From assembly GCA_009839505.1 (NCBI GenBank), contig VXPO01000099.1, forward strand, positions 1-62,002: 62,002 nucleotides of DNA. The letters are read 5' to 3'. Each line of letters begins with the position of its first letter. The first letter of the stretch is position 1. The notes below the pieces were generated by a model, which was not told the DNA's origin, did no database searches, and was given only the letters and a program-made list of their open reading frames with translations. Made by a program: the position numbers and the translations under genes. Shown here piece after piece: positions 1-62,002 of this stretch. This DNA is from Gammaproteobacteria bacterium (GTDB taxonomy: Bacteria; Pseudomonadota; Gammaproteobacteria; Pseudomonadales; Azotimanducaceae).

Positions 1-160
1 AGAGGTCCGGCCTCGCCGCATCCACCGCGTCCGCGGCGGACCGCCCGTGCCGAAACGGCTCACGGCGCGCCGTAAGACCGCAGCTTTCCGCGAGATCCCG
101 CCAGTTGTCGGCAGTATTGCTCGTCCACACTTCCCCGGAGGGCGAACTTCGACGCTCCAC

Positions 161-378
161 GGTGGGTGTCCCTGCCTTGATCCACGGTGGGGATCGCTGC
201 CTTGCTGCCCTGCCCCATTAGGCGGGTTGCGGTGGGTGTCCCTAACCGGCCCCTCTAACCGGCCTTTGTGGGTGTCCCTAACCGGCCTGCCGCGGTGGGT
301 GTCCCTAACCAGCCTCCGCGGTGGGTGTCCCTAACCAGCCTCCGGCCTGCCGCGGTGGGTGTCCCTAACCAGCCTGCC
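161..378. repeat. Tandem direct repeats built on GGTGGGTGTCCC
   Basis: The 403 bases before the first gene hold no supportable gene. Five exact copies of GGTGGGTGTCCC start at 161, 231, 294, 320 and 354, and a one-base variant starts at 267. All but the first are followed by CTAACC and then a G/A-GCC tail, so the later copies form units of irregular length (26-36 bases). The array lies just past the stop codon of the AGCS symporter gene. The same 12-mer recurs singly at 2395, 8088, 8588 and 9016. Bases 1-160 show nothing I can identify. A degenerate copy (CCACGGTGGGGATC) is visible near 182. Confidence 0.85.
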
Positions 379-403
379 ACGACTTGCGCCAAGCCTTGAA
401 CCC

Positions 404-2161
404 CTAGCCTTGGGTCTCCCAGTATTCGCGGATCGTGGCATTCATCTCGCGGGCGAGGAGCATGATGCCGAACAGGTTCGGAAGGGCCATCAGCGCCAGG
501 GTGACTGTGGACACGAGCCAGACCAGGCTCGTGTCCAACACCGCCGCCAGGAAGAAGCCAACCACGTAGACCGCTCGATACGGCATGATCCAGCGCGTGC
601 CGAACAGGTAGGTGATGGCTCGGTCGCCGTAGTACGACCACGCTATGGCCGTGCTGAAAGCGAATAGCACGAGTCCGACCGTGACCGCGTACTGCCCGAA
701 GTCGCCGAAGAAGCTGCGTTTGAACGCCTCCGTCGTCAGGCGTACCGAGTGAACCAGCGACTTGCCGTGTAGGGCGACCCCAGGAGTCGTCAGCGTGCCG
801 TCCTCGACCTCGATGGTGCCGGTGTAGGGAACGTCGCCGTCGACCAGGTAGATCACGTCTTCGGCCACCGACCGATTGTGCAGGACCGTCACATCTGCAG
901 CGGCCAGACGGCCGTCTGTCACTGCGAAGGAACCATCCGCCGGTTCGACACCGGAGCCGTCGACATCGTTGAGGTACCGGTGCAGGGCTTCCACGTCGCT
1001 TGGATTCTCATCCGAATAGACTCCGTGAATGAACTCGGTCTCGAAGCCGTCGAAATCGGTGTCGAATTTTTCCGTCCAAGCCCCCGAAGCCAGGATCACG
1101 ATTCCAGTCAGCGTGCAGATGACCAAGGTGTCGATGAACGGTTCGAGAATCGATACAAGGCCTTCCGAGACCGGTTCGTCGGCACGTGCAGATGCGTGCG
1201 CGATGGGTGCCGACCCCTGCCCCGCTTCGTTGGAGAACAGACCCCGCGCCACCCCGCGGTTGAAGGCATAGGCGAAGGTAGCGCCCAGGAAGCCGCCGCT
1301 TGCCGCCGACCCGGTGAACGCGTCGCTGAACACCGCGGCGAAGGCCGGGAGGATCTGGTCGTGATTGTCTACGAGCACGGCGAACGCACCGATGGTGTAG
1401 AGAACCCCCATCGTCGGCACGATTGCGGTGGCCACACGGGCAATGCGTTTGATACCGCCGATGATCACCAGGCCCAGTAGGCTGGCCAGCACGAGGCCGC
1501 TCAGCCACTCGGGAATCTCGAACGATGCCTTGAGCCCCTCGGCCATGTTGTTGCTCTGTGGCATGTTGCCCGACCCGATCGTGCTCAACACCGTGGCGGC
1601 GGCGAAGAACACCGCGAGCCACTTGAAGTTCACTCGTCGCAGAATGCCCGCCGTGGCGTCCATTCGACGGCGCTCCAGGAGAGCGACCAGTGGCGCGGCC
1701 GACAGGCCCCGCTCCATGTAGTACATAGGGCCGCCGGCGATCTCGCCGTTGTCGTCCTTGATCCGGTACTTGTGCGAGATCGTGACCTCGACGAACTTGG
1801 TCGTCATACCGACGAAAGCCGTCGCCCACATCCAGAAGAGCGCCGCGGGGCCGCCTAGGAACAGGGCGAGAGCCACGCCCCCCACGTTCCCGGTGCCGAC
1901 CGTTCCAGACAAGGCGGTGGACAGTGCCTGCAGGTGCGTAGTGTCGCCTTCCGCGTCGGGTCGCGTGTGATGCCCCATCAGCACTCCCCAGGCGCGCTTG
2001 AAATAGCGGATCTGCGGGAAGCCCAGGTACAGCGTGAAGAACAGTCCGACGCCGAGAAGCACCCAGGGGAAATAGAAGGCGCTGCCCAGTACCCCGTCGA
2101 GGACGTTCAGGAAGTCCTCAACGGACCTTGTGATCGCGTCGGCCGCGCCCTCCCACGACAT
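404..2161 (-). CDS. AGCS-family sodium:alanine/glycine symporter
   Basis: This is an inner-membrane secondary transporter of the alanine/glycine:cation symporter family, which takes up small amino acids with Na+. The 585-residue product has the family hallmarks: an N-terminal [12 protein letters not shown] segment, the [18 protein letters not shown] stretch, [10 protein letters not shown], and [17 protein letters not shown] near residue 310. It is about 100 residues longer than typical members. The extra length is a hydrophilic, acidic insert at roughly residues 365-470, between membrane segments. The ATG follows GGAGAG-TGAC and lies one base after the phosphatase stop codon, so the two genes are probably co-transcribed and translationally coupled. 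The exact substrate cannot be read from sequence. Confidence 0.9.
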
Positions 2162-2162
2162 G

Positions 2163-3623
2163 TCACTCTCCGAACAGCGCGCCGCGCATCACGGCGTGTA
2201 GTTCGTGTTGATCCATGACGCCGCGGACACCCTCGGCACCCGGTCCCCGCGCGTAGGCCGGCACGTCTTCGCCGGCATGGGTTTCCGCCAGCATGGGATG
2301 AGTTGCGCGCTGCCGATAGTCGGGGTCCGTGGGCGAGAGTTCGGTGTCCGGACGCCGGGCACCCGGGCCGTTGGCGTAGCCCAGCGTCGTGTAAGGGACA
2401 CCCACCATATCCTTGAGAGGCTCACCGTCCCCGTCGGCGGCGAACCCCAGGATCGGATTGCCGCGGGCCGGATACCCGGAGATCGTGAGCGTATGGCTGT
2501 GGTCCGCGGTAACGAGGATCAGCGTGTCGTCGACATCGGTTGCCGACGCTGCCACGCCAACCGCATCGGCAAAGGCGATGGCATCCACCAGCGCGCGATA
2601 AGCGTTCCCCGCGTGATGCGCGTGGTCAATCCGTCCGCCTTCGACGATGAGGAAGTAGCCGGGTGTCCCTTCGAGCCTTGAGATCGCGTGGCGGGTCATC
2701 TCGGCCAGGCTTGGTTCGCCGCCGGTATCGTCCGCGCGGTCCGCCTCGAACTCCATGTGCGAGGCTTCGAACAGTCCGAGAACCTGGCCTCCGGTTGGGC
2801 CGAGAGCCCCGAAACCCGCACTGTCATGGACGAAACGACGGTCCTCGGCAACGGCGAGCCATTCCTCCACGAGGTTACGACCATCTCGGCGGCGACCCGT
2901 GCCCTGGGGGTCTTCCGGGTCGGGCGCCGTGGTTGGCAGAAACATCGCCCGACCACCCCCGAGCACGAGGTCGACCCCGTCGCCGTATGGGAACTCGATC
3001 AACTGCCGGGCGATGTCTGCGCACTTGCCTCGCGCCCCCTCGGGTAGGGTACCGGGCAATTCCCAGCCACGGTCGGCGGAGTGGGCGTAGGCGGCGGCCG
3101 GCGTGGCATGGGTAATTCGCGCAGTGGACACCAACCCGGTACGGTAGCCGCGCTGCTCGGCTTCCTCGAGCAGCGTCGTCAGTTGGTGGTTCAGTCCGGC
3201 TTCACAGTCCCCCCGCGCGGCTTCGGGGCCGATGCTCAACACGCCGGCACGTGTCCGGTAGCCCGTCACCAGAGCCGTCATAGTTCCCGCAGAATCAGGT
3301 ACTTGAGCGTCTGTGTTGTAAGTCTTTATCAAGGCGACGTTGGGGAAGCGCTCGAACGACAGGAGGTGTTCCTCCCCCGCGAGGCCGTTGTTCTGACCGT
3401 CCAGAATGCGCGCTGCGGTCACCGTCGAGAGCCCCATACCGTCGCCAACGAAAAGCACCACGTTGCGCGGCTCGTCACTCTCCGTCGCGGTTTGCCCGGT
3501 GACCAAGAAACCCAGCAAGATGGCCGTCAATCCCATCGCCCCGCGAGAACTTGCTTCCATTGAACAAATACCCCGTCTAATTGCCTGATAGGCAGCCGCA
3601 CCATGAAGCGTCGCGTCCTGCAT
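2163..3623 (-). CDS. Alkaline phosphatase (PhoA superfamily), exported
   Basis: This is a periplasmic Zn/Mg phosphomonoesterase. Visible motifs in order are [10 protein letters not shown] (metal-binding Asp), [12 protein letters not shown] (Ser nucleophile region), [21 protein letters not shown] (metal ligands) and TADHSHT (metal ligands). The hydrophobic segment [13 protein letters not shown] (about residues 31-43) ending in QTA looks like a signal peptide. The listed start has a strong upstream GAGGGG, but it gives a long N-region; the ATG at 3560 (residue 22) gives a more usual signal peptide. It sits first in a two-gene unit with the AGCS symporter, one base apart. The GGTGGGTGTCCC word at 2395-2406 lies inside the gene and encodes VGVP. 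Phosphate-regulated expression is possible, but I see no clear Pho box. Confidence 0.9.
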
Positions 3624-3690
3624 CGAACTCCCCTCGTTCGCCCCGTCCGAGCCACGCTCGGACCCCCGCGTCCCTATAAGGGTCGCGTTG

Positions 3691-5043
3691 TCATCTGGCG
3701 GCTTCCCGCATGGTGACGAATTCCTCCGCTGCCGTGGGATGGATGCCGATGGTCGAGTCGAAATCGGCCTTCGTGGCCCCGGCCTTGATGGCGACGCTCA
3801 ACCCTTGGATGATCTCCCCGGCCTCCGGACCGCACATGTGCGCCGCCACCACCCGGTCATCCTCGGCATTCACCAGGAGCTTCATCAGGGTGCGTTCGCC
3901 GCGTCCGGAGACAGTATGCTTCATCGGCTTGAAGCTCGACTCGTAGACGGCAAGCTCCGGGTAGATCTCCCGGGCCCGTTCCTCCGTCGGCCCGACGGTA
4001 CCGATGTTCGGCTGGCAGAAGATCGCGGTCGGGACGTTGGCGTAATCCACTTGACGGGATCCACCGGCGAACAGGTTGTGCGCGACGCACATTCCCTCGG
4101 CGATCGCAACCGGCGTCAACTGAAGCCGGTCGATCACGTCCCCGATGGCGTAGACGTGGGGCACGTTGGTGCGATAGCTGTCATCCACCGGGATCGCCCC
4201 GTTGGCCGCCGTCACGACGCCTGCCGCCTCGAAGCCGAGGTCGGCGCTCGCCGGTGCACGTCCGGTTGCCGCCATGACCAAGTCGACATCGAGCCTCGTG
4301 GCATCGTCGAACCGGCAGTGCAGACGGTCTCCGACCCTCTCGACGGACGCGATCCGTGTGTTTAGGCGAACATCGACACCCTTGGTCGCCATCTCCTCCA
4401 GGACGAAGCGGCGGATGCCGGCATCGAAACCGCGCAGGAACAGCTCGCCGCGGTACGCTAGGGTCACCTCCGCCCCGAGGCCCGCGAAGATACCCGCGAA
4501 CTCCACCGCGATGTAGCCGCCGCCGATTATCAACGCCCGCCGGGGAAACTCGGGCAGATAGAAGGCCTCGTTGGAGGTGACCGCCAAATCGCTTCCCGGG
4601 AACGGCGGTACGACGGGCCAGCTTCCCGTGGCAACAAGGATGTTCCGGGCCTTGATCGAGGTATTCCCAGCTCGGATCGAGTGCGGGCCGGTGAGCACCG
4701 CGCGTTCGGCCAGGATTTCGACACCCGCGTCCGTCAGCAAGCCCTCGTAGACACCGTTTAGACGCTCGATCTCGCGGCTTTTGTTGTCGCGCAGCGTTGG
4801 CCAGTGGAACTTGGGATCGCCGGCTTGCCAGCCGTAGGCCTCCGCGTCCTCGAAGTCCTCAGCGAAGTGGGAGCCGTAGACGAATAGTTTCTTTGGCACG
4901 CAACCGACGTTTACACATGTGCCTCCGAGATAGCGTTCCTCGGCGACGGCAACCTTGGCCCCGAGCGAGGCCGAAACCCGGGCCGCGCGCACGCCCCCGG
5001 AACCGGCGCCGATGACGAACAGGTCGTAGTCGTAGTTTTCCAC
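3691..5043 (-). CDS. gorA: Glutathione-disulfide reductase
   Basis: This cytosolic flavoenzyme reduces oxidised glutathione with NADPH. The 450-residue length is typical. The FAD-binding GAGSGGVRAAR lies near the N-terminus and the redox-active disulfide is in GGTCVNVGCVPKK. The second dinucleotide fold GGGYIAVEFAGIFAGLG is followed by an Arg-rich YRGELFLR, which favours NADPH over NADH. The C-terminal IGIHPTAAEEF carries the His-Glu pair of the partner active site. These features separate it from dihydrolipoamide, mercuric and trypanothione reductases. It is transcribed away from the exbD gene, with about 230 bases between the two start codons; that gap shows no other gene. Confidence 0.95.
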   Translation of the reverse strand: MENYDYDLFVIGAGSGGVRAARVSASLGAKVAVAEERYLGGTCVNVGCVPKKLFVYGSHFAEDFEDAEAYGWQAGDPKFHWPTLRDNKSREIERLNGVYEGLLTDAGVEILAERAVLTGPHSIRAGNTSIKARNILVATGSWPVVPPFPGSDLAVTSNEAFYLPEFPRRALIIGGGYIAVEFAGIFAGLGAEVTLAYRGELFLRGFDAGIRRFVLEEMATKGVDVRLNTRIASVERVGDRLHCRFDDATRLDVDLVMAATGRAPASADLGFEAAGVVTAANGAIPVDDSYRTNVPHVYAIGDVIDRLQLTPVAIAEGMCVAHNLFAGGSRQVDYANVPTAIFCQPNIGTVGPTEERAREIYPELAVYESSFKPMKHTVSGRGERTLMKLLVNAEDDRVVAAHMCGPEAGEIIQGLSVAIKAGATKADFDSTIGIHPTAAEEFVTMREAAR

Positions 5044-5273
5044 CGGTCGCGCGGTCAGCCACGAAAGCCGACGAGCCTAATGGCATGGGCGGCGTCATGC
5101 AAAGGCACGGGTTGGCACTGCCAAGACCCCTCGGAGACCGCCGCCACCGCCCCGGCACGGTGACCGAGTTCGACGCCGGAACGGAGGTCCGACAGGCTGT
5201 TGGAGTCGCCGGAACGTTGCAGTACACTCGTCGGGCCGACAGCACCTTCGCTAGGGAGCACCGGGGAAGCGGG

Positions 5274-5678
5274 ATGCGCAAACACATTCGACGGGAATCC
5301 GAAGAGAACAAGATCAACCTGACGCCGATGCTCGACGTCGTGTTCATCATGCTCATTTTCTTCATCGTCACGGCGACCTTCGTCAAGGAGATCGGCCTTG
5401 ATGTCAACAGGCCCGAGGACGACAAGCCCCAGACCGTGGATCCGGACAAGAAGAGCATCGTCGTACGGGTCACCAACAGGGACCGGGTCATAATCGCGGG
5501 GCGCGACGTGGACATCCACGCGGTGCGAGCGAACATCGAGCGCATGCACGCCGAAAACCCGGAAGCACCGGTCATCATTCAGCCGCATCCCGAGTCCAGG
5601 ACCGACACCATGATCCAGATCATGGACTCTGCGCGCCAAGCCGGCGTTTACAACGTCTCGTTGGCAGCCACTGGCTGA
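5274..5678 (+). CDS. ExbD/TolR-family biopolymer transport protein
   Basis: This 134-residue protein has a short basic N-terminus (MRKHIRRESEENK), then INLTPMLDVVFIMLIFFIVTA: one membrane helix with the conserved Asp (in PMLDVVFIMLIFF) that carries protons in the ExbB/ExbD motor. A periplasmic domain follows. The ATG at 5274 was chosen because the family motif begins about 15 residues later and GGGGAAG precedes it; upstream in-frame sequence is low complexity. No exbB/tolQ or tonB lies beside it, so it must partner with subunits encoded elsewhere. The threonine aldolase gene starts 19 bases after its stop, so the two may share a transcript. Confidence 0.85.
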   Translation: MRKHIRRESEENKINLTPMLDVVFIMLIFFIVTATFVKEIGLDVNRPEDDKPQTVDPDKKSIVVRVTNRDRVIIAGRDVDIHAVRANIERMHAENPEAPVIIQPHPESRTDTMIQIMDSARQAGVYNVSLAATG

Positions 5679-5697
5679 CCCGTCCAGAATCCGTCCC

Positions 5698-6711
5698 TTG
5701 ACGGATATCGACCTCCGGTCCGACACGGTAACGCGACCGTCGGCGCCGATGCGCGCCGCCATGCTCGATGCCGATGTGGGCGACGACGTCTACGGCGAGG
5801 ATCCGACCACCAACCGTCTTGAGAAGATCTGCGCCGAACGGATGGGATTCGAGGCCGGTCTGTTCGTTGCCAGTGGCACCCAGTCGAACCTCGCGGCCCT
5901 GCTCACCCACTGCGAACGGGGAGACGAGTACATTGCGGGGCAGGACGCCCACACCTACCGGTTCGAAGGCGGTGGCGGTGCGGCATTCGGGGGCATCCAG
6001 CCTCAGCCCCTGCCCTTCCAGTCCGATGGCACGCTAGACCTCGAGGACGTCGAAGCCGCCATCAAACCGGACGACTACCACTTCGCCAGGACGCGGCTGT
6101 TGTGCCTCGAGAACACCCAGGGCGGACGCCCCATCGGTCCTGACTACTTCGCCCGGGCCAGGGCATTGGCGAACCGGACCGGTCTGCGCGTCCACCTCGA
6201 CGGTGCCCGGTTGTTCAACGCGGTTGTTGCCCTTGGCGTGGACGTCGACGACATCACCCGGCACTGCGATTCGGTCTCGGTTTGCCTGTCCAAGGGTCTC
6301 GGCGCGCCCGTCGGTTCGGTCCTCTGCGGTGAGTCGGACTTCATCGAGGCGGCAAGACGCTGGCGAAAGGTTCTCGGTGGCGGCATGCGTCAGTGCGGCA
6401 TCCTTGCCGCGGCCGGCATCTACGCCCTGGAACACAGCGTCGACCGCCTTGCCGAGGACCACCACCGGGCCCGTGAACTGGCCGCTGGTCTAACCGCCGC
6501 GGGCCTCGTGGCGGACCAGCGTACCAACATGGTTTACGTGACCGGCGTCGAACCGGGGCGAATGCGGAACCACATGGCCACGGGCGGCGTCCGCGTCTCC
6601 GGCCCGCGGTGGGTGGTACACCTCGACATTGACGACGAGGACATCCGGCACGTCGTCGCAACTGCTGGAGGTCTTGCGGCTGATCGGACTTCGCCACGTC
6701 CAAAACCATGA
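5698..6711 (+). CDS. ltaE: Low-specificity L-threonine aldolase
   Basis: This PLP enzyme cleaves L-threonine or allo-threonine to glycine and acetaldehyde. The N-terminal IDLRSDTVTRPSAPMR and DVGDDVYGEDPTTNRLE are diagnostic. The PLP lysine is in SVCLSKGLGAPVGS, and HLDGARLFNA holds the PLP-contacting Asp. The length of 337 is normal. The family motif starts three residues in and no ATG precedes it, so a TTG start at 5698 is the most likely. The 3' end is followed, after 54 bases, by the convergent nucleoside transporter gene. Confidence 0.92.
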   Translation: MTDIDLRSDTVTRPSAPMRAAMLDADVGDDVYGEDPTTNRLEKICAERMGFEAGLFVASGTQSNLAALLTHCERGDEYIAGQDAHTYRFEGGGGAAFGGIQPQPLPFQSDGTLDLEDVEAAIKPDDYHFARTRLLCLENTQGGRPIGPDYFARARALANRTGLRVHLDGARLFNAVVALGVDVDDITRHCDSVSVCLSKGLGAPVGSVLCGESDFIEAARRWRKVLGGGMRQCGILAAAGIYALEHSVDRLAEDHHRARELAAGLTAAGLVADQRTNMVYVTGVEPGRMRNHMATGGVRVSGPRWVVHLDIDDEDIRHVVATAGGLAADRTSPRPKP

Positions 6712-6765
6712 ACATAGCGACCGTGCTCCCTGGCGGTGCGTTGTGGTCGTCCGTGACTGCGAACG

Positions 6766-8013
6766 TCAGGCCCCGACGCCCACCACGAGCCCCGCGATGG
6801 TACCGGTGAGGCAGGCGACCAGCGTTCCCGACAACACGGCCCGCGGTCCTAGGCGCAGCAACTCGCTGCGGCGGTCCGGGACCAGGATGCTGATGCCGCC
6901 GATCAGGATTCCCAGGCTTCCGAAATTGGCGAATCCGCACAACGCGTAGGTCAGGATCACCCGCGTCTCGGCCGAGAGAGCGTCGCCCGACTCGGCGAAC
7001 TGCAGATACGCGATCAACTCGTTGAGGACCACCTTGGTACCGAGCAGCGTTCCCGCATCGGTGGCCTCCGCCCAAGGCACGCCCATCAGCCATGCCACCG
7101 GGGCAAACGCCCAACCCAGGATGCGTTCGAGCTTGAGCGGTGCGTCGAGAACCTCCACCACGCCAAGCAGGAGATTGACGAGAGCCACGAGGGAGACCAG
7201 GACGATCACCATCGAGGCGACGTTGGCGACCAGCCGCAGCCCGTCCATGGTGCCCCGGGAAACGGCATCCATGACGCTCTCGTAGCGCAGGGCGTCGGCC
7301 AAGTCGCCGGCGACCGCATGGCTCTGTTCGGGAACCATGATGCGGGCGATGATCACCGCACCTATGACGTTCACCACCGAAGCGATCAGGACATGGCCCA
7401 GTGCTCCGTCGATTACCGGTCCGAGGACATTGGCGTACACCACCATGATCGACCCTGCGACCGTGGACATGCCGCAGGTGATCACCACGAAGAACTCGGA
7501 ACGCGACAGGCTGTTCAGGTAGGCCCGGATGACCAGCGGTGACTCCACCATGCCGAGGAACACGCTGGAGGCGGCGGCCACTCCGACGGCACCGCCAAGC
7601 CCCAATGTCTTCTTCAGCGTCCAGGCAAAGCCGCGGATCAACCACGGAAGAATCCGCCAGTACCAGAGCACCGCGACGACGACACTGAACACGAGGATCT
7701 GAGGCAGCACCCGGAACGCGAAGATCGCCAGCGGAGGTCCGTGACCCTCAGCGAACTGGAACGGGATGTCGGCGCCCCCGAGAAAGCCGAAGATCAGCGT
7801 GGTGCCCGCCATGGTGGCGGTCTCCATCGCGTAGACGAAGTGGTTCAAGGTCAAAAGCCCGTCCTTGACCACCGGCACACGAAGAAGCAGCCACGCCAGC
7901 GCGACCTGGATTGCGATACCCACCGCAACCTGTAGGAAACGGACCTCGCGTCGCCGTTCGCCGAGCAGCCAGGCGATGCCCAACAACACGAAAATGCCAA
8001 GAAGACCCTGCAC
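6766..8013 (-). CDS. NupC-family concentrative nucleoside transporter
   Basis: This inner-membrane nucleoside:cation symporter (CNT family) is 415 residues from the chosen start. Motifs include TLIFGFLGG near residue 80, QILVFSVVVAVLWYW, GMVESPLVIRAYL, SEFFVVITCGMSTVAGSIM and the C-terminal ALCGFANFGSLGILIGG. The start is set at a GTG because GGGGAGG lies five bases before it and hydrophobic NupC sequence begins at once; the longer reading frame upstream has no such signal. It is divergent from the PfkB kinase gene, which could phosphorylate an imported nucleoside; that link is an inference from position. Confidence 0.9.
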   Translation of the reverse strand: MQGLLGIFVLLGIAWLLGERRREVRFLQVAVGIAIQVALAWLLLRVPVVKDGLLTLNHFVYAMETATMAGTTLIFGFLGGADIPFQFAEGHGPPLAIFAFRVLPQILVFSVVVAVLWYWRILPWLIRGFAWTLKKTLGLGGAVGVAAASSVFLGMVESPLVIRAYLNSLSRSEFFVVITCGMSTVAGSIMVVYANVLGPVIDGALGHVLIASVVNVIGAVIIARIMVPEQSHAVAGDLADALRYESVMDAVSRGTMDGLRLVANVASMVIVLVSLVALVNLLLGVVEVLDAPLKLERILGWAFAPVAWLMGVPWAEATDAGTLLGTKVVLNELIAYLQFAESGDALSAETRVILTYALCGFANFGSLGILIGGISILVPDRRSELLRLGPRAVLSGTLVACLTGTIAGLVVGVGA

Positions 8014-8099
8014 CGCTACCTCCCCGTTACGGCCAGCAACATTGCGGGAATGTCCGCAGGCTGCTAAACGGACGGAGTTTACTCGACGGGACACCCACC

Positions 8100-9050
8100 A
8101 TTTCGTCAGCGCAACCCAAGCGGATTCTGCTCACCGGCACGCTCGCCATCGACTACGTCGGCACCTACCCCGGTGTTTTCACGGGCCTGCCTCAGCACCG
8201 CGGCATCAACCTCGCCATCCAGCTCGGACGGATCGAGCGACACTTCGGCGGCTGCGCCATGAACATCGCCTACACGCTGAAGCTCCTAGGCGATACGCCC
8301 GTCCCGTTCGTGCACGTCGGCCGCGACTTCGACAGCGACTACGGCGCTCACTTGGTCGCGTTGGGCATGGATACATCGGGTATCCAAGTCACGGACGCGC
8401 CCTACTCGGCCCATGCCTTCATCTTCACAGACCGCGAGCAGAACCAGTTCACCGGCTTCTTCGGCGGGCCGCCCGTCGCCGAGGACTTTGAACAGCGCAT
8501 CGGACGTTTCGCCCGAGGTTTCGACTACGCGGTCCTTGCGCCCGACCTCCCGGAGCACATGATTCCGGCCGCACGTGCCCTGCGCAAGGTGGGTGTCCCA
8601 TTCCTGACCGACCCGGGTCAGAACCTCACCGACTTCGAGTCCTCCGACGCCGCGGAGCTGACAAGGCTCTCCGACGCCGTCGTCGTCAACGAGTTCGAAT
8701 ACGAGACCCTGCGTAGGCACGCCCGCCGTCCGCTCGACGCGGTCGAACTCGTCATCGTCACCGAAGGCGAACGCGGCACCCGGTGGCGGCACCGGTCCGA
8801 CGGAGACGGCCATGAACCTGCCGTAACAGCCCAGATTGTCGATCCGACCGGCTGCGGCGATGCGTTCCGGGCCGGCTTTGTGCATGCCCGCTTGAGGAGC
8901 GCTTCGATCGCCCATGCGGTTCGCGCGGGGGGCGTCACCGCTGCCCTTGCCCTGGAGGCCAACGGCACCCAGTCCCATCGTTGCGATGGCTTCGCGTCGC
9001 GCTACCGCGACGCTTGGGACACCCACCCACCTTGGCTGGACGCGTCCTGA
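8100..9050 (+). CDS. PfkB-family carbohydrate/nucleoside kinase
   Basis: This is a ribokinase-superfamily kinase. The N-terminal LLTGTLAIDYVGTYPGVF, the substrate region FGGCAMNIAYTLKLLG and the C-terminal DPTGCGDAFRAGFVHA (anion hole and catalytic Asp) are clear. NxxE is seen as VNEFEYE. Overall it resembles adenosine-kinase-like members, which fits the divergent nucleoside transporter, but the substrate is not proven. The start is uncertain: family sequence begins about ten codons after an ATT at 8100 and there is no ATG nearby; an upstream CTG at 8060 is another option. The 12-mer GGTGGGTGTCCC occurs just before the start (8088-8099), mid-gene (8588-8599) and near the end (9016-9027). Confidence 0.85.
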   Translation: MSSAQPKRILLTGTLAIDYVGTYPGVFTGLPQHRGINLAIQLGRIERHFGGCAMNIAYTLKLLGDTPVPFVHVGRDFDSDYGAHLVALGMDTSGIQVTDAPYSAHAFIFTDREQNQFTGFFGGPPVAEDFEQRIGRFARGFDYAVLAPDLPEHMIPAARALRKVGVPFLTDPGQNLTDFESSDAAELTRLSDAVVVNEFEYETLRRHARRPLDAVELVIVTEGERGTRWRHRSDGDGHEPAVTAQIVDPTGCGDAFRAGFVHARLRSASIAHAVRAGGVTAALALEANGTQSHRCDGFASRYRDAWDTHPPWLDAS

Positions 9051-9082
9051 CCGGGAGCGGAGGCTTCGACTAACATGCATGC

Positions 9083-9703
9083 ATGTCGCCGGGCAGCATC
9101 ATCCTTCTGAATGGCGCCTCCAGCGCCGGCAAGACCACCACCGCACAGGCGATTCAGCGCCTGAGCCCCAGACCCGTGCAGCTCATCGCTCTCGACCAGT
9201 TCCGCGACGGGATGTGCGACCGTTATCGGGGGATGAACTCCGCCGCCGGTGAACCGGGCGCTCGAGGCCTCAACGTCGTGCCCGACGGGGTCGTGACGCA
9301 GCTTCACTTCGGCGACATCGGCCGGCAGACCTTGAAGGGCATGCGTCGCGCCGCGGCCGCATTCGCGAGCACCGGCATCGACGTCGTCATTGACGACCTG
9401 CTCGTAGAAGAGGAGTTCCTGCGCGACTACCTGGATGTCTTCCGCGACTACGCGGTGACGTTCGTAGGCGTGCGCTGTGATCTGCCTACGCTGAACGCCA
9501 GAGAGCGGTCGCGTCCCGGCCGCTTTCCTGGAACGGCCGCCGGCCACGTCGAGTTGGTGCACGACGGCTGCTGCTACGATGTCGAGATCGACACTGCGAT
9601 TACACAACCGCGTGAGTGCGCCAAGGCGGTCTTGGCAGCCGTCGCCGAGCCGTCCTCGCCCACGGCGTTCGAGCGAATGCGTGCCGTGATCGGAGACAGG
9701 TGA
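9083..9703 (+). CDS. P-loop kinase of the chloramphenicol phosphotransferase-like family
   Basis: The product has 206 residues. The Walker A motif GASSAGKTTTA is at the very N-terminus, followed by a DQF motif and VVIDDLLVEEE, where the acidic pair matches the Walker B and catalytic region of CPT-like kinases. VGVRCDLPTLNARERSRPGR is the lid segment with Arg residues. Members phosphorylate small hydroxyl compounds; resistance activity is known for the Streptomyces enzyme, but most relatives are uncharacterised, so no resistance is claimed. It is followed directly by the sirtuin gene (start overlapping or within a few bases), which suggests co-transcription. Confidence 0.8.
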   Translation: MSPGSIILLNGASSAGKTTTAQAIQRLSPRPVQLIALDQFRDGMCDRYRGMNSAAGEPGARGLNVVPDGVVTQLHFGDIGRQTLKGMRRAAAAFASTGIDVVIDDLLVEEEFLRDYLDVFRDYAVTFVGVRCDLPTLNARERSRPGRFPGTAAGHVELVHDGCCYDVEIDTAITQPRECAKAVLAAVAEPSSPTAFERMRAVIGDR

Positions 9704-9705
9704 AC

Positions 9706-10485
9706 GTGTCCGACACAGAGGCAGTCCAATCCGACGACGACCTCGAACGCCTCCGCGCCATGGTCGCGGCTGCGAAACGCATCGTGTTCTTCACGGGAGC
9801 CGGTATCAGCACCGAGTCGGGGATCCCCGATTTCCGCAGTCCCGGCACGGGAATCTGGAACAAGATCAAGCCCATCGAGTTCCAAGAGTTCCTCGCCTCG
9901 GAGGAACGCCGCCAAGAGTCGTGGCGGCGGCGCTTCGGGGACGGCGGCAACCAGTGGACGGACGCCCAGCCGAATCGCGGCCATCGAGCCGTGGCCAAGC
10001 TGATCAGCGACGGCATGGCCACGGCGGTGATCACCCAGAACGTCGACAACCTGCACCAGGACTCGGGAGTTCCCGACCACCAGGTCATCGAACTCCATGG
10101 CAACACCCGCTACGCCAAGTGCCTCGATTGCGATACCCGCTATGAACTAGCCGACCTCAAACGCCAGTTCGAGACCTTGGGGCGCGTGGAGCCCTGTTCG
10201 CGTTGCGGTGGGATCATCAAGACAGCGACCATCTCGTTCGGCCAGTCCATGCCCCAGGAAGCCATGGCGCGGGCGCAGGAGGAGACCAACGCCTGCGACC
10301 TGTTCATCGTGCTCGGTTCGTCACTGGTGGTCTATCCGGCAGCGGGTTTCCCGGAGTACGCCAAACGGCTCGGCGCGGGCCTCGTCATCCTGAACCGGGA
10401 ACCGACGCCGCTCGACGACCTCGCCGATCTCGTCATTCACCGCGAGATCGGGCCGGCCATGGGATACGTGGTCGGCGTCAACTAG
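9706..10485 (+). CDS. cobB: NAD-dependent protein deacylase (sirtuin)
   Basis: This Sir2-family enzyme removes acyl groups from protein lysines using NAD+. Visible are GAGISTESGIPDFRS (NAD binding), TQNVDNLHQDSG, the catalytic His in ELHGN, and a Zn-binding Cys4 site formed by CLDC and CSRC. GSSLVVYPAAG is the second NAD contact. Length is about 259 residues. Two GTG starts compete: one at 9700, overlapping the stop of the preceding gene, and one at 9706, ten bases after GGAG. I chose the latter, without strong preference. The gene ends just before the hairpin array. Confidence 0.92.
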   Translation: MSDTEAVQSDDDLERLRAMVAAAKRIVFFTGAGISTESGIPDFRSPGTGIWNKIKPIEFQEFLASEERRQESWRRRFGDGGNQWTDAQPNRGHRAVAKLISDGMATAVITQNVDNLHQDSGVPDHQVIELHGNTRYAKCLDCDTRYELADLKRQFETLGRVEPCSRCGGIIKTATISFGQSMPQEAMARAQEETNACDLFIVLGSSLVVYPAAGFPEYAKRLGAGLVILNREPTPLDDLADLVIHREIGPAMGYVVGVN

Positions 10486-10492
10486 GAAACCT

Positions 10493-10695
10493 CTGATCAA
10501 GCCCGTCCATGGGCTTGATCAGGAGCAAAACAAAAGCGCGGTTTTGTTTTGCTCACAAATTCAATGGCTTGCGCCATCGAGTTTGGCGGCACATCCCTGT
10601 GCCACGCTAGGGAAGCTCTTAATCAGAGCTTCCCTAGCCGCACAGAGACGCGCCGAGAATGCGCAGCATTCTCGAACCGCGCCCGAAAGGGCGCG
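10493..10695. other. Array of seven consecutive hairpins between convergent genes
   Basis: Seven inverted repeats follow each other with almost no spacing. 1) 10493-10522: 12-bp stem starting CTGATCAAGCCC, 6-base loop. 2) 10523-10554: 13-bp stem GAGCAAAACAAAA, loop of six. 3) 10557-10584: 6+5-bp stem with one A-C mismatch. 4) 10588-10603: GGCACA/TGTGCC. 5) 10606-10638: 14-bp stem GCTAGGGAAGCTCT, 5-base loop. 6) 10654-10674: 9-bp stem CGAGAATGC, 3-base loop. 7) 10678-10695: 7-bp stem with GAAA loop. The stems are unrelated in sequence. The array fills the space between the cobB stop and the VWA stop. It may be a bidirectional terminator block, a structured RNA or a DNA secondary-structure element. 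Confidence 0.85.
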
Positions 10696-10697
10696 CG

Positions 10698-12053
10698 CTA
10701 ACGGGTTGCCAGCAAAAGCCGGTCGGCAAAGCGCTCGATATCCTTGAGCTTGTTGCAGGTGTCGACGCGGAAGCAGTATGGCGCGTAGCGGTGCATGACG
10801 GAGTCCCCTTCCCGCCATTGATCGCGCGCCTCCGGGTTCAGCCAGAAGGTCTGCTTGGCGCGACGGGTCAGCTCTTCGAATATGTCCGCACGCGGGTCGT
10901 AGTAGTTGCTGCGGGCGTCACCCAAGACGATCAGTGTCGCACGCGGGTCCAGATCGGCTCCGCACTGCTCGCGGAAGTCAAAGAACGCGCGCGCGTAGTC
11001 GGTATTGCCCTTGCCCCAGGTGAACAGCGCCTCCTCGACGGCTTCGTCGGAGGCCTTGCCCCGCATCACGTCGGTGATTTCTCCCAATCGGCTGGAGAAG
11101 GCGAAGGCCCGGACATTCGGCAGAACGTCGGTCAACTCGTAGAGGAACAGCAACAGGAAACGAGCCACCCGCGCGACCGAGCTGCTGACGTCGCAAAGCA
11201 CGAACACGCTCGCCTGTTCACGCTTCTGCTGGCGCCACTTGAGATCGAACAGCGCCCCGTCGTACGCGATGTTGCGACGCAGCGTCCGCTTCACGTCCAG
11301 CATTCCGCGGGTCGCACGTCTCCTCCTTCGACGGTGTTCCTTGGCGAGCTTCTCGGCGAGTTGCTCCACCACCCGACGCACGTCCCGCTGATAGGCACGC
11401 GGAAGCTGGTCTAGGTTCGACTTGAGCGCTGCCTCGAGAAGCGCGCGTTTACCCGACGCGTCGACATGCAAACGGTATTGGCCATCGACGTAGTCGCGAA
11501 TCGCCTGGTGGAAGTACTGGCGCAGGTAGCGGAGTTGCTCCAAGGTGGCGCGCTCGGCGGTGCCGCCGCCTCCCGTGGCCAAGTAGGCGTCGAGCTCATC
11601 GACTCCCAAGGCCTGTGCGATCCTACGGGAATAGACTGATTTATCCCGCAAATTACTGATTTCATGAATTTTGATAGCCTCGCCTACTTGCTGAATTCGC
11701 AGCGCGAGGCGGTCCCGGTCGTCATCGAGAACCTGCGTCACGGCCTCCACGAGTCCGGCCGACAGCTCCCCCCGCAATTCGTCGACGAGGTCTTGGCGAT
11801 CCACGCCCCGCAGGAACGAACGTTGTGCGGGTTCTCGGAACGCAAGTTCGAAGAAGCGCTCGAAGGTATCGTCGAACCGTGCCTTGTCGTCCCGCGACTT
11901 CGCGACGGTGAGCGCGAGCGCGTCCTTCAACAGATCCTTGTCGGCGATGCCCACCCGGGACACCACATCGAAGGCGTCGAGGGTCTCTGCGGGCGACACC
12001 CGAACGTCAGCGTTTCTTAAGGCCGCCACAAAGCGGGCGAAGGTCACCTCCAC
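10698..12053 (-). CDS. VWA-domain protein, CoxE-like
   Basis: The 451-residue protein has a helical N-terminal half and a C-terminal von Willebrand A domain. The MIDAS metal site DVSSSV opens the domain (VFVLCDVSSSVARVARF), followed by AFSSRLGEITDVM and TLIVLGDARSNY. This layout matches CoxE/YehP-type proteins. Relatives usually pair with a MoxR AAA+ ATPase and help mature or remodel metalloenzymes; no MoxR gene is visible here. Sixty-eight bases upstream and on the same strand lies a diiron ferritin-like protein, a plausible client by position only. The start is a GTG; a second GTG lies two codons in. Confidence 0.85.
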   Translation of the reverse strand: MEVTFARFVAALRNADVRVSPAETLDAFDVVSRVGIADKDLLKDALALTVAKSRDDKARFDDTFERFFELAFREPAQRSFLRGVDRQDLVDELRGELSAGLVEAVTQVLDDDRDRLALRIQQVGEAIKIHEISNLRDKSVYSRRIAQALGVDELDAYLATGGGGTAERATLEQLRYLRQYFHQAIRDYVDGQYRLHVDASGKRALLEAALKSNLDQLPRAYQRDVRRVVEQLAEKLAKEHRRRRRRATRGMLDVKRTLRRNIAYDGALFDLKWRQQKREQASVFVLCDVSSSVARVARFLLLFLYELTDVLPNVRAFAFSSRLGEITDVMRGKASDEAVEEALFTWGKGNTDYARAFFDFREQCGADLDPRATLIVLGDARSNYYDPRADIFEELTRRAKQTFWLNPEARDQWREGDSVMHRYAPYCFRVDTCNKLKDIERFADRLLLATR

Positions 12054-12121
12054 GTATCAGCGCTCCGGGTGCCATGGGCATCGGCGTGAGGGGGCCCGAC
12101 GAGGAGGCGGCGTCCAGACGA

Positions 12122-13234
12122 TCAGGCGGCTTCGTCCAAGTCGAGGGGTCGTTCCAGCGCACGCCAATCGATGTCGCCGTCGGTAGCGAGGTTCTCGAAG
12201 TCGAGCACGCCCATCTCTTCGAACTTTGGCCTCACCCGGTCCGTCAGCAGGCCGATCCGCTTCAGGTTGGGAATCACGCGGGCGTAGAGCATGTTGAGGA
12301 AGTCCGCGTTCAGACCCCGGTCTACCAGCGCCTGGCGGCTCTCCTCCACGTTCCACCCGAAATAGCGGAAGACGTCGTTGCGAATCAGCCGGTCGCGGCT
12401 GACGATGCACGCTTGGTAGGCGAACTCCGCCCGGTCTTCGCGCTCCTCGTCGGACAGCGTGGCCACGAACTCCTCCAGGTAGTTGACACCGAAGGTGACA
12501 TGGCGGGCCTCGTCGCGAATGACGAGGTAGAGCAGCTCCTTGAGTACCGGGTCGTAGGTCTCGTTGCGGGTGACGTGGAACGCGGCCAAGGCGAGGCCCT
12601 CGAGGATGATCTGCATGCCGATGAACTTCAGATCCCAGCGTTGATCGGTGAGGATCTTGTCGAGCAGGTCCTTGAGCCCCTGGGTGACGGGATAGGAGAA
12701 GCCGGTCTTGGTCTGCAGATAGCGGTTGAACACCTCGACGTGGCGCGCTTCGTCGAAAGTCTGAGACGCCGCGTAGAGCTTCGCGTTGAAGCTGGGTGCG
12801 CAGGATGCTAGTTGCGACGCGACGAGGAGTGCCCCCTGCTCGCCATGCAGGAACTGGGATAGCGACCAAGCGTTTTCGTGTGTGATGAACCTGACCTTGT
12901 CCTTGAGCGACAAGGCGTCGAACGGTCCATAGCCGATCCACGGGTTGCCGTCGACCATCTCTTCCTGTCGCTCGACGGTCATGGGCGAGCGTTCGTGGAC
13001 GTCGGGGTTCTGCGACCAGTCGATGTCGGTAGAGCCGTTCCAGTTCAGCTCTTTGCCGAGCTCGTAGAGCTTCTTGATGCGGTTGTCCGCGATTCGATAG
13101 TCCCAGTTGTAGGAGCCGTCCAGAGGCGTGCGGAAGATCTCCGCAATGTGCAGTGCTTCGCTCTCGCTGAGGTCGATCTCAGGGTCGAAACTCTTGAGCT
13201 TCCGTGGCGCATGGTCCACGTAATCGATTTCCAT
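12122..13234 (-). CDS. Diiron ferritin-like / RNR R2-like protein
   Basis: The product has 370 residues. The four-helix diiron ligand set is visible: HGEQGALL (first Glu), FDEARHVEVF (Glu and His), ILEGLALAAF (third Glu) and IRDEARHVTFG (Glu and His). This is the pattern of ribonucleotide reductase R2-like and related oxygenase folds. Radical-carrying residues of true R2 cannot be assigned, so a diiron oxidase or oxygenase of unknown substrate is more likely. The ATG at 13234 starts close to the conserved region. It is probably co-transcribed with the VWA gene and is divergent from the phosphotransferase gene. Confidence 0.75.
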   Translation of the reverse strand: MEIDYVDHAPRKLKSFDPEIDLSESEALHIAEIFRTPLDGSYNWDYRIADNRIKKLYELGKELNWNGSTDIDWSQNPDVHERSPMTVERQEEMVDGNPWIGYGPFDALSLKDKVRFITHENAWSLSQFLHGEQGALLVASQLASCAPSFNAKLYAASQTFDEARHVEVFNRYLQTKTGFSYPVTQGLKDLLDKILTDQRWDLKFIGMQIILEGLALAAFHVTRNETYDPVLKELLYLVIRDEARHVTFGVNYLEEFVATLSDEEREDRAEFAYQACIVSRDRLIRNDVFRYFGWNVEESRQALVDRGLNADFLNMLYARVIPNLKRIGLLTDRVRPKFEEMGVLDFENLATDGDIDWRALERPLDLDEAA

Positions 13235-13347
13235 CCGTTCGCTATCCTTTGGAGGCGTAAACCGAGAGCGCGATTTTACAGGGAATCGCTTGCCGGCGCG
13301 CCGATCTGACGGCTGTTTCGCTGGTATTCTCGACCCGTTCCCGACCG

Positions 13348-14226
13348 TTGAGATCCTCGTTGTCCTCGACCTTGGACGATGCCACGCTCATAGATGCCGC
13401 GCTGCGGACTCTCAAGCCCGATTGGGCGGGCACGCCGGTCTCGAGAGTTGACTACCTGCCGGGCGGCTACACCAACCGCAACTACCGAATCGAGCTAGGA
13501 GGGGGCAGCTATGCTCTGCGGGTGGTCGATCGCCCAGGGACAAACGGGCTCGGACCGGACTACCGCGACGTCCAGTTGGCCGAGAGACGCTATCTCCAGA
13601 TCACCGCTGCACCGGACGTGGTGGCTCACGATCCCGACACCGGGCACCTCCTGACGCAGTGGATCGACGGTCCGCTCCTCGCCCAGGCTCCACCCACGCC
13701 GCAGGAAGCCGGGGTGTACCTCGAGGCGCTGCATCGCGAGATCCCCAGCGGCATTCGCCGCTACGACCATCGGCAGCAGGTCACGGGCATGCTGCAGCGC
13801 GCAGGAGAGATCGATCCGCTGATCGTCCAATGCTTCCAAGACCTTGGGTGGACGCCAACCAGTAGCCGTGGCTGCCACAACGATCTCAACCCGTGGAACA
13901 TCATTCGCTCGACATCCTCCCCACCCGGCGGGCAATTCCGCACCCTCGACTGGGAGACCGCAGGAGACAACGATCCGCTGTTCGATCTGGCCGGTCTCTG
14001 CTGGGGCCTCGACTGGGACGAAACCGAGACGCTGGACTGTCTAGGCGCCTACCAAGCCGCAGGCGGCGAGGTGGAGGCAGACAGGGACCGCGTCGCCGAC
14101 GCCATGAAGGCATTTCTGATTCGCGAATACGCTTGGGCCGTTGCCCAGATCGCCGTGGGCAACGACCGGGAGGAGATCCGCGAACAGGCGCGAACCACCC
14201 GCGATGCGCTGGTGGGCGGACGGTGA
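13348..14226 (+). CDS. Aminoglycoside/choline-kinase-like phosphotransferase
   Basis: This is a soluble APH/choline kinase fold of 292 residues. The N-lobe has YLPGGYTNRNYRIELGGGSYALRV, the Brenner-type catalytic loop is CHNDLNPWNII, and the metal-binding Asp is in RTLDWETAGDNDPLFDLA. These residues are complete, so it should be active. Likely substrates are choline, ethanolamine, thiamine or a similar alcohol; the sequence does not decide. No good ATG exists near the start; TTG codons at 13348 or 13360 are possible. It is followed 38 bases on by the response regulator gene. Confidence 0.8.
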   Translation: MRSSLSSTLDDATLIDAALRTLKPDWAGTPVSRVDYLPGGYTNRNYRIELGGGSYALRVVDRPGTNGLGPDYRDVQLAERRYLQITAAPDVVAHDPDTGHLLTQWIDGPLLAQAPPTPQEAGVYLEALHREIPSGIRRYDHRQQVTGMLQRAGEIDPLIVQCFQDLGWTPTSSRGCHNDLNPWNIIRSTSSPPGGQFRTLDWETAGDNDPLFDLAGLCWGLDWDETETLDCLGAYQAAGGEVEADRDRVADAMKAFLIREYAWAVAQIAVGNDREEIREQARTTRDALVGGR

Positions 14227-14264
14227 CGCCGACCGCCTTGGCGTCTCGCGTTACAATCGCCGCC

Positions 14265-14960
14265 ATGGCAAAGCTGATCGCCATTGTCGAAGACGACCCG
14301 GACCAGCGGGCCAACTACATGGATGCCATCGTCTCCAAGGGGCACGAGGTAAGCGCCTACGCGACCCGCCAAGAGGCCCTCGAGGGGTTCGATGCGCGCA
14401 TGCCCGACCTTGCCGTGTTGGACATCATCCTCGGGGAGGAGGTCGACGCGGGTTTCGAACTCTGCCGCGACCTGCTTGGCCGCGACCCCAACCTACCGGT
14501 GATCTTTCTCACCGAGCGAATAAACGAAATCGACAAGATTTCCGGGCTGCGGCTAGGCGCTTGGGACTACCTGCCCAAGCCCATCTCGCTGGACTATCTC
14601 GCCGAACGAATCTCCTCCCTTCTTCGGATCAACGAGGTGCGCACCAACACGAACAGCCAGAGCGGCAACGCCAAGCATGTGGGCGACCTCACGCTGGACC
14701 AGGATGCGCTGCTCGTGTCGTGGCGGAACGAGCGAATCGACCTGTCGGCGACCGAGTTCCGCATGCTCGCCAAGCTGGTCCGGGCTCCCGGGCACGCCGT
14801 CAGCTACGAGTCGTTGATGAATGCCACCATGCAGTCGCTGGTGACCCACAACACCATCAACACGCACATGCGGAACATCCGCAAGAAGTTCGAAAAAGTC
14901 GACTCCGACTTCGCCTGCATCAAGAGCGAGTACGGTTTCGGCTATCGCTGGGCCGTCTAG
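14265..14960 (+). CDS. OmpR-type response regulator, PdsR-like
   Basis: The 231-residue regulator has a receiver domain with acidic pocket E9-D10-D11, phospho-acceptor D53 in VLDIIL, Thr in FLTER and Lys in LPKP. A winged-helix DNA-binding domain follows (LSATEFRMLAKLV, then NTINTHMRNIRKKF and YGFGYRW). Length and the partner kinase resemble the response regulator of the proteobacterial dedicated sortase system, but no sortase or sortase substrate is encoded nearby. It is cognate with the kinase that starts 16 bases downstream. Target promoters are unknown. Confidence 0.85.
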   Translation: MAKLIAIVEDDPDQRANYMDAIVSKGHEVSAYATRQEALEGFDARMPDLAVLDIILGEEVDAGFELCRDLLGRDPNLPVIFLTERINEIDKISGLRLGAWDYLPKPISLDYLAERISSLLRINEVRTNTNSQSGNAKHVGDLTLDQDALLVSWRNERIDLSATEFRMLAKLVRAPGHAVSYESLMNATMQSLVTHNTINTHMRNIRKKFEKVDSDFACIKSEYGFGYRWAV

Positions 14961-14976
14961 CCCGCACGGGAACCCC

Positions 14977-17316
14977 ATGACGGATCCGAGCCCGAACGGC
15001 GCTCGCGAACGTCCAGCGGACGGTGGTCCGTCTGCCGCCCGTCGCGCACAGCAGAGCGCCTCTTCCGCCTCGAGACTCGCTTCCCAGGTCATCCGCGACC
15101 AAGTCTCCAAGGTCCGCGGGGCGCGCCTGGTCACCAAGCTGATGCTGGTGGGGCTGCCGTTGGCGCTCCTCTTCGTGCCGTGGTTCACGTTCCTACTCCT
15201 TGACCAGATCGAGACGATCTCGGTGCAGATGCAGTCGAACCACCAGCAGCTCATAGCCGACAGCATCGCCATCAATTTCAACGGCAAGGAGGAGCTGTTG
15301 GAGGACCTGCCGTTGGATCCCAGCGACTCCGACCTCGTCGTGAGACCGATCCAGTCGCCGGTTCGCCTGGACGCGTCGGCCCTGGATTGGGGCGAGGAAG
15401 CACTCCGACCCCGCCGTTTCGGGCCACCTGGAGACGGTTCGTTCGAGTTGGACCTCGGTACCCGGCGGGAGGAACGCGACGATCAGGGCGATCAACTCAT
15501 GCTGTACGCCTATCTCGAGATCACCGACGACGCCCGGGTGTACCGCAACCCGGACTTCCTCCGCCTGGACAATGCCGATCACGTGCGCGTCAGTTTCCTC
15601 GAAGCCGATGGCGATGTAGGTCGGATCGCCGTGACACTGTCCGAGTCGGGCGACACCACGGCCTATCGGATGGATGCCGACTGGACCTTCGCCGAAGAGG
15701 GTGGCCTACCGGAGAACGATGTGCGCGGTCTCGTGCGCGAGACGGATTCAGGCTATGCGCTGGAGCTGCGCCTTCCGTTTGAACTCGTCGGGTCCGGCCG
15801 GAGAGCGGCGCGCAGCGGCTTCACCCTGACCTTCGTCGATGTGGACGATCCCGCGACTAGGACCATCCGGGCAGTGATCGGGACGCTGGCGGACTCCGAC
15901 CTCGTCGTGCACCGCTCCCCTGAAGTTCTGAAGATCCTCGAAGACCTGGGGTTCTCGGGCATGGGCATTCAAATCAGAGATGCTCAGAAGAACGTGCGTG
16001 CCGAGGTCGGCGGCTACCGCACCGGCGACCAGCCCGGGCATGCATCCCTGTCCACCGAGTCCGGGTGGGTTGCCTCGGCACGGCGGGGCTTTGCCGCCGC
16101 CTGGGACGTGGTGCGACGATGGGTTGGCAAGCGTGGGGACGCCCAGGTGCCCGATGCAAGCCGAGACCAGGTCGAGAACCGCATCATCGAGTCGGCCCTC
16201 GCCGGTGAACCCCTGGCGTTGCGGCTCCGCGTCGGGGACGTGGAGACCATCGTCGCCGGCCAGCCGATCGTCTCCGAGGGGGATTCGGTGATTGGCGCCG
16301 TGGTCGTCGAACAGAATATCGACGATATCCAGATCTTTCAGCGTCAGGCCATCGACAATCTCGCCCTGGTATCGGTGTTCAGCTTCGTCGCGGTGCTGGT
16401 CTGCCTCGTGCTGTTCGCGGGTCGTCTGACTTGGCGGATCCGCAGCCTGCGCCGGGAAGTCACCTCGGCCATCGACGAATACGGGCGACTGCAGACCACT
16501 TCCCTCAAGGCAGGCATGACCAGCGGCGACGAGATCGGCGATCTCTCGCGCAGCGTCTCGACCATGCTGGCACGCCTGGAACAGCACACCGATTTTCTGC
16601 AGAAGATGCCGAGAACCTTGCGGCACGAGATCAACAACCCGTTGAACACCCTGATCACCTCTCTCGACCAGCTTGCCCAGGAGGACGACCAGGTTCGTCG
16701 CAGCAAGTACCTGGAGAGCGCCCGACGGGGCGTGTTGCGAATCGGCGCCATCGTTCAGAATCTCGCCGACGCCGCCAACCTCGAGGAGTCGCTGGCTTCG
16801 GAAGACATGGAAGTCATCGACATCCGCGCGTTGTTGGAAAGCTACGTGGCGAACTGCAGGACTACTCACGAGGGACAGCTGTTCGACTTCCGCTCGTCCC
16901 CGCGGCCGATCTATGCCAACGTGGCCGACTACCGGATCGAGCAACTGCTCGACAAGCTTATCGACAACGCGGTCGACTTCCACCGTTCCAATACGCCCAT
17001 CCGGGTACAGCTCGACGTGCGCCGGGACGCGCTGCAGATCACGGTGGCGAATCGGGGTCCGATGCTGCCGCCGGATGCCACCGGCTCGCTGTTCGAGTCC
17101 ATGGTTTCCCGACGCGCACGAGAGAGCAAGTTGCACTTCGGGCTGGGTCTCTACGTCGTCCGCGCCATCGCCGAGCAGCACGGTGGAACCGTGTGGGCCA
17201 TGAACCTGGAGGACGGTTCAGGGGTTGCGTTCATGGTCCGTCTGCCCCTCGCCGTTGCGGACCCACGCACGGCGACAGAGGTAACCGACGCTTCGGAACC
17301 CACCGCGGCCGGCTAG
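14977..17316 (+). CDS. Membrane sensor histidine kinase, PdsS-like
   Basis: The 779-residue kinase has a disordered basic N-terminus (about 50 residues), a first helix LMLVGLPLALLFVPWFTFLLL, and a large periplasmic domain of about 410 residues that contains a beta-rich CBM9-like segment (FELDLGTRREE to FTLTFVDVDDP). A second helix VSVFSFVAVLVCLVLFAG leads to a HAMP-like linker. The dimerisation helix carries the phospho-His in TLRHEINNPLNT. The ATPase domain has LIDNAVDF (N box) and FGLGLYVVRAIAEQHGG (G box). The size and carbohydrate-module-like sensor recall the dedicated-sortase kinase PdsS. It is probably co-transcribed with the regulator and followed by a REP-like repeat. Confidence 0.85.
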   Translation: MTDPSPNGARERPADGGPSAARRAQQSASSASRLASQVIRDQVSKVRGARLVTKLMLVGLPLALLFVPWFTFLLLDQIETISVQMQSNHQQLIADSIAINFNGKEELLEDLPLDPSDSDLVVRPIQSPVRLDASALDWGEEALRPRRFGPPGDGSFELDLGTRREERDDQGDQLMLYAYLEITDDARVYRNPDFLRLDNADHVRVSFLEADGDVGRIAVTLSESGDTTAYRMDADWTFAEEGGLPENDVRGLVRETDSGYALELRLPFELVGSGRRAARSGFTLTFVDVDDPATRTIRAVIGTLADSDLVVHRSPEVLKILEDLGFSGMGIQIRDAQKNVRAEVGGYRTGDQPGHASLSTESGWVASARRGFAAAWDVVRRWVGKRGDAQVPDASRDQVENRIIESALAGEPLALRLRVGDVETIVAGQPIVSEGDSVIGAVVVEQNIDDIQIFQRQAIDNLALVSVFSFVAVLVCLVLFAGRLTWRIRSLRREVTSAIDEYGRLQTTSLKAGMTSGDEIGDLSRSVSTMLARLEQHTDFLQKMPRTLRHEINNPLNTLITSLDQLAQEDDQVRRSKYLESARRGVLRIGAIVQNLADAANLEESLASEDMEVIDIRALLESYVANCRTTHEGQLFDFRSSPRPIYANVADYRIEQLLDKLIDNAVDFHRSNTPIRVQLDVRRDALQITVANRGPMLPPDATGSLFESMVSRRARESKLHFGLGLYVVRAIAEQHGGTVWAMNLEDGSGVAFMVRLPLAVADPRTATEVTDASEPTAAG

Positions 17317-17329
17317 CTGGAAAAGGGCC

Positions 17330-17354
17330 GTAGGGGCGACCCTTGTGGTCGCCC
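17330..17354 (+). repeat. REP-like palindromic repeat copy
   Basis: A 25-base element beginning GTAGGGGCGACC. Its core is an 8-bp stem, GGGCGACC/GGTCGCCC, around CTTGT. It lies 14 bases after the sensor kinase stop. Other copies are at 18437, 18497, 34233, 44151, 46961, 47041 and 59979. A weaker, partly related GGGC-rich stretch follows to about 17400. Confidence 0.85.
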
Positions 17355-17419
17355 GTGCCAGTCACCGCACGGTGTCGGTTGGGCAAGGGCGGAGGACCAC
17401 ATTGCGTCCGCACGGGGCA

Positions 17420-18322
17420 CTACCGTACGAGTTCGAAGCGCGCGTCCAGCCGCGGCTTGCCTTCGCAGGCAACCTCGCGCCGCTCGACCAGATACTCGAT
17501 GGCCGCAAGCACGCTCCGGGCCGCCGCGGCATGGAGATGACGCGGCACGTCTGCGTACATGGACTCGACCATGTCGCCAATTCGTCCCACACCCCCGGCC
17601 AGGCAGTGTCTGATCTGGCTTTCACGTTCGTCGCGGTGCTCGATGAACGCCTCTACGTGGAGCGCAGGGTTGGTGATCGGCGGTCCGTGAGTCGGCCAGT
17701 AGATGCCGTCGTCGCGATCCAGCAGCTTGCGTAGACTCGCCATGTAGCTTCCCATGTGGCCGTCGGGGGGCGAGATCACGCTGGTCGACCAGCCCATGAC
17801 GTGGTCGCCGGAGAACAGCGCCCGTTCATCCCCGTACGCGTAGCAGACGTGGTTGGAGGTGTGGCCCGGCGTGTGTACGCAGGCCACCGACCAGCCATCC
17901 CCCTCGACCACATCGCCGTCGCGTACCAAGACGTCGGGCGCGAAGTCCATGTCTCCACCCTCCTCCACCTGCACGCCCGCGGCGATCCGGTCGCCGCCGT
18001 GGGGACCGTAGCCATAGGTTCGAGCGTCCGTGTGCTCGCGCAGGAGCCGGCAGCCCGGCGAATGGTCCATGTGCGTGTGGGTGACGAGCAGGTGAGTGAT
18101 GGTCTCCCCCTCCGTCGCTCCCAGGATGGCGGCAATATGGGCCGGATCCACGGGACCCGGGTCCACAACAGCCACCTGACCATGACCGAGAATGTACGTG
18201 CCCGTGCCGTGGAAGGTGAACGGACTCGGATTGTCGGCGATGACTCGCCGGATTCCAGGAGAGACCTGCTGGACCTCGCCGTACTCGAACGCGAGGTCAC
18301 GAACGAAGGGAATGCTGACCAA
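17420..18322 (-). CDS. MBL-fold metallo-hydrolase
   Basis: This 300-residue metallo-beta-lactamase-fold hydrolase carries the dinuclear metal site THTHMDHSPG. Further metal ligands are in VHTPGHTSNH and LFSGDHVMGW, and WPTHGPPI comes late. The C-terminal region resembles the winged-helix tail of LACTB2-like hydrolases. Substrates in this branch include thioesters and RNA, so the substrate is open. It lies downstream of the kinase/MORN genes on the same strand, with about 190 bases of repeat-rich spacer between, so it probably has its own promoter. Confidence 0.88.
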   Translation of the reverse strand: MVSIPFVRDLAFEYGEVQQVSPGIRRVIADNPSPFTFHGTGTYILGHGQVAVVDPGPVDPAHIAAILGATEGETITHLLVTHTHMDHSPGCRLLREHTDARTYGYGPHGGDRIAAGVQVEEGGDMDFAPDVLVRDGDVVEGDGWSVACVHTPGHTSNHVCYAYGDERALFSGDHVMGWSTSVISPPDGHMGSYMASLRKLLDRDDGIYWPTHGPPITNPALHVEAFIEHRDERESQIRHCLAGGVGRIGDMVESMYADVPRHLHAAAARSVLAAIEYLVERREVACEGKPRLDARFELVR

Positions 18323-18400
18323 GGCGCCGCCTCGAGCCCTAACGCCCGCGATCTTAACCCGTCGTCAAAAGTCTCGTGCCAGTGCTGCAAGATCGTTATT

Positions 18401-18427
18401 GCCTCCGCGATACAACCGCGGGGAGGC
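18401..18427. terminator. Possible hairpin terminator in kinase/MBL spacer
   Basis: An inverted repeat, GCCTCC pairing with GGAGGC plus an inner GCG/CGC, encloses a short loop, with a two-base bulge. It lies downstream of the kinase stop codon and upstream of the MBL start. No T-run follows, so termination is a tentative reading. Confidence 0.35.
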
Positions 18428-18436
18428 CTTGACCGC

Positions 18437-18518
18437 GTAGGGGCGACCCTTGTGGTCGCCCTTCTTGGCCAACCGACATTGTGCGCTGACTGGCACGGGC
18501 GACCACAAGGGTCGCTAC
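18437..18518. repeat. Inverted pair of REP-like repeats
   Basis: A forward copy (18437-18461) and a reverse copy (18497-18518) face each other across 35 bases; the reverse copy lacks three bases (GGGTCGCTAC instead of GGGTCGCCCCTAC). The arrangement is that of paired REP elements. The CTA at 18515-18517 in the reverse copy is the TAG stop codon of the kinase gene, so the repeat defines that protein's C-terminus. Confidence 0.85.
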
Positions 18519-20800
18519 GGGGTGGAGTCGCCGGCAGGCTCGACCGGAGAGGGCGACCCAGTACGCGGCGTCGACTCGGCACGCTGGACTTCGGCCAACC
18601 AGCGCTGGCGGCGCTCCTGCCAGCGACGACTTCCCGGCGTCACCGTTAGCGCCAGGTCCAGGTATTGCAGGCCTTCCTCGGTCATGCCCGCGCTGTAGGC
18701 GTGGGTGGCGACCTGTGCCAGCCTGGCACCGGCCATCGACATCAGGCGGTTGGCATCGGCGTTGTCTGGATCGAGCCGAAGAACCTCCCGCAACCGGGCC
18801 ACGGCGTTCTGCTCCGGCGTCGGTCCCGTGAGGTAGCCCTGCTCGTAGAGCGACTCTGCTTCGCTCACGAGCTGGCCGACGGCTTGGATTCGGGCCAGTT
18901 CTGCGTCGTAGCGAGCCGTCAGCTCGTCCACGGGTTCGTCGCCGATCCCGGAAGCCGCTGCGCGATCCAGCAAGTCCCTGGCATCGTCGAGCCGGTCCTC
19001 CTGCAGCCTTGTGTCGAACAACTGAAACACTTCGCTCACGATTCCGGCCAAGCCCTGGCGGGCGACCGGATCGTCGGGCCGGATCGCGAGCACCTCGCTG
19101 TAAATCTCGGTCGCGTTCGACCCGGGCGGATCGATGAGCGCTCCGGCTTGACGCAGGTCCGCCGCCTGCCGGAGCATGTCGTCGATCTGCGCCTGCAGCG
19201 CCTCGGCATCGTTCAGGGTGGCCCGGGCCACTTCCAGTCCCTCGAACTCGGCGCTCGCGTCGACCGCGCGCTCCAAGCTCTCCATGGACCGGGTCACGTC
19301 TTGGTCCAGTGCTTGTCGTGTAGCAAGCGCACCGTAGAAGACGGCGATTTCGTCGAGCGCCGCCAACGCCTCGGGATTGCCGGGATCAAGTCGCAGCACC
19401 TCCTTGTAGTGGTGCACCGCCGAGTCCACGGCGCGGGGGTCCTCCAATCCGGCGTATGCCAGCTGCCGATTCGTATCGGCCAGGATGCGCTGCGCACGCC
19501 TGCCGACATCCATTTCGTCGAACAGGGAGGTCAAATCCGGGTCGTCCGGAAAGACGTTCGCCAGTTCGTTCAGTTTGGCCGTCGCGAGACCGAAGTCGTC
19601 GCCGTCGATCGCTGCACCGATGTCCAGTTTCCATTGCGCCTTCAGCGCGTCGACGGCATCCACCGCTTCGAGATGGCTCGGATCGAGGACTGTCACGCGG
19701 CGGTAGGCGGCAACCAGCGCACCGAGACCCTGGTTCGGATCTTGACGAAGCGTTTCGGCGTCCTGCCAGGCGAACACCACGTCGGGATCGTCCGCAACGC
19801 CGATGGCCGCCAGCAAGCGATCCCGTGAGTCCTGACCCATGCCGACATAGACGGCAGCGAGGACAACGGCGGCGGCGAGTCCAAGCACGCCGACCGCCCC
19901 CGCGACTCGCCGTGTGCGCGACGCGACGGGGGGCGCCGTGCCCACAACCGTCCGCTGGCGTTCGCGCCGATCGGTCGCCGATGCGACCTCGCGCGTCGTC
20001 ACCGGGCTGTTCTTGATGACCGCGTCGGGCACGAGGCCGGCATCGCGAATCGCATCCAAGGATCTCGCTACGGCAACGCCGGAGGCGAAGCGTTCCTCTG
20101 GGGACTCGGCGAGGAACGTAGCCAACGTGGACTCGAACGGGCCGAACTGAAGCGGTAGCGGGGGAATGCTGCCGCGGGAATACCTGGCAGCCGCCTCGGA
20201 AACCGGACTGAACGGGGAACGACCTGTCAAAACTTCGAAGAACACGGCGCCCAGACCGTAGAAGTCCGAACGTCCATCGAGGGCCCGGCCCGCAGCGTGT
20301 TCTGGGCTGGCGTAGGCGGTAGATCCGATCGGGCGGTCCGGAGACGCCATTGAAGTACCGAATCCCGCCAGCCTCGCCTTGCCCTGCTCGTTGAACAGGA
20401 TGTTCGCCGGCTTGATGTCACCGTGCAGCATGCCCTTTGCATGGGCGTGTTCCAGCGCGGTGGCGATGTCCTTCACCATCTGCAGGACGCTGAACACGTG
20501 CAGGCCCTGTTGCAGATTGTGTTCAAGGTTGCGGCCCCGCATGAACTCCATGACGACGTAGGCTGCCGTACCGCTCACGCCCACGTCGTGGACTCGGACG
20601 ATGTTCGGGTGATCCAGAGTGGCCGCCAGCCGGCCTCGGGCGAGGAATCGCTCCCGGCCCTCCTCGTCGGACGTGAGAAGCACCTTGATGGCGACGGTGC
20701 GGCCGAATCGGTACTGCAACGCCTCATAGACGTGCGTGGATGCCCCGCGGCCGACCTCCTCCTGCAGCCGGTAACCCGGAATTTGGATGTCGGCGGCCAT
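18515..20800 (-). CDS. Ser/Thr protein-kinase-fold protein with TPR-like C-terminus; apparent pseudokinase
   Basis: The 761-residue protein has a kinase domain (about residues 8-270), a proline/arginine linker, one membrane helix (VGVLGLAAAVVLAAVYVG, near 310) and a long helical TPR-like C-terminal region, presumably periplasmic. The glycine loop GRGAST, Lys39 (VAIK) and Asp128 (HGDIKPANI) are present. The DFG Asp is Gly146 (AGFG) and the alpha-C Glu position reads Arg55 (FLARGRLAATLDHPNI). Two key residues are thus missing, which suggests a binding or scaffold role. The ATG overlaps the MORN gene stop by one base (TGATG), so the pair is translationally coupled. The stop codon lies in a REP-like repeat. 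Confidence 0.85.
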   Translation of the reverse strand: MAADIQIPGYRLQEEVGRGASTHVYEALQYRFGRTVAIKVLLTSDEEGRERFLARGRLAATLDHPNIVRVHDVGVSGTAAYVVMEFMRGRNLEHNLQQGLHVFSVLQMVKDIATALEHAHAKGMLHGDIKPANILFNEQGKARLAGFGTSMASPDRPIGSTAYASPEHAAGRALDGRSDFYGLGAVFFEVLTGRSPFSPVSEAAARYSRGSIPPLPLQFGPFESTLATFLAESPEERFASGVAVARSLDAIRDAGLVPDAVIKNSPVTTREVASATDRRERQRTVVGTAPPVASRTRRVAGAVGVLGLAAAVVLAAVYVGMGQDSRDRLLAAIGVADDPDVVFAWQDAETLRQDPNQGLGALVAAYRRVTVLDPSHLEAVDAVDALKAQWKLDIGAAIDGDDFGLATAKLNELANVFPDDPDLTSLFDEMDVGRRAQRILADTNRQLAYAGLEDPRAVDSAVHHYKEVLRLDPGNPEALAALDEIAVFYGALATRQALDQDVTRSMESLERAVDASAEFEGLEVARATLNDAEALQAQIDDMLRQAADLRQAGALIDPPGSNATEIYSEVLAIRPDDPVARQGLAGIVSEVFQLFDTRLQEDRLDDARDLLDRAAASGIGDEPVDELTARYDAELARIQAVGQLVSEAESLYEQGYLTGPTPEQNAVARLREVLRLDPDNADANRLMSMAGARLAQVATHAYSAGMTEEGLQYLDLALTVTPGSRRWQERRQRWLAEVQRAESTPRTGSPSPVEPAGDSTP

Positions 20801-21744
20801 CAGAACTCCAGGCTGCGCACCTCGCCGCGGATCAGCTTCCCGAGGACGAAGCTCCCATCGAGGACGTACGCCGATCCGTCGAGGCTCACGGCATCACCTT
20901 CGCCATGCGCGAGGCCGTTGATGCAGTCGTCGCCATCGAACATCCAGGCTTCGCCGCCCACCTGCAGTTCACACCGCGAAACCGCTTCCACGGAGACCGC
21001 CGCGCTGGGTTCACCGTTGTCCCAGATCTCGAACGACATCTCGCCCTCCGGCGTAGTCTTGACCCCCGGTCCGTGTTGCCGGTCGTAGGCGAAGTTCCCC
21101 TTGTAGTGCGTGCCGTCACGCCACAGGTAGTGACCGAGCCCGTGCCGTTCGTCATTTGAGAACTGGCCGACGTAGCGATTGCCTTCCCAGTCGAGTTCGC
21201 CGCGACCTTGTCGACGTCCGTGTTCGAACCCCCCGCGGTACATTCTGGCATCGTCGTATTGGTAGACGCCGTATCCATGGGGAACACCGTCCACGAACTC
21301 GCCCTCGTAGACCGCACCGGTGTGCCACCTGAGCACGCCGCTGCCCGTCCGACCGCCGTCCACGAAGTCGCCTTCGTAGACGTCCCCGTTGGCCCACGCC
21401 AACTGTCCTCGGCCGGTCATCTTGTTACGTCGAAACTCGCCCGTGTAGACATCCCGGTTGGGAAACCGCAGTGTGCCTTCGCCGTTGCGCTCGCCGTTCT
21501 CGAAGGCGCCGACGTAGACTTCGCCGTTGGGCGTCGAATGCACGCCCTGACCGTGCATCTCCCCGGCCTTGAACTCGCCCTCGTAGCGGTGGCCTCCACC
21601 CCACGTCAAGGTACCGCGACCCTCGCGAACTCCGTCGACCAGCGCACCCTCATAGGTCACGTCCCCCTTCCCATCCTGCGCATGCATGCCCACCGCAATC
21701 AGGATTCCCACGGTCGGCGCCAGCAGTCGATAGCGAATATTCAT
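20800..21744 (-). CDS. Exported MORN-repeat protein
   Basis: The product has 314 residues. An N-terminal signal-like segment (LLAPTVGILIAVGMHAQ) is followed by nine consecutive MORN repeats of about 23 residues, with the pattern Y-x-G-x-F-x(2)-G-x(2)-x-G-x-G; examples are YEGEFVDGVPHGYGVY and YRGGFEHGRRQGRGEL. The last 80 residues leave the repeat pattern and contain two Cys (one in DDCINGLAHGEG). MORN repeats form an extended beta-hairpin ribbon that binds lipids or proteins. It is directly upstream of the pseudokinase and coupled by TGATG, so the two products probably work together at the envelope. Confidence 0.88.
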   Translation of the reverse strand: MNIRYRLLAPTVGILIAVGMHAQDGKGDVTYEGALVDGVREGRGTLTWGGGHRYEGEFKAGEMHGQGVHSTPNGEVYVGAFENGERNGEGTLRFPNRDVYTGEFRRNKMTGRGQLAWANGDVYEGDFVDGGRTGSGVLRWHTGAVYEGEFVDGVPHGYGVYQYDDARMYRGGFEHGRRQGRGELDWEGNRYVGQFSNDERHGLGHYLWRDGTHYKGNFAYDRQHGPGVKTTPEGEMSFEIWDNGEPSAAVSVEAVSRCELQVGGEAWMFDGDDCINGLAHGEGDAVSLDGSAYVLDGSFVLGKLIRGEVRSLEF

Positions 21745-21853
21745 TGCCGCTCCCGTTGCGGCTAGCGTGCCTCGTAAGACGAGGCGACCAAGAGCAAGTT
21801 CAAGCGTGGTGCCATAGCGACCTGCGTGTAGACATCAGCCCCGCTCAAGAAAT

Positions 21854-22669
21854 CTAGCGTCCGCGAAACGTCGGCGGTTGCTTGTCGACGAACGCGCGGG
21901 CCGCCTGCCGGTGGTCCTCGGTGTCGAACGTCCTCGTCATGTGCTGTGCTTCGATGTCGAGCACATCGGCGAGCGAACCGCGTTCGGCGGCATTGAGGTT
22001 CTTCTTCATGTACCCCAGAGCGACGGTGGGCAGCTCGGCGAGGCGCCTCGACCAGGTCTGTACGGCCTGGGGGTACTCGTCGACCCCGTACACCCGGTTG
22101 ACCAAGCCGATCCGTTCCGCTTCGCGGGCATCGATCCGGTCGGCCGTGAAGTAGAGCTCGCGAGCCTTTGCGGCCCCGACGAGGTGCGGCAGGAAGTAGG
22201 AGCCGCCGTAGTCGCCGGCAAGGCCGATCTTGGCGAATGCGGTGGTGAAGATCGCGTTCTCGGCCGCGATGCGGAGGTCGCAGGCCAATGCGAGGGACAA
22301 ACCGCCGCCGGCCGCTGGACCCGGAATGGCGGCCAGCGTCGGCTTCGGCATCTCATGCAGCCAACGCGACAACTCGGTCCCGGCCCGCAAACCCGCAACA
22401 CGCTGCTCGAATCCCGGGCGCTCGCCGCCGCCCTTCGCCGGCGCCGCACGGGCGAACCCCTTGACGTCGCCGCCGGCACAGAACGCATCGCCGGTGCCGG
22501 TCAAAACCACTACGCGGACCCGAGGATCACGCGCCAACCTCGGCACCGCCTCCTCCAATCCCGACGTCATCGTCGGGGACAACGCGTTTCGCGCCTCGGG
22601 ACGGTTCATGGTCAGCGTGGCGATGCCGTCCGCGAAGGTCTCGATCAGATGCTCCGTCGACTCGGTCAT
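21854..22669 (-). CDS. Enoyl-CoA hydratase/isomerase family protein
   Basis: This crotonase-fold enzyme of 271 residues acts in fatty-acid or related acyl-CoA metabolism. The oxyanion-hole segments are TGTGDAFCAGGDVKGFA and PKPTLAAIPGPAAGGGLSLALACD. A catalytic Glu normally found in the second half reads as AFAKIGLAGDYGGSYFLP, where Asp/Gly replace the usual Glu-x-x-x-G pattern; this is common among PaaG-like members and does not allow a substrate call. The start MTEST was chosen over a longer frame because the conserved domain begins about ten residues later. Confidence 0.88.
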   Translation of the reverse strand: MTESTEHLIETFADGIATLTMNRPEARNALSPTMTSGLEEAVPRLARDPRVRVVVLTGTGDAFCAGGDVKGFARAAPAKGGGERPGFEQRVAGLRAGTELSRWLHEMPKPTLAAIPGPAAGGGLSLALACDLRIAAENAIFTTAFAKIGLAGDYGGSYFLPHLVGAAKARELYFTADRIDAREAERIGLVNRVYGVDEYPQAVQTWSRRLAELPTVALGYMKKNLNAAERGSLADVLDIEAQHMTRTFDTEDHRQAARAFVDKQPPTFRGR

Positions 22670-22768
22670 GGGCGCATTAGATTCGCTTCCCTTGAGACGC
22701 GCAAGCACCTGTCCGTGCACGCGGGAACACAGTGGACTTGGCCCCGCCGTGCTGCTAGCGTCAACGCG

Positions 22769-23008
22769 ATGGCCTCACTAGACGAAGCAATACGGCTCCT
22801 GGAGCACGGCGACTGGCAGGCCGCCCACCGAATCGTGCAGAAGGATTCCTCGTCGTCCGGCAGCTGGGCGCACGGCATCGTGCACATCATGGAGGGCGAC
22901 ATGCGCAATGCGGGCTACTGGTACGGTCGCGCGGGACGCGAACTGCCCGATGCTTCGGAGGTGGACGCCGAGATCGCGGCGTTGAAGGCAGAAACCGGTT
23001 CGGATTGA
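22769..23008 (+). CDS. Small conserved-looking hypothetical protein, 79 aa
   Basis: The frame begins MASLDEAIRLLEHGDW and continues QAAHRIVQKD, then GSWAHGIVHIMEGDMRNAGYWYGRAGR. The helix pattern and the paired H/W residues resemble small proteins described only as hypothetical or SEL1/TPR-like; I recognise no function. No clear ribosome-binding site precedes the ATG. It is divergent from the enoyl-CoA hydratase gene and its stop lies 17 bases before the tRNA-Ala gene on the other strand. The codon pattern (GC-rich third positions) supports it as real. Confidence 0.65.
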   Translation: MASLDEAIRLLEHGDWQAAHRIVQKDSSSSGSWAHGIVHIMEGDMRNAGYWYGRAGRELPDASEVDAEIAALKAETGSD

Positions 23009-23024
23009 CCGAGAGGGAAAAACC

Positions 23025-23100
<76 letters not shown>

Positions 23101-23201
23101 AAGAGCGGATGGCGATACTAAGCCGTTGCTCTAGCCGGTATCAAGCACCGTGACAATCGGGCATGCGGTCGCCCTTGCCGACCGCGGGCCGGCCCCGCGA
23201 C

Positions 23202-24677
23202 TCACAGCTCTCGATAGCTCCGTTCCAAGCGCTTCGTTTCTTTCTTGCTGACGCCACCGAGCGCTTCGAGCGCGCTGCGCAGCCGGGCGCGCACGAGGTC
23301 CCTGCCGAGGTATGCCATGGCGTCGAACAGCGGTAGCGACACGGCGCGCCCCGAGATCGCAATGAACAGCGGCGCGAGGAAGTCGCGCATGCCGATGCCC
23401 ATGGCCTCCGCGAGGGCTCGAAACGAGTCGTGCAACGTGTCTCGATTCCAGTCGTGCAGGTCGTCGAGACGTCGGGTCGCATGGTCAAGGATGCGTTTGC
23501 AGTCGCCGGGTTCGAGGCGCTTGTGGTCGAAGTCCTCCGACGCTAGCGGTCGCCGGTCGCCAAGCAGGTAGTCCACTTGGGCGACAAGATCGCTCAGGCG
23601 TTCGGTCCGCTGCTGAACCAATGGGACCAGGGGCGCGAGAGCCGTCCGGTTGATTGCCCAAACGCCGACGCGATCCATGAACTCGTCCGGACTCAGGCGG
23701 CGGATGTGCTGGCCGTTCATCCAATCGAGTTTCGCGAAATCGAACACGGGTCCACCCGTGGAAACGCGCTCGATGTCGAACGCTTCGATCATCTCCGCCA
23801 AGCTGAACACCTCCTGCTCGTCGGGCATCGACCAACCCATTAGCGCAAGATAGTTGAGCAACGCCTCCGGCAGGTAGCCGGAGCGCCGGTAGTAGTCGAG
23901 CCCCGTGGGGTTGCGGCGCTTCGACAGCTTGCTGCTGTCGGGATTGCGCAACAGCGGAAGATGGTAGTGGGCTGGCATTTCCCAGCCGAAGCGGTCGTAG
24001 AGAAGCCTGTGCTTCGGCATCGAACTGATCCACTCCTCGCCGCGCAGGACGTGGCTGATCTCCATCAGGTGGTCGTCGACGACCACCGCCAGATGGTAGG
24101 TAGGAAATCCGTCGGACTTGACCAGTACCTGCATATCGGTCTGCGCCCACGGAATCTCGATCTCGCCCCTCAAGCCATCGTTGAATCGGCACGTCCCGGT
24201 CCCCGGAACGTCGAGGCGGACAACATGGGCCTCGCCCCGGGCGGCCCGCTCGCTGGCCTCGGCTGGATCGAGCGCAAGACAGTGTCCGTCGTAGCGCGGT
24301 GTCTCACCCCTCGCCTGCTGGTCGCGGCGCAACGCGTCCAGACGTTCCTGGGTGCAGAAACACCGGAAGGCCGCTCCCGTGCGCAAAAGGGTGTCGGCGT
24401 GCTCCCGATAGAGGTCGATGCGCTCGCTCTGACGATACGGCCCGTGCGGTCCGCCGACATCCGGACCTTCGTCCCAGTCGAGTCCCGTCCAGCGCAACGC
24501 CTCGAGAATCGCGGTCTCGGACGTGTCGGAACTGCGCACGCGATCCGTGTCCTCGATGCGCAGGAGGATCTGACCTCCGTGTTGGCGGGCGAAGGCGTAG
24601 TTGAACAACGCCACGTAGGCCGTACCGACGTGAGGGTCGCCCGTGGGACTCGGCGCGACACGCGTACGAACGCTCAT
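23202..24677 (-). CDS. gltX: Glutamyl-tRNA synthetase
   Basis: This class I aminoacyl-tRNA synthetase charges tRNA-Glu. The HIGH motif appears as PTGDPHVGTA at the N-terminus, and the KMSKS motif as SKLSKRRN near residue 255. The LLRIEDTD segment and the helical C-terminal anticodon-binding domain are in place, and 491 residues is normal. Whether it also charges tRNA-Gln cannot be decided here. It stands alone on the minus strand, followed by tRNA-Ala. Confidence 0.95.
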   Translation of the reverse strand: MSVRTRVAPSPTGDPHVGTAYVALFNYAFARQHGGQILLRIEDTDRVRSSDTSETAILEALRWTGLDWDEGPDVGGPHGPYRQSERIDLYREHADTLLRTGAAFRCFCTQERLDALRRDQQARGETPRYDGHCLALDPAEASERAARGEAHVVRLDVPGTGTCRFNDGLRGEIEIPWAQTDMQVLVKSDGFPTYHLAVVVDDHLMEISHVLRGEEWISSMPKHRLLYDRFGWEMPAHYHLPLLRNPDSSKLSKRRNPTGLDYYRRSGYLPEALLNYLALMGWSMPDEQEVFSLAEMIEAFDIERVSTGGPVFDFAKLDWMNGQHIRRLSPDEFMDRVGVWAINRTALAPLVPLVQQRTERLSDLVAQVDYLLGDRRPLASEDFDHKRLEPGDCKRILDHATRRLDDLHDWNRDTLHDSFRALAEAMGIGMRDFLAPLFIAISGRAVSLPLFDAMAYLGRDLVRARLRSALEALGGVSKKETKRLERSYREL

Positions 24678-24742
24678 GGCGGCGAGTATACCGCCGAGTA
24701 GAAACGGCCCATGTGGATGTCGGCGCGGAACGCGCCAATGCT

Positions 24743-25636
24743 CTAGACGCTAGTGGCGCGCTGCCGTCCGGCGTCGGCGGAGGCTTCTTCCAGCGTCCAG
24801 GCGTCGGTGCAACGCAGCAAGGCCCGCGCGAGCTTGTTGTTCAGAGCGTGACCCGACATGTAGCCCTCGAAAGCGCCCACGACAGGCAGCCCCAGCAGGT
24901 ACAAGTCGCCGATGGCGTCAAGCAGCTTGTGCTTGACGAACTCGTCCTCGTAGCGCAACCCCTCGCTGTTGACGATGTCCGAGTCGTCGATCCCAACAGC
25001 GTTGTCGAGGCTCGAGCCCAGGCACTTGCGGATGGCCCGTGCCTGGCCCAATTCGTCCATCAGGCCGAACGATCGCGCCCCGCAAACATCCTCCAGGTAG
25101 GACGTGTCGGAGAAGTCGACCTGGATGTGTTTCGGATACCGGTTGAACACCGGGTGGTCGGCTACGAAGGTGTAGCTCGCCCGGAAGCCGTCGTAGGGAG
25201 CCAGCGTTGCCTGGGCGGCACCTTGCGAGACGGACAGCCGGCGCGTGATCCGGATGAACTTCCTTGGTGCCGACTGGGTCAGGATGCCGGCGCCCTGAAT
25301 CAACTCGACGAACGGGCGTGCACTGCCGTCCATGATCGGCACTTCCTCGTCCGAGAGCTCAACCCGGACGTTGTCGATCGCCATCCCCCAGAGGGCGGAC
25401 ATGAGGTGTTCCACCGTCGCCACCTGGACACCGCTGGCGCCGATACTGGTCGCAAGCGTCGTGTCCGACACGTTCTGCGCCAAGGCCTTCACGCTTCGTC
25501 CGGGCAGGTCGACACGGTGGAACTCGATTCCGGTGTCGGGCTCCGCAGGACGCAGTGTCATTCGAACCGGTCGGCCCGTATGCACACCGATCCCGATGGC
25601 GTGGGCGGGCCGATCTATCGTTCGCTGATACAGCAT
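24743..25636 (-). CDS. lpxC: UDP-3-O-acyl-N-acetylglucosamine deacetylase
   Basis: This Zn enzyme catalyses the committed step of lipid A synthesis; it implies a Gram-negative outer membrane. The start MLYQRTIDRPAHAIGIGVHTG is typical of LpxC. Zn ligands lie in TVEHLMSALWG and in HKLLDAIGDLYLLG (His and Asp). The length of 297 is usual. A longer in-frame extension upstream was rejected because it lies outside the family's N-terminus. The usual ftsZ/secM neighbours are absent; it is isolated between gltX and a hydrolase gene. Confidence 0.95.
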   Translation of the reverse strand: MLYQRTIDRPAHAIGIGVHTGRPVRMTLRPAEPDTGIEFHRVDLPGRSVKALAQNVSDTTLATSIGASGVQVATVEHLMSALWGMAIDNVRVELSDEEVPIMDGSARPFVELIQGAGILTQSAPRKFIRITRRLSVSQGAAQATLAPYDGFRASYTFVADHPVFNRYPKHIQVDFSDTSYLEDVCGARSFGLMDELGQARAIRKCLGSSLDNAVGIDDSDIVNSEGLRYEDEFVKHKLLDAIGDLYLLGLPVVGAFEGYMSGHALNNKLARALLRCTDAWTLEEASADAGRQRATSV

Positions 25637-25755
25637 GACGTGCGCCTGTCGGTTGGCTGATGCGCAACTATAGCCGGAACGGGGTAAAAAATGAAGGGAA
25701 AATGGAGGCAACATGAACGAACCGTCACGCCCTCCTACGTTGGACCAGGAACCTA

Positions 25756-25797
25756 CGGGCGACCGCGCGCCCTGGGCAGGCGCGTCGTGGTCGCCCG
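25756..25797. repeat. Nested palindrome related to REP repeats
   Basis: CGGGCGACC (25756-25764) pairs with GGTCGCCCG (25789-25797), and inside them CGCGCC pairs with GGCGCG. The outer arms match the REP-like family, the interior differs. It lies in the 238-base space between lpxC and the hydrolase gene; the rest of that space has only a further GC-rich inverted repeat near 25839-25873. Confidence 0.65.
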
Positions 25798-25874
25798 TGC
25801 CAAAGCCTCCTTAGCGCGGCATTCGGGTCCAGCCGCCCCGCCGTGCCGGTTGGCCCGGACGGGGCGCGCGTTTG

Positions 25875-26588
25875 CTACGTATGTGCCTTCAGAAACTCGA
25901 CGACGATTTCCACCGTGCCATCGGTCGCCGGCTCCTTCCACCTTTCCACCAGCTGGGCATTGGGCGCGAGATCCGCGATCTCACGGGAGATGGACTCCGG
26001 GTGGTACGGATCGCTTCCCATCAACACCAGGAGCGGCGTCTCGCACCCGGCCACGAAGTCGCGGGATACGTTGTACAGGAACGGTTGATCGAACATGTTG
26101 GCGCGAAAACGGGTCCACGCGTCCTCCGACACTTCGGGCATCGATCCCTTCAGGGGATTGGCCCACTGGTCGAACATTTCGAAGAACAGCTCCCGGTTGT
26201 TGCCGTCATTGCCGATGGACTGTTGCAGGACCGCCGACGCGACACGATCAGGCGCGCGCTCGATGACGCCGAAGGAGTACGGACCGCCAATGCAGCCCCC
26301 CATGAGATGCGTCCTTTCGATGTCCAGGTGATCCAACAGCGCGATGTGGTCCGAGGTGTAGGTCTGCCAACCATCGTCTGCGCTGACCGGTGCCCGGGAT
26401 TGGCCCGCGTTGCGCTGATCCATGGCGATCACCTTGAAGTGCGGCGACAGTGCCGCGATCGGATCCCACTCGGAACCGCGCCAGAACGAGGCGGCCGAGC
26501 GCATGCCGCCAGGGGCGAACAGCAGTATGGGAAAGCCGTCTCCGTGGATCTCGTAGTGGAGGCTGACGTCCCCGCGTTCAAAAACCAT
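25875..26588 (-). CDS. Alpha/beta hydrolase, Cys at nucleophile position
   Basis: A 237-residue alpha/beta hydrolase fold: HYEIHGDGFPILLFAPGG (oxyanion strand), MDQRNAGQS, and the nucleophile elbow LMGGCIGGPYS. The elbow carries Cys where most members have Ser or Asp. The acid is probably the Asp in LMGSDPYHP. No clear catalytic His is seen in the expected C-terminal loop (KEPATDGTVEIV). It may thus be an atypical or weak hydrolase. A TTG two codons earlier is a possible start; the ATG follows GAGGAG. It lies 14 bases after the thiolase-like gene and is likely co-transcribed. Confidence 0.75.
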   Translation of the reverse strand: MVFERGDVSLHYEIHGDGFPILLFAPGGMRSAASFWRGSEWDPIAALSPHFKVIAMDQRNAGQSRAPVSADDGWQTYTSDHIALLDHLDIERTHLMGGCIGGPYSFGVIERAPDRVASAVLQQSIGNDGNNRELFFEMFDQWANPLKGSMPEVSEDAWTRFRANMFDQPFLYNVSRDFVAGCETPLLVLMGSDPYHPESISREIADLAPNAQLVERWKEPATDGTVEIVVEFLKAHT

Positions 26589-26602
26589 GTTCAATCAACT
26601 CC

Positions 26603-28099
26603 TCAACTTGTTATCGACAGCTGCCCGCCGCGCACACGGGCGCGCCGGCCGCAGAATTCCTCGGTCACCATGCCGTGGACCAACTCCGGATCCTCGGTGT
26701 TCACCCACGCCCTGGACCCGGCAGGCGTTCGACACGCCACATGGCCGATGACCGGCTCGTCGTTCTCGTACATCACCGTGTACGACTCGATGGCTGCGTC
26801 GCCCTCGTACTCGGGCAGGCATTCGCGCCCCGGCAGGCTGGCGATCTCGGCTTTCACATCGTCGTGCCTGAAGTCCTGCGCCGGCGGGCGCCCGGAGTAG
26901 ATGCCGTGGGCATGCTTGTAGAGGTTCCCGCCATTGCCCGTGACGAGCGCGTACCCGTCGGGTTCCTGGCGCAGTAGTTCCACGGTGCGCGCGATGCTGT
27001 GCATGACGTAGTTGTTGAGCGGTCCGCCGCCGAATGTCAGACCCCCGGTGACGGTGAGCGGACGTTCTTCCCCGAGACCCAACTCCGCCGCCGCGATCTG
27101 CACCGCCGATGGGAAACAGCTGTAGAGATCGACGAACGTGAGATCGGCCACATCGATATCGGCGAGTTCCATCGCCCGGTTTCCGGTGATGCGTATACCC
27201 GGCGAGGTGTGGAAGTTGTCCCGCACCGATGCTGAGAAGTGATCGTAGCCCTCCACCCCGGAATGGGGATAGACGAGGCGGTCTTCGGCGATGCCCAGGC
27301 GTCTGGCGGTGGCATGGGAGCAGACGATCAAGGCTGCCGCCATGTCAACCGACATGTTGGCGTTCATGAATTTCGTGTAGGGAAAGCTGATCTGCCGGTT
27401 CGTCGGCGACGGCGTGCGGATTGTCTCGGCACTCATGTCCTCGCGCACCCAGGCATTTGGATTGCCTTGGGCGACGTCGTTGAACCGGGACCACAATTCG
27501 GACACCCGGGTGATGTGCTCGTCGAGGCTCTCGCCGCGCTCGTGCCGCAGCGCGTTGTCGTACATCGGATAGACCTGCAGCGCACGGCGGATGCCCTTGG
27601 CGACCTCGTAGTCGTGGTGCTCCGGCCGCTGCTCGGCGCCGAACACCGCGTCCGGGCGACCGGGGACCTCGGCCTGCGGGAGTTCGACACCTGCTCTCCT
27701 CGCCTTGCCCGCGCTGTTGCCGTTCTCTGCCCCGGTGATCACGACCAGATCGTGCTTGCCGGCCAAGATTTCCATGGCGGTGTGAGACAACAACGCTTGG
27801 TTCTGGTTGCCCCCGATCAGGGTTCCCATGGTCTGCGCGCCAGGGGCGCCGATGCGTTCCGCGATCGCTTTGGCGGGATTCTGGTAGCTCCACATCCCGC
27901 GAACGACCCGTACTGAGTCCACGCGATCAAGGAACGGCGCACACCCCGCGTCCGCTGCGGCACTGTCGACCGCTCGCATCATCATCGCCAGCGGCTCAAT
28001 GGCCTGGTCCAGGGACTCGATCCGATTGACGAACTGTCCGACGCCGACGATGACCGGAGTTCTCGGGTTACGCATGGGGCGGTCGTTGGTAAAACCCAT
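26603..28099 (-). CDS. Thiolase-like (SCP-2 type) protein without catalytic Cys
   Basis: The 498-residue protein has thiolase-fold hallmarks: PVIVGVGQ at the start, LVVITGAENGNSAG (like the AGGxExM strand), and ADLTFVDLYSCFPSAVQIAA, GGLTFGGGPLNNYVMH and VTGNGGNLYKHAHGIYS late. The nucleophilic Cys position reads as Asn/Gln in GGNQNQALLSH, the GHP His is replaced in GGLTFGGGP, and the CxGGG Cys is missing. It therefore probably binds acyl-CoA without classical thiolysis. A second ATG lies at codon 9. It is followed closely by the alpha/beta hydrolase gene. Confidence 0.8.
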   Translation of the reverse strand: MGFTNDRPMRNPRTPVIVGVGQFVNRIESLDQAIEPLAMMMRAVDSAAADAGCAPFLDRVDSVRVVRGMWSYQNPAKAIAERIGAPGAQTMGTLIGGNQNQALLSHTAMEILAGKHDLVVITGAENGNSAGKARRAGVELPQAEVPGRPDAVFGAEQRPEHHDYEVAKGIRRALQVYPMYDNALRHERGESLDEHITRVSELWSRFNDVAQGNPNAWVREDMSAETIRTPSPTNRQISFPYTKFMNANMSVDMAAALIVCSHATARRLGIAEDRLVYPHSGVEGYDHFSASVRDNFHTSPGIRITGNRAMELADIDVADLTFVDLYSCFPSAVQIAAAELGLGEERPLTVTGGLTFGGGPLNNYVMHSIARTVELLRQEPDGYALVTGNGGNLYKHAHGIYSGRPPAQDFRHDDVKAEIASLPGRECLPEYEGDAAIESYTVMYENDEPVIGHVACRTPAGSRAWVNTEDPELVHGMVTEEFCGRRARVRGGQLSITS

Positions 28100-28102
28100 A
28101 GA

Positions 28103-28151
28103 TTGCCACCAATGCGTTCCGCGCGGCCAGCGGCGTGTCCTTTGGTGGCAA
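28103..28151. other. Inverted repeat in intergenic space
   Basis: TTGCCACCAA (28103-28112) and TTGGTGGCAA (28142-28151) are perfect inverse complements, 29 bases apart. They lie between the thiolase-like gene start and the small coiled-coil gene stop. It could be a terminator for the coiled-coil genes or an operator for the thiolase gene. Confidence 0.5.
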
Positions 28152-28160
28152 GGCGAGCGA

Positions 28161-28424
28161 CTAGCCGGTCTGGTGTTCCCGGTCCCCTTGGATCCTCGCG
28201 AGCCCGCGCGTCGCGTTGTCGAGGCGCATCTGCAGGTTGTCGAGTCGATCCTGAACGCTGGCGATCCGCTGCTGGACGGTGCTCAAGCGCTGCTCAACAC
28301 TTCTCATGTGGTGCTCGACGCCTTCGATTCGCTGTTCGATGCGCACCATTCGCCGGTCTATTGGATTCAGGGCATGGGAAATGGCGTCCGCCAAGGCCGT
28401 GCTTAGCTCGTCGGTATTCGCCAT
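28161..28424 (-). CDS. Small coiled-coil protein A (paralogue of B)
   Basis: An 87-residue protein whose second half is a heptad coiled coil: RRMVRIEQRIEGVEHHMRSV, then EQRLSTVQQRIASVQDRL. The start MANTDELSTALADAISHAL aligns with MSNSEDNQVLAKVVSKAL of the neighbouring paralogue, which sets the ATG at 28424 rather than an upstream one. No catalytic motif is visible. It is the downstream member of a tandem pair and starts just after the stop of the other. Likely a self-assembling or adaptor protein; function unknown. Confidence 0.75.
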   Translation of the reverse strand: MANTDELSTALADAISHALNPIDRRMVRIEQRIEGVEHHMRSVEQRLSTVQQRIASVQDRLDNLQMRLDNATRGLARIQGDREHQTG

Positions 28425-28428
28425 CTCG

Positions 28429-28689
28429 TCATCCGCCCTCTTCCGGAGCATCCGTCTGCACCGGTGTGACTACGCGCTCCAAGCCATCAAGTCGCACCTG
28501 CAGGTTGTCGACGCGATCCTGAACGCCGGTGACTCGCTGCTGCACGGCGGTCAACCCTTCCTCCACCACCTGCATGTGCTCTTCCACCCGACCGATCCTT
28601 CGCTCGATCCGCGCAAGGCGTTGGCCGATGGGCATCAGCGCCTTTGAGACCACCTTCGCCAAAACCTGGTTGTCCTCGCTATTGCTCAT
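28429..28689 (-). CDS. Small coiled-coil protein B (paralogue of A)
   Basis: An 86-residue protein: MSNSEDNQVLAKVVSKALMP, then a predicted coiled coil RLARIERRIGRVEEHMQVVE, with EGLTAVQQRVTGVQDRVDNL near the end. It is similar along its length to the protein encoded just downstream (shared VQQR and VQD-RLDNLQ-RLD pattern), so the two genes arose by tandem duplication. Their spacing suggests one transcript. No membrane segment or enzyme motif is seen. Confidence 0.75.
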   Translation of the reverse strand: MSNSEDNQVLAKVVSKALMPIGQRLARIERRIGRVEEHMQVVEEGLTAVQQRVTGVQDRVDNLQVRLDGLERVVTPVQTDAPEEGG

Positions 28690-28823
28690 CGTCGCGGTCC
28701 AGCTCCTCCCACGTCAGTTTCGACGGCGCGCTTCAGTGAAGCAACCTCGGACAGAGTGACTCAGTTTGAAATTCGACGCCCCCGTCGCCGGTCGCCGAAT
28801 ACGACTCCCTCGCGGTCGGGATT

Positions 28824-30722
28824 TCAGTGCTCTCGCTCGACATCATTGCTCCACCAACTGTCTATGACGCGCGCCAAGCCGTCGACCAGGTATTCGTACT
28901 TCGCCACCGAGTCGTCCGGGCGACCGAACTTGTCCCAATAGAGAAAGCGCTCCTCGGCAGGCATGTTCAGGGGCACGTGATAGAACCCCCACAGCAGCAC
29001 GCGGTCGAGGGCCCGGCAGACAGTCGTCGCCACCTCCATGCTCGGCGCACGCTGAGCGAGCTCGACGAGTTGGTCGACGACGGGATCGCGAATCGCGGTA
29101 ATGTTGCCGCCCGTCTGCAAGTCGGCGCTCGCCGAACCGAAGTAGGTGTGCAGTTGTCCCATGGGCGGATTCAGAAAGTCGAGACCTCTGAAGTACATGT
29201 CGAACCTGCGCTGGCGTTTGAACTTGACGGCAGTGACGTTGTCGAGCAGGCGTAGGCGTGCGTCGATGCCGAGCATGGCCAGCGACTCGATGTAGGGAAG
29301 CAACATCCGTTTGGCCCACGCCTGCTGGGTTGCGATCTCGAGCGTGAACGGGCGCCCGTGAACATCCAGAAGGCGACCGTCCACAAGTCTCCAGCCAGCC
29401 TCGGCCAACAAATGCCTGGCGCGCTCGAGCGCTTCCCGGTTGGGACCCCGACCCGTCGACACCGGCAATCGGAACGGCTTGGTGAACACGCGATCAGGCA
29501 ATTGGTCGCGATATTCAGCCAATAGCGCGATCTCCTGCTCGGAAGGCAATCCCACCGCCGCCAGCGAAGAACCGGCAAAGTAGCTCAGCGCCCGGTGCTG
29601 GGAGTCGTAGTGGTAGACCCGGTTCTGCCACTCGAAGTCGAAGGCGAGGGTCAGTGCTTCCCGAACGCGGGCGTCGCGGAACATCTCGCGTTCGAGGTTG
29701 AATGCCAGCGCGCGTTCCTGACCGATGGCCTTGCCGACGCGACGCGTATCCCGTCGCAACCGAGCAGCCCTGCTCGCGGCCACGTCGTACGACGTATGCC
29801 AGTAACGAACGTCGGTCTCCCAGAAGACGTCCAGCAGCCCCTTGCGGAAGGCTTCCCGTGCCACCGTGGTGTCGCGGTATACGTCGTAGCGGATCGTCTC
29901 GAAGTTGTATCGCCCCCGGTGGACAGGGAGATCACGGCCCCAGTAGTCGTCGACGCGGCGATAGACGACATGGTCCCGATCGAACTCGGCGATTCGATAG
30001 GCACCGCTGACCAGCGGCGGCTCCAGGGTTGGTTTGCCCGGGTCGCGATCGGCGTAGTAGTGAGCTGGGCGCATCGGAAACGTGGACAATGCCAACAGGT
30101 TCGAATGCGTGAAGACCTCGCGATGGTGGATGACAAGCTCTCGGGCGTTCACGATCTCGATCGACTCGACCCACGATCGCAGGTAGCTCTTTCCGGCCAG
30201 CGACGTCTTGTCCATGACATCGTAGGAGAACTGCACGTCGTGGGACGTGATCGGCACCCCGTCGTGCCAGCGGGCCGACGCGTGCAAGGAGATGAACAGC
30301 GATTTCCTGTCGTCCGACAGCGCGACCCCATCGACTAGCGAACCGTAGAGCGCCGATGGCTCGTCCGCCGAGCGGACGAACAGTCGATCCATCGTTCTCT
30401 CAAGGCCTGCCGCATTGGCAACGCCCACGCCCCATGCCCCCGAGAAGTTCCTGATCGGCGAGGTCGTCGACAGCGTCAGGCTTCCCCCCTTCGGCGCCGA
30501 TGGGTTCGTGTACTCGAAGTGCGCGAAGTCGATCGGATACTTCAGGTCGTGTAGCAATGAAATGCCGTGCTGATATGGCGGTCTTTCGGCCAGGCAGTTC
30601 GCCGCGAGCAACAGCGCGGCAACCGCAAGCGGTCGACACCGAACCACGGAGACGGTTGCGTGTCTCCTGCCGGCAGCGCGGCGCCGCTGACTGCTAGACA
30701 GCAAACGGGTTACGTGATCCAT
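28824..30722 (-). CDS. ABC-transporter peptide-binding protein (YejA-like)
   Basis: This is a family 5 extracellular solute-binding protein of about 632 residues. After the start MDHVTRLL and an Arg-rich stretch comes the hydrophobic signal-like VRCRPLAVAALLLAANCLAE, where the Cys might anchor a lipid. Family features are YPIDFAHFEYTNPSAPKGG, ARWHDGVPITSHDVQFSYDV and SGAYRIAEFDRDHVVYRRVD, typical of YejA-type microcin C/peptide receptors. No permease or ATPase genes are next to it, so the transporter must be encoded elsewhere. An upstream in-frame ATG adds 34 residues without signal character. Confidence 0.85.
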   Translation of the reverse strand: MDHVTRLLSSSQRRRAAGRRHATVSVVRCRPLAVAALLLAANCLAERPPYQHGISLLHDLKYPIDFAHFEYTNPSAPKGGSLTLSTTSPIRNFSGAWGVGVANAAGLERTMDRLFVRSADEPSALYGSLVDGVALSDDRKSLFISLHASARWHDGVPITSHDVQFSYDVMDKTSLAGKSYLRSWVESIEIVNARELVIHHREVFTHSNLLALSTFPMRPAHYYADRDPGKPTLEPPLVSGAYRIAEFDRDHVVYRRVDDYWGRDLPVHRGRYNFETIRYDVYRDTTVAREAFRKGLLDVFWETDVRYWHTSYDVAASRAARLRRDTRRVGKAIGQERALAFNLEREMFRDARVREALTLAFDFEWQNRVYHYDSQHRALSYFAGSSLAAVGLPSEQEIALLAEYRDQLPDRVFTKPFRLPVSTGRGPNREALERARHLLAEAGWRLVDGRLLDVHGRPFTLEIATQQAWAKRMLLPYIESLAMLGIDARLRLLDNVTAVKFKRQRRFDMYFRGLDFLNPPMGQLHTYFGSASADLQTGGNITAIRDPVVDQLVELAQRAPSMEVATTVCRALDRVLLWGFYHVPLNMPAEERFLYWDKFGRPDDSVAKYEYLVDGLARVIDSWWSNDVEREH

Positions 30723-30956
30723 GGGTGGGAATATACGTGGGTTGGCGCCCGCGGGGTTCCTGACGTGGGGCGTTGGTCGCCCGGGCAGGCCAGAATCGAC
30801 GCAATGGTTGTCCACAGCGCACACGAAAGCTACGCTTCCCTCGAGCAGAACTCCGTCTGAACGCTAGGGACCAGCGGCATCTTGCTGTCGGGAAGAGTTC
30901 GCGTAGCGGTCGCGTCTCGCACGTTCGCTACGAACACACAAAGGGGAAGAGCGAAG

Positions 30957-31430
30957 ATGACCGAACCGGATCACGAACGCAGGGACTTCCTGCGCACGAC
31001 GGGTACCGCCGCAGGCGTGGCCGCATTGGGAACGGCTCTTACCGGCTCGGCCGGGGCCGCTGAGGTTATGGAGCTCAATCGGATGGGGCCGACTCCCGAG
31101 CAGGTCCAGCGGTTTCTCGCGCTCCCCGACCGACCGGTCGTGATGGTGAACCTGCTCAAGTTCAAGGACGGTGCAGGCGCACTGGAATACGGCAAGTACG
31201 GTCAGGCGATGCAGACAATCCTCAAGGATGTCGGTGCCGAGATCATCTTCTCCGGCCAATGCCAAACGACGCTCATCGGTGGTGCCGAGTGGGACGCGGT
31301 GGCGCTGGTTCGCTACCCCAATGCGCGTGCGCTCGTCGAGATGAGCCAATTGCCGGCGTACCAGGAAGCGCACGTGCACCGCGCTGAGGGTCTCGAAGGA
31401 CAGGTCAACCTGGCGGTGTTCGAACAATGA
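30957..31430 (+). CDS. Tat-exported DUF1330-like protein
   Basis: The product has 157 residues. The N-terminus has a twin-arginine signal (HERRDFLRTTGTAAGVAALG, then ALTGSAGAAE). The mature part has RPVVMVNLLKFKDG, GAEIIFSGQCQTTLIGG, ALVRYPNARALVEMS and EAHVHRAEGLEGQ, as in DUF1330 dimeric alpha-beta barrel proteins. Function is unknown; export through Tat suggests a folded, perhaps cofactor-bearing periplasmic protein. AGGGGAAG precedes the ATG. Its stop overlaps the start of the next hydrolase gene (ATGA), so the two are coupled. Confidence 0.8.
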   Translation: MTEPDHERRDFLRTTGTAAGVAALGTALTGSAGAAEVMELNRMGPTPEQVQRFLALPDRPVVMVNLLKFKDGAGALEYGKYGQAMQTILKDVGAEIIFSGQCQTTLIGGAEWDAVALVRYPNARALVEMSQLPAYQEAHVHRAEGLEGQVNLAVFEQ

Positions 31431-32356
31431 GCTCCCGGTCGCGACAGTTCATCGTACTGGCTGTACTCCTCCTGGTGGGGCTCGGCGCTTATGCCAACGT
31501 GAATGGAGAACGTCCAATGACAGTCGAGCAGACGCAGATGGAGGCCGGCGAGTACACCTACGAGGTTCGCCGTGCCGGGAACCGGGGCGATCTGGTCATC
31601 CTGATGCATGGCTTTCCGGAAACGTCCCACATGTGGATACCGTTGCTCGAGCATCTGGCAGCCAACGGCTACACGGCGGTCGCGCCGGACCTGCGTGGAT
31701 ACAGCCCGGGGGCGCGACCGGAAGGCGCGGAACACTACGGCTATGCCGCCATGGCGGCCGATATCCTGGCCATGGCGGATGCGCTGGGCAAGGAACGCTT
31801 CCACCTGGTCGGCCACGACCACGGTGCGGGACTCGGCTGGTACATTGCTGGCCGCCACGCCGACCGACTTCAAAGTTGGACCGCCCTCTCCGTCCCCCAT
31901 ATCGATGCCTTCGGCGAGGCAATCGCCAACAATCCTGAGCAACGTCAGCGCAGCGGCTACATGCAGTTCTTCCGCCAGGTCGGGATCGCGGAGGCGGCTC
32001 TTTCGGCCGATGACTTTACCTCGCTGCGCAACATCTGGAGTGCGTCTTCTGCCGACCAGGTCGAGGAGTACGTGCGAGTGCTCAGGCAGCCGGGAGCGCT
32101 CACCGGCGCGCTGAACTGGTATCGAGGCGCGCTCACGGAGGACCGGCAACCCATCGGCAAGATCTCGGTCCCCACGATACTGATCTGGGGCAACCAGGAC
32201 TCGGCGATCGGACGACCGGGTGTCACCGCCACGCCGCCCTTGATGGCCGGTCCGTACAGGCTGGTCGAACTCGACGTGGGCCACTGGCTCATACAGGAGG
32301 CCGAAGCCGACGTGCTCCGTGAGACGCTGGCCCACATCGAGCAATACGCCGACTGA
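31427..32356 (+). CDS. Membrane-anchored alpha/beta hydrolase, epoxide-hydrolase-like
   Basis: The product has 309 residues. An N-terminal anchor or signal (FIVLAVLLLVGLGAYANV) places the enzyme outside the cytoplasm. The oxyanion strand is LMHGFPETSHMW. The nucleophile elbow GHDHGAGLGW has Asp, as in epoxide hydrolases and haloalkane dehalogenases. LIWGNQDSA supplies the acid region and VGHWLIQE the catalytic His. It is translationally coupled to the Tat-exported DUF1330-like protein, which suggests they act in one extracytoplasmic process. The natural substrate is unknown. Confidence 0.85.
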   Translation: MSSRSRQFIVLAVLLLVGLGAYANVNGERPMTVEQTQMEAGEYTYEVRRAGNRGDLVILMHGFPETSHMWIPLLEHLAANGYTAVAPDLRGYSPGARPEGAEHYGYAAMAADILAMADALGKERFHLVGHDHGAGLGWYIAGRHADRLQSWTALSVPHIDAFGEAIANNPEQRQRSGYMQFFRQVGIAEAALSADDFTSLRNIWSASSADQVEEYVRVLRQPGALTGALNWYRGALTEDRQPIGKISVPTILIWGNQDSAIGRPGVTATPPLMAGPYRLVELDVGHWLIQEAEADVLRETLAHIEQYAD

Positions 32357-32397
32357 ATTCGCGCCCGAACTCCCAGGCGAGCGTCGCCGGGCCAACC

Positions 32398-33261
32398 GTG
32401 AGTCGCGTCAACGGACCTTCGGCCGTGTGGGTCAACGAGCCTGTCGCCGGCGAATTGCCGCGGGGCGTTGCACACCACACGTTCCGTTCCAAGGCACACC
32501 AAGCCGACGTGGGCTACTGCATCTACCTGCCGCCCGGTTACGACTCAAATCACGACGAACGCTATCCCGTGATCTACAACCTGCACGGGGCGGACGGCAA
32601 CGAACTGCATGGTTTCGACGAAGTGGAAGTACTCGACGCGGGCATTCGCGGCGGGCGTTGGCCGGCGATGATCGTGGTGATGCCGAACGGTGGCAAGCGG
32701 ACGTTCTTCAAGGACTCCCACGACGGGCGCTTCAGCAGCGAGACACTCATCATCCGCGAGCTGATTCCGCACATCGACGCCCGGTACGGCACGATCGCTA
32801 CCCGGGAGGGACGCTGCATCGAAGGCCACAGCATGGGCGGTCGCGGGGCCACCCGCCTCGCCATGAAGTATCCGGCGATGTTCTGCTCGCTGTTCAACCT
32901 GGCGGGCAACGTGCCGCGGACGTCGGCGCACTTCGACCCGTCCAGCCCGGACACCTACCCCAACAACTATCTCGGTCCCGACCTGCGAAACTACGTCGAC
33001 AACGACGCTTTCGAACTGCTCAAGAGAAATCTGGACCACATCAAGGGCAAGCTACGCATCCAGCTGTGGTGCGGCACCCAGGACATGGACCACCTAGTGA
33101 CGGTCCGCGACTTCCATCAAGCCCTCCTGGCAGCGGGAGTGGACCACACGTACCTGGAGATCGAGCGACAGGGACACGCCAAGCGACCGATCATCGAGAG
33201 GTACCGCGACGTTTGGTTCGACTACCACGTGGAGTCGATCCGACTGGCACAGGCGAAATGA
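32398..33261 (+). CDS. Esterase (alpha/beta hydrolase, esterase-D-like)
   Basis: A 287-residue protein with YCIYLPPGYDSN, YPVIYNLHGADGN (oxyanion strand), the nucleophile elbow EGHSMGGRGATRLAMKYP, GTQDMDHLV (acid) and ERQGHAKRP (His). The triad is complete. The family includes feruloyl and acetyl esterases and mycolyltransferase-like proteins. No signal peptide is evident, so it may be cytosolic. The start is a GTG at 32398; no better start lies close. It follows the epoxide-hydrolase-like gene by 41 bases on the same strand. Confidence 0.85.
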   Translation: MSRVNGPSAVWVNEPVAGELPRGVAHHTFRSKAHQADVGYCIYLPPGYDSNHDERYPVIYNLHGADGNELHGFDEVEVLDAGIRGGRWPAMIVVMPNGGKRTFFKDSHDGRFSSETLIIRELIPHIDARYGTIATREGRCIEGHSMGGRGATRLAMKYPAMFCSLFNLAGNVPRTSAHFDPSSPDTYPNNYLGPDLRNYVDNDAFELLKRNLDHIKGKLRIQLWCGTQDMDHLVTVRDFHQALLAAGVDHTYLEIERQGHAKRPIIERYRDVWFDYHVESIRLAQAK

Positions 33262-33286
33262 ACAAGGGTCGTGGGCCGGCCCTAAC

Positions 33287-33310
33287 GCGCCCGCCTAGAT
33301 AGGCGGGCGC
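33287..33310. terminator. Bidirectional hairpin terminator
   Basis: GCGCCCGCCTA and TAGGCGGGCGC are perfect inverse complements around a two-base centre. The hairpin lies between convergent esterase and Uma2 genes and fits shared termination. There is no strong T-run on either side. Confidence 0.6.
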
Positions 33311-33346
33311 CCTCCAAGGGCGGTCTCGATACAGGAAGGCGGGTGC

Positions 33347-34099
33347 TTAGCGTTGTCGCCGCAGAAGCTCTTCCAACTCGGCGACGCGCGCCTCAGACGC
33401 CTTGAGCGCCACCGCGGTCTCACCGTGGTCCGGCAGGACGTCGCCCGTCGCCGAGTCGCGGAACCGGAAGCCGTCGCCGCCCGGAACCAGATCGAGGCCT
33501 AGCACGCGGCTCCGGTATCCGCCGTCCGGCATCGCCGGCACCGGTACATAGACGCCGTCGGCGTCCAGATGCCAGCCGTTGATCGGGCGCGGCAGCTTGC
33601 CGATCGGATCGAACAGCCAGAACTCGTCCACCCCCAGCGCTTCGTAGAGGCCGGGCTTCGCCTCGACATCGTTTCGCCAGGTCCGCAGCGACAGCAGTTC
33701 CAGGACGAAGTTCGGCGGCTTAGGTTCCTCCCACAGCTTGTAGGATCCGCGCTCTCTGTGACCGGCGCCGAACGCGACCATCAGGTCCGGCGCGACCAAT
33801 GCGCTCCGGTCGCCACGCTCGAAGAAGAGTCCCAGGTCGGCTGCCACGAAAAAGTCTGCGCGCGCCGCGTAGTGGACGCGCAATGCGCCGATCGCGTAAC
33901 CGCGGAGCTTCTCGTGGATCGTACTCTCCACGGCCGCGCTATCCGTCTCGGGGTAGCCGTCGTCGTCACACGCGACCGGTGGCACCGGTCGGTAGAGGGC
34001 GCGGGCGTGAAGGGTGGCCAGGGACGTCCGATGCGCAGCGACCCCGCTGGTGGCGCTCGAGGAGGTTTGCTGTACGGTGGACGGTGGTTCGGTTGGCAT
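33347..34099 (-). CDS. Uma2-family (DUF820) restriction-endonuclease-fold protein
   Basis: The product has 250 residues. Uma2 features: HEKLRGYAIGALRVHY near the N-terminus, VAPDLMVAFGAG (acidic PD-like motif), PNFVLELLSLRTWRNDVEAK (ExK-like with Lys) and LGVDEFWLFDPIGKLP. The last 20 residues form a short coiled coil (KASEARVAELEELLRRQR). These proteins share a PD-(D/E)XK fold and are abundant in cyanobacteria and other bacteria; their cellular role is not settled. An ATG at 34099 starts the frame. It is convergent with the esterase gene. Confidence 0.8.
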   Translation of the reverse strand: MPTEPPSTVQQTSSSATSGVAAHRTSLATLHARALYRPVPPVACDDDGYPETDSAAVESTIHEKLRGYAIGALRVHYAARADFFVAADLGLFFERGDRSALVAPDLMVAFGAGHRERGSYKLWEEPKPPNFVLELLSLRTWRNDVEAKPGLYEALGVDEFWLFDPIGKLPRPINGWHLDADGVYVPVPAMPDGGYRSRVLGLDLVPGGDGFRFRDSATGDVLPDHGETAVALKASEARVAELEELLRRQR

Positions 34100-34232
34100 C
34101 TTCGCAAACTACCACAGAGGTTCCCGGCGCGGCGATGGTCGGCGAAGCATCGCCGGAGGTACGCCATGGGCGTTAGCGACGTTGACCTGGGCGGATGTGC
34201 GAGATCGCTGATTTTCCCACGCACAGCAGAAC

Positions 34233-34257
34233 GGGCGACCACAAGGGACGCCCCTAC
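34233..34257 (-). repeat. REP-like palindromic repeat copy (variant)
   Basis: A reverse-orientation copy: GGGCGACCACAAGGG then ACGCCCCTAC, with A for T in one arm, so the stem has one mismatch. It lies 34 bases from the stop of the cyclase gene. Confidence 0.75.
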
Positions 34258-34291
34258 GAGGGTGTCGCCGGCCTTGTGGCTCGTCCGGCTT

Positions 34292-35020
34292 CTACGCTTC
34301 TTCGATGGCGATCGCCCGGACCCAGGTGCCTTCCATGCGCTCGACGTTGAGCGGGAGGCTCATGAAGAAGCAGCGATCGCGCTCAAGGGTCTCGATGTTG
34401 ACCAGCGGGTAGACGATGGGGATGTTGGCGCCCGTCATCGCCCGGTGCGTGGGGCAGTTGTCGGGCTCCGGGTCGAGCTGTTTGGTTTCCCAGCGAATCC
34501 CCGGCACGCCGACGCCGAGCATCTTGATCTTCTGCTCCGCCAACCAATAGGCGGTATCGCCCTCGATCCAGGGGACGTCGTCGTCCGTGTGACTGCTGCC
34601 CATCAACACGATGTCGCCTTCGCGCACGTTGGACAGGTGCTCCGGCAGGATCGGCTGTCCTTTCAGATGGTCCAGCTTGCACACGCAGGCTTCGCCGTAA
34701 TAAGTACCCACGGGCACCTCCCAGATGCCCTTCATTCCTTCCGGCAAGCCCGTCCAGTTGTCGTTGTGGCCGATACCCAGTTGCACATGCGACCCCATGT
34801 GGCCGCTGACCCCGCCAACCGGCCAGGCGGCGACGGTGCCCTCGTTGCACGCCACCAAGTGCTCGATGGTGCCGTCCTGTTCGTTGTAGGTCTCCTCGAC
34901 GATCCAAGGCATGTTGTAGACGTCCCGCTTGCCTTCCTCGACGGTCTGGTCCATGCGGGTCACCCGGGAAACAAGCTCCCAGCTCAGATCGACGATTCGC
35001 TGTCCTTCGAGACTGATCAT
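34292..35020 (-). CDS. Cyclase-family metal hydrolase (kynurenine formamidase-like) 1
   Basis: A 242-residue member of the cyclase family (PF04199 type). The metal-binding signature H-x-G-x-H-x(4)-H appears as VSGHMGSHVQLGIGH. GDIVLMGSSHTDDD and KIKMLGVGVPGIRWE follow. The family hydrolyses amides or lactones using Zn or Mn. AGGGAGGGAAC precedes the ATG. It is the last gene of a four-gene minus-strand unit, nine bases after its paralogue; the two proteins are clearly related along their length and may form a hetero-oligomer or act on related substrates. Confidence 0.85.
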   Translation of the reverse strand: MISLEGQRIVDLSWELVSRVTRMDQTVEEGKRDVYNMPWIVEETYNEQDGTIEHLVACNEGTVAAWPVGGVSGHMGSHVQLGIGHNDNWTGLPEGMKGIWEVPVGTYYGEACVCKLDHLKGQPILPEHLSNVREGDIVLMGSSHTDDDVPWIEGDTAYWLAEQKIKMLGVGVPGIRWETKQLDPEPDNCPTHRAMTGANIPIVYPLVNIETLERDRCFFMSLPLNVERMEGTWVRAIAIEEA

Positions 35021-35029
35021 GTTCCCTCC

Positions 35030-35839
35030 CTATTCCTCTTCCAGGGCGATGGCCCTGATGAAACTGGCTTCCGACTTCGTGAACCGCATCGGCAAGCCGA
35101 CGTAGAAGACCCGGTCTTGGGTCAACGTGTCGATGTTCACCAACGGATGCGCGATGGGGACGTTGGCACCAAGCAGCGCCCGCCGAACCGGCGAGTTGTC
35201 CGGTGCCGGCAGCTTGAGGTCGTATTGCCATTCGATGCCGGGCGCGCCGATTCCCAGCATCTTGATCCGGCGATCGTTGATCAGCCACTCGCAGGTGGCC
35301 GGGGACAGCCAGGGCTGCTCGAGGCCGGTGAACGGACTGGTCATCAGCACGATGTCGCCCACCTCAATGTTGTCGAGATGTTCGGGTTTGATCTCTTGGC
35401 CCCGCACATCCCCTTCCCGGCTCTTCAGCGCCATTCCGGCGCCACGGGGATACTCGCTCGCATCCGCGATGGCGCGCGGTTCGAGATCCTTGAGGTTGCA
35501 CACGGCCGCCTCGCCCATGAAGGTCGTCAGCGGCATCTCCCACAACCCCTTCATGTCCTCGGGAACACCGGACCAGTGACTGATGTGGCCCTTGCCCCCC
35601 TGCACGTGAGCGCCATGGTGCGTGGTCATCCGCTCCTGGTGCCACGCTTCGTCGCCCCCAGGCGGCGCCGAATACAGGGTGAACAGCGAATTGTCCGCCG
35701 GGAACCTGCCCTCCTTCATGACCCAGGGTCTGCCGTACGGGTCGGCATTGCCCTCCTCGATCGAGCCATCCACCCGATATACCCGGGCCTTGAGGCGCGG
35801 ACTCAGGTCCACCGGCCGGTAACCCTCGAAACTGAACAT
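35030..35839 (-). CDS. Cyclase-family metal hydrolase (kynurenine formamidase-like) 2
   Basis: A 269-residue paralogue of the downstream protein. The metal signature is MTTHHGAHVQGGKGH; GDIVLMTSPFTGLEQ and RIKMLGIGAPGIEWQ correspond to segments in the other copy. An insert of about 20 residues (SEYPRGAGMALKSREGDVRG) distinguishes it. It follows the class II aldolase gene by 66 bases and is probably in the same operon. AGGAAG precedes the ATG. Substrate unknown. Confidence 0.85.
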   Translation of the reverse strand: MFSFEGYRPVDLSPRLKARVYRVDGSIEEGNADPYGRPWVMKEGRFPADNSLFTLYSAPPGGDEAWHQERMTTHHGAHVQGGKGHISHWSGVPEDMKGLWEMPLTTFMGEAAVCNLKDLEPRAIADASEYPRGAGMALKSREGDVRGQEIKPEHLDNIEVGDIVLMTSPFTGLEQPWLSPATCEWLINDRRIKMLGIGAPGIEWQYDLKLPAPDNSPVRRALLGANVPIAHPLVNIDTLTQDRVFYVGLPMRFTKSEASFIRAIALEEE

Positions 35840-35905
35840 GGTGCTTCCTATTGCCTTGGCGACGCTCAGTGTACCGGACGGTGCGTCGATGAGTGCGTCC
35901 GGGAC

Positions 35906-36562
35906 TCAGATGTAGCGCCCGTAACTGACTTTGCGGGCGCGGTCGAAGAACTCGTCCCACTGGGCGGTGGTCAAGCGGTCGGGTTCCCCGATCTGACGCG
36001 ACACCAGGTACTGACGGCACATGATCTCGAGACGCTGGGCCAGCTCCACGCCTGACTTCAGGTTCCCCGCCCGACAGATCATGCCGTGATTGCCGAGGAG
36101 GCACGCGCTGCGTTCCTTCAACGCAGACGCCGCATCCCGGGCAAGTGTCTCGGTGCCGAACGTCGAATACGGCACGCAAGGCACGTCGTCGCCGCCGAAC
36201 GACCCCACCAGGTAGTGAAAACCGGGCAGCGGCTGGTTGTGGCACGACAGGGCCACGCAATAGTCGGAGTGGGTGTGCACCACCGCCTGTGCCCTCTCGT
36301 GCTGCCGGTAGATCTCCGCATGCATTCGCCACTCGGACGACGGCTTGACGTCACCCTCCCAGTCGCCGTCCAGCGACACGCGGACGATGCGCTCCGGCGC
36401 GATGTTCGCCTCCGACGCCCCACTCGGCGAAATCAACATGCCGTCCTCGAAACGACAGCTCAAGTTGCCGGACGACAGCTCGTTCAATCCGAGACCCGCC
36501 GAATAGCGGTAGCACTCCGTGATCTCTTCGCGGACCTGTTGCTCGTCTTGCTCACCGCTCAT
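35906..36562 (-). CDS. Class II aldolase/adducin-family protein
   Basis: A 218-residue Zn-dependent aldolase-fold enzyme. LNELSSGNLSCRFEDGMLISPSG binds the phosphate group, VVHTHSDYCVAL supplies two His ligands, and LLGNHGMICRAG a third His region. In four-carbon acid-sugar pathways the partner of an OtnK-type kinase is a class II aldolase that decarboxylates a phosphorylated sugar acid; the kinase gene overlaps this one by 11 bases. The genes thus match the OtnK/OtnC arrangement. Confidence 0.85.
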   Translation of the reverse strand: MSGEQDEQQVREEITECYRYSAGLGLNELSSGNLSCRFEDGMLISPSGASEANIAPERIVRVSLDGDWEGDVKPSSEWRMHAEIYRQHERAQAVVHTHSDYCVALSCHNQPLPGFHYLVGSFGGDDVPCVPYSTFGTETLARDAASALKERSACLLGNHGMICRAGNLKSGVELAQRLEIMCRQYLVSRQIGEPDRLTTAQWDEFFDRARKVSYGRYI

Positions 36563-37844
36563 TGTCAGCCTCCGTCCTCTGTTCCGATCGTCTCATGCGC
36601 TCCAGCGCATACTCGAAGAAGGTCGCATTCCCCAGCCCCCCTGCCTTGACCACCATGGCGAGCGGTCCAGGCGCATGGCTGAAACAATAGCCGCCCGAGA
36701 GGTCGTCGAAGGAACCCACTTCGACCTGACGGATACCGAGCGCACCGAACACCTGCCCGCTGGTTTCGCCGCCTGCCACGACGAGCTTGCGCACGCCGAG
36801 CTCATAGAGAATCTTCGCGGCCTCCCCGAGCAGACGGTCGGCGCGGGCGGCTGCTTCATCCCTGCCGAGTGCGTTTTGAGCGCGTTCGACACCGGCCACG
36901 TCAGCCGAGGTGGATACGGCCACCGGACCTCTTGGAACGTGCTCTGCTGCCCAGCTCCGAATTTCATCGAGCACGCCATCGCCTGATTCCACGAGATCGA
37001 TGCGGAATACCGGGTGGCGGGTCTCGAAGTCATCGACCTGGCGTAGCGTCGGCGGTGCACAGCTGCCGGCGATGACCGCCTCGTGTCCAGGAGCCGCGGG
37101 CAGCACGGTTCGATCTCCGGGAGGGTGATCGGCCGGCAACCACTGGCGTGCAAGGAAGCCCGGCAATGCATCCCCGCCCGTGGTCACCGCCCAGTCGTCC
37201 ACGAGCTCGGCGACCCGGGTGACGTCGTCGTCATCGACGGAGTCGATCACGAACGCGCGCGTGCCCGACGCGATCTGGGCATCCACATAGTCCCGTGCCG
37301 CGGCGAGGCCCCGATGCAGCACCCGGTGGGAGATCACCCCGACCGGTTCCGTCATCTGCGGCTTAAGCACCTGCACGAGGTTGGCGTTGGTCATGGGTGT
37401 CACGGGGTCGTACTGCTTGAACGACTCGGACAGCAACTTATCGCCGACGAACAGGCGACCCTGGAACACGGTGACGCTGTATTCGGGGAAGGCCGGCGCG
37501 AAGATCACCCGGTCGCCACCCGTGACCGCCAGGAGCGCCTCGGCGGCGGGCCCGATGTTGCCCTCGTCGGTGCAATCGAAGGTCGCGCAGTATTTGTAGT
37601 AGATGCGTTTCGCGTCGATGGCCTTGAGCGCACGGCCGATCGCACTCACTTCGTTCCGGGCGTCCGCGGCGGGGATCAAGCGGAGCTTCTTGCCCACCAC
37701 CACCGCATCGGCCTCGGCATCGAGATCGCCGAGAGCCTCGGCGGAGGTGACCAGGGGACACCGGACGCCCTCCCGCTCCAGCAGGCTCGCGACCATCATC
37801 CCGCCGGTGAGGTCATCCGCTATCACTCCGAGTTCGAGCGCCAT
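36552..37844 (-). CDS. Four-carbon acid sugar kinase family protein (DUF1537, OtnK-like)
   Basis: A 430-residue sugar-acid kinase with two domains. The N-terminal domain starts GVIADDLTGGMMVASLL, the classic substrate-side motif. The C-terminal nucleotide-binding domain has RKLVVAGGETSGQVFGALG and GGYCFSHAPGPLAMVVKAGG. Known relatives phosphorylate 3-keto four-carbon sugar acids (from erythronate or threonate). It is the first gene of the four-gene operon (kinase, aldolase, cyclase, cyclase) and is divergent from a serine hydrolase gene, with 76 bases between. Confidence 0.88.
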   Translation of the reverse strand: MALELGVIADDLTGGMMVASLLEREGVRCPLVTSAEALGDLDAEADAVVVGKKLRLIPAADARNEVSAIGRALKAIDAKRIYYKYCATFDCTDEGNIGPAAEALLAVTGGDRVIFAPAFPEYSVTVFQGRLFVGDKLLSESFKQYDPVTPMTNANLVQVLKPQMTEPVGVISHRVLHRGLAAARDYVDAQIASGTRAFVIDSVDDDDVTRVAELVDDWAVTTGGDALPGFLARQWLPADHPPGDRTVLPAAPGHEAVIAGSCAPPTLRQVDDFETRHPVFRIDLVESGDGVLDEIRSWAAEHVPRGPVAVSTSADVAGVERAQNALGRDEAAARADRLLGEAAKILYELGVRKLVVAGGETSGQVFGALGIRQVEVGSFDDLSGGYCFSHAPGPLAMVVKAGGLGNATFFEYALERMRRSEQRTEADNER

Positions 37845-37920
37845 AGAACCATTCGTCAGTAGACCCGGCGAGACATCTTATACTCCGACCGCACCCATTC
37901 CCTATGCAGAGAGGACCGTA

Positions 37921-39174
37921 GTGACAAGACCGGTGATGGTTCTGGGTCTCTTGCTGATGCTGACCCCAGCGGGCAGTGCGATCGGCGACGAGCAAAAAGA
38001 GGGGGGATCGATGGCCGCCACGTCTGAATTGCCGCGCGCAACTCCGGAGGAAGTGGGAATGTCGGCGGAACGACTGAACGGGGTCCGGGATGTCGTCCAG
38101 GAATTCATTGATGACGGCCGCATCCACTACGCCGTCGTCGGCGTCGCCCGTCGCGGCAAGGTCGTCTACTTCGAAGCGCAGGGTGTTTCCGACGGTGAAC
38201 CCGTGCGGGACGACGCGATGTTCCACATGGCTTCATCCACCAAACCGATTCTCGGCGTTGCCGCCATGATGATGATCGAGGAGGGCCTCATCAGTCCGTC
38301 TGATCCCGTCGAGAAGTACATCCCCGAGTTCAAGGACATCAAGGTGGCTGTTGTCGACGAACCGGTCGACATGCAGACCAGCGCCAAGAAGCGATCGGCG
38401 GAAGCGTCCGAGCATCGACTGGTCGACAGCCATCGTCCGGTCACCATTCACGATCTGCTAACGCACACTTCCGGAATCTCCGGCAGAAGCCTCGGCAGGG
38501 CCGGCAAGGGGCCGGGCAGCGACGACACCTTGGCCACTTGGATACCCATCGTCGCCGAAGGGCCCCTCAACTTTCAGCCCGGATCTCGCTGGGGCTATGG
38601 CGGTGGGCTCGATGTGGTCGCGAGAGTCATCGAAATCGTATCCGGCATGCCGTTCAACGACTTCGTTCAGCAACGCATCTTCGACCCACTGGACATGAAG
38701 GATACGTATTGGATCGTCCCCAAGGACAAACTGCATCGCATGCTGATCTTCGTCGAAGGCAAGGCGGGCACGCCCACCACCTATTTCTCGGGTTCCGCCG
38801 GCTTGGTCAGCACCGCCCGAGACTACCTGCACTTCGAGCAGATGCTGGTCAACAAGGGCGAACTCTTCGGCAACCGGATTCTGCAACCCGAGTCGGTTGA
38901 AATGATGTCCACCGACCAAGTGGGCGAGTTGTTCGCCGGCGGCCCCAAGGGCATTGCCGGGGTTGCGTTCGGCTACACGGTTTCCATCACCGTGGATCCG
39001 GCTTTGGCGCAGACGGGGAGAAGCGTGGGCGCCTTCGGCTGGGGCGGTGCGGCCGGAACCGTCTCCTGGACGGATCCCAAAGAAGCGCTGGCCGTGGCGA
39101 TCATGGTTCAGCAACCCACGAATGACTTGGCGTCCAGGATTGCAGAGGCGATTGCAGCGGCCATTGATGACTGA
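37921..39174 (+). CDS. Serine hydrolase, class C beta-lactamase/esterase family, exported
   Basis: A 417-residue serine hydrolase. The GTG start follows AGAGGA, and the N-terminus MVLGLLLMLTPAGSAIG is a signal peptide. The catalytic Ser and Lys are in MASSTKPILG (SxxK); HTSGISGRS follows. The Tyr motif is WGYGGG, where a Gly stands in place of the usual Asn in YxN. Late WGGAAGTVSW is the KTG-like region. Such enzymes are usually esterases or peptidases rather than lactamases. It is convergent with the sulfatase gene (3-base gap). Confidence 0.85.
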   Translation: MTRPVMVLGLLLMLTPAGSAIGDEQKEGGSMAATSELPRATPEEVGMSAERLNGVRDVVQEFIDDGRIHYAVVGVARRGKVVYFEAQGVSDGEPVRDDAMFHMASSTKPILGVAAMMMIEEGLISPSDPVEKYIPEFKDIKVAVVDEPVDMQTSAKKRSAEASEHRLVDSHRPVTIHDLLTHTSGISGRSLGRAGKGPGSDDTLATWIPIVAEGPLNFQPGSRWGYGGGLDVVARVIEIVSGMPFNDFVQQRIFDPLDMKDTYWIVPKDKLHRMLIFVEGKAGTPTTYFSGSAGLVSTARDYLHFEQMLVNKGELFGNRILQPESVEMMSTDQVGELFAGGPKGIAGVAFGYTVSITVDPALAQTGRSVGAFGWGGAAGTVSWTDPKEALAVAIMVQQPTNDLASRIAEAIAAAIDD

Positions 39175-39177
39175 CGG

Positions 39178-40539
39178 CTACCGGGCGGCGGACTCGTCCC
39201 GATAGTCGGCGCCGGCGATGCTCCTCTCGACGCTCGCCTCCCAGACGCTGAGTTCCTTCATCATCCGGGCGGCGATATCCGGGCGCTGCCTGATCAGATT
39301 GTTGGACTCGGACGGGTCGCCGACGACGTTGTAGAGTTCGAATTCTCCGTCCTCGCCGCTGGTGTAGTTGCGGACCAGCTTCCATTCGTTGTCCATCCAC
39401 GCCCGCCCGGCGACCACCCTGAATCCCATCGGCTGTTCCCTACGCGAGGGCTCGTTGCCATTTAGAACGGACACCAATGAGACGCCATCGTTGACCGGAT
39501 TGATGGAGTTCGGGTCGAGGCCGGCGACATCAATCAATGTTGGGAAGATGTCTGTCGTGGCGGCTGGATAGTGCGACACCCGGGGTTCGATGGTTCCCGG
39601 CCACTCGACAATCGTCGGCACTCGTATACCGCCTTCGTAGAGATCCTTCTTGAATCCACGCAGGTGTCCGGTGGTGTCGGGGTGAACTCCCAAATGCTCC
39701 CCATAGTCGATATCGGGAAGACCGCCGTTGTCGCTGGTGAACCAGACGAGCGTGTTGTCCGCGATCCCGAGTTCTTGAAGTCCTTGCCGAAGCGTACCAA
39801 TCGAACGATCCATCGCCGCCAACTCGCCGAGCTGCAGGGCCGAGCTCTTATCGGTGCGGTCCAGGTAAGGAGCGACATCCTCCTCGGTCGCTTCGAATAC
39901 ACGATGGGGCGTGGAGTACCAGACCACCACGAACACGGGGCGACCCTTCTTCGTCTCGCGGCCAATGAATTTTAGTGCTTCGTCGACGATCACCTCGGAG
40001 CCATCGCCTTCGAACTGTTCCGGGACGCCATTTCGGCTCAACACCGGATTCAGGTTGAACTGGGTGGAGATGCTCAACCAATAGTCGAAGCCGAGTTGAC
40101 CGGGGCTGAGCGGGTCGTCTGCCAGAACTTGGTGACCGGGCGTATTGCTTCCGTTCAGATGCCACTTGCCGAAGTGCGCGGTGGCGTAACCGGCCCTCCG
40201 GAATGCGGTGGACAGCATTTTCTCCTGCTTGTTGATCGGATCACCCACCTTGAAAACACCGGTCCGATCATTGGTACGACCGGTCAGTACGGCGGCGCGC
40301 GTCGGTGAGCACATCGGGGCCGTTGCATAGAACCGATCCATGCGCAAACCGTTCGCCGCCATATCGTCGAGGTGCGGCGTCTTGAGGAGCGGGTGACCGT
40401 AATAGCCGGTTTGCGTCCAACCATGATCGTCGGACATCACCAGTATGACGTTGGGTTTGTCGGCCATTACGGGCACGGACAGAAATAGCCCGAAAAGGAC
40501 AAGCGAGGCGCCAAGACTGTTCGTAGTGGTTGTTCCCAC
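39178..40539 (-). CDS. Exported sulfatase
   Basis: A 453-residue arylsulfatase-family enzyme with a signal peptide (SLGASLVLFGLFLSVPVMA). SDDHGW is the first metal-binding motif. The C-x-P-x-R formylglycine motif is MCSPTRAAVLTGR. HFGKWHLNG and TSDNGG complete the active site. The Cys needs oxidation by an FGE-type enzyme encoded elsewhere. The start is a GTG eight bases after GGGAGG. A C-terminal region resembles that of other sulfatases acting on sulfated polysaccharides or small esters; no substrate can be named. It precedes the esterase gene on the other strand order, 22 bases away. Confidence 0.9.
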   Translation of the reverse strand: MGTTTTNSLGASLVLFGLFLSVPVMADKPNVILVMSDDHGWTQTGYYGHPLLKTPHLDDMAANGLRMDRFYATAPMCSPTRAAVLTGRTNDRTGVFKVGDPINKQEKMLSTAFRRAGYATAHFGKWHLNGSNTPGHQVLADDPLSPGQLGFDYWLSISTQFNLNPVLSRNGVPEQFEGDGSEVIVDEALKFIGRETKKGRPVFVVVWYSTPHRVFEATEEDVAPYLDRTDKSSALQLGELAAMDRSIGTLRQGLQELGIADNTLVWFTSDNGGLPDIDYGEHLGVHPDTTGHLRGFKKDLYEGGIRVPTIVEWPGTIEPRVSHYPAATTDIFPTLIDVAGLDPNSINPVNDGVSLVSVLNGNEPSRREQPMGFRVVAGRAWMDNEWKLVRNYTSGEDGEFELYNVVGDPSESNNLIRQRPDIAARMMKELSVWEASVERSIAGADYRDESAAR

Positions 40540-40561
40540 TCGAGAGACCTCCCGTCCGGAA

Positions 40562-41566
40562 CTACTGATTGCCCAACAGGAATCTCAAAGGAACATGAAG
40601 ACGCTCACGCCAAGCTCTCGGCGTGTGATCGGCACCCTCGAAGCGACGCGAGACCCAATCCTCTCCGGATCGATAGCCCTTGTTGCGCATCAATTCGTCC
40701 ATCTTCAATTGAAAGGGTCCGTAGTTTGCATCGTAGGTCTCCGTGCCATGATCGAAATAGAACCGGTGTACTCCGGCCTGCGGCCAGCGGTCCCTGTACC
40801 ACGCGATGACAGCGCCATCGCCGTTCGTCCAATCGGTGGACAGGCACGCCGCGGCACCGAAGACGTCGGGATACTCGACGATGGCGTAGGAGGAGATCAT
40901 CCCGCCCATGCTCGAGCCCATGACGAGCGTGTTCGCTCGATCCGGTTGGGTTCGATAGTTCTGGTCGACAAACGGTTTGAGTTCGTGGACTAGAAACTTC
41001 AAGTAACTGTCGGAGACGAGCTTCCCGCCTTTCAACGGCGGATCTCCGGCGACCATCCGTTCCCAAACCTCGCCAGTGACGGGCTTTTGCGGCATGTATT
41101 CCAAGCCTCGGTTGGGTTTCGCATCCAGGTCCGCCCAGACGGCAACAACGATGGCCGGCCGGATTTCGCCATCGTCGATGAGCCTTGCCATGGTCGTATC
41201 CAGATCCCAGAGCCAATCCGTTCCCGAGAACGGTGATTGGCCGTGGAGGAACATGAACTGGCCGTCGTGCACATATAGGACCGGATAGCGGACATCCGAT
41301 GCCGCGTCGTAGCCTTCCGGCAGCCAAACCTCCACGGGGCGCGGCACGACATTCCGGGACGGAAAGTCCGGGTGATACTCGAAGGTCCCTCTTTGCGGAT
41401 GGGACGTCGTCCTATACACAGGCTCTTTATCTTTAGATGGATCCGGCGCTTCCGACGCATCAGCGCCCATTGCGTTCTCCCCAACGGCAACAAGTGCCAT
41501 CATGCCGATCAGGCATTGTGATGCAACGAGCGTCACGGCCACGCGACCAAATGGTCTGATAGTCAT
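40562..41566 (-). CDS. Exported esterase (alpha/beta hydrolase, Fes-like)
   Basis: A 334-residue hydrolase with an N-terminal signal (VAVTLVASQCLIGMMALVAV). Motifs are VEVWLPEGYD, YPVLYVHDGQFMF, the nucleophile elbow LVMGSSMGGMISSY, and late YFDHGTETYD. The catalytic His is likely in GADHTPRAW. The fold matches enterochelin-esterase-like and putative esterase families. The ATG follows GGGGA; a TTG 15 bases upstream is less likely. GC content is visibly lower than in its neighbours. It is co-directional with and just upstream of the sulfatase gene, so the two probably cooperate on an exported substrate. Confidence 0.85.
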   Translation of the reverse strand: MTIRPFGRVAVTLVASQCLIGMMALVAVGENAMGADASEAPDPSKDKEPVYRTTSHPQRGTFEYHPDFPSRNVVPRPVEVWLPEGYDAASDVRYPVLYVHDGQFMFLHGQSPFSGTDWLWDLDTTMARLIDDGEIRPAIVVAVWADLDAKPNRGLEYMPQKPVTGEVWERMVAGDPPLKGGKLVSDSYLKFLVHELKPFVDQNYRTQPDRANTLVMGSSMGGMISSYAIVEYPDVFGAAACLSTDWTNGDGAVIAWYRDRWPQAGVHRFYFDHGTETYDANYGPFQLKMDELMRNKGYRSGEDWVSRRFEGADHTPRAWRERLHVPLRFLLGNQ

Positions 41567-41590
41567 CGAGTTCCCCAGCAAGGCATCGCC

Positions 41591-42517
41591 TCATCCGTCA
41601 TCGTCCTCTCCCACATCGGACGGCCGCACGCGGACACCGCTCATGCGTTCGACCAGCTCCATTATCGCCCAGCTCTCCTTGTCCGCCCATCCATGCCCGA
41701 AGCCGGCGAGGTAGAGCTGTAGCGCGCTAGAGCCCACGGACAGAGGAACGCCAAGGTCGCCGGCGAGCTCGACAGCCAAGCGGATGTCCTTGCCGATGGT
41801 CCTGAGGCCCATGTTGGCCGTCTCCCCAGGCGGCGGCTCAGAACTCCGCCCGATCGACGCAACGGTTCCGTCGAACGCCCGGCTGGCACCGCTACTCTCG
41901 CTGATGACTTCCTTCATCTTGTCGACGCTCAGTCCCGCCTTCACGCCAAGTGCCAAGGCTTCCATCGTGGCGACCGCGCCAATGGCGTTGAGCAGGTTGT
42001 TGACAAGCTTAACGGTGGCCCCCGCGCCGGTTTCGCCCACGTGGAAGATCCGCTCCCCGATCGCCTCGAGCACCGGCCGAGCACGCGCCAAGGTCGCCGC
42101 ATCGCCACCGACCATCACCGAGAGCCGCCCCTCCCGACGCTGCGCTATGCCGCCGCTGACCGGTGCGTCGAGGACTTCCACGCCTCGTTCCGCGGCTTGA
42201 CGCGAGATGCGGCGAACGACGTCGGGACTGATGGTGCTGAGCTCTATGTAGATGTCGCCCGCCGAAGCACCCGCCAGCACTCCGTCGGCGCCGAGCGCAA
42301 CCTCCTCGCTCACCTCGTTGGACGGCAGCGAGGCGAGGATGATGTCCGAAGCCAACGCCACTTCTCGCGGCGAGCGGGCGACACGCGCCCCCTGCTGCTC
42401 GAGATCCTTGAGCGGCTGCTCGCGCAGGTCGTTGACCGTGAGGTCGAACCCGGCGCGCGCGATGCTCGTGGCCATGGGCTTGCCGATGCCGCCGAGGCCG
42501 ATGAATCCTACTCGCAT
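41591..42517 (-). CDS. 3-hydroxyisobutyrate dehydrogenase-type NAD(P) oxidoreductase
   Basis: A 308-residue beta-hydroxyacid dehydrogenase. The Rossmann motif is GFIGLGGIGKPMATSI. The substrate signature APVSGGIAQRREGRLSVMVGG and the catalytic Lys in GAGATVKLVNNLLN are present. The family includes tartronate semialdehyde and related reductases, which fits a sugar-acid neighbourhood, but the substrate is not fixed. It ends 24 bases from the esterase gene start, on the same strand, and its start is divergent from the LLM oxidoreductase gene. Confidence 0.88.
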   Translation of the reverse strand: MRVGFIGLGGIGKPMATSIARAGFDLTVNDLREQPLKDLEQQGARVARSPREVALASDIILASLPSNEVSEEVALGADGVLAGASAGDIYIELSTISPDVVRRISRQAAERGVEVLDAPVSGGIAQRREGRLSVMVGGDAATLARARPVLEAIGERIFHVGETGAGATVKLVNNLLNAIGAVATMEALALGVKAGLSVDKMKEVISESSGASRAFDGTVASIGRSSEPPPGETANMGLRTIGKDIRLAVELAGDLGVPLSVGSSALQLYLAGFGHGWADKESWAIMELVERMSGVRVRPSDVGEDDDG

Positions 42518-42692
42518 AGGTCAAATACTCCGTGGTTGCAGCGTGGTCGCGCGATGATCGCAAGCATCACCCCTATGAGCCCCTACGGCCACCCCTAGGG
42601 AAAAAGCGCCCCGAGCGGCGGGTCGACGGTCGGCCCTTGTTAGGCGCGAGGGAGATGCCGTACGGTCCGTCGGACTTGAAGAGGAGTAGCCC

Positions 42693-43607
42693 GTGAAAAT
42701 CGGAATTCTTGGCAAGAACCTCCGCCAAGGCGCGTCGCTCGCGAGTCTCGTCGACGAGGTTGTCGGATACGAAGAGCAAGGCTTCGCAAGTTACTGGATG
42801 CAGCAAGCCAGCACTTTCCACGCGCTAACCATGATGGGTTTGATCGGCCACAACACGACCAGGATCGAACTAGGACTCGCGACCATACCCACCTACCCTC
42901 GTCACCCCGGCGCGATGCTGCATCAAGCAAGCACAGTGAACGTCCTGGCCGGTGGTCGCCTAGTGCTAGGCATTGGACCCACCGCGGAACCCGAGTACGA
43001 GACGTTGGGTTTGTCCTATGGCGAGTCTGTTCGACACATTCGAGATTATCTGAGCGTAACCGAGGAGTCTGGGGAACCCGACAAGGCTGAACTTGGAGCT
43101 GACGAGGCAAGCGCAGAGGTCGAGTCGGACTTTCCAGAACCCGAGCCATACAAGGTGGTTGTCTCCGCCCTAACTCCCGAGATGCGAAGAGCTGCGGGTC
43201 GTGTCGCCGACGGCGCGGTGACTTGGATGGTTAGTCAGAAGACCATTCGCGATCACACCGTACCCGAGATCAAGAAAGCAGCCGAAGCTGCCGATCGAGA
43301 CGCCCCCCGCGTTGCAGTAGGACTGCCAGTTTGCGTCCACGACGACGAGGAACAAGCCGTAGCGCGAGCCAATGAGGTCTACAGCATCTACGGCGAGCTG
43401 CCGACCTATCGTCGTCAACTCGATGCGCAAGGAGTCGAGAATCCCGGCGACATCGCCGTGGTAGGCAACGAAAGCGAGGTCGAGGCGCAATTGAAGACCT
43501 ACTTCGACGCAGGTGCCACAGAGATTGTCGCCAGCATCTATCCCGCAGGCGATGACCGTCGTGGATCGGTCGTACGATCCACGGAATGTCTTCGAGGCCT
43601 TCTTTAG
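42693..43607 (+). CDS. LLM-class flavin/F420-dependent oxidoreductase
   Basis: A 304-residue bacterial luciferase-like monooxygenase-fold protein. KIGILGKNLRQGASLASLV starts it, followed by GLATIPTYPRHPGAMLHQAS and LAGGRLVLGIGPTAEPE (cofactor region). An acidic low-complexity stretch (KAELGADEASAEVESDF) replaces part of the usual middle section. The GTG start follows GAGGAG. GC content is lower than average here. Cofactor (FMN or F420) cannot be chosen from sequence alone. The 282 bases after its stop, up to tRNA-Asp, hold nothing I can recognise. Confidence 0.85.
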   Translation: MKIGILGKNLRQGASLASLVDEVVGYEEQGFASYWMQQASTFHALTMMGLIGHNTTRIELGLATIPTYPRHPGAMLHQASTVNVLAGGRLVLGIGPTAEPEYETLGLSYGESVRHIRDYLSVTEESGEPDKAELGADEASAEVESDFPEPEPYKVVVSALTPEMRRAAGRVADGAVTWMVSQKTIRDHTVPEIKKAAEAADRDAPRVAVGLPVCVHDDEEQAVARANEVYSIYGELPTYRRQLDAQGVENPGDIAVVGNESEVEAQLKTYFDAGATEIVASIYPAGDDRRGSVVRSTECLRGLL

Positions 43608-43889
43608 AGATTCGACGTATAGGGCCAAGATCACCCGGGGATGGGACCAGCGAGCAGGAGATTGCCCGATGGCTCAGCGGCGGGTCGGCATGACCCAAGT
43701 CGAGTGCGGCAAGATGGATACAGGCCGAGCGGACGACTGCTGTTCGCCGGCAGCCGTGCGCATATCCCACCTTGGAGTCCGAAAAGGCCCGGGTTCGGGG
43801 GCGTGGACGGGAGAATGGGGCCGCAGCCGACCTTCGGGCAGTCAGCTCCGCGGCACGCCGTACGCGCAGTTAGTTTTCTGGGGTGTGCG

Positions 43890-43966
43890 TGGCGGAGCGG
43901 ACGGGACTCGAACCCGCGACCCCCGGCGTGACAGGCCGGTATTCTAACCAGCTGAACTACCGCTCC
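43890..43966 (-). tRNA. tRNA-Asp (GTC anticodon)
   Basis: Minus strand. Acceptor GGAGCGG/CCGCTCC, D arm with TTCAGCTGGTTAGAA, anticodon stem CCGGC/GCCGG with loop CTGTCAC (GTC), T arm with GGTTCGAGTCC, and an encoded CCA. 77 nt. It lies one base from tRNA-Val. Confidence 0.97.
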
Positions 43967-43967
43967 G

Positions 43968-44043
43968 TGGTGGGTGTTGCAGGGCTCGAACCTGCGACCT
44001 ACGGCTTGTAAGGCCGTCGCTCTCCCAACTGAGCTAAACACCC
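43968..44043 (-). tRNA. tRNA-Val (TAC anticodon)
   Basis: Minus strand. Acceptor GGGTGTT/AACACCC, D arm GCTCAGTTGGGAGAGC, anticodon stem ACGGC/GCCGT with loop CTTACAA (TAC), T arm with GGTTCGAGCC, encoded CCA. 76 nt. It is upstream of tRNA-Asp in one probable transcript. Confidence 0.97.
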
Positions 44044-44150
44044 CTTGGTACAGGGGTCGCGTATCTTATCGCGAGCCCTAGGGGTGTCAATGGCGGGAGG
44101 TCCGAACGAGGCTGTTTCCGGAACCAACCTAGATGCGCGTTTGCCAATGC

Positions 44151-44175
44151 GGGCCGCCACAAGGGCGGCCCCTAC
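44151..44175 (-). repeat. REP-like palindromic repeat copy (variant)
   Basis: A reverse copy with compensating changes: GGGCCGCC pairs with GGCGGCCC around a short loop, then CTAC. The paired substitutions keep the hairpin, which suggests the structure matters. It lies 23 bases from the stop of the amidohydrolase gene. Confidence 0.75.
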
Positions 44176-44198
44176 GACCGTTTCCGAGGCGCGGTTCG

Positions 44199-45884
44199 TT
44201 AGCTGCGCAACGTCCGGCCTGCCAAAGCCCCCGTGTGTTCGCCGTGTTCCATGAACAATTCGCCGTTGACGATCACCTGCTCGTAGCCGCGGCCGCGTTG
44301 CACGTAGCGGCCAGCACCTGCGGGGAAGTCGTGCTTGTACTCCGGGAGTTCCATGGCGAGGTTGTCGAAGTCGATGACGTTGATGTCGGCGTAGGTGCCT
44401 TCGCGGAGCACGCCACGATCCTTGATGCCGAAGATCGCGGCCGTGTCGCCGGTCCAGCCCCGGATGGCCTCCTCCAGGCTCATCACGCCGCGGTTCTTGA
44501 CCCAGTAGGACAAGAGCCAGGTCGGTGAACTGGCGTCCATGATCTGGCCGACGTGGGCACCCGAGTCGCCGAGGCCCATGGCGACCGTGGGGTTGGTGAT
44601 CATCTCCTCGATGGCGTCCATGGACTGGTTGAGCCCCGGGTGCCAGAGCTGCACCCTCCCCTGGTGTCGGCGATTCAGTTCGATGAAGGCGGCTACTTCG
44701 CCCTGGCCGGTGCGTTCAGCGTAGGCCGTCAGCGACCGCGACCGGTCGTGCACGTAGTCAAGATCGTCGTCGGTGAGGATGTAGGCGTTTTCGAGGTCGA
44801 TGACGGGCGGTGACTCGACTTCGAGCAGTCGCACCCGGAAGGACTCGTCCTCGAGTGCCGCCAAGCGTTGCGCGAACGGCATCCTGCCGAGTTCGCGCCA
44901 CGCGGCGGAACCATTGAACGGTGTGCGATGGTCGAGGCCGAACAGCCCGCCGATGCCCCGCGAGCTCGTCTGCGGGCGAAGCTGTGCGCCGTTGGCGTTC
45001 TCCTCCTCCGCGAAGCCGATGACGCGCCGGTAGAGATCCGGGCGTCGGTAGCTGTGCGCGAGGCCGAAGGTCACGCGGACGTTGTTCTCCCGCGACAGTT
45101 GACCTACCCACGCGATCTCGGCGCGGGTCTTCGGCAGGTGCTCTTCGCGGTCCCGTTCACCGATCCGCAGGGCGCCTTCGAAAATGCCCTTGCGCCGTCG
45201 ACCCAGGACGCGGCCGATGGCCAGGAGCTCGCTCGGGTCGGCGTGGGTTCCGGGGACGTAGCGGCCGTCGGGAACCTTGTGCAGGAAGGTTCTGGAGGTG
45301 GAGAACCCCAGGGCGCCGGCGGCGATGGCCTCGTCCACGAGTTCGCACATGCGTTGCACGTCCTCGTCGCTGGCGGGCGTTTCGTCCAGGCTGCGCTCTC
45401 CCATGGCATGTATGCGGACCGCGCAGTGGCCCACCATGCCGCCGACATTCACGCCCTTGTCCATTCGGTCGAGCGACTCCAGGTATTCCCCGTAGGTCTC
45501 CCAGTCCCAAGGCAAGCCGGCGTCGATCGATTCCTTCGGGATGTCCTCCACCGACTCCATCATCTCCGCGAGGTAGCCGCGGTCCTCCGGCTTGCAGGGC
45601 GCGAAGGTGACCCCGCAGTTGCCGATCACGACCGAGGTGACACCGTGGTAGCACGACGACGAAGCGATAGGGTCCCAGGCGATCTGGGCATCGAGGTGGG
45701 TATGGATGTCGACGAAGCCCGGCGTCACGATCTTCCCGGAGGCGTCGATCTCGCGTCGACCCTTGGCCCCGACTTGCCCTACGGCGACGATGCGATCGCC
45801 CTGCACGGCCACGTCGCCCGAGCGGGCCGAGGCACCGGTGCCGTCGACGAGCGTGCCGTTTCGTATCACCAGGTCGTAGGCCAT
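44199..45884 (-). CDS. N-acyl-D-amino-acid deacylase-type amidohydrolase
   Basis: A 561-residue amidohydrolase. Beta-sandwich start YDLVIRNGTLVDGTGA; the metal site VTPGFVDIHTHLDAQ; the CGVTFAPCKP region; and late DSGAHVGQIMD, where the Asp and His are metal ligands. The length and the pattern match D-aminoacylase/N-acyl-D-amino-acid deacylase family (AtzC-like superfamily). It probably hydrolyses N-acyl D-amino acids or similar amides in the cytosol. GAGGA precedes the ATG. It is 13 bases from the oxygenase gene on the same strand, so co-transcription is likely. Confidence 0.88.
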   Translation of the reverse strand: MAYDLVIRNGTLVDGTGASARSGDVAVQGDRIVAVGQVGAKGRREIDASGKIVTPGFVDIHTHLDAQIAWDPIASSSCYHGVTSVVIGNCGVTFAPCKPEDRGYLAEMMESVEDIPKESIDAGLPWDWETYGEYLESLDRMDKGVNVGGMVGHCAVRIHAMGERSLDETPASDEDVQRMCELVDEAIAAGALGFSTSRTFLHKVPDGRYVPGTHADPSELLAIGRVLGRRRKGIFEGALRIGERDREEHLPKTRAEIAWVGQLSRENNVRVTFGLAHSYRRPDLYRRVIGFAEEENANGAQLRPQTSSRGIGGLFGLDHRTPFNGSAAWRELGRMPFAQRLAALEDESFRVRLLEVESPPVIDLENAYILTDDDLDYVHDRSRSLTAYAERTGQGEVAAFIELNRRHQGRVQLWHPGLNQSMDAIEEMITNPTVAMGLGDSGAHVGQIMDASSPTWLLSYWVKNRGVMSLEEAIRGWTGDTAAIFGIKDRGVLREGTYADINVIDFDNLAMELPEYKHDFPAGAGRYVQRGRGYEQVIVNGELFMEHGEHTGALAGRTLRS

Positions 45885-45897
45885 TGGGGATCCTCGC

Positions 45898-46830
45898 TTA
45901 GTCCTTCAGGAAATAGACGCCGACGCGATACTCGCAGCTTTGTCGTTCGCTCAATACATCGGGTGGCTCGAGTGGATGGGGTTCATCGAACGCAGAATGG
46001 AAACACGTTCGAAGTTTAGGGCGTAAGTCACTCTTCCAGCATTGGAAGTTCTTGAAGGCGAGCACTTCGCCCGTGTTCATCCTAGGGTAGTAGTACCAGT
46101 GCTGCTCCGGGTTGTGGCGCAGCCCCAGTTGGTTGGACGGTCGTCCGGTCGGGGTGAAGTTCGTGAGCCCCGTGGAGATGACATCGCGGGGCTCGACCGT
46201 GTACGGGTCGCAGATCGTCAGCGGCAGATGGCGCAGCGGCTCGTCCATGTAGACCGTCCGCCAGAAGTTGATGACCAAGAACCCGGTCACGTCGTCCCGG
46301 GCGTACTGTCGGCGCCAGGCCTCGGCGGCCTCGGCGGTGCCATAGGCGGCAACATTCTCCTCGTAGTCGTCCGCGCTGAGCCCGTAGTCCTGGTGGGCGA
46401 CCTGTCCGTAGAAGGGGTTGGGGGTGTTCGGCCCGCGGCGCAGCAGATACGGAACCTGCGGAATCTCGACTCTGGCGCCGGGCAGGAGGCGTTCTCGGAT
46501 GATCGAGGTGATCTCCGGAAAGTAGACGCGGGTGATCTCGGTGTCCTCGGCCGGAGTTGCGGGGTCGTTGTCCCAATCTCGAACCGCCGAGGTGTGGTCG
46601 AGGAGCACGAAACTGTGTTCTTCGAAGAAGCCAGCCTCGGTGAAGGATCGTGACGTCCCGGCCCGACGCTGCAGATCCCGGCCGTCGCGAATCGTGACCA
46701 CCGGCGCTTCGCGCAGCACACCTGGTGTCGGCGTCTCCCCTTTCGCATCCATGAGTACGCGATCCCCGGAGGTGAATCCAGGCTCGAACAGGCTATTCAG
46801 CCTCGTCTCGACCTGCGCGACGCCGGTCAT
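45898..46830 (-). CDS. CmcJ/NvfI-family oxidoreductase
   Basis: A 310-residue protein of the CmcJ/NvfI family, Fe(II)/2-oxoglutarate-type enzymes known from cephamycin and fungal meroterpenoid pathways. Recognised stretches are FLVINFWRTVYMDEPLRHLP, LTICDPYTVEPRD, QHWYYYPRMNTGEVLAFKNF and HSAFDEPHPLEPP. The His and Asp in HSAFDEP and the DYGLSADDYEENVAAY region fit the family. The ATG at 46830 was preferred to an upstream GTG because purine-rich sequence precedes it. It is upstream of the D-aminoacylase-like gene. Substrate unknown. Confidence 0.8.
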   Translation of the reverse strand: MTGVAQVETRLNSLFEPGFTSGDRVLMDAKGETPTPGVLREAPVVTIRDGRDLQRRAGTSRSFTEAGFFEEHSFVLLDHTSAVRDWDNDPATPAEDTEITRVYFPEITSIIRERLLPGARVEIPQVPYLLRRGPNTPNPFYGQVAHQDYGLSADDYEENVAAYGTAEAAEAWRRQYARDDVTGFLVINFWRTVYMDEPLRHLPLTICDPYTVEPRDVISTGLTNFTPTGRPSNQLGLRHNPEQHWYYYPRMNTGEVLAFKNFQCWKSDLRPKLRTCFHSAFDEPHPLEPPDVLSERQSCEYRVGVYFLKD

Positions 46831-46960
46831 TCCCAATCTCTCGCTGGACACAGCCGCTGAACTATAAGCGAAACGACTCGTTCAACGCAGAATGGCGGCC
46901 GGAAACCGGTTACGTTGCCAAAGGCCTTTCGCGACAATGGGCCGGAGTGCAGCCGAAAGC

Positions 46961-47065
46961 GTAGGGGCGACCCTTGTGGTCGCCCGTATTGGCCACTCGA
47001 TACCGTGTCGTGACGGGGACGGGCGACCACGTGGTCGGGAGGGCGACCACAAGGGTCGCCCCTAC
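46961..47065. repeat. REP-like repeats, inverted pair plus partial copy
   Basis: Forward copy 46961-46985, partial reverse copy 47021-47040, complete reverse copy 47041-47065. The two complete copies are exact inverse complements. They occupy the space between the oxygenase gene start and the rraA-like gene start. The whole 279-base gap holds no gene. Confidence 0.88.
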
Positions 47066-47109
47066 GGGTACACTGCGTACTTTTGGCTAGTCGACTCTAG
47101 GAATCCCAC

Positions 47110-47802
47110 ATGGCTGAACACCCCGCCGAGTTGCTTGAACAGCTCGCCACGATCGATACCCCCACCGTCTGCAACGCGTTGGAGAGCGTTGCGCCGCAGC
47201 GCCGTGGCTTCGGCTACACGGTGGAGCCCTTGGTCTGCACCCGCCCCCAACTGGGCGTCATGGTGGGCTACGCCCGCACCGCCACCATCCGCGCGCAGCA
47301 TCCGCCGGACCGGCGCAACAGTCCCGGCGACTACTACGACTACATCGACAACGGCGGGCCGAAGCCGGCGATCTCGGTGATCCAGGATCTCGACGGCGAT
47401 GCCCGCGGCTACGGCTCGTTCTGGGGCGAGGTCAACAGCAACATCCACAAGGGTCTCGGTTGTCTGGGCGTGATCACCGACGGCAGTGTCCGGGATCTGC
47501 CGGATGTAGCCGACGGCTTCCAGATGCTGGCCGACCGGGTGGGTCCCTCCCACGCGTTCGTGCACGTGGTTTCGTTCGCGGGCCAGATCAACGTCTGCGG
47601 CATGACTGTCATGGACGGCGACCTGGTGCACGCCGATCAGCACGGCGCGGTGGTCATTCCCCACGATGTGGCCGACAAGGTCATGGACGCCGCGGCCGCA
47701 ATCGCGCGCCGCGAAGGTGTCGTCATTGCCGCCGCGAAAGAGCCCGGGTTCAACATCGAGAAGTTGAGAGCGGCCCAAGGCAAGTCCGCCGAGATCCACT
47801 GA
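47110..47802 (+). CDS. RraA-family protein (4-hydroxy-4-methyl-2-oxoglutarate aldolase-like)
   Basis: A 230-residue RraA-fold protein. LATIDTPTVCNALES is the N-terminal signature, followed by GVITDGSVRDLPDVAD, where Asp and Arg bind substrate and metal, and GDLVHADQHGAVVIP near the end. The family includes HMG/CHA aldolases, oxaloacetate decarboxylases and the RNase E regulator RraA. The longer form here fits the aldolase-like branch. It is 16 bases upstream of the thioredoxin-fusion gene and opens the apparent three-gene unit ending in the selenoprotein. Confidence 0.85.
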   Translation: MAEHPAELLEQLATIDTPTVCNALESVAPQRRGFGYTVEPLVCTRPQLGVMVGYARTATIRAQHPPDRRNSPGDYYDYIDNGGPKPAISVIQDLDGDARGYGSFWGEVNSNIHKGLGCLGVITDGSVRDLPDVADGFQMLADRVGPSHAFVHVVSFAGQINVCGMTVMDGDLVHADQHGAVVIPHDVADKVMDAAAAIARREGVVIAAAKEPGFNIEKLRAAQGKSAEIH

Positions 47803-47818
47803 CCACGCGACGCTGGTC

Positions 47819-49378
47819 ATGGCAACGATGCTGCCCGCATTCTCGCTGGCCGACATGGCGGGCGGCGATCGGACGTTTCCCACTGGCGCACCGGCGCTGG
47901 TCTGCTTCGTCAAGGAGGACTGTCCCACCTGCAACCTCGTGATGCCGCTGCTGCAGGCGGCGCACGATGCGGGCGAGGTGCCACTGCTCACCGCCGGACA
48001 AACCGTGGAAGGCAACCGGACGCTCACCGAGCGTCATGGCCTGACCGTTCCGCTGCTGGACGACTCGACGCTGAAGGTGTCTTTCGCCTACGACGTCGAG
48101 ACCGTACCGCTGGTGCTGCTCGCCGACGGCGACGGCGAGGAGGTCGACCGGCTGGTCGGCTTCGACCGCGCGGAGTGGCAGGAGTTTTTTGGCAACCACC
48201 TGCCCGGAACCCAGGTCGACTGGGAGTCGCTGCCGAAGTGGCGTCCGGGCTGCGGCTCGCTGACCCAGGATCCGGTGATCGCGGAACGACTGCGGGCCGA
48301 GTCGGAGAACAGTCCGCTACGGGCGCGCAAGATCGAGATCGCCCCGGCCGACGACGTCCACGAGTTCCTCTTCGACCAAGGCTTCACCGATGGCTTGCCG
48401 GTCGTGCCGCCGACCCCCGAGCGGGTGCTGCGCATGTTGAGCGGTACCAAGCGTGACAGCCAGGAGGTTGTCGCCGAGATCCCGCCCAACTACGCCCCGG
48501 CGACCGTCGAAAAGATCGCCATTAATGCCGTCCTCGCCGGCTGCAAACCCGAGTACCTGCCGGTGGTCATCGCCACGGTCGAGGCGGTCTGCAACAAGAC
48601 GTTCAACATTCACGGCGTCAACGCCACCACCATGGGCGCCTCGCCGGTGGTGATCGTCAACGGCCCCATACGTGAGCGCATCGGCATGAACATGGGGCTC
48701 GGCGTCCTCGGCCAGGGCACGCGCGCCAACGGGGCTATCGGCCGTGCCGTGCGCTTGGCTGTGCGCAACATCGGCGGTGCCAAGCCGGGCGGAACCGAAC
48801 GCTCAACGTTGGGCAACCCGATGAAGTTCACGATGTGTTTCGCCGAGTGGGAGGAACGCAGTCCGTGGGAACCGCTGCACGTCGAACGTGGTTTCGACGC
48901 GGAGGACTCCGTGGTAACCGTCTTCGCCATGACCAGCGGTCCCGCCCTGTGTGTGGATCAGTCGTCGCGGACCGCGAAACAGCTCGCGGGCAGCATCGGC
49001 CTATCGGTGGAAGCGGCCCACCATGTGCGGGCCCACAACGCCGGCGATGCGCTGCTTGTCATCTCGCCCGAACACGTCGACACCCTGAGACGCGATGGTT
49101 TCACCAAGGACGACGTCCGCGAACAGATCCAGAAGGTGACTGCACGACCGCTCGCCGAACTGGCCTCGACCGACGAGGCCGGAGGGGGCATTTCACCGGA
49201 ACGCCTTGCCGCCATGCCCGAGGATCGCCGCAATCGCCCAACGCCGAAGTTCGCCTCCAAGGACAACATCCACATCGTCGTGGCGGGGGCCGGAGCCGGC
49301 AAGTTCACCGGCGTCTACCACGGCTGGGCCGGCGGCGCGATCGGCTCCATGCCGGTGTCACGAAAGATCGACCATTGA
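47819..49378 (+). CDS. Thioredoxin-fold fusion protein, partner of the UGSC selenoprotein
   Basis: A 519-residue protein. Residues 1-130 form a TlpA/thioredoxin-like domain with a CPTC redox motif (C35-x-x-C38 in VKEDCPTCNLVMPLL) and a cis-Pro region DVETVPLVLLADGD. A second Cys-rich spot, RPGCGSLTQD, follows. Residues from about 180 on (FTDGLPVVPPTPERV, EKIAINAVLAGCKPEYLP, NIHGVNATTMGASPVVIVNG) belong to a conserved domain I know only from uncharacterised proteins encoded beside UGSC genes. No signal peptide. It lies 16 bases after rraA-like and 50 bases before the selenoprotein. It is a candidate reductant or substrate-binding partner for that protein. Confidence 0.8.
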   Translation: MATMLPAFSLADMAGGDRTFPTGAPALVCFVKEDCPTCNLVMPLLQAAHDAGEVPLLTAGQTVEGNRTLTERHGLTVPLLDDSTLKVSFAYDVETVPLVLLADGDGEEVDRLVGFDRAEWQEFFGNHLPGTQVDWESLPKWRPGCGSLTQDPVIAERLRAESENSPLRARKIEIAPADDVHEFLFDQGFTDGLPVVPPTPERVLRMLSGTKRDSQEVVAEIPPNYAPATVEKIAINAVLAGCKPEYLPVVIATVEAVCNKTFNIHGVNATTMGASPVVIVNGPIRERIGMNMGLGVLGQGTRANGAIGRAVRLAVRNIGGAKPGGTERSTLGNPMKFTMCFAEWEERSPWEPLHVERGFDAEDSVVTVFAMTSGPALCVDQSSRTAKQLAGSIGLSVEAAHHVRAHNAGDALLVISPEHVDTLRRDGFTKDDVREQIQKVTARPLAELASTDEAGGGISPERLAAMPEDRRNRPTPKFASKDNIHIVVAGAGAGKFTGVYHGWAGGAIGSMPVSRKIDH

Positions 49379-49428
49379 GTTCGCGCCCCAGACGCGTTAA
49401 ATCAACACTGCACTAGGAAGGAGGGACC

Positions 49429-49947
49429 ATGGCAACGATCCTCGACCCCACCGACGAGCGGGTACCGGTGGCACGCACGGTGACGCCGCGCAGCGGCACC
49501 GTGCGCGGCAACGTCGCCCTGCTCGACATATCGAAGCCGCGCGGCAACGTGCTGCTCGATCAACTGGAGACCCGGCTTGCCGAGCGACTGCCGGACGTGA
49601 CCATCAACCGGTACGCCAAACCGACGTTCACCAAGCCGGCGCCGGATGCATTGCGCCGGGACATCCGCGACGCCAACGACTTTGTGATCGAGGCGCTGGC
49701 CGACTGAGGCTCCTGTACCACGTGCAGTTTGCATGACACGGTATGGTTCGAGATCCAGGGAGTTCCCTCGGTCAGCATCGCTTCAACGGAGTTCGTGGAC
49801 GCGGCCACGGCACAGGCCGAAGCCCTCGGCATGGACGACGCGCGTCGCGTGTTCGTCGCGCATCCCATCCAGGATGCCACCGACGACGAGATGCGCGCGA
49901 AGGCGGACGCGTGCGTTGACGCCGTCGTGGATGCGTTGACCTCGTAG
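49429..49947 (+). CDS. UGSC-family selenoprotein with in-frame TGA (Sec)
   Basis: The reading frame starts at an ATG after a strong AAGGAGG, runs 92 codons, meets TGA at 49705-49707, and continues in the same frame to TAG at 49945-49947. With TGA read as selenocysteine (residue 93) the 172-residue protein is MATILDPTDERV... with the motif UGSCTTCS in place, then HDTVWFEIQGVPSVSIAST and VFVAHPIQDATDDEMRAK. UGSC is the defining motif of a family reported in marine selenoprotein surveys. A plausible SECIS stem-loop follows the TGA. Sec insertion would need selA, selB, selD and tRNA-Sec, which lie outside this window. A simple reading as two fragments is less likely, since the downstream part has no ribosome-binding site and keeps coding character. 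Confidence 0.85.
49705..49744 (+). promoter_or_regulatory. Putative bacterial SECIS stem-loop with UGA codon
   Basis: After the TGA, GTACC (49715-49719) pairs with GGTAT (49740-49744), and CGTGCA (49721-49726) pairs with TGCATG (49730-49735), allowing G-T pairs, with a one-by-four internal loop. The apical loop GTT starts 20 bases after the TGA; a G within the first two loop positions and a spacing of 16-37 nt are the described criteria for bacterial SECIS. Confidence 0.7.
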
Positions 49948-49989
49948 CGCGACCCTATCGCGCGGGGGGCGCGTGATACCCCGCACTAT

Positions 49990-50076
49990 GGGACATCCAG
50001 CCTAGGGTGGATGTCCCTTTTCGGCCGTAGGGTGGATGTCCCTTTTCGGCCGTAGGGTGGATGTCCCTTTTCGGCC
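49990..50076. repeat. Hairpin and three 25-bp tandem repeats with GGTGGATGTCCC
   Basis: GGGACATCCA (49990-49999) pairs perfectly with TGGATGTCCC (50008-50017) around an 8-base loop. Three 24-25-base direct repeats start at 50003, 50028 and 50053, each TAGGGTGGATGTCCC followed by TTTTCGGCC. The repeated word differs by one base from the GGTGGGTGTCCC of the array at 161-378. The block separates the selenoprotein stop from the remnant of a second copy of its 3' end. Confidence 0.9.
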
Positions 50077-50144
50077 CCGACGACGAAATGCGGGCCAAGG
50101 CGGATGCGTGCATCGACGCAGTAGTGGATGCGCTGACGTCGTGA
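50076..50144 (+). pseudogene. Remnant of a second UGSC-family gene (3' end only)
   Basis: Translated in frame to TGA at 50142-50144 it reads PDDEMRAKADACIDAVVDAL followed by TS. The selenoprotein ends TDDEMRAKADACVDAVVDAL and TS. The DNA differs at about a fifth of positions, mostly silent, so this is an old paralogue end and not a recent copy. No start or catalytic part remains. The rest of the gap (50145-50269) holds only a 6-bp hairpin at 50174-50190 and a REP-like block. Confidence 0.75.
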
Positions 50145-50230
50145 CCCGGCTTTAGCGGGCTCGCATCGCCGGAGCGGGGTTTATCCCCGCCCACGCGAGT
50201 TGGAACGCGGAAGTTGTCGCGCGCAGACGC

Positions 50231-50272
50231 GGGCGACCACAACCCGCCCGCGAGGGCGCGCCCTCGCCCCTA
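50231..50272 (-). repeat. Degenerate REP-like repeat supplying a stop codon
   Basis: GGGCGACCACAA at its left end and CTCGCCCCTAC at its right end match the REP-like family, with an unrelated GC-rich centre. The CTA at 50270-50272 is the TAG stop of the CoA-transferase gene. Confidence 0.65.
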
Positions 50273-51451
50273 CGCGATCACACCGCTCGAGCGTAGCTCC
50301 TCGATTTCGGTCGGCTCCAGCCCGAAATCGGTGAGCACGCCGTCGCTGTCGGCACCCGGATCCGGGGCGGCGTGGTCGAACCGCTCTGGGTGCGGGAACC
50401 CAGACAGGTTGATCGGCGAACGGATCAGGTTGACGTCCCCCAGCTCCGGATGTGCGGCCGGCTTGGCCATCTCCAGGTACTTCGCCTGCGGGTTGTCAAA
50501 GCCGCCCTTGATGTCGCCGATGGGACCACACGGCACGCCGGCCGCATTCAGCCTTGCCACTACGTCATCCACCGACAGATCCGCAATGGCCCCCTCGATC
50601 TCCGCGTTCAACTGCACCTTCGCCCCACGTCGTTTCTGCACCGTGTCGTACCGGTCATCGCCGTAGAGCGCATCGGCACCAACCGCTTCGCAGAAGCTCT
50701 TCCACATCCGATCCGACGGCGCCGCGATGTTGACGTGGCCGTCCCGGCAGCGGAACGCGCCCATGGGCGTAGCGATCGGGTGGTCGTTGCCCTGCTGTGC
50801 GGGCACATCACCCAACATCGTGTACCGGGCACCCTGGAAGTCGAGTTTGTTCAGCATGGCTTCGAGCAGCGAGGTATGCACCCACTGCCCTTCGCCGGTC
50901 TTCTCGCGATGCAGCAGCGCCAGCAGGATGCCCTGCCCCAGGAACATGCCCGCAGCCGTGTCGCTGATGGCGATGCCCACCCGCATCGGCCCGCGGCCCG
51001 GTTCGCCGGTGATGGACATGAGTCCGCTCATGCCCTGAACGATCTGGTCGACCCCTGGCCGCTTGCTGTAGGGACCTTCCTGCCCGAACCCCGAGATGCT
51101 GGCGTAGATGATCGCCTCGTTGGCAGCCTTGACCGACGCGTAGTCCACCTTCAGCCGGTGCTTGACGTCGGCGCGGAAGTTCTCGACGACGACGTCGGCC
51201 CGCGCTGCCAGCTTCATGAAGAGCGCGTGACCGTCGGGATCTTTCAGGTTGATGCAGACGCTGCGCTTGTTGCGATGCAGGTTCTGCTCGTCGGGTCCCC
51301 GGCGGGCACCGGTCATCGCGCCACCAACAGCCGGCGGCGCTTCGATCCTGACGACATCCGCTCCCCAGTCCGCCAGCAACCTGACAGCGGTGGGACCGGC
51401 ACGGGCGATGGTTAGATCAAGGACCGTGTAGCCGGCAAGTGGACCGTTCAT
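50270..51451 (-). CDS. CaiB/BaiF-family (class III) CoA-transferase
   Basis: A 393-residue class III CoA-transferase that moves CoA between organic acids. The start MNGPLAGYTVLDLTIARAGP is preceded by AGGAAGG four bases away, which sets this ATG over an upstream one. LLADWGADVVRIEAP, RNKRSVCINLKDPDG and the catalytic Asp region KRPGVDQIVQGMSGLMSITG are typical. HPIATPMGAFRCRDGHVNIAAPS follows. The stop codon lies in a REP-like repeat. The donor and acceptor acids are unknown. Confidence 0.9.
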   Translation of the reverse strand: MNGPLAGYTVLDLTIARAGPTAVRLLADWGADVVRIEAPPAVGGAMTGARRGPDEQNLHRNKRSVCINLKDPDGHALFMKLAARADVVVENFRADVKHRLKVDYASVKAANEAIIYASISGFGQEGPYSKRPGVDQIVQGMSGLMSITGEPGRGPMRVGIAISDTAAGMFLGQGILLALLHREKTGEGQWVHTSLLEAMLNKLDFQGARYTMLGDVPAQQGNDHPIATPMGAFRCRDGHVNIAAPSDRMWKSFCEAVGADALYGDDRYDTVQKRRGAKVQLNAEIEGAIADLSVDDVVARLNAAGVPCGPIGDIKGGFDNPQAKYLEMAKPAAHPELGDVNLIRSPINLSGFPHPERFDHAAPDPGADSDGVLTDFGLEPTEIEELRSSGVIA

Positions 51452-51614
51452 GAAGCCTTCCTGGTTGGGCCCGGTTGGGCGGGTCGGCATAGCCTAACCG
51501 TTGACCCTGGCGACCGGAAGCAAACCGGCTGTTCGCCAACGACACAGGTACTCCGATTCCGTTGCCTCGCAAAAGTTGCATAATCTTTCCATAAAGATAC
51601 CGTTAACTCGGAAC

Positions 51615-54600
51615 GTGAGCACGAGAGATACCCAGCCGCATTTCCACCGAACTCCAAGCTTCTGCAACCTGCTCGCGCTTTGCGCGATCGCGGTAGCGCC
51701 CACAGTGGTCGGACAGCCGGACGCCAGTGACGCGTCCCCGTCCAGCAGCCGTTCCGCAGACGACGTTTGGGCGTTCGTCGACCAGCCGGAGATCGGCCCG
51801 CTGCGCGCCACGGCCGACGCGTACCGGGCCGCGCGTATGGACCAGGACACCCTGCTCGGGGTTCTGGAGCGGGTGTCGGAACGTCGCTACAACGAGCCAC
51901 TGCCTGTCTTGACCTTGCCAATGCCCGATGGCTCGTTCGCGCGCTTCAGGATCAGAGCCGAACCACAGCCGGGACGTGAGGCCGTGCAGGCCTACCGCGG
52001 GCGGGGCCTAGACGGCGGGGATGCCCGGCTCGAGTGGACCGCCCAAGGCCTGCACGCCATCGTCTCCACGGCCCGGGGCGCCGTCTATGTGGACCCGGTG
52101 GCTGGCGTTCCGGGTGCCTACATCACCTATTTTGCAACCAATGCAGGCCGCCCGCTGCTGAACGGCTCCGATCTGCCCCTCGCGGCCGTGCGCCAGATCG
52201 AGACCGTCATGGGGGAGAAGGAGGATCGCGATCCCGCACAGCGCAAGATCGACTCCCGGCTCCTCGACGCGTCGCGGCTGGCGCAGGGCAACGAGGTGGT
52301 TCCCGCCTACAACAGGCCGCCGGTGGAAATCGAGGCCAGCGGCGACCCCGAGCGAACAGACTGGTACGTCGCCCCGTCGCAGGACGGCCCGCTGCGGGTG
52401 CTGGTGGACTTGAGAGCCGACGTCACCCCGGAGTTGCTGGCTCGGATCGAGGATCTCGGCGGCGAGGTGGTCAACAGCGTGGGCAAGTACCGCGCCATTC
52501 GCGCATGGATGCCCCTCGACAACATGGAGACCATTGCGGCACTCGACCAAGTGCAGTGGATAAGGGTTGCCGATCAGGCGATCACCAACCCGTCGGTGCA
52601 ACGTCCGGAGCGGGTCGGTAGGACCGTCTCCCAGGGCATAGACAAGGTCGATACCTCCCAGGGCGATGTAGCACACGATGTCGCGAAGGCACGAACGGAA
52701 TTTGGCGTCGACGGCACCGGAGTCGGCATCGGCGTGCTGTCGAACGGCATCGGCACGCTCGCCGATCGCCAAGCGTCGGGTGATATTCCGGGCGCGGTGG
52801 TCGTCTTGGAAGGGCAGGCGGGCGAGCGCGTCCACCGAGAAGGGACCGCGATGCTGGAGATCGTCCACGACCTAGCACCTAGTGCTCACCTGTATTTCGC
52901 CACCGGTTTCGGCAGCCCCGCCCAGTTTGCCGCGAACATCGAAGCGCTGTGCGAAGCGGGCGCGGACGTCATCGTCGACGATATCATCTGGTTCGCCGAG
53001 GCCGCTTTTCAGGACGATGTGGTGGCCAAGGGCGTCAACGAGGCGGTTGATGCAGGGTGCTTCTACTTCTCGGCGGCCGGAAACGCCGGCAACCTCAACG
53101 ACGGCACGGCTGGCGTCTGGGAGGGCGACTTTGCGGATGCTGGTGGCGAACCTCAGGTGGATGTCGTGCCAGGGCGCAACCACCACGAGTTCGCCGACGG
53201 GGTCAGTGCCAACCGTATTACGAAATGGGGTCGCGCGTATCTGTTGAAATGGGCGGACCCGCTCGGCGCCTCCGCCAACGACCACGACCTCTATCTCCTC
53301 GACGAGTCACTCACCACGGTGATTCACGCGTCTACGAACGTGCAGGACGGGGAGCAGGATCCGGTTGAGGGCTTCAACGGATTTCCCGACGATGTCGGCA
53401 AGCATCTTGTGGTGGTGCGCAATGAGGGCCAAGCGCGGTACATCCGGCTCAATGCCATTCGCGGTGAGCTGGAGCACGTCACTGCGGGGCAAACATTCGG
53501 TCACGCTGCCAGCGAGAGTGGTATCGGTGTGGCGGCGGTGGCCGCGTTCAGCGCCGGCGGTGACGCTGGAGTCTTCGATGGCAGCGAGTCGGTGGAGACA
53601 TTCAGTTCGGATGGTCCGCGGCGGATGTTCTTCCGGCCGGACGGTACGCCCATCACGCCGGGGAACTTCTCGTCGACCGGTGGCATAGTACTCGACAAGC
53701 CGGACATCGCCGCTGCCGACGGCGTTTCCACATCGACCCCCGGCTTCCGGGTCTTCGAAGGCACGTCGGCGGCCGCGCCCCATGCCGCGGCCATTTCGGC
53801 ACTGATGGTGGAGGCGGCCGGCGGCCGAAACCAGATAGATCAGGAGACGCTGCGCCAAGCACTGGCGGAGGCTGCCCTCGACATCGAGGCTCCCGGCGTC
53901 GACCGCGACTCCGGCGCGGGAATCCCACTGGCGCCAGCCGCGGTTTCCGCTGTCGCATCCGACAGGACGCATCGGGCGCCGACCGGCACGCTGCAGGATC
54001 AGACGCTGAGCGTGGACGCCGATGTTCGAGAGCTCGACCTGTCCACCACGTTCGATGATCCCGACGGCGAGGCGCTGACCTATAGCCTGCTGCCGGGCGC
54101 CGAAGGCATCGCCGCGGTCACCCTGTCGGGGACCATTCTGACCATCGATCCACTCGCACCGGGAACCGTCACCGTTACGATACGAGTCACCGATCCCGGT
54201 GGCTTGAGCCGGCTTCAAAGGGTCGCCGTCACCGTGGAGCGGGACTACGGCGACACCGACTACGACGCGGACGACGACGGGTTGATCGAGATTGCCAATC
54301 TGGAGCAACTCAACGCGCTGCGCTACGACCTCGACGGCAACGGCGAGACCGACGTACCCGCCGATTGGATTTCCTACTTCGAGGCCTTCGACGATGCCCA
54401 GGAAGCCATGGGTTGCGCGGACGGCTGCACGGGCTTCGAGTTGACGGCGGACCTCGACTTCGAAGACCCGGGAAGCTACGCCTCCGGGGTAGTCGATCAC
54501 GGTTGGACCCGGGCCGAGGGCGGTTCCGGTTGGACGCCCATCGGCATGGGCGACGACGACTTCCCGAACGGTGGGGACGGCACCTTTGCCGCCAACTTCG

Positions 54601-57600
54601 ACGGCAACGGGCACACGATCGCCAACCTTTTCATCAACCGGCCGGCGATGAAGTACGTTGGCCTGTTCGGCCAGGTGCACATGCGGCCGATCACGAACCT
54701 TGGATTGACGGCCGTCGACGTCACAGGCGGCAACCGGGTGGGCGGTCTGGCCGGAGACGTTGTCGGGGGCAGTAGCCTCCGAACCAGCCATGCGACCGGA
54801 ACGGTGTCGGGACACGACGTCGTGGGGGGGCTGGCAGGATCGGTCAGTGTTCCCGTCCGAAACTGCTACGCCTCCGTACGTGTAACCGGCCGCTGGCTCG
54901 TCGGCGGTCTGATCGGCGCTCAGAACCTCGGTAGCACCCTCCAATCCTCCTTCGCCACGGGCACCGTGGCCGGAGTCGCGAGTGTCGGGGGGCTGGTCGG
55001 ATCGAACTGGTCACCGATTGTGGCCAGCTATGCCACCGGTCCCGTGTCGGGAGAGGGCCTCCGGGACGGTCGCTGCAACAAAGGAGGCGTCGGCGGCTTG
55101 GTGGGCCACGTGTGCGGCCAACCGGTTGTTGCCAGCTATGCCACAGGGCCCGTATCGGGAGCAAGCGTCGCCGGTGGGATCGCGGGCAGCAAGTCTATAA
55201 CGACGTCCTTGCGATCCAACTACTGGGACATCGAAACCTCTGGCCTCGTCGTTGGTGTCGGCGACGATGACAGCAACGACAACGGGACGCTGGAGACCGA
55301 TGAGATTCGCTCGCCTGGTGTCGGCGGCATGACGACGGCAGAATTGCAGACACCCACGGCCTACACGGAAATCTACCGTGATTGGTATCGGACCGATGTC
55401 TTTCCAACCGGCGACGCCTGGCATTTCGGTTCTTCATCGCAGTACCCGGCCCTCAGGGCCGATATCGATGGCGACGGTACCGCCACGTGGCAAGAGTTCG
55501 GCACCCAGATCCGCGAACGTCCGCAACTCACCATTGCCGCGAACGACGGGCAGGCGACGTTGTCGTGGACAGCGGTGAACGACGATCACTGGACTCCACG
55601 ACCCGAATTGACCTACTCCGTCTACCGCGATGGCATCCCGATTGCCACCGGCGTCGTCGCCCATGGCTACGCGGACACGCCTCCGGCCGGTACGGAGTCC
55701 ATGTACCAGGTCGTCGCGATCGTCGACGGCGGCGAGGCTTCGCGAAGCAATCTCGTCCCGGTCCATAACCGCCCGCCGGCGTCACCCCCAGTCGCCGATC
55801 GGTCGGCGCGCGCCCGCGCGTCCTTCAGCTACACGTTCGGGCATGCCGGCGAGCCGGACGGCGATACCGTCACCTATAGCGCGACCGGCGTGCCGGGATG
55901 GTTGACGTTCACACCTTCCTCGCGAACGTTCAGCGGAACTCCGGCTGACAGCGACACCGGCGCCGCCGACATCACCGTAACGGCTACCGACGACGGCGCA
56001 CCCGCACTGTCCTCGACCGCCACGTTCACCCTGACCGTCATCGATTCCAACGCGTCCAACCGGGCTCCGTCCACGGTCGGAACCCTGGACGCCATCTCGC
56101 TTCCCACAGGATCAACCGCAACGGTGCAGGTCGCAGACGCGTTCGAGGATGCCGACGGCGACAGTCTGGGCTACAGCACAGCAACGAGCGATGCCGACGT
56201 GGCAACCGCGCGAATCTCCGGGGACGCGGTCACAGTCGCGGCTGTTGGTGTGGGGCAGGCCACGGTCACCGTGACCGCGAGCGACGGCGCACTCACCGCC
56301 GACCAGACGATCTCCGTGTCCGTGGTGAACGCCGCGCCCGAGGCCGTGAGATCCCTCGCCGACCGCAGGCTGGTGATTCCCAGTGCCTCGGCGACCGTGG
56401 TGCCATCCGACGCTTTCCGCGATCCAGACGGAGACGCGTTGACCTACGGTGCAACGTCAATGGATGAGGATGTTGCAACGGCCAGCACCTCCGGCGGAGC
56501 GGTGACGCTCACGCCGGTGGGTGTGGGATCGACTAGCGTCACGCTCACGGCCACGGACGTCGGGGGATCCAACGCCACCGCAACGCAGTCGTTCGGCGTA
56601 AGCGTCCGTCGAGACTACGATGTTGACGACGACGGCCTGATCGAGGTCGGAGGGTTTAGCCAACTCGATGCAATTCGCCTGGATCTCGATGGCGATGGCA
56701 TCGTCGATCCAACCGGTTTCCTGGTTTTGGAAACGCTTCCAGAGCATGTGGCCGCCCACGAACTCGCCTATCCGGACGCGGCGGCGCGCATGGGCTGCGA
56801 CAGTCTGAACGGCTGTTTAGGCTACGAGTTGATGGAGGACTTGGATTTCGACACCAACGGCAGCGGCGACGCGGACGAGGGGGATTCGCATTGGAACGAT
56901 GGTCGGGGTTGGGAACCGATTGGTGACCGCCAAAGGCAGTTTCAAACCACGTTCGACGGGAATGGCCACGTCGTCGCCAACCTGTTCATCGACCGACCCG
57001 ACGAGCAATTCAACGGCCTGTTCGGGCTTGTCGGCGAGTACCAGCTTCACCAGGGAATCGTCCGAGACGTGGGCCTCGCCGATGTGAACGTGAGCGGATC
57101 GGGACCAATCGGCAGCCTAGTCGCGCAGAACTGGTCCCTGGTCGAAAACTGCTTCGCCACCGGTAGCGTGCGCGAGACCTCACGGGCGACCCGTGGCCGG
57201 GCCGCTGGTGGTTTGGTTGGCTGGAACGGTTTCGTAAACGTCGGCGGTGTCATTCGAAGGTGCTACGCGGCCGTGGCGGTTTCAGCGGATGTCAGCAATG
57301 CGGCGGGCGGCTTGGTGGGGTTCAACGACCGTGGCGGGCACATCCTCTCGAGTTTCGCAACGGGCAGTGTGGAGTCGGACGAGTGGTCGGGCGGCCTGGC
57401 GGGTAGCAACGCGGGCGAAATCGGCGACAGTTATGCGACCGGTCGAAGCTCGACTGCCGTATCTGGCGGACTCGCAGGCGGTCTGGTCGGCATCAATTGG
57501 GACCATGGTGTCATCACCAGCAGCTACGCTACGGGGCGACCGACAGCAGAACGGCCCGATGGATCGACGGAGTTCCGCAAGGTCACGCTAGGCGGGGTCG

Positions 57601-58769
57601 CAAGCATATCCCAGGGCGAGATCCTTCGGAGCCATTGGGACCTGCAAACCTCGGGCTGGCAGGTCGGCGTGGGTAGGGACGACCAAAACCGAAACGGCCG
57701 CCTGGATAGTGATGAAACCGCCACCACCGGCGCGTCCGGGAGGACCACCGCAGAACTCCAAGCACCCGAGGAAGGTGCCGGCATCTACCAGGACTGGAGG
57801 GTCGATGGCCCGGGTTCCTGGCACTTCGGCTCCGCGACGCAGTACCCGGTCCTGCGCGCGGATCTCGACGGCGATGGACAAGAGACCTGGTCGGAGTTCG
57901 GCTACCAGCTCCGCGACAGGCCGCGGCTCACCGCCACCGTCAAAGACGGTAGGGCCGAACTGGCGTGGACGCTGGTCGACACCGGTCATTGGGATCCCGA
58001 GCCGACGGTACGCTATGCGGTCCTCCGCGACGGGAAGCTCTTGGCGACCGATCTCGACGGATCGACCTACACAGACCCTACGCCTGGCCTCGACTACCAG
58101 GTCGTCGCGTTGGTCAACGACGGTGAGGGATCGCGCAGCGGCCTCGCCGTTTTGGTCGCTCATTGCGATGAAGGCACCACGTGGCTAGCCGGCCAGAGGT
58201 GCCGCATCGGGCCCACGTCGTTCACCTTTGAAGTCAACAGCGACGGGACCGTCTGCGTGGGTTCAACGTGCAGCGCCCCGGGCGAAAATCGGTTCGTCGC
58301 CCACATCCGAGCCGGCCACATTCGAATCGTCGTCATCGCGGACCGCGACGACGCCGGTGCCTGGACATTGTCCGAGCTCGCACCGAAGGCTCCGCCCAAC
58401 CGCAAGCCGAACGCGTTGGGGTTGGTGAGAACGGTGACGCTGGCACCTGACGGCGACTCGGTGACGATGGATGTGGTGCGGTTCTTCGAGGATCCGGACG
58501 GCGACGAGTTAACGTACACGGCCGAGACCTCGGAAAGTAGCGTCGCGACCGTCGACTTGGTAGAGAGCATCCTGACGATCACATCGTCAGGAGAAGGCCA
58601 GGCGACGGTGACCGCTACGGCCCAGGATCCGGGTGGTCTGTTTGCGACCCAATCCATCGAAGTGACGGTCCGTATCCAGGACACCCTTCTCTCTCGGTGG
58701 GCTCGGGGGTGGCGGCTGGCAATCGCCAGCCAGGTCGAGGACTCCCCTGGCGAAACGAGCGAAGACTGA
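51615..58769 (+). CDS. Very large secreted protein: atypical S8/subtilisin-like peptidase with GLUG and Ig-like repeats
   Basis: About 2,384 residues from a GTG; an upstream TTG at 51501 would add 38. A signal segment (NLLALCAIAVAPTVVGQ) is near the start. An S8-like domain spans about residues 360-770: DGTGVGIGVLSNG (the usual Asp reads Asn377), HREGTAMLEIVHD (Glu409 at the usual His site, His407 two residues before), YFSAAGNAGN (oxyanion Asn), GTSAAAPHAAA (Ser718). Then Ig-like domains and two similar modules, each DDDGLIE, a calcium-like DLDGDG, GLUG repeats (GGLAG/GGLVG with SYATG), an FnIII-like domain and Ig-like repeats. No C-terminal anchor or sorting signal is recognised; the tail ends SQVEDSPGETSED. 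Confidence 0.85.
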   Translation: MSTRDTQPHFHRTPSFCNLLALCAIAVAPTVVGQPDASDASPSSSRSADDVWAFVDQPEIGPLRATADAYRAARMDQDTLLGVLERVSERRYNEPLPVLTLPMPDGSFARFRIRAEPQPGREAVQAYRGRGLDGGDARLEWTAQGLHAIVSTARGAVYVDPVAGVPGAYITYFATNAGRPLLNGSDLPLAAVRQIETVMGEKEDRDPAQRKIDSRLLDASRLAQGNEVVPAYNRPPVEIEASGDPERTDWYVAPSQDGPLRVLVDLRADVTPELLARIEDLGGEVVNSVGKYRAIRAWMPLDNMETIAALDQVQWIRVADQAITNPSVQRPERVGRTVSQGIDKVDTSQGDVAHDVAKARTEFGVDGTGVGIGVLSNGIGTLADRQASGDIPGAVVVLEGQAGERVHREGTAMLEIVHDLAPSAHLYFATGFGSPAQFAANIEALCEAGADVIVDDIIWFAEAAFQDDVVAKGVNEAVDAGCFYFSAAGNAGNLNDGTAGVWEGDFADAGGEPQVDVVPGRNHHEFADGVSANRITKWGRAYLLKWADPLGASANDHDLYLLDESLTTVIHASTNVQDGEQDPVEGFNGFPDDVGKHLVVVRNEGQARYIRLNAIRGELEHVTAGQTFGHAASESGIGVAAVAAFSAGGDAGVFDGSESVETFSSDGPRRMFFRPDGTPITPGNFSSTGGIVLDKPDIAAADGVSTSTPGFRVFEGTSAAAPHAAAISALMVEAAGGRNQIDQETLRQALAEAALDIEAPGVDRDSGAGIPLAPAAVSAVASDRTHRAPTGTLQDQTLSVDADVRELDLSTTFDDPDGEALTYSLLPGAEGIAAVTLSGTILTIDPLAPGTVTVTIRVTDPGGLSRLQRVAVTVERDYGDTDYDADDDGLIEIANLEQLNALRYDLDGNGETDVPADWISYFEAFDDAQEAMGCADGCTGFELTADLDFEDPGSYASGVVDHGWTRAEGGSGWTPIGMGDDDFPNGGDGTFAANFDGNGHTIANLFINRPAMKYVGLFGQVHMRPITNLGLTAVDVTGGNRVGGLAGDVVGGSSLRTSHATGTVSGHDVVGGLAGSVSVPVRNCYASVRVTGRWLVGGLIGAQNLGSTLQSSFATGTVAGVASVGGLVGSNWSPIVASYATGPVSGEGLRDGRCNKGGVGGLVGHVCGQPVVASYATGPVSGASVAGGIAGSKSITTSLRSNYWDIETSGLVVGVGDDDSNDNGTLETDEIRSPGVGGMTTAELQTPTAYTEIYRDWYRTDVFPTGDAWHFGSSSQYPALRADIDGDGTATWQEFGTQIRERPQLTIAANDGQATLSWTAVNDDHWTPRPELTYSVYRDGIPIATGVVAHGYADTPPAGTESMYQVVAIVDGGEASRSNLVPVHNRPPASPPVADRSARARASFSYTFGHAGEPDGDTVTYSATGVPGWLTFTPSSRTFSGTPADSDTGAADITVTATDDGAPALSSTATFTLTVIDSNASNRAPSTVGTLDAISLPTGSTATVQVADAFEDADGDSLGYSTATSDADVATARISGDAVTVAAVGVGQATVTVTASDGALTADQTISVSVVNAAPEAVRSLADRRLVIPSASATVVPSDAFRDPDGDALTYGATSMDEDVATASTSGGAVTLTPVGVGSTSVTLTATDVGGSNATATQSFGVSVRRDYDVDDDGLIEVGGFSQLDAIRLDLDGDGIVDPTGFLVLETLPEHVAAHELAYPDAAARMGCDSLNGCLGYELMEDLDFDTNGSGDADEGDSHWNDGRGWEPIGDRQRQFQTTFDGNGHVVANLFIDRPDEQFNGLFGLVGEYQLHQGIVRDVGLADVNVSGSGPIGSLVAQNWSLVENCFATGSVRETSRATRGRAAGGLVGWNGFVNVGGVIRRCYAAVAVSADVSNAAGGLVGFNDRGGHILSSFATGSVESDEWSGGLAGSNAGEIGDSYATGRSSTAVSGGLAGGLVGINWDHGVITSSYATGRPTAERPDGSTEFRKVTLGGVASISQGEILRSHWDLQTSGWQVGVGRDDQNRNGRLDSDETATTGASGRTTAELQAPEEGAGIYQDWRVDGPGSWHFGSATQYPVLRADLDGDGQETWSEFGYQLRDRPRLTATVKDGRAELAWTLVDTGHWDPEPTVRYAVLRDGKLLATDLDGSTYTDPTPGLDYQVVALVNDGEGSRSGLAVLVAHCDEGTTWLAGQRCRIGPTSFTFEVNSDGTVCVGSTCSAPGENRFVAHIRAGHIRIVVIADRDDAGAWTLSELAPKAPPNRKPNALGLVRTVTLAPDGDSVTMDVVRFFEDPDGDELTYTAETSESSVATVDLVESILTITSSGEGQATVTATAQDPGGLFATQSIEVTVRIQDTLLSRWARGWRLAIASQVEDSPGETSED

Positions 58770-58784
58770 CAACGGTCTTCGCCG

Positions 58785-60017
58785 CTACCTCACAGCCCCT
58801 CGCTCCGGCGTGGCCCAACCCACGACGGTTTCATTGCCGGCCCGGGGCGAGCGCGGGATGTTCTGCGCGAACACCAGTGAGAGGAATGCGAAACCGGTGC
58901 CGATAAGAAAGACCGCCGCCCGCGATTCGAGCCACACCAGGCCGAGAACGGCCGGAATCACCACCGCGGCGATGTGATTGATGGTGAACGAGACCCCCGC
59001 CGTGGACGCGATGTCCGCCGGGTCGGCGATCTTCTGAAAGTACGTCTTGATGGCGATCGACAGCGCGAAGAACATGTGGTCGAGGACGTAGAGCCCAGCC
59101 GCGAGATAGGCGTTCTCCACGAACGCATAGGCGGTGAACACGACGATCAGCCCGCAGTACTCGAAGGTCAGCGCATGGCGTTCGCCGATTCGACCGATCC
59201 AGGCACCGATCCTCTCGGCGAAGAACCAGTTGAACAGGTGGTTCACCAGCATCAGCGCGACGATGTTGTCCGCCGAGTAGCCGAACTTCTCGACCATCAG
59301 GAAACCGGCGAACACGACGAAGATCTGCCGTCGTGCCCCCGACAGGAACGTGAGCCCGTAGTAGAGCCAGTAGCGCCCACGCAAAACGATCTCCTTGCGC
59401 TGCGGCGTCTTGCCCTCGAAGTGGGGGTAGCCCGCTAGCGCGATGGCGATCACGAGCGCACCACCGCCGGCCGCGAGGTAAATCCAGCGGTACTCCAGGT
59501 CAAAGACCTTGAGTGCAACGAACATGGCGCCGAACGCCACCAAGGACGTGGCCGAACCGACGCCGATCAGGCGCCCGAGGATGCGGGGTGCCTCGTCCTT
59601 CGACAGCCATTGCAGCGACAGCGACTGGCGCACCGTCTCGAAGTAGTGGAAGCCGATGGACATCAAGACCGCGGTGAAGTAGAGCCCGTACTCGCTCGGG
59701 AAAAAGCCCGTGATCGCGACTCCAACGCCGAACACCGCCACCGAGACCACGGCAAAGGTCTGCTCTCTCAGGATGAGGATGACGAATACCGCCGTGAACG
59801 CCAGGAAGCCGGGGATCTCGCGAAGGCTCTGCAGGATGCCGATCTCCCGGCCCGTGAACGCCGCCTGCTCGATGGCGAAGTTGTCAAGCAGCGCGCGCCA
59901 GGCCGCGAATCCCAGCGGCATCGCGATGCTCGCGAGCACCAGGAACGCCACCGGCGTACACCAGCGTCGAGGAATCCCGTAGGGGCGACCCTTGTGGTCG
60001 CCCATGTCGGATAACAC
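58785..60017 (-). CDS. MFS transporter
   Basis: A membrane protein with about 12 hydrophobic helices, e.g. PVAFLVLASIAMPLGFAAW, IPGFLAFTAVFVILIL, FFPSEYGLYFTAVLMSIGFH, FSYADNIVALMLVNHLFNWF-like segments and a C-terminal AAVFLIGTGFAFLSLVFAQ. It lacks a sharp MFS signature and I cannot give a substrate. The annotated N-terminus GDHKGRPYG is encoded by the REP-like repeat at 59979-60003, a known source of spurious N-termini; a GTG about 20 codons in (PVAFLV) is an alternative start. Confidence 0.75.
   Translation of the reverse strand: MLSDMGDHKGRPYGIPRRWCTPVAFLVLASIAMPLGFAAWRALLDNFAIEQAAFTGREIGILQSLREIPGFLAFTAVFVILILREQTFAVVSVAVFGVGVAITGFFPSEYGLYFTAVLMSIGFHYFETVRQSLSLQWLSKDEAPRILGRLIGVGSATSLVAFGAMFVALKVFDLEYRWIYLAAGGGALVIAIALAGYPHFEGKTPQRKEIVLRGRYWLYYGLTFLSGARRQIFVVFAGFLMVEKFGYSADNIVALMLVNHLFNWFFAERIGAWIGRIGERHALTFEYCGLIVVFTAYAFVENAYLAAGLYVLDHMFFALSIAIKTYFQKIADPADIASTAGVSFTINHIAAVVIPAVLGLVWLESRAAVFLIGTGFAFLSLVFAQNIPRSPRAGNETVVGWATPERGAVR
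59979..60003 (+). repeat. REP-like repeat copy overlapping the MFS gene start
   Basis: A complete forward copy, GTAGGGGCGACC followed by CTTGTGGTCGCCC. On the minus strand it encodes GDHKGRPYG at the possible N-terminus of the MFS protein, so either that gene starts downstream or the repeat became coding. Confidence 0.88.
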
Positions 60018-60031
60018 GTCCTTAGCCGCCC

Positions 60032-60868
60032 CTACCCATCGTAGAAACCCGGTGGATGCAGCCCCAGCAGGCGCCGTTCTCGCTTCGATCGGATTCGGCC
60101 GAGGGCATCCAAGTCGATGTGATTGACCGTGGCAGTGCGCTTGATCCGCTGGGCGATGTCCCGACGTGCGTAGTGAACCTGTAGGAAGAACCGCCCCGTG
60201 TCGCCTTCCCTCGTCGGCAACCGGCGATGCCAGACATCGGAAACGAAGAGTGCCACGTCACCTGCCGCCGCCGTCAGGGGAATCGCGCCGCGTCCCTGGC
60301 AGGTCAGGCTCGCATCCATGCGTCGGTCCAACGGCGGCGGCTGACCGGAGGTGTGGCTCCCGGGAATGACTGCCGTCGGTCCGGACTCCATCGGGCAGTC
60401 CTCGAGGAAGATGTGCACGCCGATGGCGAACACGGGATACGGAATCTCGGCAGGCCAGGCCATTCCCGGTGGACGGGGAATGTGCGGTCCCGCATCGATG
60501 TGCCAGCCGCCACCGCCATGGCGGTGCTCTAACCCGGCAGGGTTGCGCCAACAGGTGTTGGCGATGATGTGGCAGTCCTCGCCCAACAACGGTTCGATGA
60601 CATCGAGGATCTCCCGGCGACCGGCCAGCTTCTGCGCCCTCGGGCTCTTGTTGAACATCTCGTAGCGGAAGTCCTCGTCCTGCACCCCGGCGCGGCCGTC
60701 CCGAGGCCGTGTGGCGTAGATACCGGCGATCTCGTTGCGGATCGGCCCGACCTGACGGGGCGACAGCACGCCGCGAAGAACGGCGTAGCCTTCACGCTCC
60801 AACTGCCCGCTGGCTTCGGGCGCGGGCGCCTCGCGCGGGAACAGGTAGCCACCCACACGTCTAAGCAC
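60032..60868 (-). CDS. Phytanoyl-CoA dioxygenase (PhyH) family protein
   Basis: A 278-residue Fe(II)/2-oxoglutarate dioxygenase of the PhyH family. The Fe ligands His and Asp are in GGGGWHIDAGPHIP and the distal His in VSDVWHRRLPTREGD; the 2-oxoglutarate Arg is likely in GDTGRFFLQVHYARRD. LEREGYAVLRGVLSPRQV is the family N-terminus. The GTG start overlaps the end of the TauD-like gene by eight bases, so the pair is translationally coupled. Substrate unknown. Confidence 0.85.
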   Translation of the reverse strand: MLRRVGGYLFPREAPAPEASGQLEREGYAVLRGVLSPRQVGPIRNEIAGIYATRPRDGRAGVQDEDFRYEMFNKSPRAQKLAGRREILDVIEPLLGEDCHIIANTCWRNPAGLEHRHGGGGWHIDAGPHIPRPPGMAWPAEIPYPVFAIGVHIFLEDCPMESGPTAVIPGSHTSGQPPPLDRRMDASLTCQGRGAIPLTAAAGDVALFVSDVWHRRLPTREGDTGRFFLQVHYARRDIAQRIKRTATVNHIDLDALGRIRSKRERRLLGLHPPGFYDG

Positions 60869-61742
60869 GTGCCGCCTCCGCCCCTTCTTCGATCACCCAG
60901 GGATTGTCGCCGTCGCCCGCAACGGTCGTCCGACGCATCACCCGACGCTGGTCGAACGGCCACGGATGACCCCGGTGCAGGACGCACCGGTTGTCCCACG
61001 CCGCGATGTCGCCGTCATGCCAATGGTGACGGAAGATCCGCGGCGGCCGGCAGGCGTCGTCGGTCAGTTGCCGCAGTAGTACCCTCCCCTCGGCCTCGTC
61101 CATTCCAACGATGTGCGACGCGTGACGACCGACGTACAGGCTCCTGCGTCCCGTCGCCGGATGGGTGCGTACCACGGGGTGCTCCACCGGCGGCAGGTCG
61201 ACCCACTCGCGCCGGGTCAGCAGTGTCGTGCCACCCACCTGTCCCTGCGAATAGGCGTACGAGTGCACCGCGGTCAAACCGTCGAGACGAGCCTGGGTCG
61301 CGGGATCAAGCGCATCCCAAGCCGCCCGCATGTCAGCCCACTCGGTGTCGCCGCCGGTTTCCGGGACCTCGAGGGCACGCAGCAGCGACACCTTGGCACC
61401 CACCTTCTTGAACGACGAGTCCGTGTGCCAATACCGGTTTCCCTTGAGGAAGAGGCCGAGCTTGTCGTCAGGCTTCGCCACACCGCCATCCGCACCGACG
61501 TTGGAGAGCAGCGAGATCTCCTGGCGTTCGGTCCGTTTCGACAACGTCCGTTCCAACGGTCCGAACCGACGGCTGAACGCGATGTGCTCGTCCTCGGTCA
61601 AGTCAGCCCGGGGAAAGATCAACACCGCGTGCTCGTGGAAGGCATCCTCGATCGTCCGCCACTCGCTCTCCGATAGCGCGTTCAAGTGGACGCCGGTCAC
61701 CGTCGCGCCCAAGGTCGCCGTGCTGGATGCGATCTTCAGCAT
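60861..61742 (-). CDS. TauD/TfdA-family dioxygenase
   Basis: A 293-residue Fe(II)/2-oxoglutarate dioxygenase. ATLGATVTGVHLNALSE is the TauD-type N-terminus. Fe ligands are in RYWHTDSSFKKV (HxD) and WDNRCVLHRGHPWPF (distal His), with the 2-oxoglutarate Arg in RRVMRRTTVAGD. It resembles 2,4-D/alpha-ketoglutarate-type TfdA relatives. It is coupled to the PhyH gene, so both may modify one substrate in succession. Substrate unknown. Confidence 0.9.
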   Translation of the reverse strand: MLKIASSTATLGATVTGVHLNALSESEWRTIEDAFHEHAVLIFPRADLTEDEHIAFSRRFGPLERTLSKRTERQEISLLSNVGADGGVAKPDDKLGLFLKGNRYWHTDSSFKKVGAKVSLLRALEVPETGGDTEWADMRAAWDALDPATQARLDGLTAVHSYAYSQGQVGGTTLLTRREWVDLPPVEHPVVRTHPATGRRSLYVGRHASHIVGMDEAEGRVLLRQLTDDACRPPRIFRHHWHDGDIAAWDNRCVLHRGHPWPFDQRRVMRRTTVAGDGDNPWVIEEGAEAARA

Positions 61743-61836
61743 CGTCGCCCACAGCCCGAAAGGGGCGATTCTGCCACAGGGGAACGTCTTGGATTCACGC
61801 CACCCGCCCGACAGGCTAAACTACGCGCCTCACGAC

Positions 61837-61913
61837 GCTCCGATGGCCAAACTGGATAAGGCATCGGCCTACGAAGCCGGGGATTGCAGGTTCGAATCCT
61901 GCTCGGAGCGCCA
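61837..61913 (+). tRNA. tRNA-Arg (ACG anticodon)
   Basis: Plus strand. Acceptor GCTCCGA/TCGGAGC, D arm closed by GCC/GGC, anticodon stem TCGGC/GCCGG with loop CTACGAA (ACG), T arm GCAGG/CCTGC with TTCGAAT, encoded CCA. 77 nt. The last 89 bases of the window after it hold nothing I recognise. Confidence 0.95.
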
Positions 61914-62002
61914 CATTCCTTATCCATCGCGCCTGCCACACCGGACACTCCCGTAGCGCCCCAAAGCCGTCCCCGGCGCTTCGCTTCGCTGTGCCCCGGG
62001 GT

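Follow-up and report, generated by a model that had tools for sequence, protein, structure and literature searches.

A UGSC-family selenoprotein gene and its obligate upstream partner in a gammaproteobacterial contig, with remote kinship to the reductase subunit GrdB

The window analysed here, a 62,002-nt stretch of DNA that makes up contig 117 among the 181 of a 4.7-Mb genome, carries on its forward strand a 172-aa member of the known UGSC family (49429–49947), in which the in-frame TGA of codon 93 (49705–49707) is near certain to encode selenocysteine (Sec). The linkage and the identical occurrence of the two genes show that UGSC works together with a partner domain encoded directly upstream, and we consider it fairly probable that the pair forms a two-component, thioredoxin-fed reductase of the GrdB/PrdB kind in which the TGA is decoded as Sec. 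Both the obligate partner just upstream and the GrdB kinship had escaped an earlier sequence-only reading of this DNA, and were found in the present analysis.

The ATG at 49429 is preceded by the Shine-Dalgarno-like AAGGAGGG at 49418–49425 on the forward strand, in keeping with the ideal ribosome-binding signal described for it before. Past the TGA the same frame stays open for 79 codons (residues 94–172) up to the TAG at 49945–49947, and the codons GGC TCC TGT right after the TGA specify Gly-Ser-Cys, the feature from which membership in the UGSC family had been proposed. Two family models agreed with this proposal over their cut-offs, both alignments spanning the TGA of the read-through protein: Pfam UGSC (PF24696), with a cut-off of 25, scored 163.5 bits over residues 3–171, and NCBIfam NF041046, UGSC (seleno)protein, with a cut-off of 125, scored 166.2 bits over residues 28–171. 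The motif UGSCTTC of the window protein has the form UxxCxxC, from which subfamilies B and D, as defined below, depart, the third Cys being absent in D and shifted in B. NCBI has a UGSC family model, and Cys forms are annotated as UGSC family (seleno)protein; the expectation that gene callers would report two truncated proteins was thus too general, although for one Sec form, on the Acidovorax sp. T1 plasmid p2-T1, the plasmid table gives only a 'hypothetical protein' ending at the TGA. That the function of the family is not established, as the sequence-only reading had stated, agrees with the available text of PMC13188914.

The genome possesses the machinery for Sec insertion, the absence of which had been named as a possible refutation. 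A check for selA, selB, selD and tRNA-Sec, proposed together with the original claim, found all four over cut-off (517, 371, 256 and 69 bits, respectively; the gathering score for tRNA-Sec is 47), with selA, selB and tRNA-Sec together on contig 150 and selD on contig 129. A UGSC search of 58 related genomes returned 77 matches in 36 genomes, and exactly one in-frame TGA lay inside 75 of the 77; because of this recurrence, the isolated sequencing error that had been named as a possible refutation was excluded. We re-read 75 of the 77 loci, leaving out G017:C58 (partial, at a contig start) and G019:C436 (E 7.9e-4). Gly-Ser-Cys followed the TGA in 73 of these family loci, the exceptions being G017:C111, without Sec, and G015:C2:728572, a partial match with UCSA. 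Grouped by the residues around Sec, 32 loci (window included) belonged to subfamily A, 11 to B, 17 to C and 12 to D; a further type and the two exceptions made up the rest. The selB gene was over cut-off in 38 of the 58 genomes and accompanied UGSC in 34; UGSC occurred without selB in 2 (G031 and G033, each 91% complete), selB without UGSC in 4, and neither in 18, as in G006 of the same genus (Fisher p 2.5e-9, which is not a strict probability since the genomes are related).

Cys stood at the Sec position in 26 loci of other organisms (L156–L181), collected by a scan with a Cys pattern that could find Cys forms only. Six of 8 plasmid records with UGSC were examined, five with Cys and one, Acidovorax sp. 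T1 p2-T1, with a TGA past which the frame runs on into the partner domain; in viral contigs, none of 16 pattern matches was a relative. Purifying selection was similar on both sides of the TGA. Among 30 subfamily A sequences (435 pairs), pN/pS was 0.28 before the TGA and 0.30 after the hairpin described below, this last stretch being compared ungapped with a one-codon gap near its end in a few rows. The stretch past the TGA, where coding character had been noticed earlier, is conserved, and the lack of conservation there, offered as a second possible refutation, was not observed. A decayed gene, with a true stop or an error at the TGA and with 49429–49707 and the remainder as its pieces, could account for the ordinary predicted stability of the hairpin, but it is contradicted by the single inner TGA recurring across the family, by the selection past it and by the Sec machinery of the genome, and we hold it to be very improbable.

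Bacterial SECIS elements are hairpins that follow the UGA immediately and have a G within the first bases of their loop. The window sequence conforms to this rule with the putative upper stem-loop CGTGCA-GTT-TGCATG (49721–49735, forward strand), in which 49721–49726 pair with 49730–49735 over 6 bp and the loop GTT (GUU; 49727–49729) begins at the 20th nucleotide after the TGA. Of the two-part stem suggested before, the apical loop 20 nt downstream was confirmed, while the lower part was present in many A relatives but did not take the same form in B, C and D. Across subfamilies A, B, C and E, each of 32 distinct sequences retained pairs 17–31 to 21–27; a C-G to G-C exchange occurred in 8 of them and G-U in place of G-C in 4. 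Pairs 15–33, 16–32 and 22–26 formed in 13, 12 and 24 of the 32, respectively. In total 81.6% of cells paired, compared with 7–56% when one side was slid by 1 to 3 columns. Subfamily D has a different hairpin, shifted by two bases.

The codons encoding this element were strongly constrained. Synonymous codon identity at residues +4 to +10 of subfamily A reached 0.93 versus 0.50 in 33 other columns, none of which (0/33) attained 0.93 (30 sequences; rows G023 and G025 left out). The corresponding values were 0.89 versus 0.56 in subfamily C (1/24 other columns as high), 0.92 versus 0.39 in D (1/16) and 1.00 versus 0.68 in B, where 9/35 columns were as high and the signal is weak. Mean pS in subfamily A fell to 0.19 in codons +1 to +13 from 0.64 before the TGA, and was 0.67 after (435 pairs, 30 sequences), an over threefold reduction of synonymous change at the hairpin relative to its flanks. 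Folding of 49705–49760 was ordinary by comparison with dinucleotide shuffles (z 0.15; 106/200 shuffles at least as good). The case for the SECIS rests on conservation, and folding energy, being uninformative, was dropped as proof. A permissive Rfam scan of 49400–50200 listed no SECIS family.

Two further features follow the gene. The segment 50003–50076 consists of three perfect copies of the 25-bp unit TAGGGTGGATGTCCCTTTTCGGCCG, with GGGACATCCA just before it; GGGACATCCA and the first TAGGGTGGATGTCCCTTTTCGGCCG copy resemble an intrinsic terminator, of which the 3′ half and the T-run have been triplicated. At 50077–50144, 130 nt downstream of the gene, the terminal part of UGSC recurs as a diverged second copy (DDEMRAKADACIDAVVDALTS, then TGA) that over 66 nt shares 85% identity with the original and is either a remnant of another UGSC copy or an assembly product. 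Elsewhere in the genome, contig 10 carries a second UGSC gene (L063, 5570–6088) of subfamily C, with the sequence GDUGSCSTCSLHDG and its own partner upstream.

The partner of the window gene is a 519-aa protein (47819–49378, forward strand) whose ORF ends 50 nt before the UGSC ATG. Residues of about 1–135 comprise a probable thioredoxin-like domain with CPTC, and the C-terminal part (about 170–519) is the partner domain proper, ~340 aa long and without a Pfam or NCBIfam family: the two collections gave only thioredoxin-like N-terminal hits for the window ORF and nothing over a cut-off for sets of four and six partner relatives. A relative of this domain was located beside UGSC or fused to it in 71 of the 75 family loci. 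The four loci without an adjoining partner were the two exceptions (L116, L123), L086, in which UGSC runs off the contig, and L105, where the genome's other partner copy is >2 Mb away. UGSC and partner formed one ORF of about 545–559 aa in 9 loci, all of subfamily B, and their genes overlapped by 4 nt in 8 of the named loci. In other organisms the partner was present at 31 of 32 loci, or 30 of 31 distinct ones, since a single record underlies both L174 and L183; the locus without it was L178 of an uncultured Methanobrevibacter. At the level of whole genomes, the 36 of 58 relatives that possess the partner were exactly those with UGSC, and this was also true of 6 of 397 genomes drawn from the phylum, the own genome being one of the 6. 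This identical occurrence together with the linkage indicated that the two constitute a two-gene unit, and the unnamed domain, newly recognised here, is an obligate partner of UGSC that is nearly always adjacent or fused.

The literature, as far as its text was available, named no UGSC partner apart from Unknown_1, a conserved unknown domain reported as fused to UGSC in the accessible part of PMC2398784. Fused UGSC–partner ORFs occurred here too. The AlphaFold2 model of the partner had a mean pLDDT of 70.1 and was confident only from about residue 180; its PDB fold search gave no match at E 0.001. The model weakly resembled fumarate hydratase and cyanuric acid hydrolase, at best with E 0.016 and TM 0.2, and this likeness was left unused. 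Direct PDB sequence searches with UGSC and with the partner returned chance-level matches or none.

The AlphaFold2 model of UGSC itself, built with 27 sequences, reached a mean pLDDT of 93.5 and showed five strands alternating with five helices, with Sec placed between strand 85–91 and helix 94–109. Among the best 50 of 1793 hits in a PDB fold search, most were FMN reductases, flavodoxins and lumazine synthases by title (TM about 0.3–0.55), and none was a thioredoxin. According to this prediction, UGSC is flavodoxin/Rossmann-like with Sec at the start of the helix after the third strand; neither the model nor the search assigned it a thioredoxin fold, and the thioredoxin-like fold proposed in print is, as a new result of the modelling, not borne out.

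The model bears on the function put forward in the literature from the UxxC motif, namely that UGSC is a thioredoxin-type thiol-disulfide oxidoreductase or a peroxidase-like antioxidant and the partner its protein substrate. Besides the motif, this proposal could claim the thioredoxin-like domain that is probably fused to the partner. It is at variance with the predicted alternating five-strand, five-helix sandwich, with the lack of a thioredoxin among those 50 hits, with an hhalign probability of 0.8–0.9 between UGSC and TrxA, and with gene neighbours that are linked to catabolism and carboxylate transport, not stress. We regard it as unlikely and favour a reductase of the GrdB/PrdB kind.

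The same motif, UxxCxxC, is carried by GrdB, as the available parts of PMC13188914 and PMC6778437 report. A 104-sequence UGSC profile aligned by hhalign to five GrdB-type sequences (from Acetoanaerobium noterae, Photobacterium sp. DA100 and the related genome G030, with GrdF of Peptoclostridium acidaminophilum and GrdH of Enterococcus gilvus) with a probability of 95.4 and a one-pair E of 1.9e-8, Sec falling on Sec, and the strand after the next helix and an HP motif also matched up. Single GrdB sequences scored between 66 and 95 in probability against the UGSC profile, PrdB 35–54 and PrdB-like selenoproteins of this bacterial family 8.5. The named GrdB and PrdB sequences were taken from a plasmid collection because none of the 397 phylum genomes contained a full GrdB at E 1e-60. 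When 300 locus ORFs were scored as a control, the six best came from UGSC-bearing loci, being UGSC pieces judging by locus and score; the best unrelated one reached 28.9–30.4, reversed GrdB 21–22, TrxA 16 and GrdE 11–13, versus 52.5–59.0 for GrdB of G030. Pfam GRDB (PF07355) produced no hit on the window protein even at E 10, and a PDB sequence search found no GrdB structure. The partner profile showed no similarity to GrdE or GrdB (probability 0.2 against GrdE of G030). From these alignments we take UGSC to be remotely homologous to the C-terminal Sec domain that GrdB of glycine/sarcosine reductase carries, and not to be a member of PF07355; no UGSC–GrdB link was found in the available text of the UGSC papers.

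Related selenoproteins were also observed in these genomes. Contig 23 of the own genome (L150) encodes a PrdB-like selenoprotein with VPLUPVCHQT that is related to Pfam GRDB, and similar genes with UPVCHQ or UPxCTR are found in many related genomes, the match table showing them cut off at the TGA. The genome G030, a relative of this genus, has a full GrdB with Sec (UGTCTRC; L126) adjoining a GrdE-like gene.

Several loci connect UGSC with thioredoxin. The N-terminus of the window partner scored 22 bits for AhpC-TSA, below the cut-off of 26, in a region modelled with low confidence, and the CPTC domain, a feature of subfamily A, was present in 31 of the 77 sequences searched, which comprised 75 UGSC loci and two sel loci; we consider it probably thioredoxin-like by sequence. 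The gene order is trxB-trxA-partner-UGSC in Arthrobacter sp. ERGS1:01 and partner-UGSC-trxB in Roseovarius sp. THAF8. Of the 32 loci of other organisms, 7 had a TrxB relative and 3 a TrxA relative. The family sequences had a TrxB relative in only 3/77 and a TrxA relative in 0/77, so that an adjoining electron source is not the general case. The grd clusters of a known organism carry trxA and trxB too, according to the available part of PMC6778437.

Directly upstream of the partner, at 47110–47802 on the forward strand, lies a gene for an RraA-like (aldolase/RraA) protein, relatives of which occurred in 14/75 family loci, all of subfamily A, and in 0/32 other loci. Convergent to UGSC on the reverse strand is a CoA-transferase family III (CaiB-like) gene (50270–51490; 23/75 family and 14/32 other loci). 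TctC was found in 0/75 and 12/32 and LysR in 1/75 and 12/32, all four counts being raw figures without a background rate that serve as hints only. The neighbours of UGSC were genes for catabolism and carboxylate transport, not for stress responses. Such surroundings suit a regulated catabolic unit that handles an imported acid and whose substrate differs from one paralogue to another. Phosphosulfolactate synthase is annotated near UGSC in Natrinema zhouii (L183) and Arthrobacter sp. ERGS1:01 (L185), with relatives also at L179 and L181, a possible hint of a sulfonate-like substrate. Further along the window, 51501–58769 is a 2422-aa ORF starting from TTG, with repeated domains and a GTSAAAPHAAA motif that we take to be of the subtilisin-type peptidase kind.

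This setting has to be weighed against chemistry without net reduction, in which a nucleophilic Sec or Cys would act, for example, in a lyase, transferase or hydrolase, and thioredoxin would merely keep the residue reduced. The varied neighbourhoods with CaiB-like, amidohydrolase, lyase and aldolase genes are compatible with such an enzyme, as are the wide spread of Cys forms and the fact that most family loci outside subfamily A have no adjoining thioredoxin genes. The GrdB kinship and the trxB-trxA linkage favour reduction, and Sec is usually found in redox enzymes; we therefore give non-reductive chemistry a small though appreciable chance and retain the two-component reductase as the preferred reading.

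Its first steps follow from the results above, which establish the Sec coding, the linkage to the partner and the remote GrdB homology. As read from the conservation and from the genes present, the hairpin would assist SelB and tRNA-Sec in decoding the TGA of codon 93. By analogy with GrdB and PrdB, we infer the reductive chemistry, the electron source and the class of substrate: the Sec selenolate would attack a small, probably carboxylate substrate held with the help of the partner, and the substrate would be cleaved reductively by the Sec of UGSC. The oxidised Sec could then form a selenenylsulfide with the invariant Cys96, to be reduced by the thioredoxin-like domain, which is here probably fused to the partner and elsewhere might be replaced by TrxA with thioredoxin reductase.

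More tentatively, and with a likelihood that we place somewhat lower, UGSC and its partner may represent a third branch of two-component Sec reductases beside glycine and proline reductase, which would use thioredoxin electrons to cleave a carboxylate that TTT or TRAP transporters bring into the cell and would extend through bacteria and, as Cys forms, into halophilic archaea. If this is true, a selenoprotein that ranks among the commonest in aquatic metagenomes would be a catabolic enzyme and not a thioredoxin-type antioxidant. The partner, the predicted fold and the GrdB link narrow the question of function to two genes, thioredoxin and thioredoxin reductase.

Compared with the UGSC family of PF24696 and NF041046, the window gene agrees in its full-length match, UGSC motif, downstream hairpin and accompanying Sec machinery, and the protein itself shows no difference. 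Unlike GrdB, GrdF and GrdH (PF07355), UGSC has no PF07355 match, mostly only its C-terminal ~85 residues align, and its partner is not GrdE-like; it nevertheless shares with them Sec after a strand, U-G-[ST]-C-T-x-C, an E..G(I/V)P strand and the HP motif, and some UGSC clusters, like some of grd, include trxA or trxB. The profile match to PrdB is weak (see above), yet two named PrdB sequences have their Sec in UGTC, PrdA is annotated beside prdB, and PrdB resembles UGSC in being a short Sec subunit with a larger partner.
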